From Paratractidigestivibacter faecalis (GTDB lineage Bacteria > Actinomycetota > Coriobacteriia > Coriobacteriales > Atopobiaceae), in assembly GCF_003416765.1 (NCBI RefSeq), contig NZ_QSNG01000001.1, positions 1,638,742-1,702,741 on the forward strand: a stretch of DNA of 64,000 nucleotides. The letters run 5' to 3'. Every line of letters begins with the position of its first letter. Position 1 is the stretch's first letter. The notes beneath the pieces are model-generated. The model saw only the letters and a program-made list of their open reading frames with translations, had not been told where the DNA came from and did no database searches. Of this stretch, positions 1-64,000 are shown piece after piece. A program made the position numbers and the translations under genes.

Positions 1-117
1 ACCAACATCGTCAAGCTCGTGCGCGGCGGCGCAAAGCCCATCGCCCTCGGGGCGTGCTGCTGGATGGCAATCGCCCTGGTCAGCCTTGGCATGCAGCACG
101 TCATCGGCATCTGGTAG
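1..117 (+). CDS. YeiH-family putative sulfate exporter, C-terminal end
   Basis: The window opens inside a plus-strand reading frame whose last 38 residues run from [17 protein letters not shown] to HVIGIW before a TAG stop. The pattern of a basic motif with GGAKP followed by one hydrophobic helix matches the end of the YeiH/UPF0324 family of multi-pass membrane proteins. Only the last transmembrane helix is visible. The function (sulfate or sulfite export) comes from family naming and is not shown here. The rest of the gene lies upstream of the window. The next gene is convergent, across a repeat-rich spacer. Confidence 0.6.
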
Positions 118-123
118 CCACGA

Positions 124-139
124 CGAGAAGGGCTTCTCG
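124..139. repeat. CGAGAAG palindrome
   Basis: CGAGAAG, a GG centre, then CTTCTCG, seven bases after the YeiH stop. The same palindrome sits inside the dispersed repeats near 2.56, 21.97 and 28.81 kb. It may also act as a weak stem at the 3' end of the YeiH transcript. Confidence 0.6.
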
Positions 140-183
140 CCTGACGCGCGGGGGCGTGCCGCAGGGGGCGTGCCGCGGGGGCC

Positions 184-278
184 GTGAACGCCTGGCCTGT
201 CAAAACAGCCGTGCAGCGAACGCCTGAGTTGAAGACAGGCGTTCGCTGCACGGCTGAATTGCTACCTCAGGCGTTCAC
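184..278. repeat. nested inverted repeat between convergent genes
   Basis: The outer arms are GTGAACGCCTG (184-194) and its exact complement at 268-278. The inner arms are AGCCGTGCAGCGAACGCCTG (207-226) and its exact complement at 236-255, with a 9-nt loop. The word GAACGCCTG therefore occurs twice in each orientation. The inner 20-bp perfect arms could fold into a strong hairpin from either strand, and the site lies between two convergent genes, so a bidirectional terminator role is possible. No T-tract follows closely. The rest of 118-358 holds only a GGGGGCGTGCCGC direct repeat near 150-178. Confidence 0.8.
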
Positions 279-358
279 GGTGCCAGGAGGCAAAGCCAGC
301 AGGCATCCCAACAGCCGCAAGGATGTCCCTTTTACCTGGTAACTAACAACGTCCCCGT

Positions 359-2458
359 TTACAGGTCCTGCTTGGTGAGGATCTCTTGGGGGATGAGGCC
401 GCACTTCTGGATGATGGACGAGAAGTACGCGGCCTGCTCGTCGCTCAGGCCCTCCAGCATGGAGGAGAAGTCCTGGACCTCGACGTTCTCCTGCGTGGTG
501 CGCTCGTTCTGGTCCGGGTCCGGGTAGCGCTCCATGGCGCGCTCCAGCATGAGGCGGTACGCGGGCATGAACGGCGTCACCTTGTAGCGGCCCTCGAGCA
601 TTGCCTGCAGGCGTTGCAGCAGGTTGAGGCCCGCGCGGTCGATGTCGCCCCAGTACAGGACCTCTATGGTCTCCGCGCCCAGGGTCTCCAGAAGGCCGGA
701 CAGGCGGTTGTTCTCTATGACGGGGTTGCCGCCGCCCAACACCACGCCGTGCACGCGCTCGCCCAGGATGAGGGAGCGGCCGTCCTCGTACATGAGGTCG
801 CGCACGTCAAGCCAGGGGTCGAGGTTCTCGGTCACCAGGATCTTCATGCTCTTGCGGCGACGCGGCACGTGGTAGAGCATGTCGGCCTTGGGAACCAGGC
901 GATGGCCGATGAGGTCGTCGGCGCCCATGGCGCGCAGAAGCTTGTGGCCGTCCGCGCCGTACTCAAAGAACTTCTCGTTGCCGCCCATCTTGTACGCCAG
1001 CTGACGCCGCGTGAGGTCTCCCGGAAGCTCGCCCTCCTGGAGCGCCGCATCGATGCCGCGCAGCTCGCGCTCGTAGAGGGTGAAGGCGCCGGGGTGCGAG
1101 AGCAGCCAGCCGTTCATCCACAGGCGAGGGTCAAGCTGCACGATCTGCTCGCGCAGGGCGGTCTCGGACTCACCGCCGCGACGCACGTACGGCACGTCGG
1201 AGAGGTTGTCTCCGCGAGACCTGCGCTCAAGCCCGCGACGGCCGCGGCCGCGCACGCGGGCACGCCCGCCCGACCTGCCGTTGGACTGCTCGTCGGCGGC
1301 GGGCTCGGCAGTGACCTCGGCGGCAGGAGCGTCGGCAGGCTCGGCCGCGGCAGGCTCGGCCGCGGGCTCCTCAGCAACCTCAGGCGCCACCTCTGCAGCA
1401 TCGCCCTTCTCGGCGAGAAGTGCCTCTGCCTGCGGCTCGTTGGCCACGGCGTCGGTCTCCGCGGCAACGGGGGGCTGCTCCGTGGTGGCCTCCGTGGCAA
1501 CGGCCTCGCCAGCAGCCTCGGCTTCCACCGCGGCAGCCTCCTTGGCCAGGAGCCGCTCGGCCTCGGGGCCCTTCACCACGATGTCCTCAACGGGCTTCTT
1601 GGTCCTGCGGCGGCGCGTGCGCTTCTTAGGAGCCTCCTTGGCGGGAGCGGAAGACGCCTCAGGCGCCGCCTCGGGCGCGGCCTCCCCAGCCGCGCTTACG
1701 GCCTCAGCCTCAGGCTCGGCCGCTGCGGCAGCGGCCTCCGGCAGCGCCGGGGCCTCCTTGGCGGCCGGCAACGCGGCCTTCTTGCCCTTCGCGTCCTCCT
1801 TGGCCTCCGCGGCCTTCTCCGCGGCCTCGGCCTTTGCCTTGGCGCGCGCGGCACGGGCTCCCCTGCCCGGGCGGACGGACTTCTTCTTGGCCTCCGGCTC
1901 CGGCTCAGGCCCAACGGCCTCCACCGCATCCTCAGCCTGCGGCTCGGGCTCCGCCACCGGAGCGGCCTCGACCTCGGCAGCGGCCGCCTTAGCAACCTCG
2001 GCCTCCCCCTCGGGCTCCGCGGCCTTCTTCCTGCGCGTCCTGCGCCTGCGAGCCGGCTTCTTCTCCGCCGGCTCGGTGGCAGCCTCCTCGGAAGGCTCCG
2101 CGGGCTTCTCGCCAGCCGCGGACGCCTCGGCAGCGGCGTCCTCGGGCTCTGAGGCGGCCTCGCCCAGACTCTCGGGCACGCGCAGCGTGAACGCCTCGCC
2201 GTCGCCCTTGGCGTCGACGGCCGGCACGCGGTCAAGCACCTTGGCCTTGGCAACCTCGATGAGCGCGCTCTGGTACTCGCCAAACTTCTCGGTCGCGCGC
2301 ACGAGGTCCGCATCGGTGACCTGGTCGCCCTTCACGCGCACGAGCGCGGAGGCCAGGCTGCCGGCAAAGCTGCGCTGCGCGGCCGGAAGGGCATGGCACA
2401 GCACGTCGGTTATGTAGTTGATACTTTCTCGCTCTTGCAAGCTGAGCTTTCTTGCCAT
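359..2458 (-). CDS. orphan DUF2220 (Wadjet JetD-like) TOPRIM protein with long Ala/Glu/Arg-rich linker
   Basis: A 699-residue protein in three parts. Residues 1 to about 95 are a small, probably helical domain. Residues about 95-400 are low complexity: Ala/Glu/Pro/Lys runs broken by arginine clusters (RRRRTRRKK, RPGRGARAARAK, RRRRTKK, GGRARVRGRGRRG). The last 260 residues are globular and carry VTENLD, a GGGNPV loop, LYWGDIDRAGLNLLQRL and a final IPQEIL. This matches the TOPRIM part of DUF2220, the C-terminal domain of the Wadjet nuclease subunit JetD. I see no jetA, jetB or jetC beside it. The ATG is preferred over an upstream TTG because AAAGGTG lies just before it. The role is unknown; the RG-rich linker suggests nucleic-acid contact, as in the tails of RNase E or Rho of high-GC actinobacteria. 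Confidence 0.7.
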   Translation of the reverse strand: MARKLSLQERESINYITDVLCHALPAAQRSFAGSLASALVRVKGDQVTDADLVRATEKFGEYQSALIEVAKAKVLDRVPAVDAKGDGEAFTLRVPESLGEAASEPEDAAAEASAAGEKPAEPSEEAATEPAEKKPARRRRTRRKKAAEPEGEAEVAKAAAAEVEAAPVAEPEPQAEDAVEAVGPEPEPEAKKKSVRPGRGARAARAKAKAEAAEKAAEAKEDAKGKKAALPAAKEAPALPEAAAAAAEPEAEAVSAAGEAAPEAAPEASSAPAKEAPKKRTRRRRTKKPVEDIVVKGPEAERLLAKEAAAVEAEAAGEAVATEATTEQPPVAAETDAVANEPQAEALLAEKGDAAEVAPEVAEEPAAEPAAAEPADAPAAEVTAEPAADEQSNGRSGGRARVRGRGRRGLERRSRGDNLSDVPYVRRGGESETALREQIVQLDPRLWMNGWLLSHPGAFTLYERELRGIDAALQEGELPGDLTRRQLAYKMGGNEKFFEYGADGHKLLRAMGADDLIGHRLVPKADMLYHVPRRRKSMKILVTENLDPWLDVRDLMYEDGRSLILGERVHGVVLGGGNPVIENNRLSGLLETLGAETIEVLYWGDIDRAGLNLLQRLQAMLEGRYKVTPFMPAYRLMLERAMERYPDPDQNERTTQENVEVQDFSSMLEGLSDEQAAYFSSIIQKCGLIPQEILTKQDL

Positions 2459-2557
2459 GTGGGGCACACCTTTCAAACATTCAATAACTCAAGGTCAAAA
2501 CTCTAGGCAACACCCAGGAGGTGCCCCGGCGCCCCGCAGGCCAGGCCACCCCCCACA

Positions 2558-2575
2558 GCGAGAAGCGCTTCTCGC
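2558..2575. repeat. 18-bp perfect palindrome, fragment of a dispersed repeat
   Basis: GCGAGAAGCGCTTCTCGC, followed by CGGCAAAG and ATCCGT. The same string and flank occur inside the dispersed repeats at 21946 and 28786, so this looks like a short relic of that family. It lies between tsaE and the TOPRIM gene and could also serve as a terminator stem for tsaE. Confidence 0.6.
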
Positions 2576-2588
2576 CGGCAAAGATCCG

Positions 2589-3131
2589 TTATGACAGAGC
2601 CCTCTCCAGCGCGTCGAGCAGCTCGCGGCCGCGCGCGTCATGCGCCACCAGGCAAACCTCGCGTGCCGGCTCCTGGCCGGGCTCGGCATCGTCGTCCAGG
2701 CGCGTCACGTAGACGTCCATGCGCTGCGGCCCGATCTCATCCGCAAACTGCTCTCCCCACTCGATGGAGCACACGCCGTCCGCGCCAAGCACGTCAAACA
2801 GGCCGGTGTCCTCCAGCTGGTCGGGGTCGTCAAGGCGGTAGAGGTCAAAGTGGTAGAGCGGCAGGCGGCCACCCTCGTAGACCATCTCGATGGTGAAGGT
2901 GGGGCTCGTCACGTCGTCCGTGATGCCAAGGCCGGCGGCCATGCCCTTGGTGAGCTGCGTCTTTCCGGCTCCCAGGTCACCCGTCAGCACCAGCACGTCG
3001 CCCTCGGCAAGGCACTCGCCCAGAGCGCGGCCCACGGCCACCGTCTGGGGCTGCGAGCGCGTCACCACGCTGAGCTCGTCGGCCGTCCGGCGCACCGGGG
3101 CCATGTCCTTCCTGACGTCGTTCTCACTCAT
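2589..3131 (-). CDS. tsaE: tRNA threonylcarbamoyladenosine biosynthesis ATPase TsaE
   Basis: A 180-residue P-loop protein with Walker A GDLGAGKT at 51-58, TSPTFTIEMVYEG and LYHFDLYRLDDPDQLEDTGL, the standard TsaE signature. TsaE is the ATPase that supports TsaB-TsaD in making t6A37 on ANN-decoding tRNAs. It is somewhat longer than the usual 150-160 residues, with a 20-residue N-terminal tail and a Glu/Pro-rich insert near the end. Its start overlaps the end of the upstream glycosylase gene by 8 bp, so the two are probably translationally coupled, last in an acpS-nnr-alr-UDG-tsaE operon. tsaB and tsaD are not in the window. Confidence 0.93.
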   Translation of the reverse strand: MSENDVRKDMAPVRRTADELSVVTRSQPQTVAVGRALGECLAEGDVLVLTGDLGAGKTQLTKGMAAGLGITDDVTSPTFTIEMVYEGGRLPLYHFDLYRLDDPDQLEDTGLFDVLGADGVCSIEWGEQFADEIGPQRMDVYVTRLDDDAEPGQEPAREVCLVAHDARGRELLDALERALS

Positions 3132-3744
3132 GTGCGTCCTCCTTGGCGGGGTGTTCCTTGAGCCAGTTGCCCACGAGGGTCAGGTCCTCAATGAGCAGCG
3201 GCTCCCACTCCTGGTGGTAGAGGCAGGCGGCCGGGTGAAACGTCGGGCACACCACAAAGTGGCCGGTCTGGTGCAGGCGGCCTCGCAGGCTCATGACGCC
3301 GGCGCCGGTGCGCAGCACAAACTGCGACGCAAAGTTCCCCAGGCAGACGATGACGTCAGGCCAGATGCTCCTGATCTGCTCGCGCAGGAAGGGAGAGCAC
3401 GCCTGGATCTCCTCCGGCCGGGGGTTGCGGTTTGACGGCGGGCGGCACTTGATGACGTTGGCGATGTAGACCTCCTTGCGCGTGAGGCCCGCGTAGGACA
3501 GAAGCTCGTCCAGCTTGTGGCCGGCCGCCCCGACGAAGGGCTCGCCCTGGAGGTCCTCGTTGCGCCCGGGCCCCTCCCCCACGAACATGACGCGGGCATG
3601 CGGGTTGCCCACGCCAAACACGAGGTTGGTGCGCGTCTGGCCGAGGGGACACAGCTGGCAGTTGCCCATCAGGTCACGAATCTCCTGGAGGGAGACCTCG
3701 CGAGGCCCCTGGTGCTCGTGACCTGGGATGTGCATCACCGACAT
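3124..3744 (-). CDS. family 4 (iron-sulfur) uracil-DNA glycosylase
   Basis: 206 residues with motif [20 protein letters not shown] (about 56-75) and a C-terminal HPAA motif, diagnostic of family 4/5 uracil-DNA glycosylases. Four cysteines (C29, C32, C100, C116) are spaced as expected for the 4Fe-4S cluster of family 4 enzymes. It removes uracil from DNA to start base-excision repair. It lies 18 bp after alr and overlaps tsaE. Confidence 0.92.
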
Positions 3745-3762
3745 GCGTCCACCTCCTGCGGC

Positions 3763-4923
3763 CTAGGTGTAGATCTTCTGCAGGCGCATGCCAAAGTCGC
3801 AGACCACCTCGTAGTTGATGGTGCGGCGCTGGGCCGCCATCTCGTCGGCGGTGATGCGCTCGTCACCGTCGGCGCCAATGAGCGTGACCACGTCGCCGGC
3901 TTCCACGGGGCCGGTGGGCTTGTAGCTGCGCGTGCTGTTGACATCCACCGCCAGCATGAACTGGTCCATGCAGATGTTGCCCACCTGACGGGCACGCCTG
4001 CCGTTGACAAGTACGTCCATGTTGTTGGAGAGCTCGCGGGCCAGGCCGTCCGCGTAGCCCACCGGCACGGTGGCTATCTGGATGTTCTGCTTGGGCACGC
4101 GGTAGGTCATGCCGTAGCCCACGCCGTCTCCCACCTGCGGGTACACCACGCGCGTCACGCGTCCGCGCACGCTCATGACCGGCTCCAGCTCAATGCGCGG
4201 GACCGTGGTCTCCGCAGGCTGGAGGCCGTAGAGGCCAATGCCCACGCGGCACATGTCGTAGTGGCACTCCGGGTGGAGCACCGTGCCGGGCGTGTTGTCG
4301 CAGTGCACGAGGCCCGTGGAGAGGCCCGCGCCGCGCAGCGCCGCAACCGCCTCGTTGAAGCGGTTGAGCTGCAGGGCAAAGTCCCAGTCGTCCAGGACGT
4401 CGGCCGTGGCAAAGTGCGTGAACGTGCCGGCGCACTCAAGGCCGCGGTGGAAGTCGATGGTGCGGCGGAGCTCCACCACGTCCTGCCTGCGCACGCCGAT
4501 GCGCGTCATGCCCGTGTCTATGGCCAGGTGGTAGCGGGCCACCCGGTCTGCCGCCGCGGCGGCCTCGCCCAGCGCCAGGGCAAAGTCGGCCGTGTAGACG
4601 GAGGGCATGAGGTCGTACTCCACGAGCGTGCCCACGCACTCCGCCGGCGGCTCGGAGAGGATGAGGATGGGCATCTGCACCCCGGCCTGGCGAAGCGCCA
4701 CGCCCTCCTCGACGGTTGCCACAGCAAGCTGGCTTGCGCCGGCCTGCTGCATGGTCTTGACGCACTGGATGGCACCGTGGCCGTAGGCGTCCGCCTTGAC
4801 CACGCACATCATCTGGACGCCACGCTCCAGCTGGCGCTTGAACGCCTGCGTGTTGCGCCTCAGCGCGGACAGGTTGACCTCAACCCACGACCAACGCGTG
4901 TCCGGGCACTTGACCTTGTCCAT
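3763..4923 (-). CDS. alr: alanine racemase
   Basis: 386 residues. The PLP-lysine motif VVKADAYGHGA is near the N terminus. Other family signatures are ITHFA-like GTFTHFATAD, CRVGIGLYGL and GDGVGYGMTYRV with the catalytic tyrosine region. It interconverts L- and D-alanine for peptidoglycan. The reading frame stays open far upstream of the ATG, but GGAGGGAG directly before MDKVKCPD fixes the start there. It sits 29 bp after the nnr gene, an arrangement common in many bacteria. Confidence 0.95.
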   Translation of the reverse strand: MDKVKCPDTRWSWVEVNLSALRRNTQAFKRQLERGVQMMCVVKADAYGHGAIQCVKTMQQAGASQLAVATVEEGVALRQAGVQMPILILSEPPAECVGTLVEYDLMPSVYTADFALALGEAAAAADRVARYHLAIDTGMTRIGVRRQDVVELRRTIDFHRGLECAGTFTHFATADVLDDWDFALQLNRFNEAVAALRGAGLSTGLVHCDNTPGTVLHPECHYDMCRVGIGLYGLQPAETTVPRIELEPVMSVRGRVTRVVYPQVGDGVGYGMTYRVPKQNIQIATVPVGYADGLARELSNNMDVLVNGRRARQVGNICMDQFMLAVDVNSTRSYKPTGPVEAGDVVTLIGADGDERITADEMAAQRRTINYEVVCDFGMRLQKIYT

Positions 4924-4952
4924 GTCCTTCTCCCTCCTGCTGCCCAGACAGA

Positions 4953-6581
4953 CTACGCCTGTTGGCTCTCGGACGCATCCTCGAGGCCGGCCAGGGCCGC
5001 GCGCTCCTCGATGGCGTCGGCCGCGAGGCCGATGGAGTCGATGAGGTCGCACGCCATGACGCCGCGAGAGCCCAGGCGCTCGGCGGCGACGGTGCCCGCG
5101 TAGCCGTGGATCTCGCACACGAGGGCGGCCATGAGCGGCAGGTTCTCGGACTGGCCGCCCACCTGCGCCAGGTAGGAGGCCATCATGCCGGAGAGCACGT
5201 CTCCGGAGCCCGCCGTGGCAAGCGCCGCGGGGCCGGGCTTGGGAAGCACCGCCTGGTCGACGCTCACGCAGCCTGTGGCAGAGCCCTTGGAGGCCACCAC
5301 GATCTCGGAGCCGCCGTCGCTCCAGACAATCTGGCGCGCGCACTCGAGCTGCTCGGAGAGAGACGTCGGCGGCATCTCGGCACGGCCGGTAAGGCGGCCG
5401 AGCTCCCCGCGGTGGGGCGTCAGGATGAGCGGCGCGTCCCTGCGGGTGAGCTCCGGGAAGTCAAAGAGCCTCCCCTCCGTCAGGCGAGAAAGGCAGTTCA
5501 GGCCGTCGGCGTCAATGACCAGCGGGGCCTCGCTGCGCAGGAGCGCACTCACCACGGCCACGGTGCCGCTGGAGACGCGCATGCCCGGGCCCACCAGCAC
5601 GGCTGAGGCGCTCCTGGCCATCTTGGCCACGCGCTCGGCTGCGTCGGCGGTGAGGACGCCCTCCGCGTCGCAGGGAAGCCCCACGACGGGAATCTCCAGC
5701 AGGTGCGTCTGGCACACGGCCGCAATGGCCTGCGGCACGGCCAGCGTGACGTAGCCGGCGCCCATGCGCGCGGCGGCACGGGCGGCCATGATCGGGGCGC
5801 CCGTGAAGCGAGAGGAGCCTCCCACCACGAGCACGGAGCCGCGGGTGAACTTGTCCACGGAGGCGCTCGTCTCCACCATGACGTCGCGGTAGTCGGCGAG
5901 GTCGGTGCGCCAGGCCACGGGGTCCGCCTCCACGCAGAGGCGCTCGGTCTGCTCGGCCAGCGGGGCCACCACGATGGCGCCGCAGACGTCGCGGCCGTCG
6001 TCGGCCAGAAGGCCGGGCTTCAGGGCCAGCATGGTCACCGTGAGGTCGGCCACCACGCAGGCGCTGCCGGCCTGGCCGGTCTGGGCGGAGAGGCCGCTGG
6101 GGACGTCGACGGAGACCACGCGGCAGCCGGAGGCGTTCACGCACTCGATCCAGATGTCAAAGGGGGCGCGCACCTCTCCGTGAAAGCCCGTGCCCAGCAT
6201 GCAGTCAAGGACGACGTCAGCCTCGTCCAGGACCTCGTCGAGCTCGTCGCGGGAGGGGCCCACGGTCACGGGCACGCCCGCCTTGACGGCAGCCTGGGCC
6301 ACCTGACGTGCGAGGTCGCCGGAGATCTGGTCCGGGTCCATGGGGCACACGGCCTGGACCTTGAGGCCGCAGGCCAGCAGGGCCTCTGCGGCCACCCAGC
6401 CGTCGCCGCCGTTGTTGCCCATGCCGCAGAGCACGGCGACGCTCTTGGCGCCCTCAAGCTCCAGGACCTCCTGGGCGGCGGCGTAGCCGGCACGGTGCAT
6501 GAGCTCGGACACGCTCACGCCCACGCGGGTGAGCTCGACCTCGACGCCCTTGATGTCCTCGACGTTCAGAACAGGCTGCAT
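4953..6581 (-). CDS. nnr: bifunctional NAD(P)H-hydrate epimerase / ADP-dependent dehydratase
   Basis: A 542-residue fusion. Residues 1 to about 215 are the YjeF-N epimerase domain (VLCGMGNNGGDGWVAA near residue 50, LGTGFHGEVRAP). Residues about 225-530 are the ribokinase-like YjeF-C dehydratase domain (ILTPHRGELGRL; ATAGSGDVLSGM with the catalytic Asp). Together they repair damaged NAD(P)H hydrates. The gene begins 4 bp after the acpS stop and is followed by alr. Confidence 0.95.
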   Translation of the reverse strand: MQPVLNVEDIKGVEVELTRVGVSVSELMHRAGYAAAQEVLELEGAKSVAVLCGMGNNGGDGWVAAEALLACGLKVQAVCPMDPDQISGDLARQVAQAAVKAGVPVTVGPSRDELDEVLDEADVVLDCMLGTGFHGEVRAPFDIWIECVNASGCRVVSVDVPSGLSAQTGQAGSACVVADLTVTMLALKPGLLADDGRDVCGAIVVAPLAEQTERLCVEADPVAWRTDLADYRDVMVETSASVDKFTRGSVLVVGGSSRFTGAPIMAARAAARMGAGYVTLAVPQAIAAVCQTHLLEIPVVGLPCDAEGVLTADAAERVAKMARSASAVLVGPGMRVSSGTVAVVSALLRSEAPLVIDADGLNCLSRLTEGRLFDFPELTRRDAPLILTPHRGELGRLTGRAEMPPTSLSEQLECARQIVWSDGGSEIVVASKGSATGCVSVDQAVLPKPGPAALATAGSGDVLSGMMASYLAQVGGQSENLPLMAALVCEIHGYAGTVAAERLGSRGVMACDLIDSIGLAADAIEERAALAGLEDASESQQA

Positions 6582-6584
6582 CTT

Positions 6585-7172
6585 CTACTCCTTTGGTGCG
6601 GCGTCTGCGGGGACCTGGTCGGCGTCCGCAAACGCGAGTGTTGTCTGCTGCTCGGCCGCCACGCGGGAGGCTGCCGCGAGCTGGCCGGTCTCATGGGCGC
6701 GGTCCAGCTCGTCGAGCACGGACCTCGCCTGACGGAAGGAGGTGGCCATCTCGCGCTCCGCGTTGGCACGGGCGTCGGGCTGGGGGCGAACCTCGTCGGT
6801 CACCGCCACGGCGTTGGCCACGGCCACGTCACGGGTGTAGGAGATGGAAAGAGCGATCTCCCGCACGCCCTGCTCGGCGGCAATCTTTGCGGCGCGCCCG
6901 GAAAGGACCGCCTTGGGCCTTCCGGTGGCGTCGGCGGCCACGCTCACGTCATGCAGACCCACGCCCTCGGCAAAGCCGCAGCCCAGGGCCTTGAGGACGG
7001 CCTCTCGGGCGGCAAAGCGGGCGGCGTAGTGCTCCGCGGGACGAGCGCAGCGCTCGCAGTAGGCACGCTCGTCGTCGGTGAAGACGCGGCGCAGGAAGCT
7101 GGGCCTGCGCCTCATGACGCGCTCCATGCGCGAGATCTCAAGCATGTCGACGCCAATGCCCGCCAACGCCAT
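6585..7172 (-). CDS. acpS: holo-[acyl-carrier-protein] synthase with C-terminal extension
   Basis: The first 125 residues are a complete AcpS: GIGVDMLEI with the Mg-binding Asp, RVFTDDERAYCE, and AARFAAREAVLKALG with the second metal ligand Glu. It transfers 4'-phosphopantetheine to acyl carrier protein. Typical AcpS is about 120 residues; this one is 195, with a helical Ala/Arg/Glu-rich tail of about 70 residues that I do not recognise. The open frame extends upstream, but MALAGIGVD is the natural family start and AcpS normally begins there. First gene of the acpS-nnr-alr-UDG-tsaE run. Confidence 0.93.
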   Translation of the reverse strand: MALAGIGVDMLEISRMERVMRRRPSFLRRVFTDDERAYCERCARPAEHYAARFAAREAVLKALGCGFAEGVGLHDVSVAADATGRPKAVLSGRAAKIAAEQGVREIALSISYTRDVAVANAVAVTDEVRPQPDARANAEREMATSFRQARSVLDELDRAHETGQLAAASRVAAEQQTTLAFADADQVPADAAPKE

Positions 7173-7208
7173 GCGCCTCTTACCTCCCGGAGGGTCCCAA
7201 ACGGAAGG

Positions 7209-7242
7209 GCCGCCCCGACGGCCATCTGGGCGTCGGGGCGGC
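7209..7242 (-). terminator. GC-rich hairpin after glmS
   Basis: GCCGCCCCGACG and its exact 12-nt complement, separated by 10 nt, 40 bp downstream of the glmS stop. On the minus strand it is followed by CCTTCCGTTTG, a weak T-tract. A likely terminator separating glmS from acpS. Confidence 0.65.
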
Positions 7243-7282
7243 TCCCGCAACGTAAGCCAGTCTTTGATTGTACCGTGTGCGC

Positions 7283-9133
<1,851 letters not shown>

Positions 9134-9161
9134 GGGGGACGTCCCTTCTTCTGCGGTGCCA

Positions 9162-9241
9162 ACTGGTGTGCACCACTGGTATCTGCTTTTTAATGCCAGT
9201 CGATAATAGCACCTTTGACTGGTATTGCAATTCAGAACCAG
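9162..9241 (-). promoter_or_regulatory. glmS promoter with repeated ACTGGT half-sites
   Basis: On the minus strand TTGCAA (9225-9230) and TATTAT (9203-9208) are 16 bp apart, a good sigma-A type promoter 70 bp from the ATG. Around it ACTGGT occurs at 9162, 9175 and 9218, with inverted partners GCCAGT (9195) and AACCAG (9236). Pairs such as ACTGGTATTGCAATTCAGAACCAG overlap the -35. ACTGGTAT resembles the TGGTAT half-site of GntR/NagR-type amino-sugar regulators. Operator function is inference. Confidence 0.5.
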
Positions 9242-9262
9242 CGTCCACGACCCCCTCCACAC

Positions 9263-9298
9263 AAAAGGCCCCGCACGGCAAGCAGCGCGTGCGGGGCC
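9263..9298 (-). terminator. rho-independent terminator of glmM
   Basis: GGCCCCGCACG (9267-9277) pairs perfectly with 9288-9298 over a 10-nt loop. On the minus strand it is followed by TTTTGTGTGG. It lies 35 bp after the glmM stop. Confidence 0.8.
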
Positions 9299-9304
9299 GG
9301 GAAA

Positions 9305-9333
9305 GTTGACAAAGGGACTGTCCCTTTGTCAAC
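9305..9333. repeat. GTTGACAAAGGGA palindrome directly after glmM stop
   Basis: 13-bp perfect arms GTTGACAAAGGGA / TCCCTTTGTCAAC around CTG. The last base of the arm is the first base of the glmM stop codon on the plus strand. An identical element follows the transaldolase gene (20107-20139) and a related GGGACAGTCCC element lies at 44694. These look like dispersed palindromic units placed at gene ends. Confidence 0.8.
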
Positions 9334-10670
9334 TACGCCTTGAAGGGGGCGAGGGCCTCGAGGACGATGGCGTTGGCGTTGGCGCAGAGGCGCTCGTCGG
9401 GAGCCTCTGCCAAGACGCGGACGAGGGGCTCGGTGCCGGAGGCGCGCACGAGCACGCGGCCGTTGCCCTCAAGGTACTTCTCGGCCTTCTCCACGGCTGC
9501 CTTGACCTCGGCGGACTGCATGGCGGCGTCCTTGTCGGTCACGCGGACGTTGTCGAGCTGCTGCGGGTAGAGCGTGACGGGACGGGTGAGCTCGGAGAGC
9601 TTCTCGCGCTCGGCGCGCAGGACCTCCATGACGCGCAGGGAGGTCATGATGCCGTCGCCGGTCTTCTCGAGGTCGCCGAAGATGATGTGGCCGGACTGCT
9701 CGCCGCCCAGGGTGTAGCCGTTCTGGCGCATGCAGGCGTAGACGTTCTTGTCGCCCACCGCGGTCTTCTCGTAGGAGATGCCGGCGGCGTCGAGGGCGCG
9801 GAAGAAGCCAAAGTTGGACATGACCGTGGGGACGACGGTCTGCTTGGCCAGGCGGCCGTGCTTGGCCATGTAGCAGCCGCAGACGTAGAGGATGAGGTCG
9901 CCGTCGACCACGTGGCCGCGCTCGTCAACGGCCAGGCAGCGGTCAGCGTCGCCGTCGTAGGCAAAGCCCACGTCAAGGCCGTTCTGCACCACAAAGCGCT
10001 GCAGCTGGTCGATGTGGGTGCTGCCGCAGTCGACGTTGATGTTGAAGCCGTTGGGTGCGTTGTTGATGACGTGGGTCTCTGCGCCCAGGGCGTCAAAGAC
10101 CGGGCGAGCCACGGAGGAGGCGGAGCCGTTTGCGCAGTCCAGGCCAATCTTCAGGCCCTGCAGGCTGAAGCCGCAGGAGGCAATAAGGTGGCTGATGTAG
10201 CGGTTGCGGCCCTGCATGTAGTCGACGGTGCAGCCGATGGCGTCACCGGTGGCCAGCGGAACCTCGCTCTTGCCGTCGATGTAGTCCTCGATGAGCTCAA
10301 GGACGTCCTCGTCCATCTTGAAGCCCTCGCGGTTGACCAGCTTGATGCCGTTGTCGGTGTAGGGGTTGTGGGAGGCGGTGATCATGACGCCGCAGTCAAA
10401 CGCGCCGTCGACGACCTCGAAGGAGACGCCCGGGGTGGGGATGACGTGAAGCATGTAGGCGTCGGCGCCGGAGGCAACCAGGCCGCTCACCAGGGCGCTC
10501 TCGAACATGTAGCTGGAGCGGCGAGTGTCCTTGCCCAGGATGACGCGGGCCTTCTTGGCCTGGCGGGCACCGTAGTACCAGCCCACAAAGCGGCCGATCT
10601 TGTAGGCGTGCTCCACGTCAAGTCCCTCGTTGGCACGGCCGCGGAAGCCGTCGGTGCCAAAGTACTTCAT
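9333..10670 (-). CDS. glmM: phosphoglucosamine mutase
   Basis: 445 residues beginning MKYFGTDGFRGRAN, the canonical GlmM start. The phosphoserine loop MITASHNPYTDNGIK places the catalytic Ser at residue 100. The metal loop AYDGDADRCLAVDERG and the sugar-binding GGEQSGHIIF follow, then the phosphate-binding RASGTEPLVRVLAE near the end. It converts glucosamine-6-P to glucosamine-1-P. AGGAGCG precedes the ATG. Next to glmS, separated by a terminator and by the glmS promoter, so probably independent units. Confidence 0.97.
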   Translation of the reverse strand: MKYFGTDGFRGRANEGLDVEHAYKIGRFVGWYYGARQAKKARVILGKDTRRSSYMFESALVSGLVASGADAYMLHVIPTPGVSFEVVDGAFDCGVMITASHNPYTDNGIKLVNREGFKMDEDVLELIEDYIDGKSEVPLATGDAIGCTVDYMQGRNRYISHLIASCGFSLQGLKIGLDCANGSASSVARPVFDALGAETHVINNAPNGFNINVDCGSTHIDQLQRFVVQNGLDVGFAYDGDADRCLAVDERGHVVDGDLILYVCGCYMAKHGRLAKQTVVPTVMSNFGFFRALDAAGISYEKTAVGDKNVYACMRQNGYTLGGEQSGHIIFGDLEKTGDGIMTSLRVMEVLRAEREKLSELTRPVTLYPQQLDNVRVTDKDAAMQSAEVKAAVEKAEKYLEGNGRVLVRASGTEPLVRVLAEAPDERLCANANAIVLEALAPFKA

Positions 10671-10717
10671 TGTTCGCTCCTCTCGTCTGACGGCGAGAAG
10701 TGCTCGCCGCCTCATAG

Positions 10718-10752
10718 AAAAAGGGAGCCCGTCGAATGATCGACAGGCCCCC
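10718..10752 (-). terminator. rho-independent terminator of rplM-rpsI
   Basis: On the minus strand GGGCCTGTCGA, TCAT, TCGACGGGCTCCC then TTTTTC, 27 bp after the rpsI stop. Confidence 0.85.
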
Positions 10753-10778
10753 TGAAGTCCAAGTAGTGCCTCGAAGGC

Positions 10779-11177
10779 CTAGCGCTTGGAGAACTGCGGA
10801 CGCTTACGAGCCTTCTTGAGGCCGTACTTCTTACGCTCGACCGCACGGGCGTCGCGGGTAAGGAAGCCAGCCTTCTTGAGGTCGGCGCGGTACTCGCCAG
10901 CCTCGAGGAGGGCGCGGGAGATGCCCAGGCGGCAGGCGCCGGACTGGCCGTTGATGCCGCCGCCGTCGCAGTTGGCGAGGACGTCAAAGCGATCAGCGGT
11001 CTCGGTCAGGCGGAGCGGGGCAAGGGCGTTGTCCACGAGCTGCTGACGACCAAAGTAGTTGAGGGCGTCGCGGCCGTTGACGATGAACTTGCCGGTGCCG
11101 GGGACGAGGCGGACGCGGGCGACAGCCTCCTTGCGGCGGCCAGTGCCCCAGTAGACAGCGGTGGTGTTCTCAGCCAT
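10779..11177 (-). CDS. rpsI: 30S ribosomal protein S9
   Basis: 132 residues with [48 protein letters not shown] and the invariant C-terminal [12 protein letters not shown] whose last residues reach the ribosomal P site. The ATG for MAENTT is chosen over one five codons upstream because it matches family length. It starts 2 bp after rplM. Confidence 0.98.
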
Positions 11178-11179
11178 CG

Positions 11180-11620
11180 TTAGGCCCTCCAATCAATCTG
11201 CGTGGGGTTCTGGGCGGCGTGCGGGTGCTCGGGGCCAGCGTAGACCTTGAGCTTCATGCCCTGGGCGCGGCCGAGGGTGGTCTTGGGAAGCATGCCCTTG
11301 ACGGCGTGCTCGATGACGCGCTCGGGGTGCTTGGCCATAGCCTCGCGGAAGCTCTCGAACTTCAGGCCACCGAGGTAGCCGGAGTAACGCCAGTAGCGCT
11401 TCTGGTCAGCCTTGTTGCCGGTCAGGACAACCTTGTCAGCGTTGACGATGACCACGAAGTCACCGGTGTCAGCGTTGGGGGTGTACTGCGGCTTGTTCTT
11501 GCCACGAAGGATCATGGCAGCCTTGGTGGCAAGACGGCCGAGGGTAGCGCCCTCAGCGTCGATGAGCACCCAGTTGCGCTCGACCTCGCCGGCCTTGGCG
11601 TAACGAGTCGACTTCTTCAC
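11180..11620 (-). CDS. rplM: 50S ribosomal protein L13
   Basis: 146 residues with [56 protein letters not shown] and [16 protein letters not shown], the full L13 signature. First gene of the rplM-rpsI operon, with AGGAGGAG before the ATG and a promoter about 100 bp upstream. Confidence 0.98.
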
Positions 11621-11722
11621 TTGACTCCTCCTACATAACTACGTGTTCTGGCAGTTCCTGGACGAACCGCCAGGATGCTTTCTGTTCAGAGATTACGGGG
11701 CTCTGTGTGCAAAAGCTTGTTG

Positions 11723-11728
11723 ATTATA
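11723..11728 (-). promoter_or_regulatory. rplM-rpsI promoter -10 box
   Basis: A perfect TATAAT on the minus strand about 100 bp before rplM, in an AT-richer stretch. No good -35 is seen at 17 bp. The leader contains a short stem, CCTGGCGGTTCGTCCAGG, near 11665. I cannot say whether it is an autoregulatory L13 site. Confidence 0.55.
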
Positions 11729-11808
11729 CGACATACCAGCAGTTTTAGCCCCATGAATTTGCCTTCACAAAGCAGACACGTAGCCGGCGAGAAGGGCGCG
11801 GGACGGCC

Positions 11809-12726
11809 CTACTCCTCGGGGTGGAGGAAAGCGTCGATCTCGGCCAGACGAGCCTCCGCCTGGCGGCGGCCCTGCAGGTAGAGGTCGAGCAGCGGCGCGC
11901 CCTCATGCTCCATGACGCCCACGGTGACGGGCTTCTCGGGAGCTATGACCAGGCAGCGCCCCGAGGCCTCGAGCTCCCAGAGCTGCTGGCGGCAGGCGTT
12001 GTAGCGCTCCGCGCGGCTGCGCAGGGCGTCGATGTAGTACGGGAAGCTGTCGTAGCGGTGGGAGCGCAGGACCATCTGCTCCGTGGTGCCGTGCTTGACG
12101 AAGTCGCGGTCCTGGGTGACCACCACGAGGGCGCGGCTCGCGGGGACGTGCCCCTCGACGGCGCGCGAGCCTGGAAGGCCCAGGGCCACGCCAAAGGGGA
12201 TGGCGTCCGTGGTGCCGCCATCCAGGTAGCGGTGGCCGTCGATGTCCACGATGTTTGAGACGCCGGGCAGAGAGGCCGAGGCGCGGACCTTCTGCGCATC
12301 CTCGGGCAAGTGGCAAACGGGCAGGTAGCCGGCCGTGCCGAAGGTGACGTCGGAGGCCACGGCCCACATGGGCAAGGGGTTCTCCTCAAAGGCCCGGTTG
12401 TCACAGGGGTCAAGCTCGTTCTGCACGTGGTCGTAGACAAACTCGCCGCCGGTCATGTCTCCGGTCTTGGCGAAGGAGAGGAAGCTCATGAAGCGCTTGT
12501 CGTCGCGGAAGGCAAGCATGACGCGCATGGTGCGGCCGATCTGCCCGCTCTTGAAGCTCACGGCGTTCATGGCGCCGGCGGAGGTGCCCCAGACGCTTTG
12601 GAAGTCGGTGAGGCCGCGCTCCATGAGGACGTCGAGGACGCCAGCGGTGAACATGCCGCGGAAGCCGCCGCCCTCCAGGACGAGTGCGGGTGCCGTGGTC
12701 TGAGAGCTCTGATTGGTGTCAGGCAT
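11809..12726 (-). CDS. patatin-like phospholipase family protein
   Basis: 305 residues. Features are the oxyanion loop LEGGGFRGMFTAGVLDVL, the nucleophile elbow GTSAG (Ser49), and the catalytic Asp in DGGTTDAIP. This is the RssA/YjjU group of bacterial patatins, Ser-Asp dyad lipid acyl hydrolases. No signal peptide, so probably cytoplasmic or peripheral to the membrane. The frame is open further upstream into the tmRNA 3' end; MPDTNQ is chosen because GGAGGGACGC precedes it. Confidence 0.88.
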   Translation of the reverse strand: MPDTNQSSQTTAPALVLEGGGFRGMFTAGVLDVLMERGLTDFQSVWGTSAGAMNAVSFKSGQIGRTMRVMLAFRDDKRFMSFLSFAKTGDMTGGEFVYDHVQNELDPCDNRAFEENPLPMWAVASDVTFGTAGYLPVCHLPEDAQKVRASASLPGVSNIVDIDGHRYLDGGTTDAIPFGVALGLPGSRAVEGHVPASRALVVVTQDRDFVKHGTTEQMVLRSHRYDSFPYYIDALRSRAERYNACRQQLWELEASGRCLVIAPEKPVTVGVMEHEGAPLLDLYLQGRRQAEARLAEIDAFLHPEE

Positions 12727-12836
12727 GCGTCCCTCCTGGGTCTTTTTGGGTTCTTCTGCGAGGTTATACCCATCACGCGACGGGCGGCGAACAAAAAGCG
12801 GCCGGGCGCGCGAGGCGTCCGGCCGCGGAGCGTACA

Positions 12837-13201
12837 TGGTGGAGGTGCGGAGAATCGAACTCCGGTCCAAAGCAAGTCCCTGACAGGTGTCTCCAGGCTC
12901 AGTTGCCGGTTAGGTCTCAGCTGCCGCGCACCCGGTAACCCGCGCTTGGCAACCCAGCCGGTTCAGTCTTATCGCACGGCATACCAGCCACGTCCGCGCG
13001 AGCATCTCCCTAAATGACGTCGCCCTGGGAACGGGAGCAATCCCCAGTTTGACGCGCCGCTATTTAATTAAGCAGCGAGAGCCAGAGGCTCAAAAGAGTT
13101 GTTGTCGTCAATTCAATTTGACGGTACCCCTGTTTAGCGTGGCGAGGAGACCACGGCCTGCTGCCCATCTCAGACCCACCTTGTCGAAACCAGTCACCCC
13201 C
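12837..13201 (-). ncRNA. ssrA: transfer-messenger RNA (tmRNA)
   Basis: The 5' end GGGGGUGACUGGUUUCGACA pairs with the 3' CACCUCC before ACCA, forming the acceptor stem. The T-arm GGAGUUCGAUUCUCC precedes it. An open frame inside (13068-13109, minus strand) encodes the tag DDNNSFEPLALAA followed by UAA; the resume codon is one of the two GAC codons. The tag ends LALAA like other actinobacterial tags recognised by Clp proteases. TTGACA at 13236-13241 lies exactly at -35 from the 5' end. smpB and RNase R lie close by. Confidence 0.95.
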
Positions 13202-13235
13202 ACGAGATGGAGTTGGGGCGCTGCCACCATGCGGC

Positions 13236-13241
13236 TGTCAA
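13236..13241 (-). promoter_or_regulatory. tmRNA -35 box
   Basis: A perfect TTGACA on the minus strand, 35 bp upstream of the deduced tmRNA 5' end. The -10 region around 13208-13214 is GC-rich and unconvincing. Confidence 0.5.
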
Positions 13242-13356
13242 GTTGCGTGCCGCACCCTGGGGTGCGACGGACTGTTATTCTACCCACTTTTGCCCCGGAC
13301 GCAACGCGCGGGAGCCGGAGGCCGCGGCTCCCGGAGGCCATCGGACGGTCCGGCAA

Positions 13357-13620
13357 TGCGCAGAACACGCCTTCGTGTGAGTGATTTGCCAAGCGCTGTG
13401 CAGAAGCGGCCTTCGTGCGAGCCCGATTTCGGCCTTTTCTAAGGATATAAATTTATCAATGTATACCCATTGCGAGAATCCGCTGGTTGAAGTGTCGTTT
13501 AATAGTTGATATTGCATAGAACATCGAGGGTCGCGGCCCTCGACCTCGGGTAGTGCTCACACGAAGGTCACTTTTGCACAGGCCCATCCGAATCACTCAC
13601 ACGAAGGCACGTTCTGCGCA
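13357..13620. repeat. two-plus-two inverted array of a 26-29 bp repeat around an AT-rich core
   Basis: Four copies of a unit resembling TGTGCAGAAnnnnCCTTCGTGTGAG: forward at 13357-13385 and 13396-13421, reverse at 13556-13581 and 13592-13620. The outer pair match 27 of 29 bases; the inner pair are more diverged. Both pairs have a period of about 36-39 bp. The centre (about 13435-13530) is strikingly AT-rich, with ATATAAATTTATCAATGTATA. The array fills most of the 501-bp gap between tmRNA and the DUF1275 gene. I see no coding frame in it. It could be a transposon-like miniature element or a control region; not a CRISPR. Confidence 0.75.
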
Positions 13621-13702
13621 GGATTTTGCCTCGTGCGGCCCCGCGAGCCATGGCACCCCATGAAAGTTAGCGACAGGGCGGCAGCCGGATCACGACGCAG
13701 GG

Positions 13703-14389
13703 CTATTCGGCCGCCGCGACCTCGGCATGACGCCGCTCACGGTCGATGAACATCACAAAGAAGCAGACGGTGAGCAGCCCCACGCCCACCAGGATCATCC
13801 TGGTGCCCAGCAGGGGAATGCACCAGTTGCCCAGCACGGCGCCCAGCACGAAGCAGACGATGACAAAGTAGCTGAGCAAGCCGCCACGCAGCTGCTCCTC
13901 GTCGCGCGAGTGGGCAAAGCTCACCATGGACTGCGTGCCACTCCTCAGGTTGCCGATGCACATGGTGGTAGCCAACGCGCGCCCGTGGAACTTGCGGAAC
14001 GCCTGCACCTGGATGCCGCAGGCAAAGGAGGTGAGCCCGTTTGCCCTCAGGCTGTGGCCCTCGGGCACAAACGAGACGCCCACCAGCACAAGGATCTCGA
14101 TGGCCAGGGCAAGCTGCCTCCAGTGCAGGTGCTCCTCGCGAGCCACCAGCTTGATGCCGTGGCACAGGGCAATGCCCAGGGCAAAGCAGACCACCGGCAC
14201 GGCATAGTGCACGCACTGGGCCCAGTCGCCGCTGGCGAGGTTCACGCCAAAGAGCAGCATGTTGCCGGTCTGCGCGTTGGCAAAGACGTGGTCGCGCACC
14301 AGGTAGGAGTAGCAATCCATGAGGCCGCCCGACAGCGCGAGAAGAACCGCCAGCTCGATGGACTCGGACTCCTGGCTTGCGTGCCTCAT
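13703..14389 (-). CDS. YoaK/DUF1275 family membrane protein
   Basis: 228 residues with six predicted hydrophobic segments and the family hallmarks LSGGLMDCYSYLVRDHVFANAQTGNMLLFG near the N terminus and ACGIQVQAFRKFHGRALATTMCIGNLRSG in the middle. DUF1275 proteins are of unknown function. GAAAGGTGGAG precedes the ATG. Single gene, not obviously linked to smpB. Confidence 0.88.
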   Translation of the reverse strand: MRHASQESESIELAVLLALSGGLMDCYSYLVRDHVFANAQTGNMLLFGVNLASGDWAQCVHYAVPVVCFALGIALCHGIKLVAREEHLHWRQLALAIEILVLVGVSFVPEGHSLRANGLTSFACGIQVQAFRKFHGRALATTMCIGNLRSGTQSMVSFAHSRDEEQLRGGLLSYFVIVCFVLGAVLGNWCIPLLGTRMILVGVGLLTVCFFVMFIDRERRHAEVAAAE

Positions 14390-14526
14390 GTAACGTTCTC
14401 CACCTTTCGACTCTGCGACCTACCGCGCGCCATTGTAGCCACGTCGCCGCCAGGCTTTGACGCGGGTTGCGCAATGGAAACAACCGCAGCGCCAGAAAAG
14501 CGCCACCCGGGGCTCGGACAGCGCTT

Positions 14527-15000
14527 CTAGCGGTTCATCTCCTTGAGGGCGCGGGCAATCTCTCGGTCGGAGTCGCGGCGGGCCATGTCGGCTCGCTTGT
14601 CGTAGAGCTTCTTGCCGCGGCACAGGCCGATGGCGAGCTTGACGCGGCCGTGCTCGTCAAAGTAGAGCTCCAGCGGCACCAGGGCCATGCCCTTCTGGCG
14701 GAGCTTTCCGTCCAGGTAGTCAATCTGGTTGCGGTGCAGCAGCAGCTTGCGCTTGCGGTCCGGGTCAACGTTCCACACGCCGCCGTTTGAGTACGGGTGG
14801 ATGTGCACGCCGTGCAGCCATGCCTCCTGCCCGCGGATGAGGCAGAACGCGTCGGTGATCTGGCAGGCACGCTCGCGCAGGCTCTTGACCTCGGTGCCCG
14901 TGAGCGCCAGGCCCGCCTCGAAGGTCTCGTCCACAAAGTACTCGTGGCGAGCGGCCTTGTTGCGGGCAATGGTCTTCTTCTCTCGCTTCTGGAAGGCCAT
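14527..15000 (-). CDS. smpB: SsrA-binding protein SmpB
   Basis: 157 residues with NKAARHEYFVDETFEAGLALTGTEVKSLRERACQITDAF, PYSNGG and RGKKLYDKRADMARRDSDREIARALK. The C-terminal basic helix is the part that mimics the codon-anticodon helix in the decoding centre. SmpB delivers tmRNA to stalled ribosomes. It starts 2 bp after the TPR gene and forms an operon with it and probably RNase R. Confidence 0.97.
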   Translation of the reverse strand: MAFQKREKKTIARNKAARHEYFVDETFEAGLALTGTEVKSLRERACQITDAFCLIRGQEAWLHGVHIHPYSNGGVWNVDPDRKRKLLLHRNQIDYLDGKLRQKGMALVPLELYFDEHGRVKLAIGLCRGKKLYDKRADMARRDSDREIARALKEMNR

Positions 15001-15002
15001 GG

Positions 15003-15848
15003 CTACTCCTCGCCGTCCTCGTCGGTGGAGTTGATGAGCTCCAGCAGCGCCTTGCAGGCAGGCTCGCCCACCAGGTCGCGGGCACGCAGGGTGAGGGCGG
15101 CAGCGGTGTTGCGGTCCCCATCGCGGGCGGCGTCACCTGCGCACATGAGCAGGCAGACGGCAATGTCGGCGTTGGCGCCGTCGGGCAGCCCCTCGGCGGA
15201 AAGAAGCTCGCGCATCTGGGCGTCGTCGACCAGGTCGGGGTCGCGGTCGGTGCCGGCGGCCTGGTCAAGTGCCGCCTCGAGGGCACCGTCCCGCACGCCG
15301 AAGTTGCGCGCCGCGCGCAGGGCCGCGGCGGCCGTCTGGGGCTTCTCGCTGACCTCGAACCAGCTGGCAAAGTTCACGAAGGCGCGGGCCAGGTGGCGCG
15401 CCTCGCTCGCACGCTCGAAGACGCTGAACGAGAGGGCCAGGAACTCCTGCATGTCGCCATCGACGCGGTAGAGGTCGGCCAGGTTGAGGCGGCTGCCGCA
15501 GTCCATGGGGTTCCAGCGGATGGCGCCCTTGAGCGCCGCGGCCGCGGCGTCGTAGTCGCCCACGTGGACGTTGGCCAGGGCCAGGTCGTTGTAGAGGCGG
15601 TCGAGCGGCTCGCCCACGGAGCGCAGCTCGCGCGGGTCCTTCTCGACGCGACGGTACGCCAGGCGCTCGAAGAGCGTGGGGAAGCTGAACCACTGCAGCT
15701 CGTCGGTGGTGGGGCAGTTCTTGTCCACGTACTCCTCGGCGTCCTCGGCAAGGTGGGCGAGAAGCTCCGCGGCCTGCTCGTCTTGACCCTGCAGCATGAG
15801 GCCCTCGCAGCGCTCGAGCTGCTCGGTGAGGCCGGTCTGGTCAGTCAT
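15003..15848 (-). CDS. TPR-like hypothetical protein between rnr and smpB
   Basis: 281 residues, rich in Ala/Leu helices. The repeat-like stretch YNDLALANVHVGDYDAAAAALKGAIRWNPMDCGSRLNLADLYRVDGD fits tetratricopeptide repeats (about residues 85-135). The start MTDQTG follows GGAGGATTGATG. It ends 2 bp before smpB and begins 47 bp after rnr, so it is probably co-transcribed with trans-translation genes. Function unknown. Confidence 0.72.
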   Translation of the reverse strand: MTDQTGLTEQLERCEGLMLQGQDEQAAELLAHLAEDAEEYVDKNCPTTDELQWFSFPTLFERLAYRRVEKDPRELRSVGEPLDRLYNDLALANVHVGDYDAAAAALKGAIRWNPMDCGSRLNLADLYRVDGDMQEFLALSFSVFERASEARHLARAFVNFASWFEVSEKPQTAAAALRAARNFGVRDGALEAALDQAAGTDRDPDLVDDAQMRELLSAEGLPDGANADIAVCLLMCAGDAARDGDRNTAAALTLRARDLVGEPACKALLELINSTDEDGEE

Positions 15849-15895
15849 CAATCCTCCAAGTTTTGGCGCTTGCGCGCTGGTTTTACGCATCGATT

Positions 15896-17959
15896 CTATA
15901 GCAGCGACGGCCGACGGCGCCCGCCGGCCTGGCGCCCGGGGCGCTCCGGCAGGCGGAAGTCTATCTGCCCACGGGCCACGTCCACGCCGACGACCTCCAC
16001 CTCTACGCGCTGGCCCAGGCGCCAGACGGTACCCGTAGACTCCCCCACCAGGGCCATGCGGTCCTCGTCGTAGGAGTACCACTCGTGGCCCAGGGCCCGC
16101 ACGGGGAGAAGCCCCTCCGCGCAGGTCTCGTCAAGGCTCACAAAGGCGCCAAAGCGCTCGCAGCCGGAGACCACACCCCTCTCCACCTGGCCGACGCGAC
16201 CCTCGTAGAGCTCGGCCATCTTGACCTTCTGCGAGTCCCGGGCGGCGGCGTCGGCGGTGCGCTCCATGGAAGAGCAGGCCTCGCAGAGCTGCGGGAGCAC
16301 GCGCTCGACGGCCCGCTGCTCGCGGCCGCCGTCCTTGCCGGCCAGGTGCGCCTTGAGCGCCCGGTGCACCACGTCGTCGGGATAGCGCCTGATGGGAGAC
16401 GTGAAGTGGCAGTAGGCGGACGCCCCCAGGGCGTAGTGGCCCTCGTTGTGCGGCAGGTAGGTGGCGCGGCGCTGGGCGCGCAGCAGGAGGGCGCTGGCCA
16501 GGTACTCTCCGCCGGTCCCGCGGGAGCGCTCCAGAACGCGGCTGATGGCAAACGGGTCCCCGGCAAGAAGCGCCGCGGCGTCGCCCTCCTCAAGGAGGCC
16601 CATCTCGTCCAGGGGCAGGATGGTGCGGCGCAGGTCCTCGGCGGAGGGTCGCTCGTGCACGCGGAAGGCGGCGGGCACCTCGGCGTCGGCCAGGATCTTG
16701 GCCACGCACTCGTTGGCAAGAAGCATGGCCTCCTCAACCAGGCCCGTCGCGCGGCTGCGCTGGCGCACGGTGACGCCGGTGGGGTGGCCGTCGGCGTCCA
16801 GGGCCACCTTGGCCTCGCGCGTCTCGAAGTCGATGGCGCCGCGCTCGGCGCGCACGCGCTCGCGCAGCTCGCGGACCTGGTCCAGGACGCGCAGCATCTC
16901 TGCCAGCTGGTCCTTCTCGGCTGGGTCTGCGGGCAGGTCGGCGGCGCTGGAGCGTCCGCTCAGAAGGGCGTCCACCTCGTCGTAGCACAGGCGCGCGTTG
17001 GAGCGGATGGCCGAGGCCATGGCGTCGTAGCCGGTCACGCGGCCGCGGGCGTCAAGGCGCATGCGAACGGTCATGGCCAGGCGGTCCTCCTGCGGGCGCA
17101 ACGAGCAGACGTCGTTGCAGAGGCGCTCCGGCAGCATGGGAATCACGCGGTCCACCAGGTAGACCGAGCAGGTGCGCGCCCGGGCGTCCAGGTCCATGGA
17201 GCTGCCCCACGACAGGTAGTGCGTGACGTCGGCAATGTGGACGTCCAGCTCAAAGCCACCGTCGGGCAGGCGGCGGGCGCCAACCGCGTCATCAAAGTCG
17301 CGCGCGTCGGCGGGGTCAATGGTCACGCAGAGCACGTCGCGCAGGTCGCGGCGGCGCGGCTCGGCCGCCAGGGCCTCCCCCACCGCGGGCACCACGTCCT
17401 CGGCCTCCGCAAGCGTCGACGGCGAGAAGTCCGTGGCCAGGCCATGGGAGGCAATGACGGACTCTATGTTCATGTCCAGCTCGTCGGCGGAACCCACGCG
17501 GCGGTCGAGCGTCACCGTGGCGGCCGTGTAGCGCGTGGGGTACTCCGTGATGCGGGCCACCACGACGTCGCCCTCGGCCACGCCCAGCCAGCGCGGGCTG
17601 GGGTCCTCGGGCACCACGAAGAAGTCGTGCCCCATGCGGGTGTCCAGCGGCACGACGGCACCCAGGGGCCCAGCCTGCCCAAAGCGGCCGATGAAGGTCT
17701 GCGTGGCCCGCTGCAGCACGGAGTGGACGATGGCCTTTCGGCCACCCCTGCCGTCGGCCAGGAACACCTGGACCTCGTCGCCGCTCATGGCCTCGCGCAG
17801 GCCCTGGCGAGCCACGTCGAAGGTGCCCTCGGACGTCTCCACCACGGCCACGCCGGGGCGCAGCACGCGCAGGATGCCGGTCAGGACCTTGCGCGGCCTG
17901 CGAGGCCCCTGCGCGCGGCCCCGCCTGGTGCTTCCGTGATGCGGCCTCTTGCGCGCCAT
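15896..17959 (-). CDS. rnr: ribonuclease R (RNB-domain exoribonuclease)
   Basis: 687 residues. The N terminus is basic (ARKRPHHGSTRRGRAQ). Two cold-shock-like OB folds follow, then the RNB catalytic domain with TIDPADARDFDDAV bearing the metal-binding aspartates and a later YCHFTSPIRRYPD. The C-terminal S1 domain begins near YEGRVGQVERGVVSGCERFGAFV. It degrades structured RNA 3' to 5', including non-stop mRNA released by trans-translation. It is shorter than E. coli RNase R (813 aa) and lacks the long Lys-rich tail. Confidence 0.93.
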   Translation of the reverse strand: MARKRPHHGSTRRGRAQGPRRPRKVLTGILRVLRPGVAVVETSEGTFDVARQGLREAMSGDEVQVFLADGRGGRKAIVHSVLQRATQTFIGRFGQAGPLGAVVPLDTRMGHDFFVVPEDPSPRWLGVAEGDVVVARITEYPTRYTAATVTLDRRVGSADELDMNIESVIASHGLATDFSPSTLAEAEDVVPAVGEALAAEPRRRDLRDVLCVTIDPADARDFDDAVGARRLPDGGFELDVHIADVTHYLSWGSSMDLDARARTCSVYLVDRVIPMLPERLCNDVCSLRPQEDRLAMTVRMRLDARGRVTGYDAMASAIRSNARLCYDEVDALLSGRSSAADLPADPAEKDQLAEMLRVLDQVRELRERVRAERGAIDFETREAKVALDADGHPTGVTVRQRSRATGLVEEAMLLANECVAKILADAEVPAAFRVHERPSAEDLRRTILPLDEMGLLEEGDAAALLAGDPFAISRVLERSRGTGGEYLASALLLRAQRRATYLPHNEGHYALGASAYCHFTSPIRRYPDDVVHRALKAHLAGKDGGREQRAVERVLPQLCEACSSMERTADAAARDSQKVKMAELYEGRVGQVERGVVSGCERFGAFVSLDETCAEGLLPVRALGHEWYSYDEDRMALVGESTGTVWRLGQRVEVEVVGVDVARGQIDFRLPERPGRQAGGRRRPSLL

Positions 17960-17991
17960 GCTCTTCTCCCCAACGTTGCGTCCTACAAGAA

Positions 17992-18022
17992 GGGGGCGAC
18001 GCGAATGGCTCGCGCCGCCCCC
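17992..18022 (-). terminator. hairpin after ftsX
   Basis: GGGGGCGACGCGA pairs with 18010-18022 (one mismatch) over a 5-nt loop, 24 bp downstream of the ftsX stop. On the minus strand TTCTTGT follows. Confidence 0.65.
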
Positions 18023-18045
18023 GAACTAGCTTGATGATACCCGGC

Positions 18046-18972
18046 TTAGACCTTGAGGTAACGCCTCATTGCCATGGCGGAGCCAAACAGGCCGATGACG
18101 ACGCCGATGGCCAAAAGCAGGCCATAGGTGGCAAAGACCGTTGACTGGGCGATGTCAAACGAGAGGAAGCTCAGCGTGTCGGAGAGCTTGCCCAGAAGGG
18201 CGTTGCTGCCGGCGGCCAGCGCGGCAATGGCCAGGAGCGCGGCGATAAGCGCCTCCAGCGTGCCCTCCATGAGGAAGGGCCCGCGGATGAAGCCGTTGGA
18301 CGCTCCGACGAGCCTCATGATGGCAATCTCGCGCCTGCGGGCGGTGATGGCCAGGCGGATGGTGTTGTTGATGAACACGAAGGCCACGAAGGTCAGCAGC
18401 GCCACCAGGACCACGGCCGCGATGCGGATGTAGTTGGCTACGCTGAACAGGCGCTCGACGGTCTGGCGGCCGTAGTTGACGTCGCCGGCGGGGTTGTCGG
18501 CGTCATCGCAGATGGACTTGAAGTCGGAGTCGGCGATGATTTTCTGGGCGGCGTCCTCCACCTGCTGCGGGTCGGTCAGCTTGATGACCAGGGAGGCCGG
18601 CAGGGGGTTCTCGCCGTCAAGGGCGGCGACGGCGTCAGCCGCGTTGCGGTTGGACATGGACGTGCGGTACTCCTCGAGCGCCTGGTCCTTGTCCTTGTAG
18701 GTGACGGACTCGACGTTGTCCCAGCCCTGGACCTTGGTCTGGAAGGCGGTGACGGCCGACTGGTCCGCATCGTCGGCGAGGAAGGCCTGGATGGTGACGG
18801 TGTCCTCGACGCTGCCCACCATGTTGTTGATCATGACGGAGCCCAGGACGAAGAGGCCGATGATGAAGAGTGAGAGGAAGATGGTGACCACCGCGCCGAG
18901 GACCGTGGTCCAGTTGCGGCGGAAGTGGTGGCCGCACTCCCTCAGGGAGTAGCCGATGTTAGAGGGCGCCAT
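18046..18972 (-). CDS. ftsX: cell division protein FtsX
   Basis: 308 residues. Topology is a cytoplasmic N terminus, one TM segment near 20-45, an extracellular loop of about 120 residues, then three TM segments near the C terminus with the permease motif ARRREIAIMRLVGASNGFIRGPFLMEG. With FtsE it relays division signals to peptidoglycan hydrolases outside the cell. Overlaps ftsE by 14 bp. Confidence 0.95.
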   Translation of the reverse strand: MAPSNIGYSLRECGHHFRRNWTTVLGAVVTIFLSLFIIGLFVLGSVMINNMVGSVEDTVTIQAFLADDADQSAVTAFQTKVQGWDNVESVTYKDKDQALEEYRTSMSNRNAADAVAALDGENPLPASLVIKLTDPQQVEDAAQKIIADSDFKSICDDADNPAGDVNYGRQTVERLFSVANYIRIAAVVLVALLTFVAFVFINNTIRLAITARRREIAIMRLVGASNGFIRGPFLMEGTLEALIAALLAIAALAAGSNALLGKLSDTLSFLSFDIAQSTVFATYGLLLAIGVVIGLFGSAMAMRRYLKV

Positions 18973-19945
18973 AGTAGCCGTAGCCTCCCTTCTCCTGGTC
19001 GCGGACCACGTGGCCGGCCTCCAGGGCGATGACGCGCTTGCGCATGGAGTCGACCATCTCGCGGTCGTGGGTGGCCATGACGACGGTGGTGCCAGCGCGG
19101 TTGATGCGGTCGAGCAGCTTCATGATGCCCAGCGAGATGGCCGGGTCGAGGTTGCCGGTGGGCTCGTCGCAGACGAGCAGCGGCGGGCGGTTGACCATGG
19201 CGCGGGCCACGGAGACGCGCTGCTGCTCTCCGCCGGAGAGCTGGTCGGGGAAGTTGTCCATCTTCTCGCCCAGGCCGACGAGGCGCAGCACCTCGGGGAC
19301 CTGCGCCTTCACGACGGAGCGCGGCTTGCCGATGCACTCCAGGGCAAAGGCCACGTTCTCGTAGACCGTCTTGTCGGGCAGGAGCTTGAAGTCCTGGTAG
19401 ACGGTGCCGATCTGGCGGCGCAGATACGGGACCTTCTTGTTCTTCATCTTGCCCAGGTCCTGGCCGGCCACGATGATCTGGCCGCCGGTGGCGCGCTGCT
19501 CGCGCGTGATGAGGCGCAGCAGGGAGGACTTGCCGGAGCCGGAGTGGCCGACGACAAAGACGAACTCACCGGGGTAGATGTCGAGGCTGACGCCGTCGAG
19601 AGCGGGCTTGTTGGGCTGGGCCGGGTAGACGAGTGATACGTTTTTGAACGAGATGGTCGGGACGCCGGTGCGAGAGACAGCCGGGGAGTCATCGCTTGCC
19701 AGGGGCGCGAAGACGCTGGTAAATCCGGGCTGGTCGGTGGGGTCCGCGGGCTCGCTGGCGGTGACGACGTGCACGGCCTCGGGCTCGTCGGCGCCGATCA
19801 CGTCAAACTGACCGGTTGAGACGGGCGTGGGGGCAAAGGCGTCATCTGCCGCGCTTACCTGCGGATTGGCATCCGGCACGACGTTGAGCACACGGCCCGT
19901 GTCGTCCGACCCCTGTCGCTCAGTGGTGCGAAAGTGGTTGGCCAC
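18959..19945 (-). CDS. ftsE: cell division ATP-binding protein FtsE with N-terminal extension
   Basis: 328 residues with a GTG start (MANHFRTTERQ) preceded by AAGGAGCTCCT. Residues about 97-325 are a standard FtsE ABC domain: ISFKNVSLVYP, Walker A GHSGSGKSS, LSGGEQQRVSVARA signature, LLVCDEPTGNLD Walker B. FtsE is normally about 220-230 residues; here about 95 extra residues, acidic and Pro/Ala/Thr-rich with no fold I recognise, precede the domain. The open frame extends further upstream but lacks a ribosome-binding site. Confidence 0.92.
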   Translation of the reverse strand: MANHFRTTERQGSDDTGRVLNVVPDANPQVSAADDAFAPTPVSTGQFDVIGADEPEAVHVVTASEPADPTDQPGFTSVFAPLASDDSPAVSRTGVPTISFKNVSLVYPAQPNKPALDGVSLDIYPGEFVFVVGHSGSGKSSLLRLITREQRATGGQIIVAGQDLGKMKNKKVPYLRRQIGTVYQDFKLLPDKTVYENVAFALECIGKPRSVVKAQVPEVLRLVGLGEKMDNFPDQLSGGEQQRVSVARAMVNRPPLLVCDEPTGNLDPAISLGIMKLLDRINRAGTTVVMATHDREMVDSMRKRVIALEAGHVVRDQEKGGYGYYGAL

Positions 19946-20044
19946 AGGAGCTCCTTTTCCGAATATCGGATTGGGCAATACGTTCGCAATTCTACCAAAG
20001 GCCACGTAGCGAGCCTGCGGCACACACAGGGCCGCCACACAGAA

Positions 20045-20077
20045 GGGACCTTCTCGCCATAAAGGCAAGAAGGTCCC
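20045..20077 (-). terminator. hairpin downstream of the transaldolase gene
   Basis: GGGACCTTCTCGCC (20045-20058) pairs with 20064-20077 with one mismatch, about 70 bp after the stop of the transaldolase-like gene. TTCTGTGTGG follows on the minus strand. Confidence 0.6.
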
Positions 20078-20106
20078 GGGTGCGGCGAGAAGCGCGTTTG
20101 GCCTGG

Positions 20107-20139
20107 AAGTTGACAAAGGGACTGTCCCTTTGTCAACTT
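20107..20139. repeat. GTTGACAAAGGGA palindrome after transaldolase gene
   Basis: 15-bp perfect arms AAGTTGACAAAGGGA / TCCCTTTGTCAACTT around CTG, 7 bp past the transaldolase stop. The core is identical to the element after glmM at 9305-9333. Confidence 0.8.
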
Positions 20140-20146
20140 TTGCGGA

Positions 20147-20830
20147 TTACTGGGCGGCGACGACCTTGGCCCAGTCGGCGTCGAAGGAGGCCATGCCCTG
20201 GTCGGTCAGGGGGTGCTTGAGGCACTTCTTGAGGGCGCCGAAGGGCACGGTGGCAATGTCGGCGCCCATGAGGGCGGCCTGGGTCACGTGGTTGGGCGTG
20301 CGGACGGAGGCGGTGATGATCTCGACCTCGTCGTCGACGTTCTTGCCCGTCCAGTCGTAGTTCTGGATGCAGGTGACGACGTTGGCCAGCTCGGAGATGC
20401 CGTCCTCGCCGATGTCGTCAAAGCGGCCGACGAAGGGGCTGACGTAGCGGGCGCCGGCGTTGGCGGCCAGAAGCGCCTGCGGGGCCGAGAAGATCAGCGT
20501 CATGTTGATGCGGACGCCCTCGGCGGCCAGCGTGTGGGTGGCGGCCAGCGACTCGGCGCAGATGGGGAGCTTGACCACGATGTTGGGGGCCAGGGAGGCC
20601 AGGTGGCGGCCCTCCTCGATCATGCCCTCGGTGGTCTTGGCCTGGGACTCCGCGGAGACGGGCAGGTCGCCGCACATCTTGGCGATCTTGACCATGTGGT
20701 CCTCGAAGTCGGCGAGCTTGCCGCCGGTGCGGGCGTACAGGCTCGGGTTGGTGGTGACGCCGGCAAGGCAGCCCCAGGAGAGCGCCTCGCGAATCTCGTC
20801 GAGGTCAGCGGTATCGATGAAGAACTTCAT
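20147..20830 (-). CDS. transaldolase / fructose-6-phosphate aldolase family protein
   Basis: 227 residues beginning MKFFIDTADLDEIREALSWGCLAGVTTNPSL, the small (TalC/FSA) transaldolase type. The Schiff-base lysine is in NIVVKLPI, with GVRINMTLIFSAPQALLAANAGARYVSPFVGRFDDIG following. Such proteins act as transaldolases of the pentose phosphate pathway or as fructose-6-phosphate aldolases; sequence alone does not decide. GGGGGATTG precedes the ATG. Single gene. Confidence 0.9.
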   Translation of the reverse strand: MKFFIDTADLDEIREALSWGCLAGVTTNPSLYARTGGKLADFEDHMVKIAKMCGDLPVSAESQAKTTEGMIEEGRHLASLAPNIVVKLPICAESLAATHTLAAEGVRINMTLIFSAPQALLAANAGARYVSPFVGRFDDIGEDGISELANVVTCIQNYDWTGKNVDDEVEIITASVRTPNHVTQAALMGADIATVPFGALKKCLKHPLTDQGMASFDADWAKVVAAQ

Positions 20831-20957
20831 GCAATCCCCCTTCTGTTTTGCGTGCTTGTGCGTGCATTGGCCGCGTGGAATCGGTTCCACAGCCAGACGT
20901 GTAGAGGATACACCCTATGGGGCGGCAGGGTGCCGCGGGCGGAGGCGCTTCTCGACT

Positions 20958-21074
20958 GGCGAGGAGCCGCGGATTGCGGGGGTTGGCAGGGCGGTCGGGC
21001 CTTGAGGGACCTTTGAGCCGAGAAATGCGGGCGATGGCAGGGGCCTTTGTGCCAGCGGCCGCATTTCTCGGCTC
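20958..21074. repeat. dispersed intergenic repeat, family 1, copy A
   Basis: About 117 bp nearly identical to 28648-28762. It starts GGCGAGGAGCC, contains ATTGCGGGGGTTGGCAGGGC, and ends in a hairpin with 16-bp perfect arms GAGCCGAGAAATGCGG (21015-21030) and 21059-21074. It ends 22 bp before the HepT stop. It looks like a non-autonomous intergenic element. Confidence 0.8.
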
Positions 21075-21095
21075 TGGCGTACCGTTAGGCCGACG

Positions 21096-21524
21096 CTACT
21101 CCTCGGGCATCGATTCAAGCTCGGCCATTACTTGTTCAAGGTCCTCCGCGACATAGTCCTTCTCCATCTCATACTGAGCACGCACCGTCTCACTGGAGAG
21201 GAGACTGACCCTAAGCGCTGGAACGTCAATCGTGGCTGAAACCCAAGCCATGTCGAGGTCAATGTTCTTGTAGTCGTGAACTATGAAGTTGCGCATCCCC
21301 TTGACCAGGCGCCACGGAATGCCCGGAAAGGCCTCCAGCGACTCAGGCCCTTCAACGTGAGATACAAGCTCTCCGATACGGCTCAGAGAAAGAAGGACGG
21401 AATCCCTCGCATAGCGGTCGAGCGGCCAGCTACTTCCATCAAGCGAGAAGCGCTCGATCTTGCCCGCGACATCGTCGCAGCACTGGATCATCTCGACGAA
21501 GACCTCGACGTCTCTAGCGAGCAT
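21096..21524 (-). CDS. HepT-like ribonuclease toxin (type VII toxin-antitoxin)
   Basis: 142 residues, all-helical HEPN/DUF86 type. The catalytic and modification motif Rx4HxY is present as R78 NFIV H83 D Y85. In studied MntA-HepT pairs the antitoxin AMPylates the Tyr of this motif to silence the RNase. The gene overlaps mntA by 11 bp. The second half (YEMEKDYVAEDLEQVMAELESMPEE) is an acidic helix. Confidence 0.85.
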   Translation of the reverse strand: MLARDVEVFVEMIQCCDDVAGKIERFSLDGSSWPLDRYARDSVLLSLSRIGELVSHVEGPESLEAFPGIPWRLVKGMRNFIVHDYKNIDLDMAWVSATIDVPALRVSLLSSETVRAQYEMEKDYVAEDLEQVMAELESMPEE

Positions 21525-21855
21525 AGACGAGCCTTCCGTCGGCCTTTACCGAGTCGACGAATCGCCTGGAAGCTCCCGCAAGCGACGTCAGGCAGTCCAC
21601 ATCACGGCCCATTCCCGAGGCCAGGCTCTCTCCGAGCGCGTAGCGAGTGCTCGAGCTTGTCTCCGGATCAAACAGAACCAGGACGTCAACGTCGGACGAG
21701 GGCGTCTGCTCGCCACGGGCGAACGAGCCAAAGAGTGCGGCGCTTCTGACCGAAGGGCAGCTTAAGCATGCGGCGTGTAGCACCGCCGCAGCGGACTTTG
21801 CGTCTGCAACGGGCTCGCAAGCCGCAGCGGGACAGTCTTCGACGCGGTACTTCAT
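21514..21855 (-). CDS. MntA-like minimal nucleotidyltransferase antitoxin
   Basis: 113 residues with the nucleotidyltransferase signature GSFARGEQTPSSDVDVLV: G43-S44 and the metal ligands D55 and D57. Upstream partner of the HepT-like gene, in the antitoxin-first order usual for this type. Translationally coupled by an 11-bp overlap. Flanked on both sides by dispersed repeats, which suggests a mobile or hot-spot location. Confidence 0.85.
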   Translation of the reverse strand: MKYRVEDCPAAACEPVADAKSAAAVLHAACLSCPSVRSAALFGSFARGEQTPSSDVDVLVLFDPETSSSTRYALGESLASGMGRDVDCLTSLAGASRRFVDSVKADGRLVYAR

Positions 21856-21945
21856 CGCACTCCTCCCCGGCTTCGTGGCTTCCCTTACATGGAGTGTATC
21901 CCAACGAGCAGCGACATAGACCAGGCGCCGGCTGACGTTATCCTC

Positions 21946-22104
21946 GCGCCACGGATTGCGGGGTTTGGCAGGCGAGAAGGGCTTCTCGCCTGCAAAGCGC
22001 CACGGATTCGACGTCTTGGCAGAAAATCCGTGCCATACCCCGGTATTCGTGGCGCCAAAGGCCCCGTTGGCGAGAAACGCGTGCCAAAGCCCGGAATCCG
22101 TGGC
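21946..22104. repeat. dispersed intergenic repeat, family 2, copy C
   Basis: Starts GCGCCACGGATTGCGG, then GTTTGGCA, the palindrome GGCGAGAAG GG CTTCTCGCC (21971-21990), TGCAAAGCGCCACGGATT, GTCTTGGCAG and a closing TATTCGTGGCGCC. A second half (22060-22104) ends CCAAAGCCCGGAATCCGTGGC, roughly the inverse of the start. About 110 bp is shared with 28786-28895. Confidence 0.8.
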
Positions 22105-22127
22105 AGAAGCGGCGGACGCGGCTGGCC

Positions 22128-23012
22128 CTAACGAAGCACGCGGTCGAGGATGCCTTGGGCAGTCAGGAGGTAGACGAGCTTTGCGCGCTCGGTCTGGACG
22201 TAGACGTCCTTCTCCACGGCATCGCGCAGGGGCAGGCGGGGCATGCGGAGCACCGTGGCCTGGCCGACCTGCTCCGTGGGAAGCTCGTCCATGTTGACGA
22301 CGGTAATCCGGTCCGTCGCGCCGCCCGTGTCAGTGGCAATGCGGGCATAGGGGTGGCTCACCAGGCAGTATGTTGCTCGGGGAACCGCGGCCTCCCAACC
22401 CGCCGGGTAGCGCTTGGGCTCAAGAAAGAGCAGGTACTCCTGGCCTTCGCGCATGGGAGCCAGACCCGCGCCAGAACCGCCCTCGGATTCCGCGATGATG
22501 CGGTCAGCCCCAAACTGGGCGTTGTCGCCCGTGGAGGCGAGGCCGTCCTCCTTGACGAGGTAGCCCTCCATGACGTCAATGACGTCACCGGCGGCAAGCC
22601 CTTCTCCCTTGATTACGGAAGTGATGATCACCCGCTCGCGAAAGGCGTGGTAGACGTAAGAGCGCTCCCCCGTGAAGGTACCTACCGCAATGACGGGCGC
22701 GATCTGCTCCACGTTGTCGAAGGCCATAACGTAGCGCTGCCGGGCCTCCTCGAGCGTGATGTCGTCAAGGGTCAGGCCCTCGGCGTCGAGCTGGGCCATG
22801 ACGTCGCCGCTGGTGTAGAGGCCGATCATGCCCTCGGACCCCGGACTCACGCGGTAGTCGATGTCATCCAGCGCAGGCTCACCCGCGTTGACGTCCGTCA
22901 GGCTGAGCCGCATGCCCACGGCGACAACGACGCAGACCGCCAGCATGGCGCCAAGGATGGCGGCAAAGCGCCTGGGTCCCATGGGCGCAAGCCTAAAGTC
23001 GCGCGCCCTCAT
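22128..23012 (-). CDS. membrane-anchored extracytoplasmic protein of an ABC operon
   Basis: 294 residues. A single N-terminal TM anchor (about 16-36, FAAILGAMLAVCVVVAVGM) precedes an extracytoplasmic part. The pattern APVIAVGTFTGERSYVYHAFRERVIITSVIKGEGLAAGDVIDVMEG ... REGQEYLLFL resembles the netrin/TIMP-like (NTR) OB-fold pattern seen in some secreted bacterial proteins. Last gene of a five-gene operon, 3 bp after the ATPase gene. An immunity or chaperone role for the exported product is possible but not shown. Confidence 0.6.
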   Translation of the reverse strand: MRARDFRLAPMGPRRFAAILGAMLAVCVVVAVGMRLSLTDVNAGEPALDDIDYRVSPGSEGMIGLYTSGDVMAQLDAEGLTLDDITLEEARQRYVMAFDNVEQIAPVIAVGTFTGERSYVYHAFRERVIITSVIKGEGLAAGDVIDVMEGYLVKEDGLASTGDNAQFGADRIIAESEGGSGAGLAPMREGQEYLLFLEPKRYPAGWEAAVPRATYCLVSHPYARIATDTGGATDRITVVNMDELPTEQVGQATVLRMPRLPLRDAVEKDVYVQTERAKLVYLLTAQGILDRVLR

Positions 23013-23015
23013 GCG

Positions 23016-23696
23016 TCAGCCCTCCCCCGTCACGCGGCCGTCCGCCATGTTGTAGCGACGGTCGCAGAGCGCCTCCAGGGTCGGCTCGTTGTGGCTCGCC
23101 ACCAGTATGGTCGCGCCGCGCTCACGCTCCTCGGCAAGAAGCCCGACCACCATCGCAATGCCGTCCACGTCAAGCGCGTTGGTGGGCTCGTTGAGCACCA
23201 ACAGCTGCGGCCGCTCCATGACGGCCTGCGCGATGGAGAGCCGCTGCCGCATTCCCAGGCTATACGCCGAGAAGGGCCTGGCGTCGTCGGGGTCAAGGCC
23301 CACGCGACGCAGGGCGGCGTCCACCTCCGCCGGGCCGATGACGCCGCGGATGGACGCCAGCGCGAGGAGGTTCTTGCGGCCGGTCTTCTCGTCAATGAAG
23401 CCGGAGGGGCCAAGGACTATGCCCATGTCCGAGGGAAAGTCCGCGTCACGGCCAATGACCTGGCCAAAGACGCTGACGCTGCCAGAGGTCAGATGAATGA
23501 GGCCGCCCACGGCACGGAAGAGCATGGTCTTGCCAGAGCCGTTGACGCCAGCGAAGCCGTAGATGCCGCCACGGGGCAGCTCCAGGCTCACGTCATCCAG
23601 GACGGTTCGACCCTTGACGACCTTGGTTGCATGGCTGATGGCGATGAGGTCATTTGAGGCACCGGTATTTGCGGCACCGTTCACGGTAACGGTCAT
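23016..23696 (-). CDS. ABC transporter ATP-binding protein, Walker B Asp replaced by Asn
   Basis: 226 residues of the short bacteriocin/antibiotic-export ABC type. Walker A is GVNGSGKT (50-57), the signature is YSLGMRQRLSIAQA (about 145-158), and the H-loop is ASHNEP. Walker B reads LLVLNEPTNALD: Asn169 replaces the usual Asp, while the catalytic Glu170 is kept (codon AAC confirmed). Hydrolysis could be altered. It precedes the anchored protein and follows the permease genes in one operon. Confidence 0.88.
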   Translation of the reverse strand: MTVTVNGAANTGASNDLIAISHATKVVKGRTVLDDVSLELPRGGIYGFAGVNGSGKTMLFRAVGGLIHLTSGSVSVFGQVIGRDADFPSDMGIVLGPSGFIDEKTGRKNLLALASIRGVIGPAEVDAALRRVGLDPDDARPFSAYSLGMRQRLSIAQAVMERPQLLVLNEPTNALDVDGIAMVVGLLAEERERGATILVASHNEPTLEALCDRRYNMADGRVTGEG

Positions 23697-23707
23697 GGCG
23701 TCTCCAA

Positions 23708-24448
23708 TCAGAGGATGTCGCAGCGCGCGACGGAACGCGCCAATGCGAGTGCGGCCAGAAGGCCAAGCACGGCGAGAAGTGCGCAGGACCCGGCGACGTC
23801 CATTCCGGCGGCGTCATGCCAGGCAAGCACCGCTCGCGCGGACGGCAGCCACGGCACCACCGGCACGGCAGCCGCAAGCGGCGCGTAGGCAAGCCCCATC
23901 AGCGCCGCAGCGTGAACGCCCAGCACAAGGGCCGCGGATACCACGGCGTCGATCCAAAGGGCCGCAAGGTTTGCGAGCAGGGTCAGGATCAGCGAGGCCA
24001 GAAGCTCCAGCGGCAGGGACGCGGCAAAGGTCGAGAGTGCTCCCGCGGGAAGCCCGCCGGCATCGGTCAGCGCGAGGACCAGCGCAGCCGCAGCGTTGCC
24101 CGCAAGCACGTAGTCCAGGCAGAGCGCCGCCAGCGTGAGCGTCCTTCTGGCTGTCCAAGCCGTCCGCGTGCCCAGGCGCGGCATTGCGCACGACGCCTGG
24201 GTCGTAAGCCCCGCAGGCACAAAGTCGCAGGCCAAAAACACGAAGATGGCCTGGGGAAGCAGGCAGGCCAACATGAGCATGGCGTCGGGACGGCCCTCGA
24301 GCTGCGAGACAAACGCCGCGCCGGCAACGTACTGGCCGAGGGCAAAATCCGCACCAGACTGGGCCAGCCACCAGACGACCAGCGCCTTTGCGGCAATAGC
24401 GGCAGCCAGGGCGCCGAGCGTTTCTCGCCTGACGTCAAGTGCCGACAT
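23708..24448 (-). CDS. ABC-2 type permease-like membrane protein (third)
   Basis: 246 residues, Ala/Leu-rich, about six predicted TM segments. No soluble domain. Overlaps the upstream permease gene by 14 bp and lies 11 bp before the ATPase gene. The three membrane genes of this operon are divergent in sequence but similar in size and layout, like the permease sets of bacteriocin or lantibiotic exporters. Confidence 0.65.
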   Translation of the reverse strand: MSALDVRRETLGALAAAIAAKALVVWWLAQSGADFALGQYVAGAAFVSQLEGRPDAMLMLACLLPQAIFVFLACDFVPAGLTTQASCAMPRLGTRTAWTARRTLTLAALCLDYVLAGNAAAALVLALTDAGGLPAGALSTFAASLPLELLASLILTLLANLAALWIDAVVSAALVLGVHAAALMGLAYAPLAAAVPVVPWLPSARAVLAWHDAAGMDVAGSCALLAVLGLLAALALARSVARCDIL

Positions 24449-25187
24449 CTTCCGCGCCTCCCTCCAAAAAGTCGGCCCGCCTCGAGAGGCGCAGGCACAG
24501 CAGCAGGAGAATCAAGACGAGCGTGGCTAGGCGGGCAGCACCGGGAAGCGACGCCGGAGGGTCTGCCGGATCTGCGGAGAGCACGAGCAGCCATCCCATC
24601 TGGAACTCCTCAGACACCAACGGAAGGGGCGCCAGGCTGAGGAGCACCTCGTAGCCTGCGTAGAGAAGCGCCGGCACGATGGCAAGAACGCCCCATCCCC
24701 ACACAAGGCGACCGGCAAGCATGGCCATGCCAGCAGCGGCAAACCAGAGCGTGCCCAGCACCAGCTGCTGCGCGGCAAAGATGGCGACGTCAGGGGGAGC
24801 AAACGTCGTACCCGCTTTGACAAACGCCGCCGCCAGGCCAAAGGCGAGCTGGACGGCCTCAAAGACGACACCTCTGGCCACCAAGGCGACGGCGCACCGG
24901 AGCGTTGCTGCCTGCCGAGAAGGGCCGCGCACGAGCGACGCCGGGTGACCGAGACGGCTCATCTCTCCGCTGACGCCAAGGGCGTACAGCGGAAGGAACA
25001 CGCAGGTGGCAAGGCCAAGGCCACAGAAGCGCTCGTAGGCGGCGGGCAGGGTGATGGCCGGGTCGAGGAGGGTCTCATCGACGGGAGAGGCCAACGCGGC
25101 CGCGCCCAAGACGGCAAGCACCGCGAGGGCCAGCAGGAAGCCGCGGTCAACCAGCGGCGCGGCGCGGTACAGGCCACGGGCGCTCAT
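24435..25187 (-). CDS. ABC-2 type permease-like membrane protein (second)
   Basis: 250 residues with about six hydrophobic segments. It starts MSARGLYRAAPLVDRGFLLALAVLAVLG and has an acidic C-terminal tail (FLEGGAEDVGT). Overlaps the first permease gene by 4 bp (ATGA). No family motif beyond topology. Confidence 0.65.
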   Translation of the reverse strand: MSARGLYRAAPLVDRGFLLALAVLAVLGAAALASPVDETLLDPAITLPAAYERFCGLGLATCVFLPLYALGVSGEMSRLGHPASLVRGPSRQAATLRCAVALVARGVVFEAVQLAFGLAAAFVKAGTTFAPPDVAIFAAQQLVLGTLWFAAAGMAMLAGRLVWGWGVLAIVPALLYAGYEVLLSLAPLPLVSEEFQMGWLLVLSADPADPPASLPGAARLATLVLILLLLCLRLSRRADFLEGGAEDVGT

Positions 25188-26038
25188 AGCAGCACGTCCC
25201 TTCTGCAGCTGGCGAGAAGGGCAACCGCCACCAGGGATAGCGCCAGCACGCCCAGGGGCTCAAGAACGAACGCAGCCGGCGAGTAGTCAACGTTGCCGTA
25301 GTCCAGAAGGAGGCTCGTCATGAGGCCGTAGGGGTTGAGCGCCTGGGGCAGCACCATGTTCGCGACGATAAAGAGCAAGGCGGGAACGCCGATGGCGACG
25401 AGCCTGTTGCCGCCGGCGCGGAGCGAGACGGCATAGGCCGCCGCAGCCCCCACACCTGACCACAGGGCCGCCTGGACGCAGTAGAGGACATTGCAGAGCA
25501 GGCGGCTCTGCGTGCGAAGGCTGCCAAAGAGCCCTTCGGAGAGCATGTCCAGGCCATCGGCGCCCGCGGTCCAAAAGCCGAGGAGACAGTAGGCATCGGG
25601 GCTTGCCACAGCAGGAAAGGCCAGGTAGGCAAGGAGCTGGGAGGCCACGAGCGTGGCCAGCATCACCGTGAACGCGGCGAGAAACGCCGAGATGGCGCCC
25701 GCGAGCACAAAGTCCACCAGCGAGGAGCGGGTTGCCGCGTTTGTCGCCAGGCCGTTCTTGACGTCTGAGCAGAAGCTGTCACCAAAGATCGCGGCCGCAA
25801 GCGGAAGCATCAGGTAGTTAATGAAGTACAGGAAGGGCTGCGTCCTCATGGCGGTGGTGTTGCCGGCCCATGCGACGGCGGCCAAGGGAAGCTCCGCCGC
25901 GTCATGCCCCCAGAACAGCAGGCACGTCTCGCAGAAGCAGACGCACATGAGGCCAAGGCAGAACAGCGCCACGTACGGCAGCGTCTTGGACCCAAACGCC
26001 CGCCGGAGCTGGAAGCAAAGCGTGCCGGAGAACCTCAT
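25184..26038 (-). CDS. ABC-2 type permease-like membrane protein (first)
   Basis: 284 residues with about six TM segments. A cytoplasmic start (MRFSGTLCFQLRRAFGSKTLPY) is followed by a TM and a loop, then IFGDSFCSDVKNGLATNAATRSSLVDFVLAG, the typical coupling-loop region of ABC-2 permeases (F..D...G......R). First of the ABC genes. It follows a hairpin 19 bp upstream and the secreted-protein gene. Confidence 0.7.
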   Translation of the reverse strand: MRFSGTLCFQLRRAFGSKTLPYVALFCLGLMCVCFCETCLLFWGHDAAELPLAAVAWAGNTTAMRTQPFLYFINYLMLPLAAAIFGDSFCSDVKNGLATNAATRSSLVDFVLAGAISAFLAAFTVMLATLVASQLLAYLAFPAVASPDAYCLLGFWTAGADGLDMLSEGLFGSLRTQSRLLCNVLYCVQAALWSGVGAAAAYAVSLRAGGNRLVAIGVPALLFIVANMVLPQALNPYGLMTSLLLDYGNVDYSPAAFVLEPLGVLALSLVAVALLASCRRDVLL

Positions 26039-26056
26039 GACGCACCACCCCTCTGC

Positions 26057-26088
26057 GGCTCCGCCGGGGATTCTTCCCCGGCGGAGCC
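26057..26088 (-). terminator. hairpin between secreted-protein gene and ABC genes
   Basis: GGCTCCGCCGGGGA (26057-26070) and its exact complement (26075-26088) with a 4-nt loop, 9 bp after the secreted-protein stop. No T-tract follows, so it may be a partial terminator or mRNA stabiliser, as often found between a peptide structural gene and its transporter genes. Confidence 0.65.
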
Positions 26089-26096
26089 CGACGAAG

Positions 26097-26486
26097 CTAC
26101 CTCACGTTAAAGCAATAAGAACCGCTAAGCGTCGCGTTGCCAGAGTGATTTGCTTTGCCATACAAAGAAACGGATCCGGAGAACTGCGTGTTATAGGTCA
26201 TCTCTCCCGTCCTTCTCTGGGAAACCAGAACGACCGATGAACACTGCCCCACGGACGGCAAATATACGTAGAAATAGCCGGGGGAGACACATCCCGAGTT
26301 AACGCTCACTGTGGCCTTGTTGTAGGCACTACTATGGTCACCATTCGCGATTTGCCTATATGAGGTATTGCTTAGGCTGCTGTTATACGTCCCACTGTAT
26401 GAGGCAAATGCCGGAGCCACAAATCCACCCATCATAAGCAGCGACAGAGCAAAGCCCACAAGAAACTTCTTAACCCGTTTTTCCAT
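26097..26486 (-). CDS. small secreted protein, possible bacteriocin-like product of the ABC locus
   Basis: 129 residues. A classical signal peptide (EKRVKKFLVGFALSLLMMGG then APAFAS) predicts cleavage after about residue 28. The mature protein of about 100 residues is Ser/Asn/Tyr/Gly-rich (SYSGTYNSSLSNTSYRQ, SVSLYGKANHSGNATLSGSY), weakly charged, and has three Cys. The composition fits a beta-rich secreted protein and is reminiscent of the lactococcin-972 group, but I do not see that family's full motif. Start chosen at MEKRVKK behind GGAAGGTG. Local GC is clearly lower than the neighbours. Confidence 0.7.
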   Translation of the reverse strand: MEKRVKKFLVGFALSLLMMGGFVAPAFASYSGTYNSSLSNTSYRQIANGDHSSAYNKATVSVNSGCVSPGYFYVYLPSVGQCSSVVLVSQRRTGEMTYNTQFSGSVSLYGKANHSGNATLSGSYCFNVR

Positions 26487-26632
26487 GCGTTCACCTTCCA
26501 AACGAAGAAAGTCAGCTGATCGCACCACAGGCTAAAGACGCTTGTTTTTGGCTTGAACAATATAAAGTTTCATTCGGCCTCCCTTCGGGTCTCTGTAGCC
26601 AGAAACCTACCGAAAGGGGCGTCACGTGTCTG

Positions 26633-28567
26633 TCACTTGTGAGGTGACACCTTGTCATCCTCAGGCAAACCGACCTCTTGCTGAAGAATAAATCGCAGGT
26701 CGTCCATGGTGTTTATACCCAGCTTCTCGTAGGCCCGAGAGCGAAACGTTCCGAGGCTGCCAGACGAGACGTGGCGGCGTCCGCAGACCTCATTGGGGCT
26801 CACTCCCAGCGCAAGAAGGGCAATGGCCTCAGCCTGAGTCTCACTCAAGCCTCGGCCGCGCAAATAGAGCGTTGAGCGCGCGGCAATGTCCAGGGGCATG
26901 GGGCCAGCGGACGTATCCTTTGCGTTTTTAATCGCGCGCAAGCAGAGAAACGCGACCGCAATTGCAAGGAACTCGACAAGGAGGGGGACTCCGGCAGTGA
27001 CGCCCGGTGGGTCGTTTCTATACGCAAGGCAGTCAAGCAGGTTGAGCGAAGCGACGCATGCAATCACGTGCCAAACGTTCAAACCCGCAAAGCCCAGAAC
27101 GCCCTGCCGCAACACGCCAAGGCCAAATTTCCCACCGCTTGCCTCAGCACCCTGCGCAATCAGCAGCAGCAACAAACAGATTGCCGCATAGGCACAAGGC
27201 ACGGCTGAGCCGACATGCTGTATTGCAGAATGAACGCCATACGCCTGGAGCACTGAATAGACGGCACCCGCCAATACGAGAGAGCGGGAGCTCCTCCGAC
27301 AGGCGCCCCGCTCCGTATCAGACGCGGCGGCAAACACGCAGCCCATCAGCAGAGCCACGGCTCCAGCGCCTCGCGTTAGATAGGTTTCCCAGTCAGCAAG
27401 TTGTGGAAAGATGCCCCTCAGCACTAGGGGCACCAACAGATTCAGCACCACAGCCATAAGTGCATACGACCCGCGAAGGAATGCAGAACTCGAATAGATG
27501 GGCCTCTTCACCGTATCTGAGGCCTCCCGAACATCCTGCCGTGCCCTTTGAATCAGCTCGCTCTTATCCGCAACGGATAGCTTCTGATACGCCCTTCTTC
27601 GCAGGGTTCCAACGCTTGATTTGCTGATCCCGAGTTCTACGGCTATCTGGCTGTCTGACATGCCTGAAATCGTCAGGCTTGCCACCTCGCGCTCTCGCGG
27701 CGACAGGCGGACGGCGCCATCGAACTGGTCGAGAACGGCGGACGCATCGACCTCAAACACCTCGGAAACAGTTGCCCCTCCGACGGACGCTTTTCTCGCC
27801 AGAACGCACAAAGCCGCAGATGCGAACGCCGCGAGAACGCAAACGATCAGGACGCCGAGCATCAGCTGGGTCCCAACGGGATTGGCGGCCGGTTGCCCCC
27901 ACCAGAGCATCCAAAGCAGAAGCTGGCCAGCGGTATAAAAGGCCGCAAAGCGCGATGAGAGCATGCCTGCGCGGCGAAGGATTGTCAGCAGGAGCCCCAT
28001 TGTTGCGGCAGACCCGACGCATATCAAAAGCGGAAATCTCGCAAACGCAAAGAACGATGTCCCGGCTAGGCCCATCGTGGCGAGCGGGCATACAGCTCCT
28101 ACGCAAAAGGCGATTGCTCCGGAAATCCCCGAGCCATTACTGTCACCCCCTGGGCAGCCATGCATCCATCCAATCTGTGCGAGAAGGCCAAATGTAAATT
28201 CGGAAAGAACCAGCCAACCGCCATAGCTACGGTAAGCCGGCGAGTCGTAGCCGATGCAGGAGACGAAGATTTCAACCGCGAGCAGCGCAACGGTCGACAG
28301 CAAGCCAACCGCAACAAGCAGCGATCTAGCCCTGCCCTCAATCAGCGATCTCGTCTTTCCTCCCAAAAGCGGGAGAACTAGCTCGCCTAGAGCCGCGGTA
28401 AACAAAGCGATGGAAATCAGATATATGGCTGGCAGCCCCGGGGCGCTGGGCTCGACGCCCCATCTAACGATGCGGGGAATGCCCGCAAGCAGCGCGGAGC
28501 ACATGAGCCAGAGGTGCCAGGTCGACTTGCCCTGGTTTCGACTTCCTTTATCTTCCTCTTTGCCCAC
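26633..28567 (-). CDS. membrane-bound LuxR-family regulator with two TM+HTH modules
   Basis: About 644 residues with a GTG start behind GAGGAG (a TTG nine codons upstream is the alternative). Module 1 has about 6-7 hydrophobic segments and then a LuxR HTH (RLSPREREVASLTISGMSDSQIAVELGIS, about 287-345). Module 2 has another set of TM segments and then a second HTH (GLSETQAEAIALLALGVSPNEVC, about 572-635) at the C terminus. Coriobacteria have many multi-TM proteins with one C-terminal LuxR HTH; two tandem modules in one chain are unusual. Upstream of the secreted-protein gene on the same strand, so it may control it. Confidence 0.85.
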   Translation of the reverse strand: MGKEEDKGSRNQGKSTWHLWLMCSALLAGIPRIVRWGVEPSAPGLPAIYLISIALFTAALGELVLPLLGGKTRSLIEGRARSLLVAVGLLSTVALLAVEIFVSCIGYDSPAYRSYGGWLVLSEFTFGLLAQIGWMHGCPGGDSNGSGISGAIAFCVGAVCPLATMGLAGTSFFAFARFPLLICVGSAATMGLLLTILRRAGMLSSRFAAFYTAGQLLLWMLWWGQPAANPVGTQLMLGVLIVCVLAAFASAALCVLARKASVGGATVSEVFEVDASAVLDQFDGAVRLSPREREVASLTISGMSDSQIAVELGISKSSVGTLRRRAYQKLSVADKSELIQRARQDVREASDTVKRPIYSSSAFLRGSYALMAVVLNLLVPLVLRGIFPQLADWETYLTRGAGAVALLMGCVFAAASDTERGACRRSSRSLVLAGAVYSVLQAYGVHSAIQHVGSAVPCAYAAICLLLLLIAQGAEASGGKFGLGVLRQGVLGFAGLNVWHVIACVASLNLLDCLAYRNDPPGVTAGVPLLVEFLAIAVAFLCLRAIKNAKDTSAGPMPLDIAARSTLYLRGRGLSETQAEAIALLALGVSPNEVCGRRHVSSGSLGTFRSRAYEKLGINTMDDLRFILQQEVGLPEDDKVSPHK

Positions 28568-28647
28568 TGGCCCACGTCTCCTCGCAATATGCAAGTTGGA
28601 ATCAATCTGAGTCTAGGGACAATGGGGCGTTCTTCCGTCCATTATTC

Positions 28648-28762
28648 GGCGAGGAGCCTCAGATTGCGGGGGTTGGCAGGGCGGCGAGGCCTTGAGGGGC
28701 CTTTGAGCCGAGAAATGCGGGATGGCAGGGGCCTTTGTGCCAGCGGCCGCATTTCTCGGCTC
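28648..28762. repeat. dispersed intergenic repeat, family 1, copy B
   Basis: Nearly identical to 20958-21074, with the same terminal 16-bp hairpin arms (28705-28720 and 28747-28762). Directly followed by a family 2 copy. Confidence 0.8.
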
Positions 28763-28785
28763 GGGGCGGGGCGCGGCCGGCCAGC

Positions 28786-28895
28786 GCGCCACGGATTGCG
28801 GGGTTTGGCAGGCGAGAAGCGCTTCTCGACGGCAAAGCGCTACGAAAAACGGCGTCTTGGCAGCAAATGCGTGCCAAGACGCCGAATTCGTGGCG
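28786..28895. repeat. dispersed intergenic repeat, family 2, copy D
   Basis: Starts GCGCCACGGATTGCGG, carries the palindrome CGAGAAGCGCTTCTCG (28813-28828) and ends AATTCGTGGCG. Homologous to 21946-22055. It lies just downstream of the aldolase operon stop and could provide its terminator: GGCGTCTTGGCA and TGCCAAGACGCC at 28851-28883 form perfect 12-bp arms. Confidence 0.8.
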
Positions 28896-28920
28896 TTTGA
28901 GGCTCAGACAGCGAGAAGCG

Positions 28921-29565
28921 CTACTTCATGCTGGCGCGGGTCTCGTCGATGATGCGGCGGACCTGGGCGGCGTTGGCGGCAATCTCGTCAGCGGAGCCCT
29001 TGGTCAGCAGGCTGCCCATGCCGTAGCACTCGGCGCCGGAGCGGACCCAGGTCTCCAGGTTGTCCAGGTTGATGCCGCCGGAGATCATGAGGGGCATCCA
29101 AGGCGTCGGGGTCTTGAACAGGCCCACGAGCTGCGTGCCATAGGTGTTGGAGATGGGGAAGCACTTGATGAAGGCGGAACCGATGGAGAGGGCGTGGTTG
29201 GCCTCGGTCATCGTGGTGCAGCCGGGGGCGTAGGGGATCTGGTACAGGTTGCAGATCTGCGCGACCTCGTCGCTCATCATGTTGGCGACGATGAACTGCG
29301 CGCCGGACATGATGGCCAGGCGGGCGGTGGTGGCCTCCATGACGGTGCCGGCGCCGACGATCATCTCGTCGCCGAACTTCTCCTTGATGCCCGCGATGAC
29401 CTCGCCCGCGTTGGGCAGGGTGTAGCTGATCTCCATGGCGTGGACGCCGCCGCGGATCAGGCCCTCGGCGATCTCGCAGCCGCGCTCGACGGTGGGGACG
29501 CGGACGACGGCGAACGCGCCGGTCTCGTAAAGCGCCTTGGTGACGGAAGCCTTCTGAAGAATCAT
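28921..29565 (-). CDS. KDPG/KHG aldolase family protein
   Basis: 214 residues of the Eda class I aldolase family: AVVRVPTVERGCEIAEGLIRGGVHAMEISYTLPNAGEVI, VGAGTVMEA, and the Schiff-base lysine region AFIKCFPIS. The family cleaves 2-keto-3-deoxy-phospho-sugar acids to pyruvate and an aldehyde phosphate. Start at MILQKA behind a GAGGAGAAG. Last gene of the ascorbate-type PTS operon. Exact substrate unknown. Confidence 0.85.
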   Translation of the reverse strand: MILQKASVTKALYETGAFAVVRVPTVERGCEIAEGLIRGGVHAMEISYTLPNAGEVIAGIKEKFGDEMIVGAGTVMEATTARLAIMSGAQFIVANMMSDEVAQICNLYQIPYAPGCTTMTEANHALSIGSAFIKCFPISNTYGTQLVGLFKTPTPWMPLMISGGINLDNLETWVRSGAECYGMGSLLTKGSADEIAANAAQVRRIIDETRASMK

Positions 29566-29604
29566 GGTTCTTCTCCTCACTTAAACCAGTTTGAAAGCAC
29601 CGAA

Positions 29605-30501
29605 TTACTTGTGGGCGATGCCGTAGTGGTCGAGCATGGCGATGCACTTCTCGTCGATGCCCTCGGCGACCTCGGTGACGGGGAAGCGGGCCGGGCCCAC
29701 CTCGTAGCCGGCGAGCTCCAGGGAGCGCTTGAGGGTCTGCGGGGTGGAGCCCAGGTGCAGGACGTCGCGGATCGGCTCGATCTCGGCCTGAAGGCGCTCG
29801 GCCTCGGCGGCGTCACCGGCCTCGAGGGCGCGCCACAGGTTGACGACGACCTCGGTGATGAGGTTGGCGGTGCCCGCGACGGCACCTGCGGCACCCATGG
29901 CGTGGGCGGCGGAAATCTTGCCGTCGGAGCCCACGAGCACGTCGACGTCATTGCCCTTGGCGGCATCGATGTAGCCCTGGAGGTTCTCGAGGTTGCCGGA
30001 GCTGTCCTTCACGCCCTTGACGTTGTCGATCTTGGCGAGCTCGGCCACGACCTCGGGAGCGATGTTCTTGCCAGTGCACTTGGGGATGTTGTAGAGCATG
30101 ACGGGGATGTTCACGCTCTCGGCGACCATGGTGAAGTAGGTCTTGAGCTGGTCGTCGCTGATGCCCATGAAGTACGGGCTGATGACGGAGAGGGCGTCGG
30201 CGCCAATGGCCTCGGCCTGCTTGGACATCTCGATGGCCTCGCGGGTGGAGCAGGCGCCGGTGCCCACGTAGACGGGAACGCGGCCGTTGACCTTCTCGAT
30301 GACGAACTTGGAGAAGGCGATCTTCTCCTCGGGGGTGCAGACGAAGAACTCGCCATTGGAGCCAAAGGTGAAGATGCCGTCGGCGCCGGCAGCGATGATC
30401 TTCTCGACGAGCTGCTCGCCGGCCTCGTAGTTGATGGTCTGGGCATCGTCACGGTTGAACGGGGTGACGATGGGAACGATGACGCCCTGGAACTTGGACA
30501 T
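29605..30501 (-). CDS. dihydrodipicolinate synthase / N-acetylneuraminate lyase family protein
   Basis: 298 residues, a DapA-type TIM barrel: IVPIVTPFNRDD, the GSNGEF phosphate/carboxylate loop, tyrosine in LYNIP, and Schiff-base lysine in GVKDSSGN. In this catabolic operon a lyase for a 2-keto sugar acid is more likely than lysine biosynthesis. It sits 39 bp upstream of the KDPG-aldolase gene. Confidence 0.85.
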   Translation of the reverse strand: MSKFQGVIVPIVTPFNRDDAQTINYEAGEQLVEKIIAAGADGIFTFGSNGEFFVCTPEEKIAFSKFVIEKVNGRVPVYVGTGACSTREAIEMSKQAEAIGADALSVISPYFMGISDDQLKTYFTMVAESVNIPVMLYNIPKCTGKNIAPEVVAELAKIDNVKGVKDSSGNLENLQGYIDAAKGNDVDVLVGSDGKISAAHAMGAAGAVAGTANLITEVVVNLWRALEAGDAAEAERLQAEIEPIRDVLHLGSTPQTLKRSLELAGYEVGPARFPVTEVAEGIDEKCIAMLDHYGIAHK

Positions 30502-30560
30502 TGAATCTCCTCTTGGTGTCTTTCAGTGTTGCTGGCCAGCTCAGGCGCTGGCGAGAATGG

Positions 30561-31169
30561 CTACTTGCCCTCGCGGATGGAGGCGCCCAGGGCTCCGCCG
30601 GGGTGCCACTTGACGTACTGCTTGGGGTCAAGGCCGAACTCGTTCTGCAGCAGGATGGAGAGGCACTGGAGCTCGATGATCTCGGCCAGGATGGAGGCGC
30701 GCGGCGGCTTGTTCATGGAGTCGCCCTCCTGGTCGACGCCGGCGATGAGCGCGACCTCGGCCTCCTTGGCAAGCCAGCTGTTGGGGTTGCCGGTGAGGGC
30801 GATGATGTGCACGCCCACGCCCTTGAGGCAGGTGACGGTGCTCTTGAGCTCGCCCGTCTCGCCGGAGTTGGAGATGGCAATCACGACGTCGCCGGGGCGG
30901 GTCTGGCCGGCAGAGCCGTGGACGCACTCGGTGCCGTGAAGCTCGTAGGTGGGGGTACCGGTGGAAGAGAACAGGGAAGCGGCGTAGCCAGAGACGTGGC
31001 CGGGCTTGCCGATGCCGGTGACGTGCAGGCGGTTGCCCTTGGCCTCGGCGTCAAGGATGAGCTGCTTCGCGGCGGAGAGGGCCGCAAAGTCAATGCCCGC
31101 GACGTACTTGTCCACGGACTCCTTGGCAATGCTCAGGAACTCCTGAACCTGCTCCTTATCTGTTGCCAT
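30561..31169 (-). CDS. SIS-domain sugar-phosphate isomerase
   Basis: 202 residues, a single SIS domain of the KdsD/GutQ type: VTGIGKPGHVSGYAASLFSSTGTPTYELHGTECVHGSAG, ISNSGETGEL, and HPGGALGAS at the end. It lacks the two CBS domains that follow in arabinose-5-phosphate isomerases. Probably interconverts a phosphorylated ketose and aldose or pentose in this pathway. Confidence 0.85.
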   Translation of the reverse strand: MATDKEQVQEFLSIAKESVDKYVAGIDFAALSAAKQLILDAEAKGNRLHVTGIGKPGHVSGYAASLFSSTGTPTYELHGTECVHGSAGQTRPGDVVIAISNSGETGELKSTVTCLKGVGVHIIALTGNPNSWLAKEAEVALIAGVDQEGDSMNKPPRASILAEIIELQCLSILLQNEFGLDPKQYVKWHPGGALGASIREGK

Positions 31170-31240
31170 GCTATTCCTCCTTCATTTCTGGGCCCACGCG
31201 CGGAGGGCCCACCGATAAGCGATTGGTGACGTGCGGGCGA

Positions 31241-31912
31241 CTAGCTGCGCTCGTTCACGCGGTGCTCCCTCATGACGTCCTTGATCTGGGCGGCAAGGCC
31301 GTCCAGGGAGTCCTTCATGAAGGGACGATTGATGTCAACGAGCTGGTAGCCGGAGGGGTGGGTGACCCAGTTGCCGGCAAGCAGCAGGCGCAGCGAGCCG
31401 CCCTGGCGGATGAGCTTGTAATTCTTGATGTCCTTGTAGGCCACGACCTGGGCCTTCTTGGGGTCGGACTTGAGGTACAGAAGGACGCTGCGGCGGCCGA
31501 AGTCAACCACGTGCACGCGGGAGGCGTAGCGGCTGAAGCGCTTGCCCATGCCCTTGCACACAAACCAGACGGCCGTGAGGTCAAAGATGAGCACGAGGAG
31601 AAGGACCACGTTGCCGGTGATGTTGGCGGCGGCCCAGGCGCCCAGCGCCACAAAGAGAAGCGCGATTGAGATGGCCAGCATGCCCAGGCCCTGCAGCAGC
31701 AGGCGCTTGCGGTCCTCCTCAACCTCAAGCTCCATCTCCTCGTCGGGGAGCTCGGGGTCGGAGGGCTTCTCCACGCCGATGCCGAGCATGTCCTCAAGGA
31801 CGTTCTCGGAGACGGCCTTGGCGGTGTCGGCCGCGCTCATCTTCTGCCCGTCAGCCTCGGTTCCGGCCTTGGCGGCCTCGGCGGCTGACCTCTTCTTGGA
31901 GTTCTTGGACAT
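31241..31912 (-). CDS. membrane protein of unknown function in the PTS operon
   Basis: 223 residues. A charged cytoplasmic N terminus (about 70 residues, Lys/Ala then Glu-rich, EEMELEVEEDRKR), two close TM helices (about 74-115), then a cytoplasmic PH/YdbT-like segment (YASRVHVVDFGRRSVLLYLKSDPKKAQVVAYKDIKNYKLIRQGGSLRLLL). I do not recognise the family. It is wedged between the HpcH-type aldolase and the SIS gene. Confidence 0.6.
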   Translation of the reverse strand: MSKNSKKRSAAEAAKAGTEADGQKMSAADTAKAVSENVLEDMLGIGVEKPSDPELPDEEMELEVEEDRKRLLLQGLGMLAISIALLFVALGAWAAANITGNVVLLLVLIFDLTAVWFVCKGMGKRFSRYASRVHVVDFGRRSVLLYLKSDPKKAQVVAYKDIKNYKLIRQGGSLRLLLAGNWVTHPSGYQLVDINRPFMKDSLDGLAAQIKDVMREHRVNERS

Positions 31913-31936
31913 GTCTCACCTTCTGTCGCAGGGCTG

Positions 31937-32701
31937 CTACTTGGCCTGCGCGCGGATCTTCTGGTACTCAAAGGCCGCGCCGGCAAGCGCGTCTCTGAGG
32001 ATGTGCGTGTCTATCGCGGAGACCATGAGGTTAATGTTCCCCGCATACCTGGCGAGAAGAGCGTTCCCGCCAATGATGCCAAAGCCCTTGCCAGCGGCGG
32101 CGCAGGCGGCCTGGACCTCGTCGATGAGCGCGAGCTCCTCGGGGCAGCCCACCTCGTCGGGGCGACCCATGGAGATGGCCAGGTCGCAGGGGCCGACGAT
32201 GGCAGCATCAAGACCGGGGACGGCGAGGATGTCACGGACGTTGCGGACGCCCTCGACGGTCTCGATCTGGGCGATGGCAAGCGTGGAGACATTGGCGCGG
32301 GACATGTTCTGGGCGTGGTGGCCGCTGGGGCCATAGCCCGTGTGGGCGCCGCCGGAGTAGCTGCGCGCACCGACGGGAGGGTACTTGGCCCACTGGACCA
32401 GCTGCCTTACCTGTGCAGCGGTCTCGACCATGGGGACCATGACGCCAGAGGCGCCTAGGTCAAGCATCCTGGAGACGTCGGCCCTCGCGAGCTGCGGGGC
32501 ACGGACGATGGAGGAGATCCCGAGCGAGTTGCCCAGCAGCATGACACTGCTCAGGCGACTCCGGTCAATGTCGCCATGCTCGCCATCGAAGAAGAGGAAG
32601 TCAAAGCCGGCGGCCTGGGCCATGAGGACCACGGGCGCCTGGTCAAGAACCTGGACGAAGAGACCGCCGAGCTGCTTGTGCGCGATGTCCTCAAGACCCA
32701 T
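31937..32701 (-). CDS. HpcH/HpaI-type class II aldolase
   Basis: 254 residues: DFLFFDGEHGDIDR, the metal-site VPMVETAAQV, YPPVGARSYSGG, and DAAIVGPCDLAISMG. This is the pyruvate-class aldolase family of 2-keto-3-deoxy-sugar acid and hydroxyacid aldolases (divalent metal). Start MGLEDIA behind a GGGAGAAG. A 15-bp hairpin upstream (32769-32803) separates it from the PTS IIC gene. Confidence 0.87.
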   Translation of the reverse strand: MGLEDIAHKQLGGLFVQVLDQAPVVLMAQAAGFDFLFFDGEHGDIDRSRLSSVMLLGNSLGISSIVRAPQLARADVSRMLDLGASGVMVPMVETAAQVRQLVQWAKYPPVGARSYSGGAHTGYGPSGHHAQNMSRANVSTLAIAQIETVEGVRNVRDILAVPGLDAAIVGPCDLAISMGRPDEVGCPEELALIDEVQAACAAAGKGFGIIGGNALLARYAGNINLMVSAIDTHILRDALAGAAFEYQKIRAQAK

Positions 32702-32768
32702 GTTCTTCTCCCCTCTTGGATGGTAGGCGGCGATTGCCGTACTTGCTAAACGTTTGATGCGATACAAG

Positions 32769-32803
32769 CGAGGGCGCCCGTGGGGCTACCACGGGCGCCC
32801 TCG
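32769..32803 (-). terminator. strong hairpin between PTS IIC and aldolase genes
   Basis: CGAGGGCGCCCGTGG (32769-32783) pairs perfectly with 32789-32803 over a 5-nt loop. It lies 48 bp after the IIC stop. The minus-strand downstream sequence is CTTGTATCGC, with no T-tract. Probably a partial terminator or processing site that lowers expression of the enzyme genes relative to the transporter. Confidence 0.65.
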
Positions 32804-32850
32804 GCATTAGACCTCAGAGCTGAGTAGGTAGTGCATTCCCGAGACCAGGC

Positions 32851-34152
32851 TTAGGCGAAGATGCTGCCGATGCCGTAGATGATGGAGCCGACGATGTTGT
32901 AGTCGACGTTCGGGAAGGAGGCGCCAGCGATTCCCAGGTTGGCGAAGGCCGGGTACAGGACCAGCGGACCAGCGCAGAGAACGATGCCGACGAGGAAGGA
33001 GCCCAGCAGGGCGCCACGCCAGCCACCGTAGGCGTAACCGCAGACACCGCAGGTGCCGCCGGAGAAGAAGCAGATGCCGGCAGCGGGGATCATGATGGTC
33101 TCGCTGTGGAAGGCAACCATCAGAGCCATGGCGACAAGGCCACCAAGGAAGGAGCCGATGAAGCCGATGATGACGGCGTTAGGAGCAAACGGGAAGATGG
33201 CGGGGCAGTCCACGGCCGGCTTGGCATCCGGGATGAGCTTCTCGGAGATGCCGACGAAGGCAGCGGTGATCTCGGCGATGAACTGACGGACGCCGTAGAC
33301 CAGGACGGACATGCCGGCGGCGAACTTGAGGCCAGCGAGGAACGGCCAGATCCACCAGATGTCGTTGCCGAAGTAGGAGGTGAAGGCCTTGCCGTTGGCG
33401 AGCTGGTCACCAAAGTGGCCGGTGAAGAAGCAGGCGAGGGTCACGATGTAGAACAGCACGACCATGAACAGGGCCACGGAGAAGACGAAGTCCTTGAAGA
33501 GCTTGAAGAACTCGGGGAGCTGCTTCTCCTCCTTCTCGGTCTCGGACTCGTTCTTCTTGGCGAAGAGCTTGCCCACGTAACCGGAGAAGGCGTAGCCGAT
33601 GCAGTTGAAGTGGCCGATAGCGATGTTGTCGGTGCCGGTCAGCTTGTTAACGAAGGGCTGGCACAGAGAAGGCAGGGCAGCACCGCAGAAGCCGAGGACG
33701 ACGCCGCCGAGGATGACGGTGACGAACATCGGAGCGCCGAGGGCGATGAAGACCAGGGCCAGGACGCAGGCAAAGTACAGGAAGTGCTGACCGGTCAGGA
33801 AGACGGCCTTGAACGGGGTGATCTTGGCGAACACCAGGTTCATGATGAAGCCGAGGACCATGACCAGGGCGACCTCAGTGCCGTAGGTGTTCAGGGCGAG
33901 GGCGGTAGCGACCTCGACCTGCGTCACGACGCCGGACACCTGGAAGGCGCGGCTGAACATGTCAGAGAAGATGGTGATCTGAGCGCTCATGGCGTCAGAA
34001 CCGATGTTGAAGATGAGGAAGCCGATGATGGTCTTCACGGTGCCCGAGAAGACGTCAACAGCGGACTTCTTCTGCAGCAGGAGGCCGACGAGGGCGATGA
34101 CGCCCATGATGACGGCCGTGTCCCTGAGCTGCATGAGAATAGCGTTGACCAT
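32851..34152 (-). CDS. PTS ascorbate-type (UlaA/SgaT family) IIC permease
   Basis: 433 residues, about 10-12 TM segments: KSAVDVFSGTVKTIIGFLIFNIGSDAMSAQI, NTYGTEVALVMVLGFIMNLVFAKITPFKAVFLTGQHFLYFACVL, IGHFNCIGYAFSG. These are typical of UlaA-type IIC proteins, which import ascorbate-like sugar acids as phosphates. With the IIB and IIA genes it forms a complete permease. The product imported here is unknown. Confidence 0.9.
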   Translation of the reverse strand: MVNAILMQLRDTAVIMGVIALVGLLLQKKSAVDVFSGTVKTIIGFLIFNIGSDAMSAQITIFSDMFSRAFQVSGVVTQVEVATALALNTYGTEVALVMVLGFIMNLVFAKITPFKAVFLTGQHFLYFACVLALVFIALGAPMFVTVILGGVVLGFCGAALPSLCQPFVNKLTGTDNIAIGHFNCIGYAFSGYVGKLFAKKNESETEKEEKQLPEFFKLFKDFVFSVALFMVVLFYIVTLACFFTGHFGDQLANGKAFTSYFGNDIWWIWPFLAGLKFAAGMSVLVYGVRQFIAEITAAFVGISEKLIPDAKPAVDCPAIFPFAPNAVIIGFIGSFLGGLVAMALMVAFHSETIMIPAAGICFFSGGTCGVCGYAYGGWRGALLGSFLVGIVLCAGPLVLYPAFANLGIAGASFPNVDYNIVGSIIYGIGSIFA

Positions 34153-34299
34153 TGCTGTTCTCCTTTCAGCGAGACTTGATGTTGGCAGGACCTACTCAGA
34201 TAGGAATCTCATAATGAGCGCAAGACCCACCCCCCACCCGATTTGGCGGGTGGTGAGCTAGTTGCTAAATTGAAGAAAAGGGATTGGTGCCGAAGTTAT

Positions 34300-34596
34300 T
34301 TACTCGGCGTGCTCGGCGAGCCAGGCCTCGAGCTTCTGCTTCATCTCGGCCTTGTCGACGATGTTGGTGATGCCGATGGCGGAAGGAACGCGCTCGTCGG
34401 CGTTGAGCTCATCGGTGAGGTCGGACATGGTGATGACCAGGTCGCCGGTGAAGCCGATGAGGGAGTCGAGGTTGCCGTGCTCGGTCTCGACGGGGAGGTT
34501 GTTCTCCTTGATGACCTGATCGATCTTGATCTTGAGCATCATGGAAGAGCCCATGCCGGCGCGGCAGCAAACGAGAGCGTGATAGGTCTTGGCCAT
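34300..34596 (-). CDS. PTS IIB, ascorbate/lactose-type
   Basis: 98 residues. The active-site cysteine loop is CCRAGMGSSMM (phosphocysteine C11). The remainder is a Rossmann-like IIB fold with ITMSDLTDEL. It takes phosphate from IIA and passes it to the sugar in IIC. 5 bp after the IIA gene. Confidence 0.9.
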   Translation of the reverse strand: MAKTYHALVCCRAGMGSSMMLKIKIDQVIKENNLPVETEHGNLDSLIGFTGDLVITMSDLTDELNADERVPSAIGITNIVDKAEMKQKLEAWLAEHAE

Positions 34597-34601
34597 TTTC
34601 T

Positions 34602-35063
34602 TTACTTCCCTTCCTTAGCGTGGACGAGGTCCACGACATCCTTAGGCGTAGCGGCGCTCTCGAGCTGAGCGAAGAAGTCAGGGTCGCTCAGGAGCTCGAC
34701 CAAGGACTGCAGGGCGCTCAGGTGGCTGTCGGAATCCTTGGCGGAGAGCGGGAACAGGAACTTCACCGGATCATTGTCGGCAGAGCCAAACTCGACCGGC
34801 TCCTTCAGGGTCACGATGCCCACGGCAGACTCCAGGGCGCCGGACTCCGGACGGGCGTGCGGCAGCGCGACGTGCTCGGTGATGACGATGTAGGGACCGA
34901 GCTCGTTGACACCCTTGACGATGTCGTCAACGTAGGCCGGCGTGACCTTGCCGGCGTCGACCAGCAGCTGGGCGGACTTCCTGATGGCGTCCTCCCAGTC
35001 AGAGGCCTCCACGTTGAGCGCGACGAGGCTCTCGTCCAGAAGATCGCTCAACAATGCACTCAC
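34602..35063 (-). CDS. PTS IIA (fructose/mannitol-type fold)
   Basis: 153 residues with the phospho-histidine in VALPHARPE (H69) and the family end LVELLSDPDFFAQL. First gene of the operon IIA-IIB-IIC-HpcH aldolase-membrane protein-SIS-DapA-like-Eda-like. The ATG lies about 75 bp downstream of the AACGTTCATTAAT operator candidate. Confidence 0.9.
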   Translation of the reverse strand: MSALLSDLLDESLVALNVEASDWEDAIRKSAQLLVDAGKVTPAYVDDIVKGVNELGPYIVITEHVALPHARPESGALESAVGIVTLKEPVEFGSADNDPVKFLFPLSAKDSDSHLSALQSLVELLSDPDFFAQLESAATPKDVVDLVHAKEGK

Positions 35064-35134
35064 CTCGACTTTCCTAGTCGTTCTCGTCCTGCCCCTCCGC
35101 GCCTTTGCGGGCGGGCCTGGGGACAGGCCTTGTT

Positions 35135-35173
35135 AACGTTCATTAATTTCGTGCTTTTGGGCCTTCTTGTCAA
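35135..35173 (-). promoter_or_regulatory. PTS operon promoter and operator candidate 1
   Basis: On the minus strand TTGACA (35168-35173) precedes an AT-rich AATTAA at about 19 bp spacing. AACGTTCATTAAT (plus strand, 35135-35147) overlaps the start region. The same word with one change recurs at 35336-35348. DeoR-family repressors often use such separated sites; binding is inference. Confidence 0.45.
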
Positions 35174-35335
35174 CGATTTTTTCATATTTTGCGCTCTTTT
35201 TCTCCTCGCAAAATTGCTTCGCTAATATTTTTATGACGAGAGAAATCGATTCCACACCTGTGATATTCGAACGGTTATTCTCTAGATAACAGCAGGTAGA
35301 TGCGTTGTTAATGAGTTTTATGCTCATTTTATAAG

Positions 35336-35348
35336 AACGTTCGTTAAT
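35336..35348. promoter_or_regulatory. operator candidate 2 (AACGTTCGTTAAT)
   Basis: Matches 12 of 13 bases of the site at 35135-35147, same orientation, 201 bp apart. It lies upstream of the deoR-type gene's TTGACA (35366-35371). Spacing would allow a repressor loop across the divergent promoters. Confidence 0.45.
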
Positions 35349-35401
35349 AAAAGACAGGTAAGGCTTTGACACTTGTCGCGTATGTTTGATTTATCTAATA
35401 T

Positions 35402-35442
35402 ATATGATTGTTTGAGCGTTCTACATTACGCAACAATCATAT
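35402..35442. promoter_or_regulatory. 11-bp inverted repeat before the DeoR-type gene
   Basis: ATATGATTGTT (35402-35412) and its exact complement (35432-35442), 19 bp apart. It lies between the gene's probable promoter and its ribosome-binding site GGAGG (about 35454). Likely an autoregulatory operator. The rest of 35174-35335 is AT-rich with AATGAG/CTCATT arms near 35310-35329 and no coding frame. Confidence 0.5.
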
Positions 35443-35467
35443 AGATCGACCTCGGAGGACCGGTTAG

Positions 35468-36274
35468 ATGAAGCGCAGCAAGGCTCTTGTGGCAAGCAGG
35501 AGAGACGAGATCACGGCGATTCTTGAGAGGCGCGGGCAAGTAAGCGTTGCCGAGCTGGCGAAGCACTTTGACGTCTCCGCCCTCACCATCCGCCGCGACC
35601 TTGACTATCTGGAGAGCCAGCAGGTGCTCACGAGGCAGTACGGCACGGCCACGCTGCTGAACCCCTTCGGCCGCCCGTCGGGCTCCCGCCAGATCCGCGC
35701 CAACAAGGCCATCGCGCGGGAGGCCGCCCGCCACGTGGAGGACGGCGACTGCATCTTCATCAACACCAGCTCCACGGCACTGGGCCTGCTGGAGTTCATC
35801 ACCGCTCAGGACGTCACCGTCATCACCAACAACGGCAAGGCGCTCATGCTGGAGGAGCGCCAGAACGTGTCCGTGCTTCTGACCGGCGGAGAGATCAGAC
35901 CGCCGCGCGCCTCTATGACCGGAGAGATTGCCATGGAGACCATCAAGCGCGTGACCGCGGCAAAAAGCTTCCTGGGATGCACGGGCCTCTCGGCAAACTT
36001 TGGCCTCACGAGCGCCACCTCGCCGGAGCCCGCCATCAACAGCGTCATGCTGGAGCACTCAAAGCAGCACGTCATTGTGGCCGACTCGTCAAAGATCGGC
36101 CTGACCTCGAGCTTCCAGTTTGGCTCCATCGACGAGATCGACCTGCTCATCACCGACACGGGCATCTCAGACGACCAGGTGCAGCTCCTCAAGGCCTACG
36201 GCGTCAAGGAAATCGTGCGTGTGGAGCCGGTTCTCTCCCCCATTGACTACGATCCCATCACCGCCATGCGCTAG
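35468..36274 (+). CDS. DeoR/GlpR-family transcriptional regulator
   Basis: 268 residues. The N-terminal HTH is SRRDEITAILERRGQVSVAELAKHFDVSALTIRRDLDYLE. The C-terminal sugar-phosphate sensor has the family features NTSSTALGLLEFI, TNNGKAL, LTGGEI, GCTGLSANFGLTSATSPEPAINSVMLEHSKQHVIVADSSKIG. Divergent from the ascorbate-type PTS operon, which it most likely represses until a phosphorylated sugar binds. Convergent with yitT. Confidence 0.92.
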   Translation: MKRSKALVASRRDEITAILERRGQVSVAELAKHFDVSALTIRRDLDYLESQQVLTRQYGTATLLNPFGRPSGSRQIRANKAIAREAARHVEDGDCIFINTSSTALGLLEFITAQDVTVITNNGKALMLEERQNVSVLLTGGEIRPPRASMTGEIAMETIKRVTAAKSFLGCTGLSANFGLTSATSPEPAINSVMLEHSKQHVIVADSSKIGLTSSFQFGSIDEIDLLITDTGISDDQVQLLKAYGVKEIVRVEPVLSPIDYDPITAMR

Positions 36275-36300
36275 CGGACTTCTCGCCGCTTGGCCCGCGG

Positions 36301-36356
36301 TTTGCATGCGATCTTGGACGCTGCCGGCACCGTCGCGGACCGCAATCGCGTGCAAA
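36301..36356. terminator. inverted repeat between convergent deoR-type and yitT genes
   Basis: TTTGCATGCGAT (36301-36312) and its near-complement ATCGCGTGCAAA (36345-36356), 11 of 12 paired, with GC-rich flanks (CCGCGG / GGGCGGC). The position between converging stops suits a bidirectional terminator. Confidence 0.5.
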
Positions 36357-36368
36357 GGGCGGCTGCGG

Positions 36369-37241
36369 CTAGCCCTCGATGCTGCCGAAGCCCTCGCCAA
36401 AGGCCTCGTGGACCTCGGAGATGATGACGATGGCCTCAGGGTCCGCCTCGGAGACGATCTGCTTCAGGCGCGGGGTCTGGGAGCGCCCCAGCACGCAGAA
36501 GAGCACGGGGCGGTCGTTGCCACTCCAGACGCCGCGGGCCTGCAGCTCGGTGCAACCGCGGTTGAGGTCGTACATGATGGCGTTGGCGATCTCCGCATGG
36601 CGCTCGGAGATGATGTAGGCGGCTCGCTCGGCACGGGGGCCGTCCACCACGGCGTCAATCACCTTGCCGCAGATGTACATGGCAATGGCCGCATACAGCG
36701 CGTTCTCAATGGAGAAGACCGGCGCGGAGAGCGCGATGATGGCGCCGTCCACGAGCATGACGGCCGTGCCGAGCGGCATGACCAGGCGCTTTGCAATGAG
36801 CTGCGCCACAATATCCGTGCCGCCGGTGTTGCCGCCGGTCCTGAAGACCAGGCCCAGGCCGATGCCCGTGATGACGCCGCCCCAGAGGGAGCAGAGCAGC
36901 AGGTCACCGTTGCCTAGGACCGGGAGCACCGGCACCAGAGCGTCCGTGAACAGGCCACACGCAATGATGCCGGCGATGGTGCGGACGATGTAGCCGCGGT
37001 TGCCCGACCGTATGACCAGCAGCAGCAAGAAGACGTTCATCACGATGGTCTGCATGCCGACGGGCAGGTAGAAGCCAGCGGCGCCGGCCAGGGCGTAGAA
37101 CACCGTGGCCAGACCGGTCACGCCGCCCGCAGCCAGGCCGTTGGGCACCTCGAAGCAGTCAACGCCCACGGCAAAGACCGCCGAGCCCAGGATGATGAGA
37201 AGCGCGTCCCTCACGTAGACGCGCCAGCGCGCGGGACTCAC
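36369..37241 (-). CDS. YitT family (DUF2179) membrane protein
   Basis: 290 residues. Five or six N-terminal TM helices with the family motif GLAAGGVTGLATVFYALAG and RTGGNTGGTDIVAQLIAKR are followed by the C-terminal cytoplasmic DUF2179 domain (AAYIISERHAEIANAIMYDLNRGCTELQARGVWSGNDRPVLFCVLGRSQTPRLKQIV). Function not established for the family. Overlaps prfB by 4 bp (ATGA), so translationally coupled to it. Confidence 0.9.
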   Translation of the reverse strand: MSPARWRVYVRDALLIILGSAVFAVGVDCFEVPNGLAAGGVTGLATVFYALAGAAGFYLPVGMQTIVMNVFLLLLVIRSGNRGYIVRTIAGIIACGLFTDALVPVLPVLGNGDLLLCSLWGGVITGIGLGLVFRTGGNTGGTDIVAQLIAKRLVMPLGTAVMLVDGAIIALSAPVFSIENALYAAIAMYICGKVIDAVVDGPRAERAAYIISERHAEIANAIMYDLNRGCTELQARGVWSGNDRPVLFCVLGRSQTPRLKQIVSEADPEAIVIISEVHEAFGEGFGSIEG

Positions 37242-38353
37242 TGCTGCCCCCCGCCACCCGTTGACCAGCGGTGGTAGCCGACGATGAACTTGTCCAGGTC
37301 TCCATCGGAGAGGACGGAGTCCACGTTGCCCGTCTCCACGCCCGTGCGCAGGTCCTTGACCATCTGGTACGGATAGAGCACGTAGCTGCGGATCTGGTTG
37401 CCAAAGCCGATGTCGGTCTTGGGGCCGCGCAGCTCGTCGATCTCCTCCGCGCGACGGGCGAGCTCCATCTCGTACAGGCGGCTCTTGAGGACGCCCATGG
37501 CAAAGGCCTTGTTCTGGATCTGGCTGCGCTCGTTCTGGCAGGTGACCACGATGCCCGTGGGCAGGTGGGTGATGCGGACGGCGGAGTCGGTGGTGTTGAC
37601 GCCCTGACCGCCGTGGCCGTGGGCGTGGAAGACGTCTATGCGCAGGTCGTTGGGGTCAATCTCGACCTCGACGTCGTCCGGCAGGACGGGCAGGACCTCC
37701 ACGCCGGCAAACGTGGTCTGGCGGCGCTTCTTGGCGTCCGTGGGAGAGATGCGCACCAGGCGGTGCACGCCCTGCTCGGCGCGAAGCATGCCGTAGGCGT
37801 TCTTGCCGCTCACCGTGAACATGGCGCGGTCGAGGCCAATGACCTCGCCGGGCTCGGCGTCGTTGACGGTGACGAACCAGCCGCGGCGGTCGCAGTAGCG
37901 CTGGTACATGCGAAAGAGCATCTCGCACCAGTCCTGCGCCTCAAGGCCGCCCTGGCCCGGCGTCACCGTTACGATGGCGTCGCCGTGGTCGAGCTCGTCG
38001 GTGAACCAGCTTGAGAGCTCGAGCTCAGAGAGGTCCTTCTCCAGGGAGGCCACCAGCTCGGCAGACTCGGCAAGAAGGTCCTCGTCCTCGGTCTCGCAGC
38101 CCAGCTCGTAGGCGGCAAGGGCGTCGTCCAGCTTGGCGTGGGCGGCCTCGATGCCGGCCACATCGTCCTTTGCGGAGGCAAGGCGGGCCATGACGTCGCG
38201 AGCGTGCGCCGCGTCGTCCCAGAACCCCGGGGCCGCGCTGGCAGCCTCGAGGTTGGCAACGTCTCCGCGGCGCTCGTCTATGTGCAGGTACCCCTCGACC
38301 TCGGTGAGCCTTGCGGCCAGGGCGTCGAGGGTCTCCTTGGTCACGTCAGCCAT
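37238..38353 (-). CDS. prfB: peptide chain release factor 2 with SPT anticodon tripeptide
   Basis: 371 residues. The catalytic GGQ is at 248-250 in HGHGGQGVNTTDSAVR. The RF2 tripeptide position reads S-P-T at 203-205 (RISPTDAKKRRQ) instead of the usual S-P-F; the codons TCT CCC ACG lie at 37739-37747. RF2 normally reads UAA and UGA. The gene is one uninterrupted frame, so the programmed frameshift of E. coli prfB is absent. It begins 1 bp... immediately after secA ends and is followed by yitT. Confidence 0.94.
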   Translation of the reverse strand: MADVTKETLDALAARLTEVEGYLHIDERRGDVANLEAASAAPGFWDDAAHARDVMARLASAKDDVAGIEAAHAKLDDALAAYELGCETEDEDLLAESAELVASLEKDLSELELSSWFTDELDHGDAIVTVTPGQGGLEAQDWCEMLFRMYQRYCDRRGWFVTVNDAEPGEVIGLDRAMFTVSGKNAYGMLRAEQGVHRLVRISPTDAKKRRQTTFAGVEVLPVLPDDVEVEIDPNDLRIDVFHAHGHGGQGVNTTDSAVRITHLPTGIVVTCQNERSQIQNKAFAMGVLKSRLYEMELARRAEEIDELRGPKTDIGFGNQIRSYVLYPYQMVKDLRTGVETGNVDSVLSDGDLDKFIVGYHRWSTGGGGQQ

Positions 38354-41119
38354 CTATCGGTTCCTGCCGTGACAGTTCTTGAACTTCTTGCCGCTGCCGC
38401 AGGGGCAAGGCTCGTTGCGGCCCACGTTGGCGTAGGGGTCCGGGTCGTCGGACTTGCGGTAGGTCCTGGGCTTCTCCGCGCCAGGTTTCTTGCCCTGGGG
38501 CGCGGGAGGCATGCCGGGGGCCTTGGGGGCGGCGGGCATGCGACGGGAGCCCTGGTCTCCGTCGACCTCGGAGGGGCCGGAGTACTGGGCCCCACGCAGC
38601 TCGGCGGGCTCGGCGTCAGACGGAGCGGCGGCCGGCGCGGGGCGATCGACGACCTCGATGCGCAGGATGGTGCGCAGGAAGTCCTCGTACATGGTGTTGA
38701 CCAGCTCAGAGAAGGCCGCATAGGCCTCGCTCTTGTACTCCACCAGCGGGTCCCTCTGGCCAAAGCCACGCAGGCCGATGCCCGTCTTGAGGTAGTCCAT
38801 CTCCTGCAGGTAGGACATCCAGCGCGTGTCGATGACGCGAAGCATGACCTGGGAGGAGAGCATGTGCATGGGCTTCTCGCCAATGCGCTCCGCCTTTGCG
38901 GCAAAGCAGGCGTCCACGAACTTGTCCACCGTCTCCATGACCTCGCCCTGGTCGACGTCGTCGGAGACCTCGGGCAGCTCCTTGGAGCCGGTGAGCTCGG
39001 AGAGCCACCTCATGAGGCCGCGGACGTCCCACTCCTCCGAGGAGGCGCTCTCGGGGCAGAACTCCTCGACCTTGCGCTGGACGGTGTCGTAGGTGACCTC
39101 GTCGATGTGGGCCATGAGGTCCTTGCCGTCCAGGATCTTGTTGCGCTCCTCGTAGATGACCTGGCGCTGCGTGTTCATGACGTTGTCGTAGTCAAGGACG
39201 TTCTTGCGCATGGCGAAGTTGACTTCCTCGACCTTGCGCTGGGCGCTCTCCACGGCCTTGGTGACCATCTTGGCCTGGATGGGCTGGTCGTCCGGCATGC
39301 CGGTCTTGACCATCATGTCGGAGATCTTGTCCATGCGGTCTCCGCCAAACAGGCGCATGAGGTCGTCCTCGAGCGAGAGGTAGAACTGGGTCTCGCCGGG
39401 GTCTCCCTGACGGCCGGAGCGGCCGCGGAGCTGGTTGTCGATGCGTCGGCTCTCGTGGCGCTCGGTGCCGATGACGCACAGGCCGCCGGCGGCAACGACG
39501 TGCTCGCGCTCGGCCGAGCAGGTCTTCTTGGCCTCGGCCAGGGCGTCGGCGCGCTGCTCGGGGGTTGCCTCGGCAGGGTCGATGTCGCGCTGGCGCAGGA
39601 TATCCTCGGCAATGAGGTCGGGGTTGCCGCCCAGCAGGATGTCCGTGCCACGGCCGGCCATGTTGGTTGCGATGGTGACGGCGCCCTCGCGGCCGGCCTG
39701 GGCCACGATCTGCGCCTCGCGCTCGTGGAACTTGGCGTTGAGCACGTTGTGCTTGATGCCGCGCTTGTCCAAGATGCGGGAGAGGCGCTCGGAGTTCTCG
39801 ATGGAGACGGTGCCCACCAGGCAGGGCTGGCCGTTGGCGTGGCGGACGGCGACGTCCTCGGCCACGGCGTTGAACTTGGCCTCGATGGAGCGGTAGACCA
39901 GGTCATCGTGGTCAACGCGGATGACGGGCTTGTTGGGCGGAATGACCTGGACGGGGATGTGGTAGACCTCGCGGAACTCGGAGTCCTCGGTCATGGCGGT
40001 ACCCGTCATGCCGGAGAGCTTATCGTACATGAGGAAGTAGTTCTGCAGGGTAATGGTGGCCAGCGTCTGGTTCTCCTCGCGGACGATGACGCCTTCCTTG
40101 GCCTCGATGGCCTGGTGCAGGCCCTCGGAGTAGCGCCTGCCCTCCATGATGCGGCCGGTGAACTCGTCGACGATCTTGACCTCGCCGTCGGTGACCACGT
40201 ACTGCTGGTCCCTGTGGAACATGTACTGGGCCTTGAGCGCCTGCTGCAGGTGGTTGACCAGCTGGCCGGAGGCGTCGGCGTAGATGTCATCGATGCCCAA
40301 GGCGCGCTCGATCTTCTTCAGGCCGTCGTCGGTGGCGGCGATGGTGTGCTTGGCCTCGTCCATCTCAAAGTCCACGTCGGGCGTGAGGCCGCGGACGGCG
40401 CGGGCAAAGTCCTTGTAGGTGCTGGCGGACTTGGTGCCGGCGCCGGAGATGATGAGCGGCGTGCGGGCCTCGTCGATGAGAATGGAGTCGGCCTCGTCCA
40501 CGATGGCGTAGTGGTGGCCGCGCTGGACGCGCATGTCGGACCTGGTGACCATGTTGTCGCGCAGGTAGTCAAAGCCAAACTCGGAGTTGGTGCCGTAGGT
40601 GACGTCGGCCTCGTAGGCGGGCTTCTTCAGGCTGAGCTTCATGCCGTTCTGCAGCAGGCCCACCTTCATGCCCATGAAGCGGTAGATGCGGCCCATCCAC
40701 TCGCTGTCTCGCTTGGCCAGATAGTCGTTGACGGTGACGATGTGGACGCCCTCGCCGGGGATGGCGTTAAGGTAGCCGGCCAGCGTGGAGACGAGCGTCT
40801 TGCCCTCGCCGGTCTTCATCTCCGCGATGGTGCCGCGGTGCAGGGCAATGGCGCCGATGATCTGCACGTCAAAGTGACGCATGCCAACGGTGCGCAGGGA
40901 CGCCTCCCTCACGGCGGCAAAGGCCTCGGGGAGAAGGTCATCCAGGGTCTCGCCGTTCTGGTAGCGCTCGCGGAAGACGGCGGTCTGACCGGAGAGCTCC
41001 TCGTCACTCATGGCGTGGAAGCGCGGCTCGAGTGCGTTTACCTCGTCGGTGATGCGCCTGTACTCCTTGAGCTCCTTGTCGGACCCGAAGGAGAGGATCT
41101 TGGAGAGAAAGTTCGCCAT
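38354..41119 (-). CDS. secA: preprotein translocase ATPase SecA
   Basis: 921 residues. Walker A is in IAEMKTGEGKTLVSTLAGYL, DEAD-like DEADSILIDEARTPLIISG, helicase motif GRSGRQGDPGETQFYLSLEDDLMR, and the C-terminal zinc motif NEPCPCGSGKKFKNCHG (CxCx8CH). An acidic/Pro/Gly-rich linker of about 80 residues precedes the zinc motif. It drives post-translational export through SecYEG. Directly abuts prfB. Confidence 0.98.
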   Translation of the reverse strand: MANFLSKILSFGSDKELKEYRRITDEVNALEPRFHAMSDEELSGQTAVFRERYQNGETLDDLLPEAFAAVREASLRTVGMRHFDVQIIGAIALHRGTIAEMKTGEGKTLVSTLAGYLNAIPGEGVHIVTVNDYLAKRDSEWMGRIYRFMGMKVGLLQNGMKLSLKKPAYEADVTYGTNSEFGFDYLRDNMVTRSDMRVQRGHHYAIVDEADSILIDEARTPLIISGAGTKSASTYKDFARAVRGLTPDVDFEMDEAKHTIAATDDGLKKIERALGIDDIYADASGQLVNHLQQALKAQYMFHRDQQYVVTDGEVKIVDEFTGRIMEGRRYSEGLHQAIEAKEGVIVREENQTLATITLQNYFLMYDKLSGMTGTAMTEDSEFREVYHIPVQVIPPNKPVIRVDHDDLVYRSIEAKFNAVAEDVAVRHANGQPCLVGTVSIENSERLSRILDKRGIKHNVLNAKFHEREAQIVAQAGREGAVTIATNMAGRGTDILLGGNPDLIAEDILRQRDIDPAEATPEQRADALAEAKKTCSAEREHVVAAGGLCVIGTERHESRRIDNQLRGRSGRQGDPGETQFYLSLEDDLMRLFGGDRMDKISDMMVKTGMPDDQPIQAKMVTKAVESAQRKVEEVNFAMRKNVLDYDNVMNTQRQVIYEERNKILDGKDLMAHIDEVTYDTVQRKVEEFCPESASSEEWDVRGLMRWLSELTGSKELPEVSDDVDQGEVMETVDKFVDACFAAKAERIGEKPMHMLSSQVMLRVIDTRWMSYLQEMDYLKTGIGLRGFGQRDPLVEYKSEAYAAFSELVNTMYEDFLRTILRIEVVDRPAPAAAPSDAEPAELRGAQYSGPSEVDGDQGSRRMPAAPKAPGMPPAPQGKKPGAEKPRTYRKSDDPDPYANVGRNEPCPCGSGKKFKNCHGRNR

Positions 41120-41247
41120 TTGATTCCCTCTGGAATTCGAGGCGGCCAGCCGGCCACCGGTTACAATCAGCTCTTAACTTTACCCGCCCTTCAGTCACCT
41201 GTCTCTCGCCATGAAAGCTGTCACCAAAAGCGCACCCGCAACACGTG

Positions 41248-44200
41248 TCAGCCCTCCATGAGGAAGCGCTCTTCATCCTCGGCATCCAGTGGCACCAGCG
41301 GCAGTACCTCGACCTCCCGGGCATCCTCCACGAGCAGTTTGCGGCGCTCGTAGCGCTCCTTAGCCGAGAAGCCCATGCTCCTGCTGGCGAGGTCTCGGAG
41401 CTCGCGCGACGGCGGCAGCTTGCGGACGCGGACCACGCGCCGCGCGTACTTCTCGTACTCGGCGCTTGCCTCGGCCCCGCGGCCGGACGCCTTCAGCGCC
41501 CTCATGTAGGCCATGAAGGCGTCCTCGCGCATATCGTCCGCGCAGACCGCCTCGCGCCCGAAGGAGACCGCAAGCCCGTCTCGCCCCGTCTGCAGGGCGG
41601 CGTCGGCACCCGCGACCAGGGCGTCCACGTAGAGCGAGCGCAGCTCGACCCTCCTTGCGGAGATGAGGCCCGAGGCGTCCACGGTCGGGCGGCAGAGGTC
41701 TCCGCCGTAGAGTTCCTCGGCCCTTCTTGCCGCGCGAATGGTTGTTGCCGGGTCGCGGCGCTCAAGGGCCAGCTTGGCCTGGGCCTCGAACTCGTCGACG
41801 TCGCAGCTCACCAGCGACGGGTCAAGCGCCAGGGACTTCTGGGCCTTGCTGACCGAGAAGACGTCGAGCGTGGGGTCGACCTCCTTCACGGCTCCCCGTA
41901 TGGCCGTTGTTGCCTGGTAGAGCCTGGACGCCCCCTTCTCCATGTTGTCCTCGGGCCAGACCTGGGCAATGACCTCGTAGCGCTGGGCGCTCATCTTGTC
42001 CTTGAGCAGGAGGAACTCAAGGACGGTACGGGCGTCCCTGCGGTCAAGGCGGCCGTCGGCCACGAGCCTGCCTCCCACCCTCATCGAGAAGGTGCCCAGC
42101 AGGCACACCTCCACGCGGTGACGCCCGGGGTCGTCCACCAGCGAGAGGCTGGCCGAGGCCCCGGGCGTCGCCGCGGGGGCAAAGCACGGAAGCTCGGCGG
42201 CCTCCCAGCGCTCCTCGAGCTCGGCGGCCCGGGCCCGCCACTCGCTGGGCACCTGCTCCCTGAGCAGGGAGGACACGTCCCCGAGGTCTCGCACCAGGGG
42301 CACGATGAGCCACATCACGCTGGAAGGCGGAGAGGGGGAGACTATTGGGACGCCCTCCCCGGAGAGCGCCGCCGTCACCACCTCGGCCAGGACGCCCACG
42401 TCCTCGCAGGACCACGGGTCGGGCCCAAAGTCAAAGCGGGACCCCGCCCTTGCCGCGGCCAGCGCGCAGACGACGCGCGAGAGGTCACGGGCGTATCCCC
42501 GTCCTGCCTGCGAGGCGATCCTTGCCAGCAGACGGCCGCGCAGAGAGGCCTGCGCGTCGTTTCCAACCTTGAGGTCCCGAAGGACCCCGACGCCAAGCGC
42601 CAGCATCCGGCCAAGCGCGTTCTCGCACTTCTCGCATGCCAGGGCCGCTGATGCGACCTCCTCTCCCCGCATCGAGGCGCCGGCGACTAGCCTCACGGCG
42701 CAGCGGAGGGCGCCTAGGGAGCTGGACATGCCTCTGCAGCCCAAAGAGGACGCCAGGGCCTCCGCGCCCTCCATGGCCGAGGCGGCAGACTCGACCTCGC
42801 CCAAGGCCAGAAGGCAGAAGGCACGGTCCTGCGCAAGGAGCAGGGACGCCACGCCTCCCACGTCCGCGTCGGGAGAGGAGCCCATGAGGGCGATTGCGTC
42901 CGAGAACCGGCCCTTGCCCACAAGTGAGAGGGCCCTGAGGTGCAGGACCAGGCCGCGCCCCACGGGACCGACGTCCCCCGCGGCCCCGTCGAAGTGCGCG
43001 ATGCGGGCTTGGGCGCCCCTTGCCTCCAGGAAGAGGCACAAGGTGGCGTCGTCAAGGCGCTGGGCCTTGCCGGACGGCGGACCTGGGTGTTGGGAGGGAC
43101 GAGACGAGGGCCTGGTGAGGGCCAGCAGCGCGTGCCTGACCAGCCGCACGTGGTCTGGGTCCAGGCCGGCCACCGCATCCACGTCTGCCAGGGCGTCTCT
43201 CACCAGCTGCCACTTGCCCGCGTTGAGAAACCCAGACGAGTACCTGAGCACGAGGTCGTGGACCACGGCGGACTCGGCGGCCTCGGCAACCAGAGATGCC
43301 CTCAGGAAGTCCCCGCGCTGGGCGAGAAGACGCATGGCCTTTAAGGCCGCCACCTCTCCGGCACGGCCGACGTCGCGCACCGCGCCCAGGCATGCGGAGA
43401 GGACCTGCGGGTCATCAGAGCCAAGGGCATCATAGGTTGAAAGGTCGGCCGAGACGCCAAGCAGCGGGGCCAGGCGCATGAGGTCATACGCGTAGTCCTC
43501 GGCATAGAGGCCCAGGGCGGATGCGGCGCCCGCCAGGCTTCCCTTCCCCACCAAGACCATAAAGGCCCTGATCATTTGCTCGTCCGGAGAGAGCGTGTCC
43601 CTCAGCATCTTGCCCACCGCCACGCCGCAGCGCTTGTAGTAGGCGGGCGGAAGGGGGCCGAGCCCCTCCTTCCAGCCACATGCGGCAAGGCACTCCACGA
43701 GGGGCTGGGCCCCGCGCGTCACATGCGCGAGGGCCCTTCCGCCAGGCCTGGCCTCCAGGGTTGTCCGCAGGTCCATGGCAAGGTCCGCCGTGGTGAGCGT
43801 GACGGCCTCCTCAAGCTCCTCAAGGAGCTGCTCGGCCTCGGGAAGAACGGCCACGACGACGGCCGCGCAGCCCTCCGCCACCTTTCTTATGGCGCGGACC
43901 TGCCGCTGGACGTGGGCCTCGTCGGAGGGAGGCAGACCCTCGAGAAAGACGACCGCCCTTGGCGCCGAGGCCTCGGCCACGGTCCCGTTTGAGAAGCGCA
44001 CGAGGGTGCGCGTTGCCCGCTCCGGCTCCTGCGCGCCAAAGTTCCGGAACCTCACGGGGAGCTTCTCGCGCGCGAACCCGGCCTTGAGCTCCTCGATGAA
44101 CTTTGAGCCACCGAGGCCAGGCTCGGCGCAAAGCCCGATTATCTGATGTCCGGGAGACGCGGCGGTGTTGGAGACAACGCGCCGCGCCAGGGTGAACTCA

Positions 44201-44259
44201 AAGCGCAATGCCCCCTCCGCGCCGCAGCCGCCCGTCTTCCCACTGGTCCTGTCAGCCAT
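41248..44259 (-). CDS. SARP/BTAD-type regulator with degenerate N-terminal P-loop domain
   Basis: 1003 residues. N-terminal residues about 15-190 look like a STAND/AAA ATPase whose Walker A is degenerate (GLCAEPGLGGSKFIEEL) and with VFLEGLPPSDEAH. About 450 helical residues follow, solenoid-like. The C-terminal third carries an OmpR-type winged helix (VEVCLLGTFSMRVGGRLVADGRLDRRDARTVLEFLLLK) followed by a bacterial transcriptional activator domain (CDVDEFEAQAKLALERRDPATTIRAARRAEELYGGDLC). In classical SARPs these are N-terminal; the order is reversed here, as in MalT-like proteins. Start at MADRTSG behind GAAGGGG. Target unknown. Confidence 0.8.
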   Translation of the reverse strand: MADRTSGKTGGCGAEGALRFEFTLARRVVSNTAASPGHQIIGLCAEPGLGGSKFIEELKAGFAREKLPVRFRNFGAQEPERATRTLVRFSNGTVAEASAPRAVVFLEGLPPSDEAHVQRQVRAIRKVAEGCAAVVVAVLPEAEQLLEELEEAVTLTTADLAMDLRTTLEARPGGRALAHVTRGAQPLVECLAACGWKEGLGPLPPAYYKRCGVAVGKMLRDTLSPDEQMIRAFMVLVGKGSLAGAASALGLYAEDYAYDLMRLAPLLGVSADLSTYDALGSDDPQVLSACLGAVRDVGRAGEVAALKAMRLLAQRGDFLRASLVAEAAESAVVHDLVLRYSSGFLNAGKWQLVRDALADVDAVAGLDPDHVRLVRHALLALTRPSSRPSQHPGPPSGKAQRLDDATLCLFLEARGAQARIAHFDGAAGDVGPVGRGLVLHLRALSLVGKGRFSDAIALMGSSPDADVGGVASLLLAQDRAFCLLALGEVESAASAMEGAEALASSLGCRGMSSSLGALRCAVRLVAGASMRGEEVASAALACEKCENALGRMLALGVGVLRDLKVGNDAQASLRGRLLARIASQAGRGYARDLSRVVCALAAARAGSRFDFGPDPWSCEDVGVLAEVVTAALSGEGVPIVSPSPPSSVMWLIVPLVRDLGDVSSLLREQVPSEWRARAAELEERWEAAELPCFAPAATPGASASLSLVDDPGRHRVEVCLLGTFSMRVGGRLVADGRLDRRDARTVLEFLLLKDKMSAQRYEVIAQVWPEDNMEKGASRLYQATTAIRGAVKEVDPTLDVFSVSKAQKSLALDPSLVSCDVDEFEAQAKLALERRDPATTIRAARRAEELYGGDLCRPTVDASGLISARRVELRSLYVDALVAGADAALQTGRDGLAVSFGREAVCADDMREDAFMAYMRALKASGRGAEASAEYEKYARRVVRVRKLPPSRELRDLASRSMGFSAKERYERRKLLVEDAREVEVLPLVPLDAEDEERFLMEG

Positions 44260-44565
44260 GATCGGCCCCTTCTCAACCCAGGCACGCGCCTGGCCCTTCA
44301 CGTGGAGAGAAAGCTAGCACGCATGCAAAACGCCCCGTGGGAGGGGGTCTGCCCGAGGCACCATAAGCAAGTACCTGCGCGCGGTACGTATCCTGAAAGC
44401 TTACTGAATTAGGAAAAGAAACAATCGTTCAGAAGTGTTCAATAGTTCATATGCGTCCTTCAGGGCAGCTATTTACCTTGAAATATGATTGTTTGAATGG
44501 TGCGACATTTTAAGTGGTATCAAACCCGCAGACGGTCAGGGGGCAGCCGACCAGAGAGGGGCGAC
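44260..44565. other. intergenic region upstream of the SARP-type regulator
   Basis: 306 bp without a convincing gene. The right half is AT-rich and holds AAACAATC (44419-44426) and ATATGATTGTTTGA (about 44485-44498). The latter 14-mer is identical to the left arm region of the DeoR operator candidate at 35402. Otherwise only weak promoter-like sequence. Confidence 0.5.
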
Positions 44566-44700
44566 ATGGCGGTATTTGTCACCGGCGACCTCCACGGGGG
44601 TCTTGACATTCAGAAGCTGCGGGACATGCACGTGGACGAGAAGCACGTGGTTCTCTACGACAACATAGTCACCCTGGGCGCGGGCAGCGATTCCTGGTAG
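44566..44700 (+). pseudogene. truncated metallophosphoesterase, N-terminal fragment
   Basis: 44 codons from an ATG with GAGAGGGG upstream: MAVFVTGDLHGGLDIQKL matches the start of calcineurin-like phosphoesterases, with the metal motif GDLHG. After about residue 20 similarity stops, and the frame ends in a TAG formed by the GGGACAGTCCC palindrome. The remaining ~200 residues of such an enzyme are missing, so this is a remnant. Confidence 0.65.
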
Positions 44701-44716
44701 GGACAGTCCCTACCAG
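44694..44716. repeat. palindrome CTGGTAGGGAC A GTCCCTACCAG at two gene ends
   Basis: 11-bp perfect arms around one base. The TAG in the left arm terminates the plus-strand phosphoesterase fragment (44698-44700), and the TAG read from the right arm terminates the minus-strand ATPase remnant (44710-44712). The core GGGACAGTCCC is shared with the elements at 9305 and 20107. Confidence 0.8.
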
Positions 44717-45572
44717 TACATCTCTTCCAGCCCCACGAGAGCGACATGCCCTGACGGCTGCGCGGCAAAGCCAGACGGGGAGAAGAACCCATAGCGGCGG
44801 CAGTCGAGGCCACGTGCTTGGACCTGGGCGGTTTCTTCATCAATCATCTTCCGGGTCACGGGCGTCTTGCGGAACTTTGCCTCATAGAACACAAAGCCGT
44901 CGGGGTCTTGCGCCACAACGTCAAACTCGCCGCTCTTGTGCTCGGCCGGCAGGTCGTACCAGTACTTGCCGATGGCGTCAAAGGGCGGCTCGATCTCTCC
45001 CGCACGGTTCTTCCGCACCAGATACTGACGGCAAATCTCCTCGAACACATGCGAGACGTAGTTCTCTTCAAAGTCCCGCCCAACATAGCGGTCAAAGAAA
45101 ACGTCTGGGTCAAGCAGCTGCCTCTGGGAGGAGTAGCGAAAGACGTATCGGTAGTAGAACAAGCTCAGGGAGTCCACGATGAAGCAGCCCGCCTTGCGCT
45201 TGTTCTGCGCGTCGTTAATGGGAGCGCGTCGCTGAACCAGGCCCATTTCAATCAGCTTTGAAAGCACATCAGTCATTGCCGGGCCGCTTGAGACGTGCGA
45301 CTGGTCAAGTATGTCACGCCCCCGATAGCCAGCGGAGGGTACCCAAGCGCCTCGGAGGCGAGGGCCATCAGGCTCGCAACGTTGTCTCGCTCGGAGGTCT
45401 GTCGGCATTCAAAGTAGATGGCAGTCTCGGCGCCATGCAGCTCGAGCGCATGCTTGGTGAGCTCGCCCTTGCCGACGCGTCGGCGACCATAGACCAGGTT
45501 ATTCTGCTGCTCACGGCAGCTCAGCACCTTGCTGATGCGGGCAAGCTCAACCTCTCTTCCAATAAATGCCAT
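44710..45572 (-). pseudogene. DUF234-type ATPase, internally deleted and frameshifted
   Basis: The N-terminal part starts at MAFIGREVELARISKVL (45572) with a P-loop reading GRRRVGKGEL, where the family has GKT/S. The C-terminal part lies in another frame (44710 to about 45310): SGPAMTDVLSKLIEMGLVQRRAPINDAQNKRKAGCFIVDSLSLFYYRYVFRY and a nuclease-like KSGEFDVVAQDPDGFVFYEAKF. About 180 residues of the middle of this ATPase family (usually 450-480 aa) are missing where the frames meet near 45300-45330. The damaged P-loop supports loss of function. Confidence 0.75.
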
Positions 45573-45586
45573 TAACTCAGTTCCTC

Positions 45587-45676
45587 CCGACTCGGTTTTG
45601 TCCGAGTTGATTCCAGCATGCATGGATGGCGCCCGGACGTTAACTCGGACAGAACCGACTCGGTTGTGGCCGAGTT
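45587..45676. promoter_or_regulatory. three-copy palindromic operator array upstream of the ATPase remnant
   Basis: A 22-bp unit resembling CCGACTCGGTTnTGnCCGAGTT occurs at 45587-45608 and 45655-45676, and inverted at 45642-45663 (overlapping the third). Each unit is itself near-palindromic (AACTCGG ... CCGAGTT). The nearest copy ends about 15 bp before the ATPase start codon, so an operator or 5'-UTR structure is likely. Confidence 0.6.
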
Positions 45677-45684
45677 AGTTAAAG
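45668..45684. repeat. 17-bp direct repeat, left copy
   Basis: GGCCGAGTTAGTTAAAG, identical to 47576-47592. The two copies bracket the AlbA_2-domain gene. Confidence 0.8.
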
Positions 45685-45785
45685 GCCCAGCTCGGCGATA
45701 ACTTGACGCATGGCGGCCAACTGGCGAGAGAAAAAGGCCGTCGGCTCAGCCGACGGCCTCAGCGCGGATCGATTAGATTCTTCCG

Positions 45786-47432
45786 CTACTTTTTGACAGG
45801 GACATAGAAGGACCGCGGACCCTTCTTCACAAGCGTTAGCTCCCCGTGCTCTTTCAGCTTCTTGAGCTCGTAATATGCAGCATCGCCGTCGGGGAGATGT
45901 AGAAGCTCTCTGACGTCAGACGCAGTGACTCTTCCCTGTTGTCTTGCCAGCTTCATTATCAATTCAGGATAACGAACCCGGTCTATATCAGTCTGTCGCA
46001 CATACTCCTTTGCCTTGCCGCCGTGCCCGTAAACCTTCTTGCTCAGCATGTACGACCTGTTTTGCCCGACACCACTCGCCTCAACCAGCCCCGCTTCACA
46101 AAGGAGTTCAACAGTTCTCCTAAGTCTTTGATGCTGAATATCCACCATCTCGGAAAGCTCAGCAATCCCACAACGCCTAGAACGCTTGAGCGCGTCTAGG
46201 ACTAGAAGAGACTGCAGCGGCAGTTCAGCGCCACGATTTCTTTCCTCAGCCAGGAGCCGCACGAACTCGGCGTCGGGTTCGCTGCGCTCGATAAACAGCG
46301 ATACCATCGTTTGATTCGAGGCACTGTAATCGGGCAGGGGCCTGCCGTATAGCAGGGAACCCTCATAGATACGATCGATGCCACGTCCCGTTCTTTCTGC
46401 CAGACCGACCCTCTTAAGGGCATCCATCAGACAAGGGTTGCGGCCCTGCGGCTCCGCGCTCAGCAGATTGCGCACGCTAATTCCTTCGATAAATCCTCCG
46501 GGATTGTTTACCAAAAGGCCAGCATCATCCATCTGCACCCTAACGCGTCCCAATACGGAATAGTCCCTATGGCCGAATGCATTAACAACGGCCTCGCGGA
46601 GCGCCCTGCGATCGTAAAGCGGCGTTGGCTGACTAAGAAGCCCTATCTGGACCTCTGTAACCGGGTTCCAAGGCTCAACGCGCGCAATGATGTCTTCAAT
46701 CGTATAGAGCAGCGGCTGCCTATACGACTCGTTCGCGCGAATATCAGTGCCCTCAAGCACCTGAAACACAGCCTCGTGAGTGGGGACGAGTCTCTCGAGA
46801 GACTCGGCCTTCCCGATCATAAGGAGTCCGGCAAGCGTGGGCGCGTCTTTCTCCCCCACCCTCGTCGTAAGCTTCAGTGCCCGCTCGAGCTCGTCGTCCG
46901 TTAGCTCAAGAAGAGCTCGGTCGCCACCGCGGCTCGTCTGCACAAGGCGTCTGAGCCTAGCAAGCTCAAGCGGGTCAAAATCATCACACGTCGCATCAAC
47001 AACGGGCTGGGCCGAATAGTCAAGGCGCCCCAGGTCGGACAACCTCGTTGCAATCTCGTAGGGATACATCGGAACGCTCTCCGGCGTACCGTCCGACTTT
47101 ATCCTTCTGCGCAGAATCCGCCCATTGCTCGTCGCCACGATGCTTCGCGATCTTGGGACCTCAATATGCATCACGGGGAACTTCTCAGCCAGAGTTTCCG
47201 CCCTTACGGACACGGGAGGAACGGTCTTATTCGCGACCATTGCCGCGACCTGAATAGGATCACGGTGAGCTGGCTGCGCGCCAGTGATCTCGCCGTCATC
47301 TTCAACGCCGATGTAAAGGTCTCCTCCCTCGGAATTGGAGAGGGCAACGACTTCGTCAACGATGATACTTTCGCCAAGAGTTTTACGATCGCTCTTGAAC
47401 TCAACGGACAGGGTCTCCTTTGTTGGAATCAT
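45786..47432 (-). CDS. AlbA_2 (Schlafen-like) / GHKL-ATPase / winged-helix regulator
   Basis: 548 residues. The N-terminal AlbA_2 domain (ETLSVEFKSDRKTLGESIIVDEVVALSNSEGGDLYIGVEDDGEI, about 8-130) is followed by an ATP-binding HATPase_c_4-like domain (LREAVVNAFGHRDYSVLGRVRVQMDDAGLLVNNPGGF, GLAERTGRGIDRI). C-terminal winged helices follow (GIAELSEMVDIQHQRLRRTVELLCEAGLV; RQQGRVTASDVRELLHL). Such proteins are annotated as ATP-binding or RecG-like transcriptional regulators. A 24-bp palindrome just upstream suggests autoregulation. GC is clearly lower than the neighbours and the gene is bracketed by 17-bp direct repeats, so it was probably acquired. Confidence 0.85.
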   Translation of the reverse strand: MIPTKETLSVEFKSDRKTLGESIIVDEVVALSNSEGGDLYIGVEDDGEITGAQPAHRDPIQVAAMVANKTVPPVSVRAETLAEKFPVMHIEVPRSRSIVATSNGRILRRRIKSDGTPESVPMYPYEIATRLSDLGRLDYSAQPVVDATCDDFDPLELARLRRLVQTSRGGDRALLELTDDELERALKLTTRVGEKDAPTLAGLLMIGKAESLERLVPTHEAVFQVLEGTDIRANESYRQPLLYTIEDIIARVEPWNPVTEVQIGLLSQPTPLYDRRALREAVVNAFGHRDYSVLGRVRVQMDDAGLLVNNPGGFIEGISVRNLLSAEPQGRNPCLMDALKRVGLAERTGRGIDRIYEGSLLYGRPLPDYSASNQTMVSLFIERSEPDAEFVRLLAEERNRGAELPLQSLLVLDALKRSRRCGIAELSEMVDIQHQRLRRTVELLCEAGLVEASGVGQNRSYMLSKKVYGHGGKAKEYVRQTDIDRVRYPELIMKLARQQGRVTASDVRELLHLPDGDAAYYELKKLKEHGELTLVKKGPRSFYVPVKK

Positions 47433-47450
47433 CCGCACCCCTTTAGCTAA

Positions 47451-47515
47451 TCCCGCAATAGCGGAATTCTATCCCGTAATTACGGGATAGATCACGTAAT
47501 TACGGGATTATTCCG
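47451..47515. promoter_or_regulatory. palindromic operators upstream of the AlbA_2-domain gene
   Basis: A 24-bp perfect palindrome at 47468-47491 (core CCCGTAATTACGGG) is followed by a second, imperfect copy sharing CGTAATTACGGGAT at 47491-47508. Degenerate half-sites ATCCCGCAAT and ATTCCGGGAT lie on either side. The site is about 40 bp before the start codon. Confidence 0.7.
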
Positions 47516-47575
47516 GGATAGTCAGCAACAGTCCGCAAGAGTCGGAAGGGGCGCAGGCCCAAGTCAAGCGGCGTC

Positions 47576-47592
47576 GGCCGAGTTAGTTAAAG
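47576..47592. repeat. 17-bp direct repeat, right copy
   Basis: GGCCGAGTTAGTTAAAG, identical to 45668-45684. It includes the stop codon of the DUF2075 remnant (TTA at 47587-47589). Confidence 0.8.
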
Positions 47593-47892
47593 CGGCTTGC
47601 ACCCCGAGGCCGCCCGCTTAAGCGCTTCCTGCAGGTCAGGGTCAACGGCAAAGAGGTACAGGCCGTGCACCCCTCGCTTTAGCAGGACGTTGAGCTCGTT
47701 CGAGAGGTTCTGACGCGAGAAGTCCTTCGTGCCGTCCCTCTTGTTGGTTGCCTTTGAGTTTTTGCTCGACCCGGCATCAAACACGACCTTCCCGTCAACG
47801 TACCTGACGGAAGGTCCAATGATCAGTCCCGCGTAATTGAGGTCAAACCCTTGGATGGTGAACGTGGAGCCCACCTCGACGCCAGGGCGAAC
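47587..47892 (-). pseudogene. DUF2075 helicase, C-terminal fragment
   Basis: About 100 residues: GVEVGSTFTIQGFDLNYAGLIIGPSVRYVDGKVV ... NELNVLLKRGVHGLYLFAVDPDLQEAL. This is the C-terminal motif set of DUF2075/Schlafen-group DNA-RNA helicases (FTIQGFDLNYAG, LLTRG.GLYIYAVD). The N-terminal helicase domains (about 500 residues) are absent; the frame runs into unrelated high-GC sequence near 47893. A remnant cut by the arrival of the mobilization block. Confidence 0.75.
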
Positions 47893-48087
47893 GACATCAA
47901 TGCCCTGAGGCTCCTCGCCTACGCCTCTGCCTGCGACGGGACCGGCCGTTATTCGAGTGAGCACCTCGACGCAGTGGCCAGGCTCCTCGGCGTCGGCCTG
48001 GACGCGCTCCGGTGCGTGGCCGTCGTCGCCCCCAACGAGAACGGCGGCTGGCTCTCCGCATCCGTCGCCGAGGCCACGAATGCCTAG
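47893..48087 (+). pseudogene. 5'-truncated gene at the edge of the mobilization block
   Basis: A plus-strand frame without a plausible start: DINALRLLAYASACDGTGRYSSEHLDAVARLLGV ... VVAPNENGGWLSASVAEATNA, ending TAG. Its last codons overlap the MobC start (ATGCCTAG), as in a translationally coupled operon. I do not recognise the family; it looks like the tail of an element gene whose front was lost at the junction with the DUF2075 remnant. Confidence 0.55.
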
Positions 48088-48424
48088 GTCGGCCTACATC
48101 ACCGTCCGGGTCTCTCCTGCCGAGCGTACCAGCATCGTGGCGCGCTCGGCCTCGTGCGGAATGGCCCCCTCGGCATTCGTGCGCGAGGCCGCCCTCCTGC
48201 GCGACACGTCGCCCGCCAGGGTCGCCGACGCCGACGGGCTGCGGCGCATCCGCGTCGACCTCAAAAGAATCGGAAACAACCTCAACCAGGCCGCCAGGGC
48301 CCTCAACGCCTACGGCACCGACGAACCGGCCCTGGGCATGCTTCGCGACGCCCTCGGCCCCGTCTCCGAGGCGGCCGCGTCCCTGGCGGCCCTTCTCTCG
48401 AAGGAGAACGACCATGAACCCTAG
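48080..48424 (+). CDS. MobC-like mobilization protein
   Basis: 114 residues: AYITVRVSPAERTSIVARSASCGMAPSAFVREAAL (ribbon-helix-helix-like DNA-binding start) and RIRVDLKRIGNNLNQAARALNAYG, the conserved GNNLNQ.A motif of MobC/relaxosome accessory proteins. It helps the relaxase nick oriT. Overlaps the preceding fragment by 8 bp and the coupling-protein gene by 11 bp. Very high GC. Confidence 0.85.
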   Translation: MPRSAYITVRVSPAERTSIVARSASCGMAPSAFVREAALLRDTSPARVADADGLRRIRVDLKRIGNNLNQAARALNAYGTDEPALGMLRDALGPVSEAAASLAALLSKENDHEP

Positions 48425-50296
48425 CGCCATCGCCGCCGGCGTCACCGCGGCGGCCCTCGCCCTCGCCTCGTGCCCGGCCCTCGCGGGGCCGCTCGAGGAG
48501 CTCGCCGGCGGCGGCACGCCCGACCTCGTCGCGGCCGTCGCCGCCATCGACCCGGCCGCGGCGCCCGCCTGGTGGCTCTCCGGCGACGGCGCGTCGCATC
48601 CGGTCGGCTGCCTCCTCGCCCTCGCCGCGTGCTCGACAGTCGCCGCGGCCATCGCCCTCTCGGCGGCCGCGCCGCGGCGCGAGGGGAACGGCGGCGTCCT
48701 GGGCGACGCCCGCGTGCGCTCCGGCAGGGACGCCGTCCGCGGCTCCTGCACGTGGGACGGCCGGCACGACCCCGCGGGGCGCGACCTCGTCTACGGCTAC
48801 TCCGGCGGCAGGGAGCGCAGGCGCCACCTCTACGAGCCCGGCCGCTTCTGCCTGGTGGACGGCTCCACCGGCTCCGGCAAGACCCGCTACATGCTGATCC
48901 CCACCATAGACCTGCTCACCTACGGCGGGGCCTCGAGGGGCTCCGAGCCCCACACCATAGTGGTCACCGACGTCAAGGGCGAGCTGCTGGAGCTCACCGG
49001 CGACGAGCTCGCGCGCCGGGGCTACGAGGTGCTGCTGCTCGACGCCGCCAGGCCGGCGCGCGGCCAGAGGTTCAACCCCCTGAGGCAGGTGCTCGACCTC
49101 TACTCGGCCGGCATGCCCGACGAGGCCGAGCAGGCGGCCGACGGCGTGGCCGAGTCGCTCGTCCCGGACGACCGCGACGGCGCGGCCAGCCACTGGGTGG
49201 CCTCGGCCCGCTCGCTGCTGTCGGCCGTCATCCTGCTGGTGTGCCCCGACGGGGCCAGGACCATGGGGACGGTCGCCGCAGTGGCCTGCCGCGGCACCGA
49301 GGGGGAGGGCGACGACCCCTGCGCGCCGCTGAGGTCGCTCCTGAGGTCGCTGCCGGGCTCCCACCCGGCGCGCCCCCGCGCCTCCCAGTTCCTCTCATCA
49401 GGGGGCAACGAGCTCGGGAGCATCGTCTCCACCCTCAAGGCGGCCATCCGCGCCTACGGCTCTGCCCCCATGGCCTGGCTCACCTCCGGCAGCAAGGTCG
49501 ACCCCAACGCAAGACGGCCCTGTTCGTGCGCACCATGGACGAGGGGTCGCCCTACAACGCCCTGGCCACGGTCCTCCTGGGCCAGCTCTGGGAGGCGGCG
49601 AGGCTCTCGGCCGAGGCGGAGGGCGGCAGGCTCGCCAGGCCGGTGACGGTGGTGGGCGACGAGTGGGGCAACCTCCCGCGCGTCCCGTGCCTGCCGGCGG
49701 TGCTGTCCCTGGGGCGCTCCTACGGCTTCTACTGGGTCGGGGCCGTGCAGAACCTGGCCCAGCTCAACCGCTACGGCGAGCGCGACGGTCGCCCCAAGGT
49801 GCTCGCCAACTGCGGCGTCAAGGTGGCGCTCAAGCTCGGCGAGGAGGAGGACCGGAGGTACTTCACGGAGCTCGTCGGCAAGACCACCCGGCACACCCGC
49901 GGCACCTCGTCGGGCAGGGCGGTCTCGGGCACCTCGGCCTCGACCAGCTACTCGGAGCGCGCCGACGACGTCGTGCACGCGTGGGAGTGGACCTCCATGG
50001 CGCCGGACCGCGACGGGGCCGTGGTGGTGAGGCAGGCCGAGAACGGCGCGCCGCGCTCGCACGCCGGGGCGATCAGGGCGCCCCTGGCCGACTGCGCCTC
50101 CACGCCCACCCGCGCGCACTTCGACCTGGGGAGCCGCGAGCACGAGGCGGCCCGGAGGAGGGCCTACCGGGAGCGTCTGGAGGCCGGGGCCGCGCGGGCC
50201 GGGAGGGAGACGGCGCCGACCTGGCTGCCGGAGTGGCCGGAGGACGGCGGCGACGCCGGCGGGGCGGGGGCCTGGGACGTCCTCTGCCCGGACTAG
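48414..50296 (+). pseudogene. VirD4/TraG-type coupling protein, single frameshift
   Basis: About 628 codons over two frames. Part 1 (48414 to 49510): N-terminal hydrophobic segments, then Walker A DGSTGSGKT (149-157), TDVKGELLELTGDELARRGYEVLLLD, RGQRFNPL. Part 2 (49511 to 50296): KTALFVRTMDEGSPYNALATVLLGQLWE, Walker B-like VVGDEWGNLPRV, YWVGAVQNLAQL. Inserting one base after GC at 49509-49510 rejoins DPNA-KTALFV perfectly, so one base is missing. Either a real inactivating mutation or a sequencing error in a very GC-rich stretch. It links the relaxosome to a type IV secretion channel. Confidence 0.85.
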
Positions 50297-50307
50297 GGGG
50301 CGGGGGG

Positions 50308-51255
50308 GTGACCGCCGTCAAGCAGGTGAGCGTCTGCTCGCGCCAGCACCTGGAGAGGATGCGGGGCTACCTCGACTGGGGGCGCGACAAGGCGCTCGCC
50401 CACGAGACCTGGAACGTCATCGACGAGCGTGACTGGTGGCGGGAGATGGACCAGACCCGCGAGGCCCTCGGGCACAACGGGCCCGGCAGGGCGGGGGCGC
50501 GCTGCACCTACATGCAGCACCAGGTCCTGGCCTTCAACCCCGACGAGTGCTCCTGCAACGGCGGGCCCATGACGCCGGGGAGGTGCATGGACTGCGCCCG
50601 TGACTACGTCGCCCTGCGCTACCCCGACCAGGAGGTGGTCGCCGTCCTGCACCTGGAGGAGTGCCGCGGCGACGGGAGCCGCCGCTTCGCCTGTCACCTG
50701 GGCGTCAACAGGAGCGACCTGGCCACCGGGCTCAGGCTCGACGAGGGGCCGGCCAGGAGGGCGGCCGCCGCGAGGGCCGCGACCGTCCGGGCCCTGGACG
50801 AGAGGTACGGCCTCAGGCAGCTCGAGCGCGGCCAGGCCAACAGCCGCGCCCACGCCAGGCAGCCCTCCCGCGCCGAGAGGGAGATGGCCCGGCGCGGCCG
50901 GGCCGGCGACTCCGAGAACGCGCGCGTCCGCGCGGCGGTCGTCCGCGGGGTCGAGGAGGTCGGCCGAATGCGCTCGTGCCCGGACCGCATGGGGGAGCTG
51001 GAGCGCAGGCTCGCGCGCGACGGCGTCCGCATGCGCCGCGGGGCCCGCGGCGGCCTGCAGTACGAGTTCCGCTCGAGGTCCCTCGGCGGGACGCGCAGGG
51101 TGTCCGGCGCCCGCCTCGGCTTCGCCCGGGACCGCCGGACTGGCGTCGTGGTGAGGTTCACCGCGCGCGGGATACGCGAGGGCATCGAGGCCTTCCGGGC
51201 GCTCGAGCGCGCCGCGGAGAGACAGTACGAGCAAGAGCGAGGAGACGGCCAGTGA
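50308..51255 (+). CDS. relaxase / mobilization nuclease
   Basis: 315 residues with a GTG start behind GGGGGCGGGG. The N-terminal half has MQHQVLAFNPDECSCNGG, MDCARDYVALRYPDQEVVAVLHLEECRGDGSRRFACHLGVNRSDLATGLRLDEG, the pattern of relaxases found in coriobacterial mobilizable elements. The single conserved H.L/H.G pairs (VLHLEE, CHLGVN) replace a classical HUH. The C-terminal half is Arg/Ala-rich. It would nick and pilot the DNA strand. No type IV secretion genes are present, so the element would depend on a helper. Confidence 0.75.
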   Translation: MTAVKQVSVCSRQHLERMRGYLDWGRDKALAHETWNVIDERDWWREMDQTREALGHNGPGRAGARCTYMQHQVLAFNPDECSCNGGPMTPGRCMDCARDYVALRYPDQEVVAVLHLEECRGDGSRRFACHLGVNRSDLATGLRLDEGPARRAAAARAATVRALDERYGLRQLERGQANSRAHARQPSRAEREMARRGRAGDSENARVRAAVVRGVEEVGRMRSCPDRMGELERRLARDGVRMRRGARGGLQYEFRSRSLGGTRRVSGARLGFARDRRTGVVVRFTARGIREGIEAFRALERAAERQYEQERGDGQ

Positions 51256-51291
51256 TGGGACAACGGAGCCACCACCGGAAACCGAGGCAGG

Positions 51292-52791
51292 TCAGTCGAC
51301 GAGGCCCCTGACCCCACGAACCTCGAGCACGCCCCTTCTGACGAAGCCAAGTTCGAAGCGCTCCGGCGAGAAGACGTCGAACGAGAACGACGCCGGCTCG
51401 AAGGGGGCCGGCTCGAAGCCCTCCGCTGCATACCTCTCGAAGTCGAAGCAATCCAGCCCCATGGCTGCCAAGACCGGCTCCGGAATGGAATAGTCGCGCT
51501 CTACGCGGCCGAAGAGGACGACGCCCGAGGTAATTCCAAGGGAGAACGTTGCCCAATCGGCCGCCGACAGGGCGGCGGCCCCCAGCACCGACCCAACCAG
51601 ACTCCCCAGGAGGTACCCAAGGTAGGGCACGGGGACCAGGGCCTGGCCCGCGGCGCCGGCCGCCGCCTCCAGAGCAAGCACGGCGGCGTCCCTTGAGAGC
51701 GAGGCGGCAAACGCATCGGCGCCCGTCCTCCCGACGGCCACGTCGACACCTCCCTCTATTGCCCGCGAGGTGATTGCGACGAGGGTTGCCAGGGCCGGGG
51801 CGCCCAAGCCGGCCAAGGCTGGCACCATGCCGGACCTGGCTGCCGTCGTGACGGCAGCGGCGGCCGTTCCCGACACGAAGCCCCGTCCCCCGGCACGGAG
51901 AGCCGCGGCTCCCTCGGATCTGAGCAGGTCGGCGTCGAGCGTGCCGCCCGTCGCCATGGAGTGGATTGATTCGATGACCGTCGGGGCAAGCTCGAGCGCC
52001 GCCGCCAGGGCGGCCGCGTACGCACCCGTCATTGCAGAGTCACGAAGCAACGTTCCGGGGTCTATCTTCTGTCCGGCAGACAGCCCTTGTTCCGACGGCT
52101 TGAACCGACCGTCTCGCACCGCCTCTGCGGCATCCCTCGAACCATCCTTTGTGAGCCCGTCCGAGGTGTACCCGCGTCCCCCGTCGACGCGGTCGCGGAG
52201 CTCGGAGGCGGTGTCGCGGTACCTGGCGGCCTGTCCGGGACGGGCGGATGCTTCCTTCGCCGCGCGCCTCTCAAGCCATTCCAGCCCCTTGTCGAGCTGG
52301 TCCTCGGGCACCAGTCTCCTGCTTCCGCCGTAGACCTGGTCCCCCTCAAGGGCCTCGCCGCTCGCAATCGCCTTGGCCGCGGACGATCGCCCCCGCTTCG
52401 AGGCCTCACCAAAGGTCAGCGCCTGGGCCTTGGCGCTCTTCTCGGCCGTTGCGTAGTACTTCGCCTGGTATTTCCCGACGACGGACCCCGTCCCATCAAC
52501 CAGCTCGACATCCGCGGACCCAAACCCGTGCGACCTCGGGACGACGGCGATGGGGCCCTCGTCGCGTGCGACGGCCCTGTTGATGTTGTAGGTTCCCGCG
52601 TGCAGATACTCCGCCACGTCGCCCGCGAGCGAGTCAATTGGCGTGCCCGTCCCCGAAAACTGCTCCAGGCCCGCCTCGAGTCGATGGACCTCGCGGTCGA
52701 TGGAGTCAACCCATTCGGCGGAGCGCTCTGCCGCAATGGAAGCCGGCAGGCCGTCGCAGAAACGCTCGTACCCCTCCTCAAACTCGTCCAC
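51292..52791 (-). CDS. unrecognised 499-aa protein of a two-gene module (candidate effector)
   Basis: 499 residues in four parts. 1-60: helical. About 60-135: HAGTYNINRAVARDEGPIAV then HGFGSADVELVDGTGSVVGKYQAKYYATAEKSAKAQA; the spacing D-x(n)-YQAK recalls the D...QxK core of PD-(D/E)xK nucleases, a tentative reading. About 130-240: polar helices. About 240-420: Ala/Gly-rich hydrophobic stretches (AALAAALELAP, SGTAAAAVTTAARSG, LGYLLGSLVGSVLGAAALSA) like glycine-zipper membrane segments. The tail is Phe/Glu/Pro-rich (FEPAPFEPASFSFDVF). It starts 2 bp after the 194-aa partner gene. No signal peptide. A toxin or defence effector is inference. Confidence 0.6.
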   Translation of the reverse strand: MDEFEEGYERFCDGLPASIAAERSAEWVDSIDREVHRLEAGLEQFSGTGTPIDSLAGDVAEYLHAGTYNINRAVARDEGPIAVVPRSHGFGSADVELVDGTGSVVGKYQAKYYATAEKSAKAQALTFGEASKRGRSSAAKAIASGEALEGDQVYGGSRRLVPEDQLDKGLEWLERRAAKEASARPGQAARYRDTASELRDRVDGGRGYTSDGLTKDGSRDAAEAVRDGRFKPSEQGLSAGQKIDPGTLLRDSAMTGAYAAALAAALELAPTVIESIHSMATGGTLDADLLRSEGAAALRAGGRGFVSGTAAAAVTTAARSGMVPALAGLGAPALATLVAITSRAIEGGVDVAVGRTGADAFAASLSRDAAVLALEAAAGAAGQALVPVPYLGYLLGSLVGSVLGAAALSAADWATFSLGITSGVVLFGRVERDYSIPEPVLAAMGLDCFDFERYAAEGFEPAPFEPASFSFDVFSPERFELGFVRRGVLEVRGVRGLVD

Positions 52792-52793
52792 GG

Positions 52794-53378
52794 CTACTCC
52801 CCCAGAAAGGCGTTCAACCCATTCCTGCAGAAGAGCACCGCGGCGACGCTGTACTGGAAATCAACAATCTCTCGTTGTTTCACAGCGGCCCCCAGCCTCA
52901 TTGCTCCGTGGTCGGCAAACGCCCGCAGCGCAATCACGCCGTCCTTCACAACCTTCGCGAGTCCCGACGGCTCTTTGCTCGGAGTCTCCCAACCGGAGGC
53001 CGGGAGGGCCAGCAGCCTCCCGATTTCCTCCTTCGGCTCCTGGTCGGCCCGGAGGCACAGCCCCTTGAATTCATCAAGCTCGTTCTCGGCGACCGCGTGG
53101 TCGACCAGGATAAACGCCGTGGTCCCAAGCCAGCCATACTGAATCCCGCAGCGGTCGAACTTTGGCCTGATGCACTCCCTGGCCTTGCGGCACTGGCTTC
53201 CGTCCCCCACGAACAGGGTGCTGTTCGACGTCGAGAGTTGGGGCTGGTGGGACCTGTACTCCTTCTCGTTCCAGATAGTTGCCTCGGTCCCGTCGTCCAT
53301 GTCGCTTATCAGTTGTCCAATGAATTGGGCGCAGCCCTCTTTCGAGTCCTCGTAGACGACAATCAGTTTCCGCTTCAT
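52794..53378 (-). CDS. unrecognised 194-aa alpha/beta protein of the two-gene module
   Basis: 194 residues. The start MKRKLIVVYEDSKEGCAQFIGQLISDM and the later STLFVGDGSQCRKARECI, CGIQYGWLGTTAFILVDH read as alternating beta strands and helices of a flavodoxin/Rossmann-like fold. The last 50 residues are helical with FQYSVAAVLFCRNGLNAFLGE. No enzyme motif stands out. First gene of a two-gene operon with its own promoter (TATAAT at 53420-53425). A sensor or antitoxin role for the downstream 499-aa protein is inference. Start chosen at MKRKL; the upstream codons lie beyond the probable promoter. Confidence 0.65.
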   Translation of the reverse strand: MKRKLIVVYEDSKEGCAQFIGQLISDMDDGTEATIWNEKEYRSHQPQLSTSNSTLFVGDGSQCRKARECIRPKFDRCGIQYGWLGTTAFILVDHAVAENELDEFKGLCLRADQEPKEEIGRLLALPASGWETPSKEPSGLAKVVKDGVIALRAFADHGAMRLGAAVKQREIVDFQYSVAAVLFCRNGLNAFLGE

Positions 53379-53419
53379 TGTGCCGTCCCATCGACGAAGT
53401 GGCGTCAAGCATGCAGACG

Positions 53420-53439
53420 ATTATAGGTCCGCACGGACC
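53420..53439 (-). promoter_or_regulatory. promoter and palindrome of the two-gene module
   Basis: A perfect TATAAT on the minus strand (53420-53425) abuts the palindrome GGTCCGCACGGACC (53426-53439, 6-bp arms), which would lie between -10 and -35. Transcription would begin near 53413, about 35 nt before the start codon. The palindrome suggests repression by a self-encoded or element-encoded regulator. Confidence 0.55.
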
Positions 53440-53485
53440 TCGGCGGGAGCGACCCCGGAGCGGCGTGCCCCGCCCCCGGCCGCGC

Positions 53486-53533
53486 CGGGGCAAGATGATT
53501 CCGTGCACCGGAATCCATATCTTGCATGCCCGG
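53486..53533. repeat. interrupted hairpin GATTCCG-tgcac-CGGAATC with outer arms
   Basis: Inner 7-bp arms at 53497-53503 and 53509-53515. Outer arms CCGGGGCAAGAT (53485-53496) and ATCTTGCATGCCCGG (53519-53533) match with a small bulge. It lies in the 478-bp gap between the two-gene module and the dehydratase gene. Could be an oriT, an attachment-site hairpin or a terminator. I see no gene in 53440-53856; the rest is GC-rich apart from TTTGAAAATCAATATCG near 53680. Confidence 0.45.
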
Positions 53534-53856
53534 AGACGGGGTCGCAGGGCAGGCGAGGCCAGCGCGGCGCGGAGGCAAGTTGGAGCCGAGCGTCCGCGCC
53601 ACGCCGGCCGAGAGGAAACCGCCCACGGAAGGTGCCGGTGGCACGTTCCGCGAGCGGTTTCCGGTTTTTCGGTCTCTTTGAAAATCAATATCGTCGCCCC
53701 GGCAGGAGGGTCCTTCGAAATCCCCGACAGCGACTCGGCACGCCCGCGCAGGGTCACGGCGTCGCAAGGAGCGGCGGGAGCAGCGCGGGGCGTGGGCGCG
53801 TCGAGGAACGCGGCGTTCGCAGCGGACTCGGCCTATGCGCAAGACCGACCTGCCCG

Positions 53857-55056
53857 CTACCGGACGGTGACGATCTCCGCATTCTGGAGCGCATAGTCCG
53901 TCAGCTCCTGGCCGATTCCCGGAGCGTCCGGCACCTCGAAGTAGCCGCCCTTCGCCACGTAGTCGTTCTTGCAGAGCCGGATGTTGTCCTCGATGAGGGC
54001 AGAGGCGTGGAGCTCGTGGATGACGAAGTTCGGAATGACGGCCTCAAGTTGCAGCGCGGCGCTCGCGGAAACGGGACCGCCGCAGCAGTGGACCTGCACT
54101 CCAATGTCGTAGACATGTGCCTGGTCGCAAATCTTTTTGCCCTCCGTGATGCCACCCACGTTGCACAGGTCGGGCTGGATGATGTTAATGGAATGGTCCT
54201 CGAAGAAGGGCCTGTATCCCCAGCGCGTGTAGACGCGCTCCCCCGTCGCGATGGGTATGTCCACCTTATCGTGAATCTCACGGAACAGGGGCGCGTTAAG
54301 CGGCTGCGTGGGCTCCTCGTAGTAGAAGCAGCCCAGCTTCTGGAGCTCCCGGCCAAGCTGAACGGATGTCGTTGCGTCCGTGAGGGCATGGAGCTCGATG
54401 ATGATGTCCACGTCCGGGCCCGCCTCGCGCATTGCGGCGACGCGGTCGACGGCGAGCTTCATCTGGTCGCGCTGAAGGATGCCGCGGCTTGAGCGACCCA
54501 TCCAGACGCCGTTCTTGTCGAAGCCCACGGGATCGACCTTTACGGCGTCGAAGCCGTCGGCCATGGCCTTGCGCATCGCTTCGGCATATTCCTCCGGCTT
54601 TGCAAGCGAATGAGAGACCTTGCCCCAGTCGAACTGCAGCTGGGAGGCGTAGGCGCGCAGCCTCGTGTTGGTCTTGCCGCCCAGGAGCTTCCAGACGGGG
54701 GCGTCCAGGGCCTTGCCGCGGATGTCCCACAGGGCGATGTCGATGCCAGAGATGCCCGCCATGATAACGCCGCCGTTGCCCATCCCCCAGAACGTAAGGC
54801 GATGCAGCCTATCCCAAATCTGCTCGTTGTTCATGGGGTCAAGGCCAATGATGCACTTTGCGAAGTCGACCGCCATTCCGAATCCGGCGCTCTGCGCGTT
54901 GCCGTAGGCGACGCCCACCTCGCCCAGTCCCGAAATACCATCATCGGTGTTGACGCGCACGAAGACGGGATGCCACGGCACGTTGCCGACGGCGACCTCC
55001 GCGGGAATCGAGGGCTCCTTGAATGACCTGATGATGTCGACGCTCGTGATTTTCAT
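53857..55056 (-). CDS. mandelate racemase/muconate lactonizing family dehydratase (galactonate dehydratase-like)
   Basis: 399 residues of the enolase superfamily. The N-terminal capping domain is MKITSVDIIRSFKEPS. The barrel has KVDPVGFDK, a first metal ligand in IIIELHALTD, second in YYEEPTQP, third in ATGERVY, QPDLCNVGG, and a C-terminal His in VQVHCCGGP that can act as general acid/base. Such enzymes dehydrate sugar acids (galactonate, gluconate and others). Last gene of the galactitol-type PTS operon, 11 bp after the alcohol dehydrogenase gene. Confidence 0.88.
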   Translation of the reverse strand: MKITSVDIIRSFKEPSIPAEVAVGNVPWHPVFVRVNTDDGISGLGEVGVAYGNAQSAGFGMAVDFAKCIIGLDPMNNEQIWDRLHRLTFWGMGNGGVIMAGISGIDIALWDIRGKALDAPVWKLLGGKTNTRLRAYASQLQFDWGKVSHSLAKPEEYAEAMRKAMADGFDAVKVDPVGFDKNGVWMGRSSRGILQRDQMKLAVDRVAAMREAGPDVDIIIELHALTDATTSVQLGRELQKLGCFYYEEPTQPLNAPLFREIHDKVDIPIATGERVYTRWGYRPFFEDHSINIIQPDLCNVGGITEGKKICDQAHVYDIGVQVHCCGGPVSASAALQLEAVIPNFVIHELHASALIEDNIRLCKNDYVAKGGYFEVPDAPGIGQELTDYALQNAEIVTVR

Positions 55057-55067
55057 GGGTATACTCC

Positions 55068-56225
55068 CTACCTTCCGTAATAAACGGTTCTGAGGAGCGC
55101 GCGCGCATCGTCCTCGGTGACCTTGACCGGGTTGGCTGGAGTGCAGACGTCGCTCATGACCTTGCCGACGAGAACGTCGATGTTTGCCTCGAACTCGTCG
55201 GCGTCGGGCACGACCTCCCTCATCGCAACGGGAACGCCGAGCTCGGCCTTGAGGTCGAGGATGACCCGCTCGAGGTCCGTCTTGCCCACGAAGCTCGCGA
55301 GCTCCTCGTAGCGGGCGGCGGCAGCGGCGTCGCGGTCCCGATTGAAGGCGATGCTATAAGGCAGCACGATGCCGTTCGCAAGGCCGTGTGCCACGTTGTA
55401 GGTGGCGCCGAAGGTGTGGGCGACGCCATGACAGATGCCCAGGGCACCATTGGTGAAGGCGATTCCGCCGAGGCAGCTTGCCGCGAGCATCGACTCGCGC
55501 GCCGCGAGATTGTCCGGCTCGTCGGCACAGACAGACAGGGCCCTGTAGCCGGCAACCCAGCCGCCCATGGCCATTCCGTCAGAGAACGTGTTCGCCGTGT
55601 TGGCGACGTATGATTCGATGCAGTGCGTGAGCGCGTCCATGCCGCAGGCGACGGTCCCGCCGCGAGGCATGGTCACCGAGAACGACGGGTCGAGGATGGC
55701 AACGTCCGGAATCAGGCGACCCGTGTACTCGCGTACGGAGTACTTCCTCTTCTGCACTGGGTCCTTGATGAGCGCGGCGCGCGTGCACTCGGAGCCTGTG
55801 CCGGCACTCGTGGCTATGCAGCACACGCGAGCCTTCTGGCGCAGGGTCAAAGGTGCCGGGGGCATTACCTCCTCGAGGGTCTTGTACTGGGGGTTCTCGT
55901 AGAAGACCCACATGGCCTTGGCCGCATCCATCGCGGAGCCGCCGCCGAAGCCGATTACCCAGTCGGGCTCGAACTCGAGCATCTCGGCGACGCCCTTCTT
56001 CACGGACTCCCAGCACGGCTCGGGCTCGACGTCGGTGTTCGCGCGCCAAGTCCAGCCCGCCCCCTCGAGGACGTCGGTGACGACCTTGAGCTGGCCGAGC
56101 TCCTCTTGGATCTTCCCGCTCATAACGATATAAGCGCGCTTTCTCTCGGCCGGCAGCTCCGCCAGAGAATTCACCGCTCCCTCGCCGAAGAAGATCTTGT
56201 CGGCGCCGAGCTTCACTGTTCTCAT
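55068..56225 (-). CDS. iron-containing (class III) alcohol dehydrogenase
   Basis: 385 residues: NAD-binding GFGGGSAMDAAKAMWVF, the metal-site signature region GMDALTHCIESYVANTANTFSDGMA and HGVAHTFGATYNVAHGLANGIVLP (His ligands). It oxidises or reduces a (poly)ol or aldehyde with NAD(P). Start at MRTVKLG behind GGAGG. In this operon it probably acts on the substrate or on the aldehyde released by the class II aldolase. Confidence 0.9.
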   Translation of the reverse strand: MRTVKLGADKIFFGEGAVNSLAELPAERKRAYIVMSGKIQEELGQLKVVTDVLEGAGWTWRANTDVEPEPCWESVKKGVAEMLEFEPDWVIGFGGGSAMDAAKAMWVFYENPQYKTLEEVMPPAPLTLRQKARVCCIATSAGTGSECTRAALIKDPVQKRKYSVREYTGRLIPDVAILDPSFSVTMPRGGTVACGMDALTHCIESYVANTANTFSDGMAMGGWVAGYRALSVCADEPDNLAARESMLAASCLGGIAFTNGALGICHGVAHTFGATYNVAHGLANGIVLPYSIAFNRDRDAAAAARYEELASFVGKTDLERVILDLKAELGVPVAMREVVPDADEFEANIDVLVGKVMSDVCTPANPVKVTEDDARALLRTVYYGR

Positions 56226-56327
56226 ACTCAAACGCACCTCCCTCGTGCGGACGCGCCTGGCGCCCGCATCGCCTCTCTACCGAAGGGGCGCCCGGGTGGC
56301 GCTGGCTACCCGGGCGCCGCCGCGGAG

Positions 56328-56987
56328 CTACTTCGTCTGCTGGCCGTAGGTCTTCGAGCGCTCCATGGCCAGTGCCATCTGCTCGTCGGTCAGGTACTTC
56401 GGCTCGCCCGCCGCCATGCATTGCCACTGAATCTGGGCGGTGAACTCGATGTTGGTGGCAAGGCCGAACGCCTTCGGAAGGCTCGCCTGGTAGCACACAT
56501 CGCCGTGGTTTGCGAGCAGCACGACACGAGTCTTGGGGTTATCGACGAGAACCTTCTCGACGGCGTCCGCAAGCTCCGGGGTGCCGAAGGTCACGTAGGG
56601 GACCAGGGGAACCTCATCGACGGCGGAGCCCATGATCACGTAGTGGATGGGCTTCAGGGTCTCATGCATGCAGGCAAGAGTGGTCGCGTAGGGGGAGTGC
56701 GTGTGGACCACGGCACGCGCCTCGGGACGGTTCTTGTAGACCACGGTGTGCAGGCCGTGCTCGGAGGAGGGCTTGCGCTTTCCGTCCACGATGTTTCCGT
56801 CGAGGTCCATGACGACGACGTCCTCGGGCGTGGTGTCAAAGTAACCGAGGCCCGAGGGGCTGATCGCCATATAGCCCGTCTCGGGATCATAGATGGAGAT
56901 GTTGCCACTCGTCCCGACGGACAGGCCGGCCGCGCTCATCTTCTTGCCGTACTCAACGATCTGCTTGCGCTCTTCTTCCATCAGCAT
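56328..56987 (-). CDS. class II aldolase (fuculose-phosphate aldolase family)
   Basis: 219 residues: LSVGTSGNISIYD phosphate loop, SSEHGLHTVVY with the catalytic Glu, zinc ligands in VVHTHSPYAT, third His in LLANHGDVC. The family (FucA, RhaD, AraD) cleaves or epimerises ketose-1-phosphates to DHAP and an aldehyde. Lies between the hydroxyacid dehydrogenase and the alcohol dehydrogenase genes. Confidence 0.9.
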   Translation of the reverse strand: MLMEEERKQIVEYGKKMSAAGLSVGTSGNISIYDPETGYMAISPSGLGYFDTTPEDVVVMDLDGNIVDGKRKPSSEHGLHTVVYKNRPEARAVVHTHSPYATTLACMHETLKPIHYVIMGSAVDEVPLVPYVTFGTPELADAVEKVLVDNPKTRVVLLANHGDVCYQASLPKAFGLATNIEFTAQIQWQCMAAGEPKYLTDEQMALAMERSKTYGQQTK

Positions 56988-57122
56988 GGGAATCTCCCTT
57001 CCCTCGCAGGTAGCGAGGTAGCAGTAGTCATTTCTCTGTCAGGTTATTTCGCTTTGGGGGATGTGCGGCAACGCCGCGTTACCCCGACCGTCAGGGCGGC
57101 ACGACCGGCAAACAGCCCGGAC

Positions 57123-58175
57123 CTACGCCTTGAGGCTCTTCAGGTTGACGACCATGTCGCTCTTTCCGGTCTCCCAGTACTCCTCGATCTTCTTGGCGAG
57201 CAGCAGCGGGCTCTTGGGCAGGGCATCGACAACGTTACCGGCGTTGTGGGGACTCACGGTCACGTTGTCGAGGGCCAGGATCGGATCATCGGCCGCAACC
57301 GGCTCATCCCAGAACACGTCAAGGGCGCAGCCGCCGATGCTCCGGTCTGCCAGAGCCTTGACGAGAGCGTCCTTGTCGACGACGCCGGCGCGGGAGGTGT
57401 TGATGAGGTATGCGGTCGGCTTCATGAGTCCCAGCAGACGCTCTCCGATGCAGCCCTTGGTCTCGGGGGTGAGGCGCATGTGCAGGCTGATTACGTCCGA
57501 GGTCGAGAAGAGCGTGTCCTCGTCGACCATTCGGACGGGAAGCCCCTGCTCATCAACTTGCTCCTGGGAAACGAACGGGTCATAGGCAATGACCTGCTTC
57601 ATTCCGACGCCGGCGCCCTTCTTGGCCACCAGTTTGCCGATGTTGCCAAGGCCGACCACTCCCAGGGTCATCTCGCACATGGAGGTGGTGTAGCCGCTGT
57701 TGGGGTAGTCCTTCCGCCACTCGCCGTTCTTGAGCGCTGCGTGACCGCGGGCGATGTTCCTGGCCTCCGCGAACATAAGGCCGATAGCGTAGTCCGAGGT
57801 TGCCTCCGCGTTGCGAATGCAGTGGATCACGGGGATGTTGCGAGCCGTCGCGGCCGCGACGTCGATGTGCTCCATGCCCCCGCGGCAGGTTCCGATGAGC
57901 TTCAGCCTGGGCCCTGCAGCAACGAGGTCCTCCGGGACCGGGCAGAAATGGGTGAGCAGAACGTCAGCGTCAGCGACCTGCTCGTAGGCCTCGCCCGGGA
58001 CCTTCTCCGCAGTCGGACCGTTCTTCTCCAGGTTCTGGGCACGGTGCTGGAACTCCTGGCGAGAGGCATTGGGCCACTCGACGGCAACGACCTCAGCGTG
58101 TGAGTCGAGGTGCTTTGCAGCCTCAACGAGCAGTTCGCAGGGGACGACGATGTCTCCGATAACGACGATCTTCAT
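57123..58175 (-). CDS. D-isomer-specific 2-hydroxyacid dehydrogenase
   Basis: 350 residues of the SerA-like family: TCRGGMEHIDVAAATARNIPVIHCIRNAEATSDYAIGLM, NAD motif GVVGLGNIGKLVAKKGAG, YLINTSRAGVVDKDAL, catalytic His in SPHNAGN. No C-terminal ACT domain, so catabolic rather than serine biosynthesis. MKIVVIGD is chosen as start because of AAGGAGTCG upstream. It follows the IIC gene. Confidence 0.9.
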   Translation of the reverse strand: MKIVVIGDIVVPCELLVEAAKHLDSHAEVVAVEWPNASRQEFQHRAQNLEKNGPTAEKVPGEAYEQVADADVLLTHFCPVPEDLVAAGPRLKLIGTCRGGMEHIDVAAATARNIPVIHCIRNAEATSDYAIGLMFAEARNIARGHAALKNGEWRKDYPNSGYTTSMCEMTLGVVGLGNIGKLVAKKGAGVGMKQVIAYDPFVSQEQVDEQGLPVRMVDEDTLFSTSDVISLHMRLTPETKGCIGERLLGLMKPTAYLINTSRAGVVDKDALVKALADRSIGGCALDVFWDEPVAADDPILALDNVTVSPHNAGNVVDALPKSPLLLAKKIEEYWETGKSDMVVNLKSLKA

Positions 58176-58268
58176 GGGAACGACTCCTTCTTTGAAGGGG
58201 CGGGGCTCGCCGGAGGGACAGGCCCCGCCCGTCACGATCGCATGGTCTTGTCGAAGCCCGTCACGCCG

Positions 58269-59711
58269 TCAGGCGGCAGCAGCATCGACCTTGTGCTCGG
58301 GACGCTTGCCCGTGGCGAGGAACTCGAGGTAGTCCTGGAAGCGGACCTTGTTCTTGCGGAACAGGAAGTAGACCACGAAGTAGACGACAACCACGGCAGC
58401 GATGATGGCCGGGTTCTGGGTCATAAACGCCATGGTGATCAGGCCGGCGGTGCAGTTCGACATGATGAAGCCGATGACGAAGGTGCCGGCGGCAACCGCA
58501 TCGACGGCAGCCTCGAAGCCAACCTCGGCGGCGACTTGAGTGAAGGCGTCGGCCCAATAGGATGCCATGAGGAGCTTGGCCGTAAAGACGATGATGGCCA
58601 TGCAGACAGACTTCACGACGTTGCCGTTGGAGAGGGCGACCGGAATCTCGACCATGTACGGGAGAGAGGGCAGCACCATAAGGGGAATGACGAGGTTGCC
58701 CGGCATCAGGAAGGCGATGAGGATTCCGAACGGGATCGTGATGAGGCCCGTGGTGAGCGTAGCGGCCTCGCCGTAGCCCAGCGCGTCATTGACGGCGACG
58801 ATGAACTGGCGGTTCTCGCCGTACTTGGTCTGGGCGAGGGTCTTGCGGGAGTACTCGGTCAGGGCGCCGAAGCCGGCGGCAAACATACCGGCAATCTTGG
58901 GGAAGATGGCCATGACAGCGGAGCAGGTTACGGCCACCTGGGCGACGTTGCCCCAGCCGACGATGGTGTTCAGGCGGTCGACGTTACCGACGAGACCGAG
59001 GATGGCGCCGATGGCAAGGCCGATGTACATGGGCTCGCCCATGAAGCCAATCTTCTTGCGGATAGATTTGGGGTCGGCCTTGATCTTGTCGAAGCCGAGC
59101 TTGCTGAAGAGGATGTTGAGCACGAGGTACATGGGCGCGTCGCCGTTGTGGTGGGGGGCCGTCATGGCGCAGCCCGGGTAGTTGTAGTAAGTGGACCAAC
59201 GCTTCTGGACGGCTTCGGCGATAAGCAGAATCACCAGGTTGATGAAGAGCATCAGGCCGAAGGCCAGGGGCATGTTGCCCGTGAGCAGAAACAGGAAGGA
59301 GCCCCAAACGGAGATGGAGTAGTTGTTCCAGAGGTCCGAGGGCATGAAGATGTCGGTCCACTTGCCAAACCAGAGGACGATCTGGAAGAGCAGGCCAACG
59401 CCGATGAACATCATGCCAAGATCAGTGGAGTAGCAGACTGCCGCCACTGCCTGCCAGCCGATGTCGAGGGCCGGCTTGGAAAGGCCGGACGCGTCGACCA
59501 TGCGGGTGATGAGCGGGGTCAGGACGCCGCCGAACGCCGTGGTGACAAAGGACATGCCCATGAGGCCGACGCCCACGAGCACGGCGGACTGGAACGCGCG
59601 CTTGCGCGGCGTCTTAAAGATGCGGCAGATTACGTAGATAATGATCGGCACGGTAATGTAGTTACCGAACGCATCGAAAATCTGCTTCAATGTTGCGAAG
59701 AAACCATCCAT
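58269..59711 (-). CDS. PTS galactitol-type (GatC family) IIC permease
   Basis: 480 residues, about 10-12 TM segments: FGNYITVPIIIYVICRIFK, GTCAMTAPHH-like GCAMTAPHHNGDAPMYLVLNILFSKLGFDKIKADP, GFMGEPMYIGLAIGAILG. These match the Gat IIC family (galactitol and related polyols or sugar acids). With the GatB- and GatA-like genes it forms a complete transporter. Confidence 0.88.
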   Translation of the reverse strand: MDGFFATLKQIFDAFGNYITVPIIIYVICRIFKTPRKRAFQSAVLVGVGLMGMSFVTTAFGGVLTPLITRMVDASGLSKPALDIGWQAVAAVCYSTDLGMMFIGVGLLFQIVLWFGKWTDIFMPSDLWNNYSISVWGSFLFLLTGNMPLAFGLMLFINLVILLIAEAVQKRWSTYYNYPGCAMTAPHHNGDAPMYLVLNILFSKLGFDKIKADPKSIRKKIGFMGEPMYIGLAIGAILGLVGNVDRLNTIVGWGNVAQVAVTCSAVMAIFPKIAGMFAAGFGALTEYSRKTLAQTKYGENRQFIVAVNDALGYGEAATLTTGLITIPFGILIAFLMPGNLVIPLMVLPSLPYMVEIPVALSNGNVVKSVCMAIIVFTAKLLMASYWADAFTQVAAEVGFEAAVDAVAAGTFVIGFIMSNCTAGLITMAFMTQNPAIIAAVVVVYFVVYFLFRKNKVRFQDYLEFLATGKRPEHKVDAAAA

Positions 59712-59810
59712 TAGTACAGCCTCCCTCAGGAGATGTGTTCAAGGTGCCAATAGGGTGGTACGCGAGTCAGGTCCTGGCCAGTTGCCGCTGGTCAGGGCCA
59801 TCTTGTCCCG

Positions 59811-60116
59811 CTACTCACTCAGGTCGAGCGCGCCAACAGCGTCCATAAGCTGCTCGATGAACTCGTCTTCGTTGATTCCGACAAGGAACCCCGTCGCGTT
59901 CAGCATCGGGATGCCGCAGTCGTCCTCCACGGGGCTGGTGTAGGCCAGAATGTCCCAGGGGCGGGCGAGCATCATGGTTGAGACGCCCGGAGGGTTGGTC
60001 TCATCAGTGTCGCAATCGTACCCGTGCTCCTCCAGGACGTCGCGAATCTTCGCGGAGAGCATCGCTGATGTGGCGGTACCAGAGCCGCAGACACAAAGCA
60101 CGTTCACAGTTCTCAT
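59811..60116 (-). CDS. PTS galactitol-type IIB
   Basis: 101 residues with phosphocysteine loop VLCVCGSGTATSAM (Cys10) and the GatB-like end. 49 bp downstream of the IIA gene. Confidence 0.88.
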   Translation of the reverse strand: MRTVNVLCVCGSGTATSAMLSAKIRDVLEEHGYDCDTDETNPPGVSTMMLARPWDILAYTSPVEDDCGIPMLNATGFLVGINEDEFIEQLMDAVGALDLSE

Positions 60117-60165
60117 TTTTCTGCTTCCTTTCCATGTCGGCCGTCCACGACGGCCCCGATGGTGA

Positions 60166-60627
60166 CTAGGCCTCCTCGAGGGAGCTGAGCAGGTCCAGGA
60201 TTTCCGCCTTGTTCCTAGACGCGCGAATCTTCGCGAGTCGGTCGCTATCCTGGATGACGTGCATCATGGCCTTGAGGAGCTCAATCTGCTGACCAGAGTC
60301 CTTGATCACCAGGGGCATGATCAGCTTTACGTCCAGCTTGTGCTCTGGCTCGCCCATCATGCTGAACTCGACGGACTCCTTGGGGACAATCACCCCGATT
60401 GCCGGCTTGTTGACCAGCGTCGGGTCTGTGTGGGGGATGGCGATGCTCATCTCCTTGCCCGGAAGGCCCGTGGGGAAGACCTTCTCGCGTGCGATCACCA
60501 TATCCGCATATCCCTCGTTGACATAGCCGCACTCCTGAAGACGACCTGCCATGAGACGGATGGCCTCCTCAGAGGTCTTAACGTCGGCGTCAATGAAAAC
60601 GAGCCTCTCGTCCAATAGCTTGCTCAT
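60166..60627 (-). CDS. PTS galactitol-type IIA
   Basis: 153 residues of the fructose/mannitol IIA fold; the phosphohistidine is H66 in SIAIPHTDP, with GLPGKEM before it. The ATG for MSKLLD has a near-perfect AAGGAGGTGATT 8 bp upstream, preferred over the TTG six codons earlier. Confidence 0.9.
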   Translation of the reverse strand: MSKLLDERLVFIDADVKTSEEAIRLMAGRLQECGYVNEGYADMVIAREKVFPTGLPGKEMSIAIPHTDPTLVNKPAIGVIVPKESVEFSMMGEPEHKLDVKLIMPLVIKDSGQQIELLKAMMHVIQDSDRLAKIRASRNKAEILDLLSSLEEA

Positions 60628-60690
60628 ATTAATCACCTCCTTCAAATGCCTGGCATGCGTTCTATCAACAGAAAAATGGGGTTTGCCGCG

Positions 60691-61155
60691 TTAGGACGGA
60701 ATCAGCCCAAAGCGCGCGGCCGTAACGACGAGGGAAAAGAGCAGGAGGGCCGCCGCAACGGCGCGAATGGCCTTCCGCGTTCTCACAAGTCCGAGGGGAA
60801 GGTAGTATTCGTAGCGCGGAAGCACGCGCGGCCAGACGAGAATCAGCAGGGAGAAGCCCACGAGGGGAAGCGACGTCCAGGCCGGTTCCTGGCCCAGAAA
60901 GCCGATGGCCACCCAGGAAGCGATGGCAATGCCCGCAAGGAGCACGTAGAAGGCCTGACGGAAGCGGGCGTCCCTCTCGACGAAGGACTCAGCCCGGCGA
61001 TAATGCTCCTCGCAGCAGCACTTGAGGACCGGAGTCCCTCCGGGATTGACCACATACGCGTACTCGGCGGTGGGCCGGCCGCACCACAGGCAGTTCGCGA
61101 CCTCGCCCTCGACGCCGTGGTGCCCATTGTAGACTAGCTTGCGCTTCGCAGACAT
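60691..61155 (-). CDS. zinc-ribbon plus membrane protein of unknown function
   Basis: 154 residues. N-terminal Cys-rich part NCLWCGRPTAEYAYVVNPGGTPVLKCCCEEHYRRAESF (CxxC ... CCC..H), likely zinc-binding. Then three or four TM helices, with a Tyr/Arg/Leu-rich loop between. It overlaps the end of the PRD regulator gene by 22 bp and precedes the PTS IIA gene. Not a known PTS component; role unknown. Confidence 0.65.
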   Translation of the reverse strand: MSAKRKLVYNGHHGVEGEVANCLWCGRPTAEYAYVVNPGGTPVLKCCCEEHYRRAESFVERDARFRQAFYVLLAGIAIASWVAIGFLGQEPAWTSLPLVGFSLLILVWPRVLPRYEYYLPLGLVRTRKAIRAVAAALLLFSLVVTAARFGLIPS

Positions 61156-63242
61156 GTCTGCCCCTTCCCTCCGGCACGCCCAGAACGGCGTCGACACTCG
61201 TCCTCAAACCTGTCGACGACTCCTCGATCAGAGAAAAGCTCGTAGATGCTGAACAGCGTCCCCCAGTGGGAGTACCGGTTTATGGTCGAGATGCAGATGA
61301 CTATCTTCGCCGGAGCGCCATCGGGGAAAACGACGCCGTCGTCGCAGAGTGCGATTTGAGCCGCTACGCGTGCGCCCTTGTCACCCTGAACGGGACAGCG
61401 GACCACGACGACATCGCAGGCCATGCGGTAATACATAAAGCGCGGGCCCCTGACGAGGTTCTTCATGCGCTCCACGAGTGAGCTCCCCGCCGAGTCCCCC
61501 TGAAGGGCTTCGGCGCACCTGAGGACCGCCTGTTGCCAAGTCCCGCCGCTCTCGAGAATCACCGTGTCCTCGCGAATGTGGGCGTCGCCGACCATGGGTG
61601 CGTGAGAGTTCACGGTGCAGCGCCCGCCGTCGTCGAAGAACTTGAAGAGCTCGAAGTACAGGTGGTCCGACCCGAGCCAGGAGGAATCGCCCTCTGGCAT
61701 GTTCTCGGACATGATGTCGAGAATCCCACCGATCAGGGAATCGTACCGAGAGATGATTCGGTTCCTCTTCAGGACGCCATAAATCTGGTGCTTATTCTCC
61801 TCCGAGAAGAAAGGCGTCACCTCGACCATGTTGTCGCTCCTCATTTCGGGGGGCAGGGGGACAAGCGCGAGGACGACCGCATAGCTCTCCAGAGTCCAGC
61901 GATGCAGCTTCTCGGAATCTGCCGTACTCCAGTCGAAGCTGATGCCGCAGGCTTGGGAGAGCTGGTCTCTGACCAGAGTCGCCGTCGACATGTTGTCCGC
62001 CCCCACGATCAGGACGCGGTCGGCGCTCGTGTCGCCACGCTCGAGCATCTTGCTGTCTAGGTCGCTCGAGAGGTAGATGGTGAGGAAGGCCAGCTCGTCG
62101 TCGGACAGGCTGCCCATGCCGGACTCGATGGCGGCGCGGCGGCAGAACTCGAAGGACATCGGATACATCTTTCGGACGTCGTCCGTCAGGGGGTTATGCA
62201 CCGGGATGCCGTACTTCTGCCGATAGAAGAGCGGCCTGATGTGATGTGAGAGCTGTTCCTTGACGAACTCCTTGTTCACAAACGTCAAGCATGCGACGCG
62301 CTCGAAGTTCCCGATCAGGCTCTCTGCCAAGCTGGAGACATAGGCGTCTTCCTCGCTCTGGTGGGCGAAGTCGGCCGTCTTGATGCCGAGGAGAAGCGAG
62401 GTAATGTAGAGAATCTCCTCAGAGGGCAGAGCGATGCCGACGCTCTTGAGCTTCTCAGCGCTGCACTGGACCGAGCGGTAGGAAACGGTGCCCATGAGCG
62501 TGATCTGCTCGTCGCGGCCCATGACCACCGAGTTGCCGGCGAGCCCGCGAAGCCAGGACACCTGAACCATCATTCCCTCGAGGCCGTTGCTCTCCAAAAA
62601 GCAGCGCGTCTTGAGGTCGCTCTCGTACTGCTTGATGAGGCTGCGACAGAGGGCGTAATAATCGATGTCGTTATTCGTCACCCTGACGAGTGCGGCTTGC
62701 AGAAAGCGCTTTGCGTCATGGGCGTGCCCGGAGTCAGCGAGCTCCTTGAGGCTTGACCAGATGCGCTTGCGAATCGTTATCTCGTCGCCAAGGACTTCGT
62801 AGCCGGCAGCCGCCACGCTGGAGAGTGAGAGTCCGAGCGAATCGAGGGACTCGCGGATCTCGTGGACGTCCGCAATCACGGTGTTTCGGCTGACCCCGAA
62901 GGAATCCATGAGCACGCCTATGGTAACCGGCTCGGAGGAGAGCGCTATGCGTAGAAAGGCCATGCTTTGGCGCTCTGCGACGGAGAAGTACCTCTGGTCG
63001 GCAGACCCAGACAGCCTTTCGACCGAACTCCATTGAACTCCCCTAGCACGAAGGCATTGGTCCTCGACCGAGACACTGCCCAGGCCAGCGGAGGTCAGCC
63101 AGTCGTTGATGCGGGAAATGTCATAGTAGACGGTGCGTCGAGAAACCCCAAACTCCGACATGACATCCGCCAGGGGAAGCCCCTTTCCAACGGATTGGGA
63201 GAGGCTTCTGAGCAATTGAACTTGGCGACTCTTGAGTTCCAC
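61134..63242 (-). CDS. PRD-type (BglG/MtlR-like) PTS-controlled transcription activator
   Basis: 702 residues with a GTG start behind GAGGAGG. N-terminal HTHs (LPLADVMSEFGVSRRTVYYDISRINDWL; GVLMDSFGVSRNTVIADVHEIRESL) are followed by two PRD domains (second: HHIRPLFYRQKYGIPVHNPLTDDVRKMYP). Then a IIB-like segment in which the Cys is not obvious (VLIVGADNMSTATLVRDQL), and a C-terminal IIA-like domain. Such proteins are switched by phosphorylation from PTS proteins and activate the adjacent PTS operon. First gene of the galactitol-type operon; overlaps the zinc-ribbon gene. Confidence 0.88.
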   Translation of the reverse strand: MELKSRQVQLLRSLSQSVGKGLPLADVMSEFGVSRRTVYYDISRINDWLTSAGLGSVSVEDQCLRARGVQWSSVERLSGSADQRYFSVAERQSMAFLRIALSSEPVTIGVLMDSFGVSRNTVIADVHEIRESLDSLGLSLSSVAAAGYEVLGDEITIRKRIWSSLKELADSGHAHDAKRFLQAALVRVTNNDIDYYALCRSLIKQYESDLKTRCFLESNGLEGMMVQVSWLRGLAGNSVVMGRDEQITLMGTVSYRSVQCSAEKLKSVGIALPSEEILYITSLLLGIKTADFAHQSEEDAYVSSLAESLIGNFERVACLTFVNKEFVKEQLSHHIRPLFYRQKYGIPVHNPLTDDVRKMYPMSFEFCRRAAIESGMGSLSDDELAFLTIYLSSDLDSKMLERGDTSADRVLIVGADNMSTATLVRDQLSQACGISFDWSTADSEKLHRWTLESYAVVLALVPLPPEMRSDNMVEVTPFFSEENKHQIYGVLKRNRIISRYDSLIGGILDIMSENMPEGDSSWLGSDHLYFELFKFFDDGGRCTVNSHAPMVGDAHIREDTVILESGGTWQQAVLRCAEALQGDSAGSSLVERMKNLVRGPRFMYYRMACDVVVVRCPVQGDKGARVAAQIALCDDGVVFPDGAPAKIVICISTINRYSHWGTLFSIYELFSDRGVVDRFEDECRRRSGRAGGKGQTCLRSAS

Positions 63243-63350
63243 GCCGCACCTCCTCGCCTCACGATTGGGACTCTTCTCTTGCCTGCTTCCATTCTCCGCA
63301 GACCTCCGCTCTGGGGAATTACCAATTTGGTGCAAGAAGGAGACCGTCGG

Positions 63351-63378
63351 ATGTGCAAATACATGTACTTACGCACAT
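63351..63378. promoter_or_regulatory. imperfect palindrome upstream of the PRD regulator
   Basis: ATGTGC and GCACAT at the ends and TACATGTA in the centre, about 110 bp before the regulator's start codon in AT-richer sequence. A plausible operator for the regulator or for catabolite control. Confidence 0.4.
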
Positions 63379-64000
63379 TACAGCACAGAAGGATAAGCGA
63401 CACCCGGACTCCTGCCTTGGCCTTATTTGTTTTGGCAAACGCATGTCTTGCTGTTTTTCGATTACTATTTGATGCCAAGACTTTTTCAAGCCAATCGCAA
63501 GGACCAAACAATTGCACTGGTAACCACGCCGTTTGCCGGCTAAAACCACCCGCTTGTGGTCGTTTGCACCAAGCCTGCAAATCGAGATAGGGGTACAACC
63601 CGCTTCACGGACAATCGTCTCAAACTGGGCCACGAGTGCAATTACATGCGCCAAGAGCCTTGCACTCAGCGCGCTTTCTTCGGGGGGTTGAAGGTCGAGT
63701 TCTCCCGTGGCTGCGATTGGGACGGCGTGATGGATGGCAAATTCCCCGGCACGCTCAGCTCGCGCCCAATTGGCGCCGCCAGAAGCCTAGAGACGGCTTT
63801 GAGCACGAGGTTTGGTTGATTGCGACAAAGAAACCAAGCCGAGGCCGTCCCGCGTCCCGTGGAGTCGGATTGGCGAAGCACAGCAATCTGGCATTCCCGC
63901 CCCCAGACGCTCGGCGGCGCCAGGCTGCCGTGGCGAAGCGCCACCGGAGTCGTCCGCAGGCGCCGCCGTCAGCCAGTCGACGCTGCTATCGACGCAGTCC
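63379..64000. other. non-coding or unassigned region at the right edge
   Basis: Mixed-GC sequence with AT-rich stretches near 63420-63490. Short open frames exist on both strands (for example a minus-strand frame beginning AHVIALVAQFETIVREAGCTPI near 63654), but none has a recognised domain or good ribosome-binding site together with family-like length. It may hold remnants or the promoter of a gene beyond the window. Confidence 0.4.

Follow-up and report, generated by a model that had tools for sequence, protein, structure and literature searches.

Lactococcin 972 is made with a Sec signal, and in LanFEG systems an ATPase acts with small hydrophobic permeases to protect the producer. According to the accessible parts of two reports, lactococcin 972-type loci consist of a structural gene followed by presumed ABC/immunity genes, and the functional bacteriocin is absent in some strains (PMC11796350, PMC4055356); the accessible part of the former also says that the B and C functions are unverified (PMC11796350).

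The locus analyzed here encodes a small Sec-signal protein (A), three permease-like proteins (P2-P4), an ABC ATPase (P5), a membrane-tethered protein (P6) and a regulator (P7). As far as these partial accounts go, lactococcin 972 and streptococcin B share with it an unmodified protein encoded first in the operon and followed by presumed immunity/ABC genes; their protein is reported to form a β-sandwich, and for A an all-β sandwich is predicted. Streptococcin B further shares a regulator directly upstream, and some strains lack the functional bacteriocin. Unlike lactococcin 972, the A locus codes for two or three small permeases together with a tethered, putatively NTR-like protein, the mature A has ~101 aa, and P5 scores far below the TIGR03608 cut-off (82.9 bits vs 254.85). 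Membership of the lactococcin 972 family was rejected, as the PF09683 profile, which an earlier note on this DNA had proposed to try, gave no match at E ≤ 1 in A or in ten A proteins (hmmscan, run without a positive control). Genome searches with PF09683 were empty as well, a weak result given that their built-in control matched nowhere, and lactococcin 972 is not among the listed fold-search matches of A, which excludes nothing.

P5 resembles the LanFEG systems in that its best NCBIfam model is the lantibiotic-protection ATPase galliderm_ABC (E 2.4e-34). However, its 118.9 bits remain below the cut-off of 309.75, the permeases have no family above cut-off, the product is a Sec-signal protein and the window has three permeases. 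LanFEG membership by sequence was thus rejected: the galliderm_ABC cut-off was missed and P2-P4 gave no match to LanE/LanG-type permeases. The analogy with ABC-2/LanFEG transporters rests on the P5 ATPase and on hydropathy, because the permeases are without family assignment.

A itself has no sequence match to any bacteriocin family of Pfam or NCBIfam. Titles and abstract openings of the Olsenella/Coriobacteriia literature gave, among the matches listed, no bacteriocin of this kind; those on Sec-dependent β-sandwich bacteriocins gave nothing relevant, and a literature search for the combination of NTR and ABC proteins found nothing. A matches no family in the libraries searched, whereas the general idea of a secreted antibacterial protein with a protective pump is already known. 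Although its sequence places it in neither family, the cassette may work, by analogy, like a lactococcin 972 locus equipped with a LanFEG-like transporter.

Layout of the locus and its regulator

Seven co-directional genes follow each other in the order P7, A, P2, P3, P4, P5, P6 (Table 1). P2/P3 and P3/P4 overlap by 4 and 14 bp, and A and P2, P4 and P5, and P5 and P6 are separated by 58, 11 and 3 bp, respectively. The earlier note had described the six open reading frames from A to P6 as overlapping or nearly so, and the coordinates bear this out, with spacings from -14 to 58 bp. Its low-GC gene was also recovered: the GC content of A is 0.495 vs 0.651 for the 64,000-nt window (the whole stretch of DNA that was analyzed), and windows as poor in GC make up 0.85% (390-bp windows, step 30). 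The P7 gene lies 146 bp upstream of A and belongs to the locus. The cassette is a recurrent unit and its layout is not due to chance, since a recognizable A stands directly before P2, with P3, P5 and P6 downstream, at 15 places in 12 genomes. A promoter scan gave 1 site vs 1.0 expected, and terminator-like sites numbered 5 vs 6.8 expected.

Table 1. Features of the A locus (positions in the window).
Feature	Position	Strand	Evidence or use
P7, membrane LuxR-type regulator	26633..28594	minus	GerE HTH (Pfam), membrane segments
A, Sec-signal protein, 129 aa	26097..26486	minus	signal read in the protein; homologues; predicted fold
14-bp perfect hairpin with 4-nt loop, between A and P2	26057..26088	minus	folding vs shuffles
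P2, permease-like membrane protein, 284 aa	25184..26038	minus	family marker for finding the cassette
P3, permease-like membrane protein, 250 aa	24435..25187	minus	
P4, permease-like membrane protein, 246 aa	23708..24448	minus	
P5, ABC ATPase, 226 aa	23016..23696	minus	best NCBIfam model galliderm_ABC, below cut-off
P6, single N-terminal membrane helix and extracytoplasmic domain	22128..23012	minus	predicted NTR/TIMP-like (weak)

The hairpin noted earlier between A and P2 proved to be real in folding comparisons (z -4.7, with equally stable folds in 0/200 shuffles), and no T-tract follows it. Stems occur at the same position in most, but not all, relatives. The z value was -2 or lower at 8/13 foldable junctions (window, L010, L011, L012, L063, L070, L096, L101), -1.9 in L062 and above -1 in L009a, L013, L069 and L072; the junctions of L014, L009b and L071 are too short for folding. 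In L009a, L013 and L069 the stem extends into the permease start once 20 bases of it are added (folded without shuffles). The hairpin is probably an mRNA 3'-stabilizer or an attenuator, giving more A than transporter.

P7 has a GerE HTH at residues 297-350, the one stretch reported by Pfam, with hydrophobic segments on either side. A P7-like gene lies directly upstream, with only A or a further secreted protein (X, see below) in between, in the window and in L010, L012, L014, L062, L063, L065 and L071. Four further P7-like genes were found in the window's own genome, and the two scoring highest after P7 adjoin cassettes (L014, L062). According to the accessible part of one study, membrane LuxR proteins with many helices are common in Coriobacteriia, and three of them activate genes of catechol metabolism; the 12-TM LuxR proteins of Eggerthella lenta switch on catechol dehydroxylase genes, with specific substrates as trigger (PMC9734109). 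P7 resembles these regulators (DadR, HcdR, CadR), as they appear in that partial account, in its LuxR-type HTH and many membrane helices, but differs from them in having membrane segments on both sides of GerE and, by eye, a second HTH-like stretch at the C-terminus. P7 is the probable regulator of the cassette; its adjacency supports but does not prove control, because membrane LuxR proteins are a common, known class in Coriobacteriia.

The encoded proteins

The N-terminus of A is a classical Sec signal (MEKRVKKFLVGFALSLLMMGGFVAPAFA; ~residues 1-28, cleavage APAFA|SYSG), which was read in the protein, contains a hydrophobic segment and also occurs in relatives. The mature part (~101 aa) is rich in Ser, Asn, Tyr and Gly; by eye, the sequence has no lipobox, sorting signal or anchor. 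Like P2, P3, P4 and P6, A lacks any above-cut-off match in Pfam or NCBIfam, and none of the PADLOC models matches these proteins at E ≤ 0.1; to the earlier note, too, the mature product did not clearly fit a known class. Stray family matches of A, each confined to one or two members, reached E values of 0.0027 and 0.0084 at best in Pfam and 0.0093 in NCBIfam and were discounted as due to chance or to the signal region.

Structure prediction, likewise proposed in the earlier note, was performed for mature A with five relatives. The best AlphaFold model (pLDDT 90.9, pTM 0.84; the other four had pLDDT 80.5 to 83.2) has eight strands and no helix, so that mature A is predicted to be an all-β, jelly-roll-type sandwich without a diagnostic neighbour. 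Foldseek and VIA matched it to subtilisin-like protease domains, GOLD, CBM6, PirA, YPM and Ena subunits, with Z up to 8.4 (VIA); note that, by the tool's own remark, models lacking a clear match typically reach a best Z between 7 and 8. Sandwiches of this type are widespread in lectins, carbohydrate-binding and other domains. The predicted fold is thus of a very common kind and neither proves nor excludes an adhesin.

Among the transporter proteins, P2-P4 were matched by none of the NCBIfam models at E ≤ 1 and by none of the Pfam models above cut-off; for P2, Pfam was also empty at E ≤ 1. No peptidase domain was found in P5 with Pfam; in PADLOC, P5 gave generic ATPase matches and P7 HTH matches only. 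The P6 model (pLDDT 73.8) most commonly matched NTR/TIMP-like domains (agrin NtA, TIMP, complement C3/C4/C5), with Z up to 7.5 and no match at a Foldseek E ≤ 0.001; an NTR-like extracytoplasmic domain is therefore suggestive only, and P6 is a putative immunity accessory.

Six cassettes (L010, L011, L012, L014, L063, L071) encode X, a further small secreted protein with YSW as its last residues, either between the regulator and A or immediately before A (in L011 its 5' end is cut by the contig); the window has no X. X gave only weak Pfam matches (best E 0.0069), which were likewise discounted, and searches of solved-structure sequences with alignments of A, P6 and X gave no meaningful match. 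In L062, a short ORF with a signal sequence, seen by eye and not listed by the X search, stands in the place of X and may be its remnant.

Distribution, loss and co-divergence of A

With A as single query (P0001), 5/140 genomes of its own family were matched. A profile of seven A proteins found 24/396 sampled genomes of the class, with 27 matches, 13 of them strong (E below 1e-12) and 14 weak (E 8e-7 to 7e-4, most spanning the signal region alone; 3/14 were opened: G267, G221, G056). A ten-A profile matched 2/346 sampled genomes of the phylum, namely the genome of the window and another from its order. All recognizable A genes found come from one bacterial order, taken as Coriobacteriales from the record names. 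The P2 profile matched 17/140 family genomes and 40/396 class genomes, the weaker matches being distant; the records include Olsenella sp. KH3B4, uncultured Olsenella sp., RUG13628 and RUG11916 (Coriobacteriaceae), and OH1046 and Cf509_bin7 (Coriobacteriales). No match to P2 was found in 72,556 plasmid records.

The survey covered 29 cassettes, in each of which P2 was matched at E 4e-19 or better (window, L009 twice, L010-L014, L062-L072, L094-L102, L107). Two of them (L094, L107) are cut by contig ends, and 27 uncut cassettes were counted, leaving out the transporter matches G100, G101, G104 and G105 (same genus and near-identical score as G091/G099). Four cassettes are present in the window's own genome. 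P4 was not detected in L071, L072, L095-L098 and L100-L102. From the P2 matches weaker than 1e-18, L073 and L103-L106 were opened and most others left out. In two of these distant cassettes (L073, L103) another small secreted protein is encoded near the ABC genes; a resemblance to DUF2712 is not claimed, as Pfam gave no match. A remote A-like protein is encoded upstream of an ABC ATPase in L074/L076.

A is intact in 11/27 cassettes (window, L009 twice, L010, L011, L012, L014, L071, L072, L096, L101), broken or apparently deleted beside an intact transporter in 5/27 (L013, L062, L063, L069, L070), and not recognizable in 11/27 (L064-L068, L095, L097-L100, L102), among which an over-diverged A could hide. 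Conversely, the P2 gene adjoins A in 15/15 recognizable A genes (11 intact, 4 broken, window included; 12 genomes). The earlier note had named homologues without a linked transporter as evidence against its reading; none appeared among these 15 genes, the 3/14 opened weak matches being part of the search.

The losses differ in kind. L013 has lost the 5' part of A. In L062, A is missing, yet a run of 108 columns that starts just past the position of the A stop codon and crosses the hairpin into P2 is 85% identical to L010, consistent with a deletion of A. Three further genes carry one in-frame stop in an otherwise open frame (TAG at codon 39 in L063, TAG at codon 43 in L069, TAA at codon 49 in L070). 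In all five cassettes P2-P6 match their profiles at essentially full length, L069 being the most divergent and weakest. Where A is intact, P2, P3, P5 and P6 were stop-free in all 10 cassettes tested out of 11, L011 having full ORFs for them, and an intact A with a broken transporter was not seen among the 27 uncut cassettes. Transporter damage does occur where A is not recognizable: L100 has a split P2, and the ORF that matches P3 in L099 is short. By its share of the length, A would receive 9% of breaks; for five of five the naive p is 6e-6 and for the three stops alone 7e-4, values that are indicative only, as kinship is ignored, the sample is small and two of the five (L013, L062) are in one genome. 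Moreover, P2 served to find the cassettes, so that those with a broken P2 were likelier to be missed. A thus depends on the transporter in one direction and is often knocked out.

Across 10/11 intact cassettes (L011, near-identical to L012, was left out), distances of mature A correlate with those of P2 (0.77), P3 (0.73), P6 (0.48) and P5 (0.41). Given P5, the partial correlation is 0.78 for P2 and 0.71 for P3 (0/5000 permutations each), compared with 0.26 for P6 (257/5000). This co-divergence fits permeases that recognize A; A, P2 and P3 moving as one recombination block would also be expected to produce it. Together with the one-way dependence, it is the pattern expected of a costly secreted antibacterial protein and its self-protection transporter.

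Possible function of the cassette

With a probability of roughly 60%, we consider A to be a Sec-secreted bacteriocin-like protein and P2-P6 its LanFEG-like ABC immunity system. P7 would turn on the operon, in which A comes first; A, a small folded β-sandwich, would be exported by Sec and freed after signal cleavage, and would damage susceptible bacteria, probably relatives, at their cell surface. Through the hairpin, A mRNA would stay more plentiful than that of the genes downstream. An ABC-2-like exporter of three permeases and one ATPase would take A, or complexes of A with its target, off the outer face of the membrane and so protect the producer, aided by the tethered NTR-like domain of P6. 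The earlier note had spoken of an export/immunity operon. Its immunity half is favoured over export, as that note suspected, since A was found broken next to intact transporters and no case of the opposite turned up among the cassettes opened; export is unsupported, given the Sec signal on A and the 11/27 transporters lacking a recognizable A.

The same transporters lacking A would also suit an unlikely alternative, in which the ABC genes pump out peptides of other bacteria and A, with X, binds or decoys these outside the cytoplasm, as an accessory binding protein or a secreted shield. P5 being nearest to lantibiotic-protection ATPases and A co-diverging with the permeases agree with such a role, but A has no lipobox or anchor by eye, it is lost while the transporter remains, and in the LuxR-linked cassettes that have it, A (with X) comes directly after the regulator. 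That A is an adhesin or carbohydrate-binding protein, with the transporter linked for other reasons, appears quite improbable: GOLD, CBM6, CBM86, lectin and protease-domain sandwiches are similar to its predicted fold (VIA Z up to 8.4), whereas best Z values of 7 to 8 typify models that lack a clear match, the sequence shows by eye neither a sorting signal nor an anchor, and the same permease adjoins 15/15 recognizable A genes. We give hardly any credence to the ABC genes being a dedicated exporter of A, strict as the linkage is, in view of its typical Sec signal, of P5 without a peptidase domain (Pfam) and of transporters that persist without A. Equally far-fetched is a protein pheromone sensed by the membrane LuxR-type regulator, which adjoins 8 cassettes (window included) and whose E. 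lenta 12-TM counterparts respond to specific substrates according to the accessible part of that study (PMC9734109), as some A cassettes (e.g., L009, L072, L101) have no P7-like gene in the stretch examined and L062 and L065 have regulator and transporter but no A.

Returning to the bacteriocin-like reading, we propose, tentatively and at somewhat less than even odds, that the cassettes represent a class of antibacterial proteins of Coriobacteriales that has had no name so far; these would be folded and unmodified, secreted by Sec and present as A or as A and X. Immunity would come from a multi-permease ABC transporter that co-evolves with them, along with a tethered NTR-like protein, and within one genome the system would have diversified into four cassettes. 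If A is antibacterial, it would provide a testable competition system in Coriobacteriales and a sequence-unrelated parallel to lactococcin 972. The specificity of the immunity permeases could then be mapped by comparing the natural paralogues, and from the transporters without A one could predict the products to which a given strain is resistant.

Surroundings of the cassette in the window

The palindrome-like element GGCGAGAAGGGCTTCTCGCC, counted with at most 3 mismatches, is repeated in the window (9 strand matches in 5 places, versus 0.02 expected). The cassette region is bordered by two of these copies. The cassette is adjoined by genes for a HepT-like ribonuclease (PF01934) and a nucleotidyltransferase (PF18765/PF01909), a pair which is likely a HEPN/MNT toxin-antitoxin module.

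Broken A genes

Three genes for the secreted protein A, from different genomes, are each interrupted by a single in-frame stop, their frames being open elsewhere. These stops are spaced within 11 codons, a closeness that may be due to chance.

Positions of features in the window and in related loci (L)
Feature	Sequence	Position	Remark
X gene	L010	5790-6269	
X gene	L011	7-420	
X gene	L012	10145-10627	
X gene	L014	10070-10540	
X gene	L063	9051-9512	
X gene	L071	8695-9096	
Remote A-like protein	L074	6974-7558	5' of ABC ATPase gene
Remote A-like protein	L076	7211-7708	5' of ABC ATPase gene
A gene stop	L063	codon 39	TAG
A gene stop	L069	codon 43	TAG
A gene stop	L070	codon 49	TAA
HepT-like ribonuclease/nucleotidyltransferase	window	21096-21855	minus strand
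GGCGAGAAGGGCTTCTCGCC copy 1	window	122-141	
GGCGAGAAGGGCTTCTCGCC copy 2	window	2557-2576	
GGCGAGAAGGGCTTCTCGCC copy 3	window	21971-21990	
GGCGAGAAGGGCTTCTCGCC copy 4	window	28811-28830	
GGCGAGAAGGGCTTCTCGCC copy 5	window	30550-30569	

Other secreted proteins of related cassettes

In six relatives, a small secreted protein of a second family (X), with a C-terminal YSW, is encoded immediately 5' of A; A and X possibly form a two-component system. The remote A-like secreted proteins of L074 and L076 come from bacteria of another family within the same class. Furthermore, two distant ABC cassettes (L073 of genome G040 and L103 of G172) each encode a small secreted protein different from A, with VWSPDC or AWSPDC close to its C-terminal end and no match in a Pfam search. 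Together with their ABC genes, these proteins perhaps represent a parallel family following the same logic as the A cassette.
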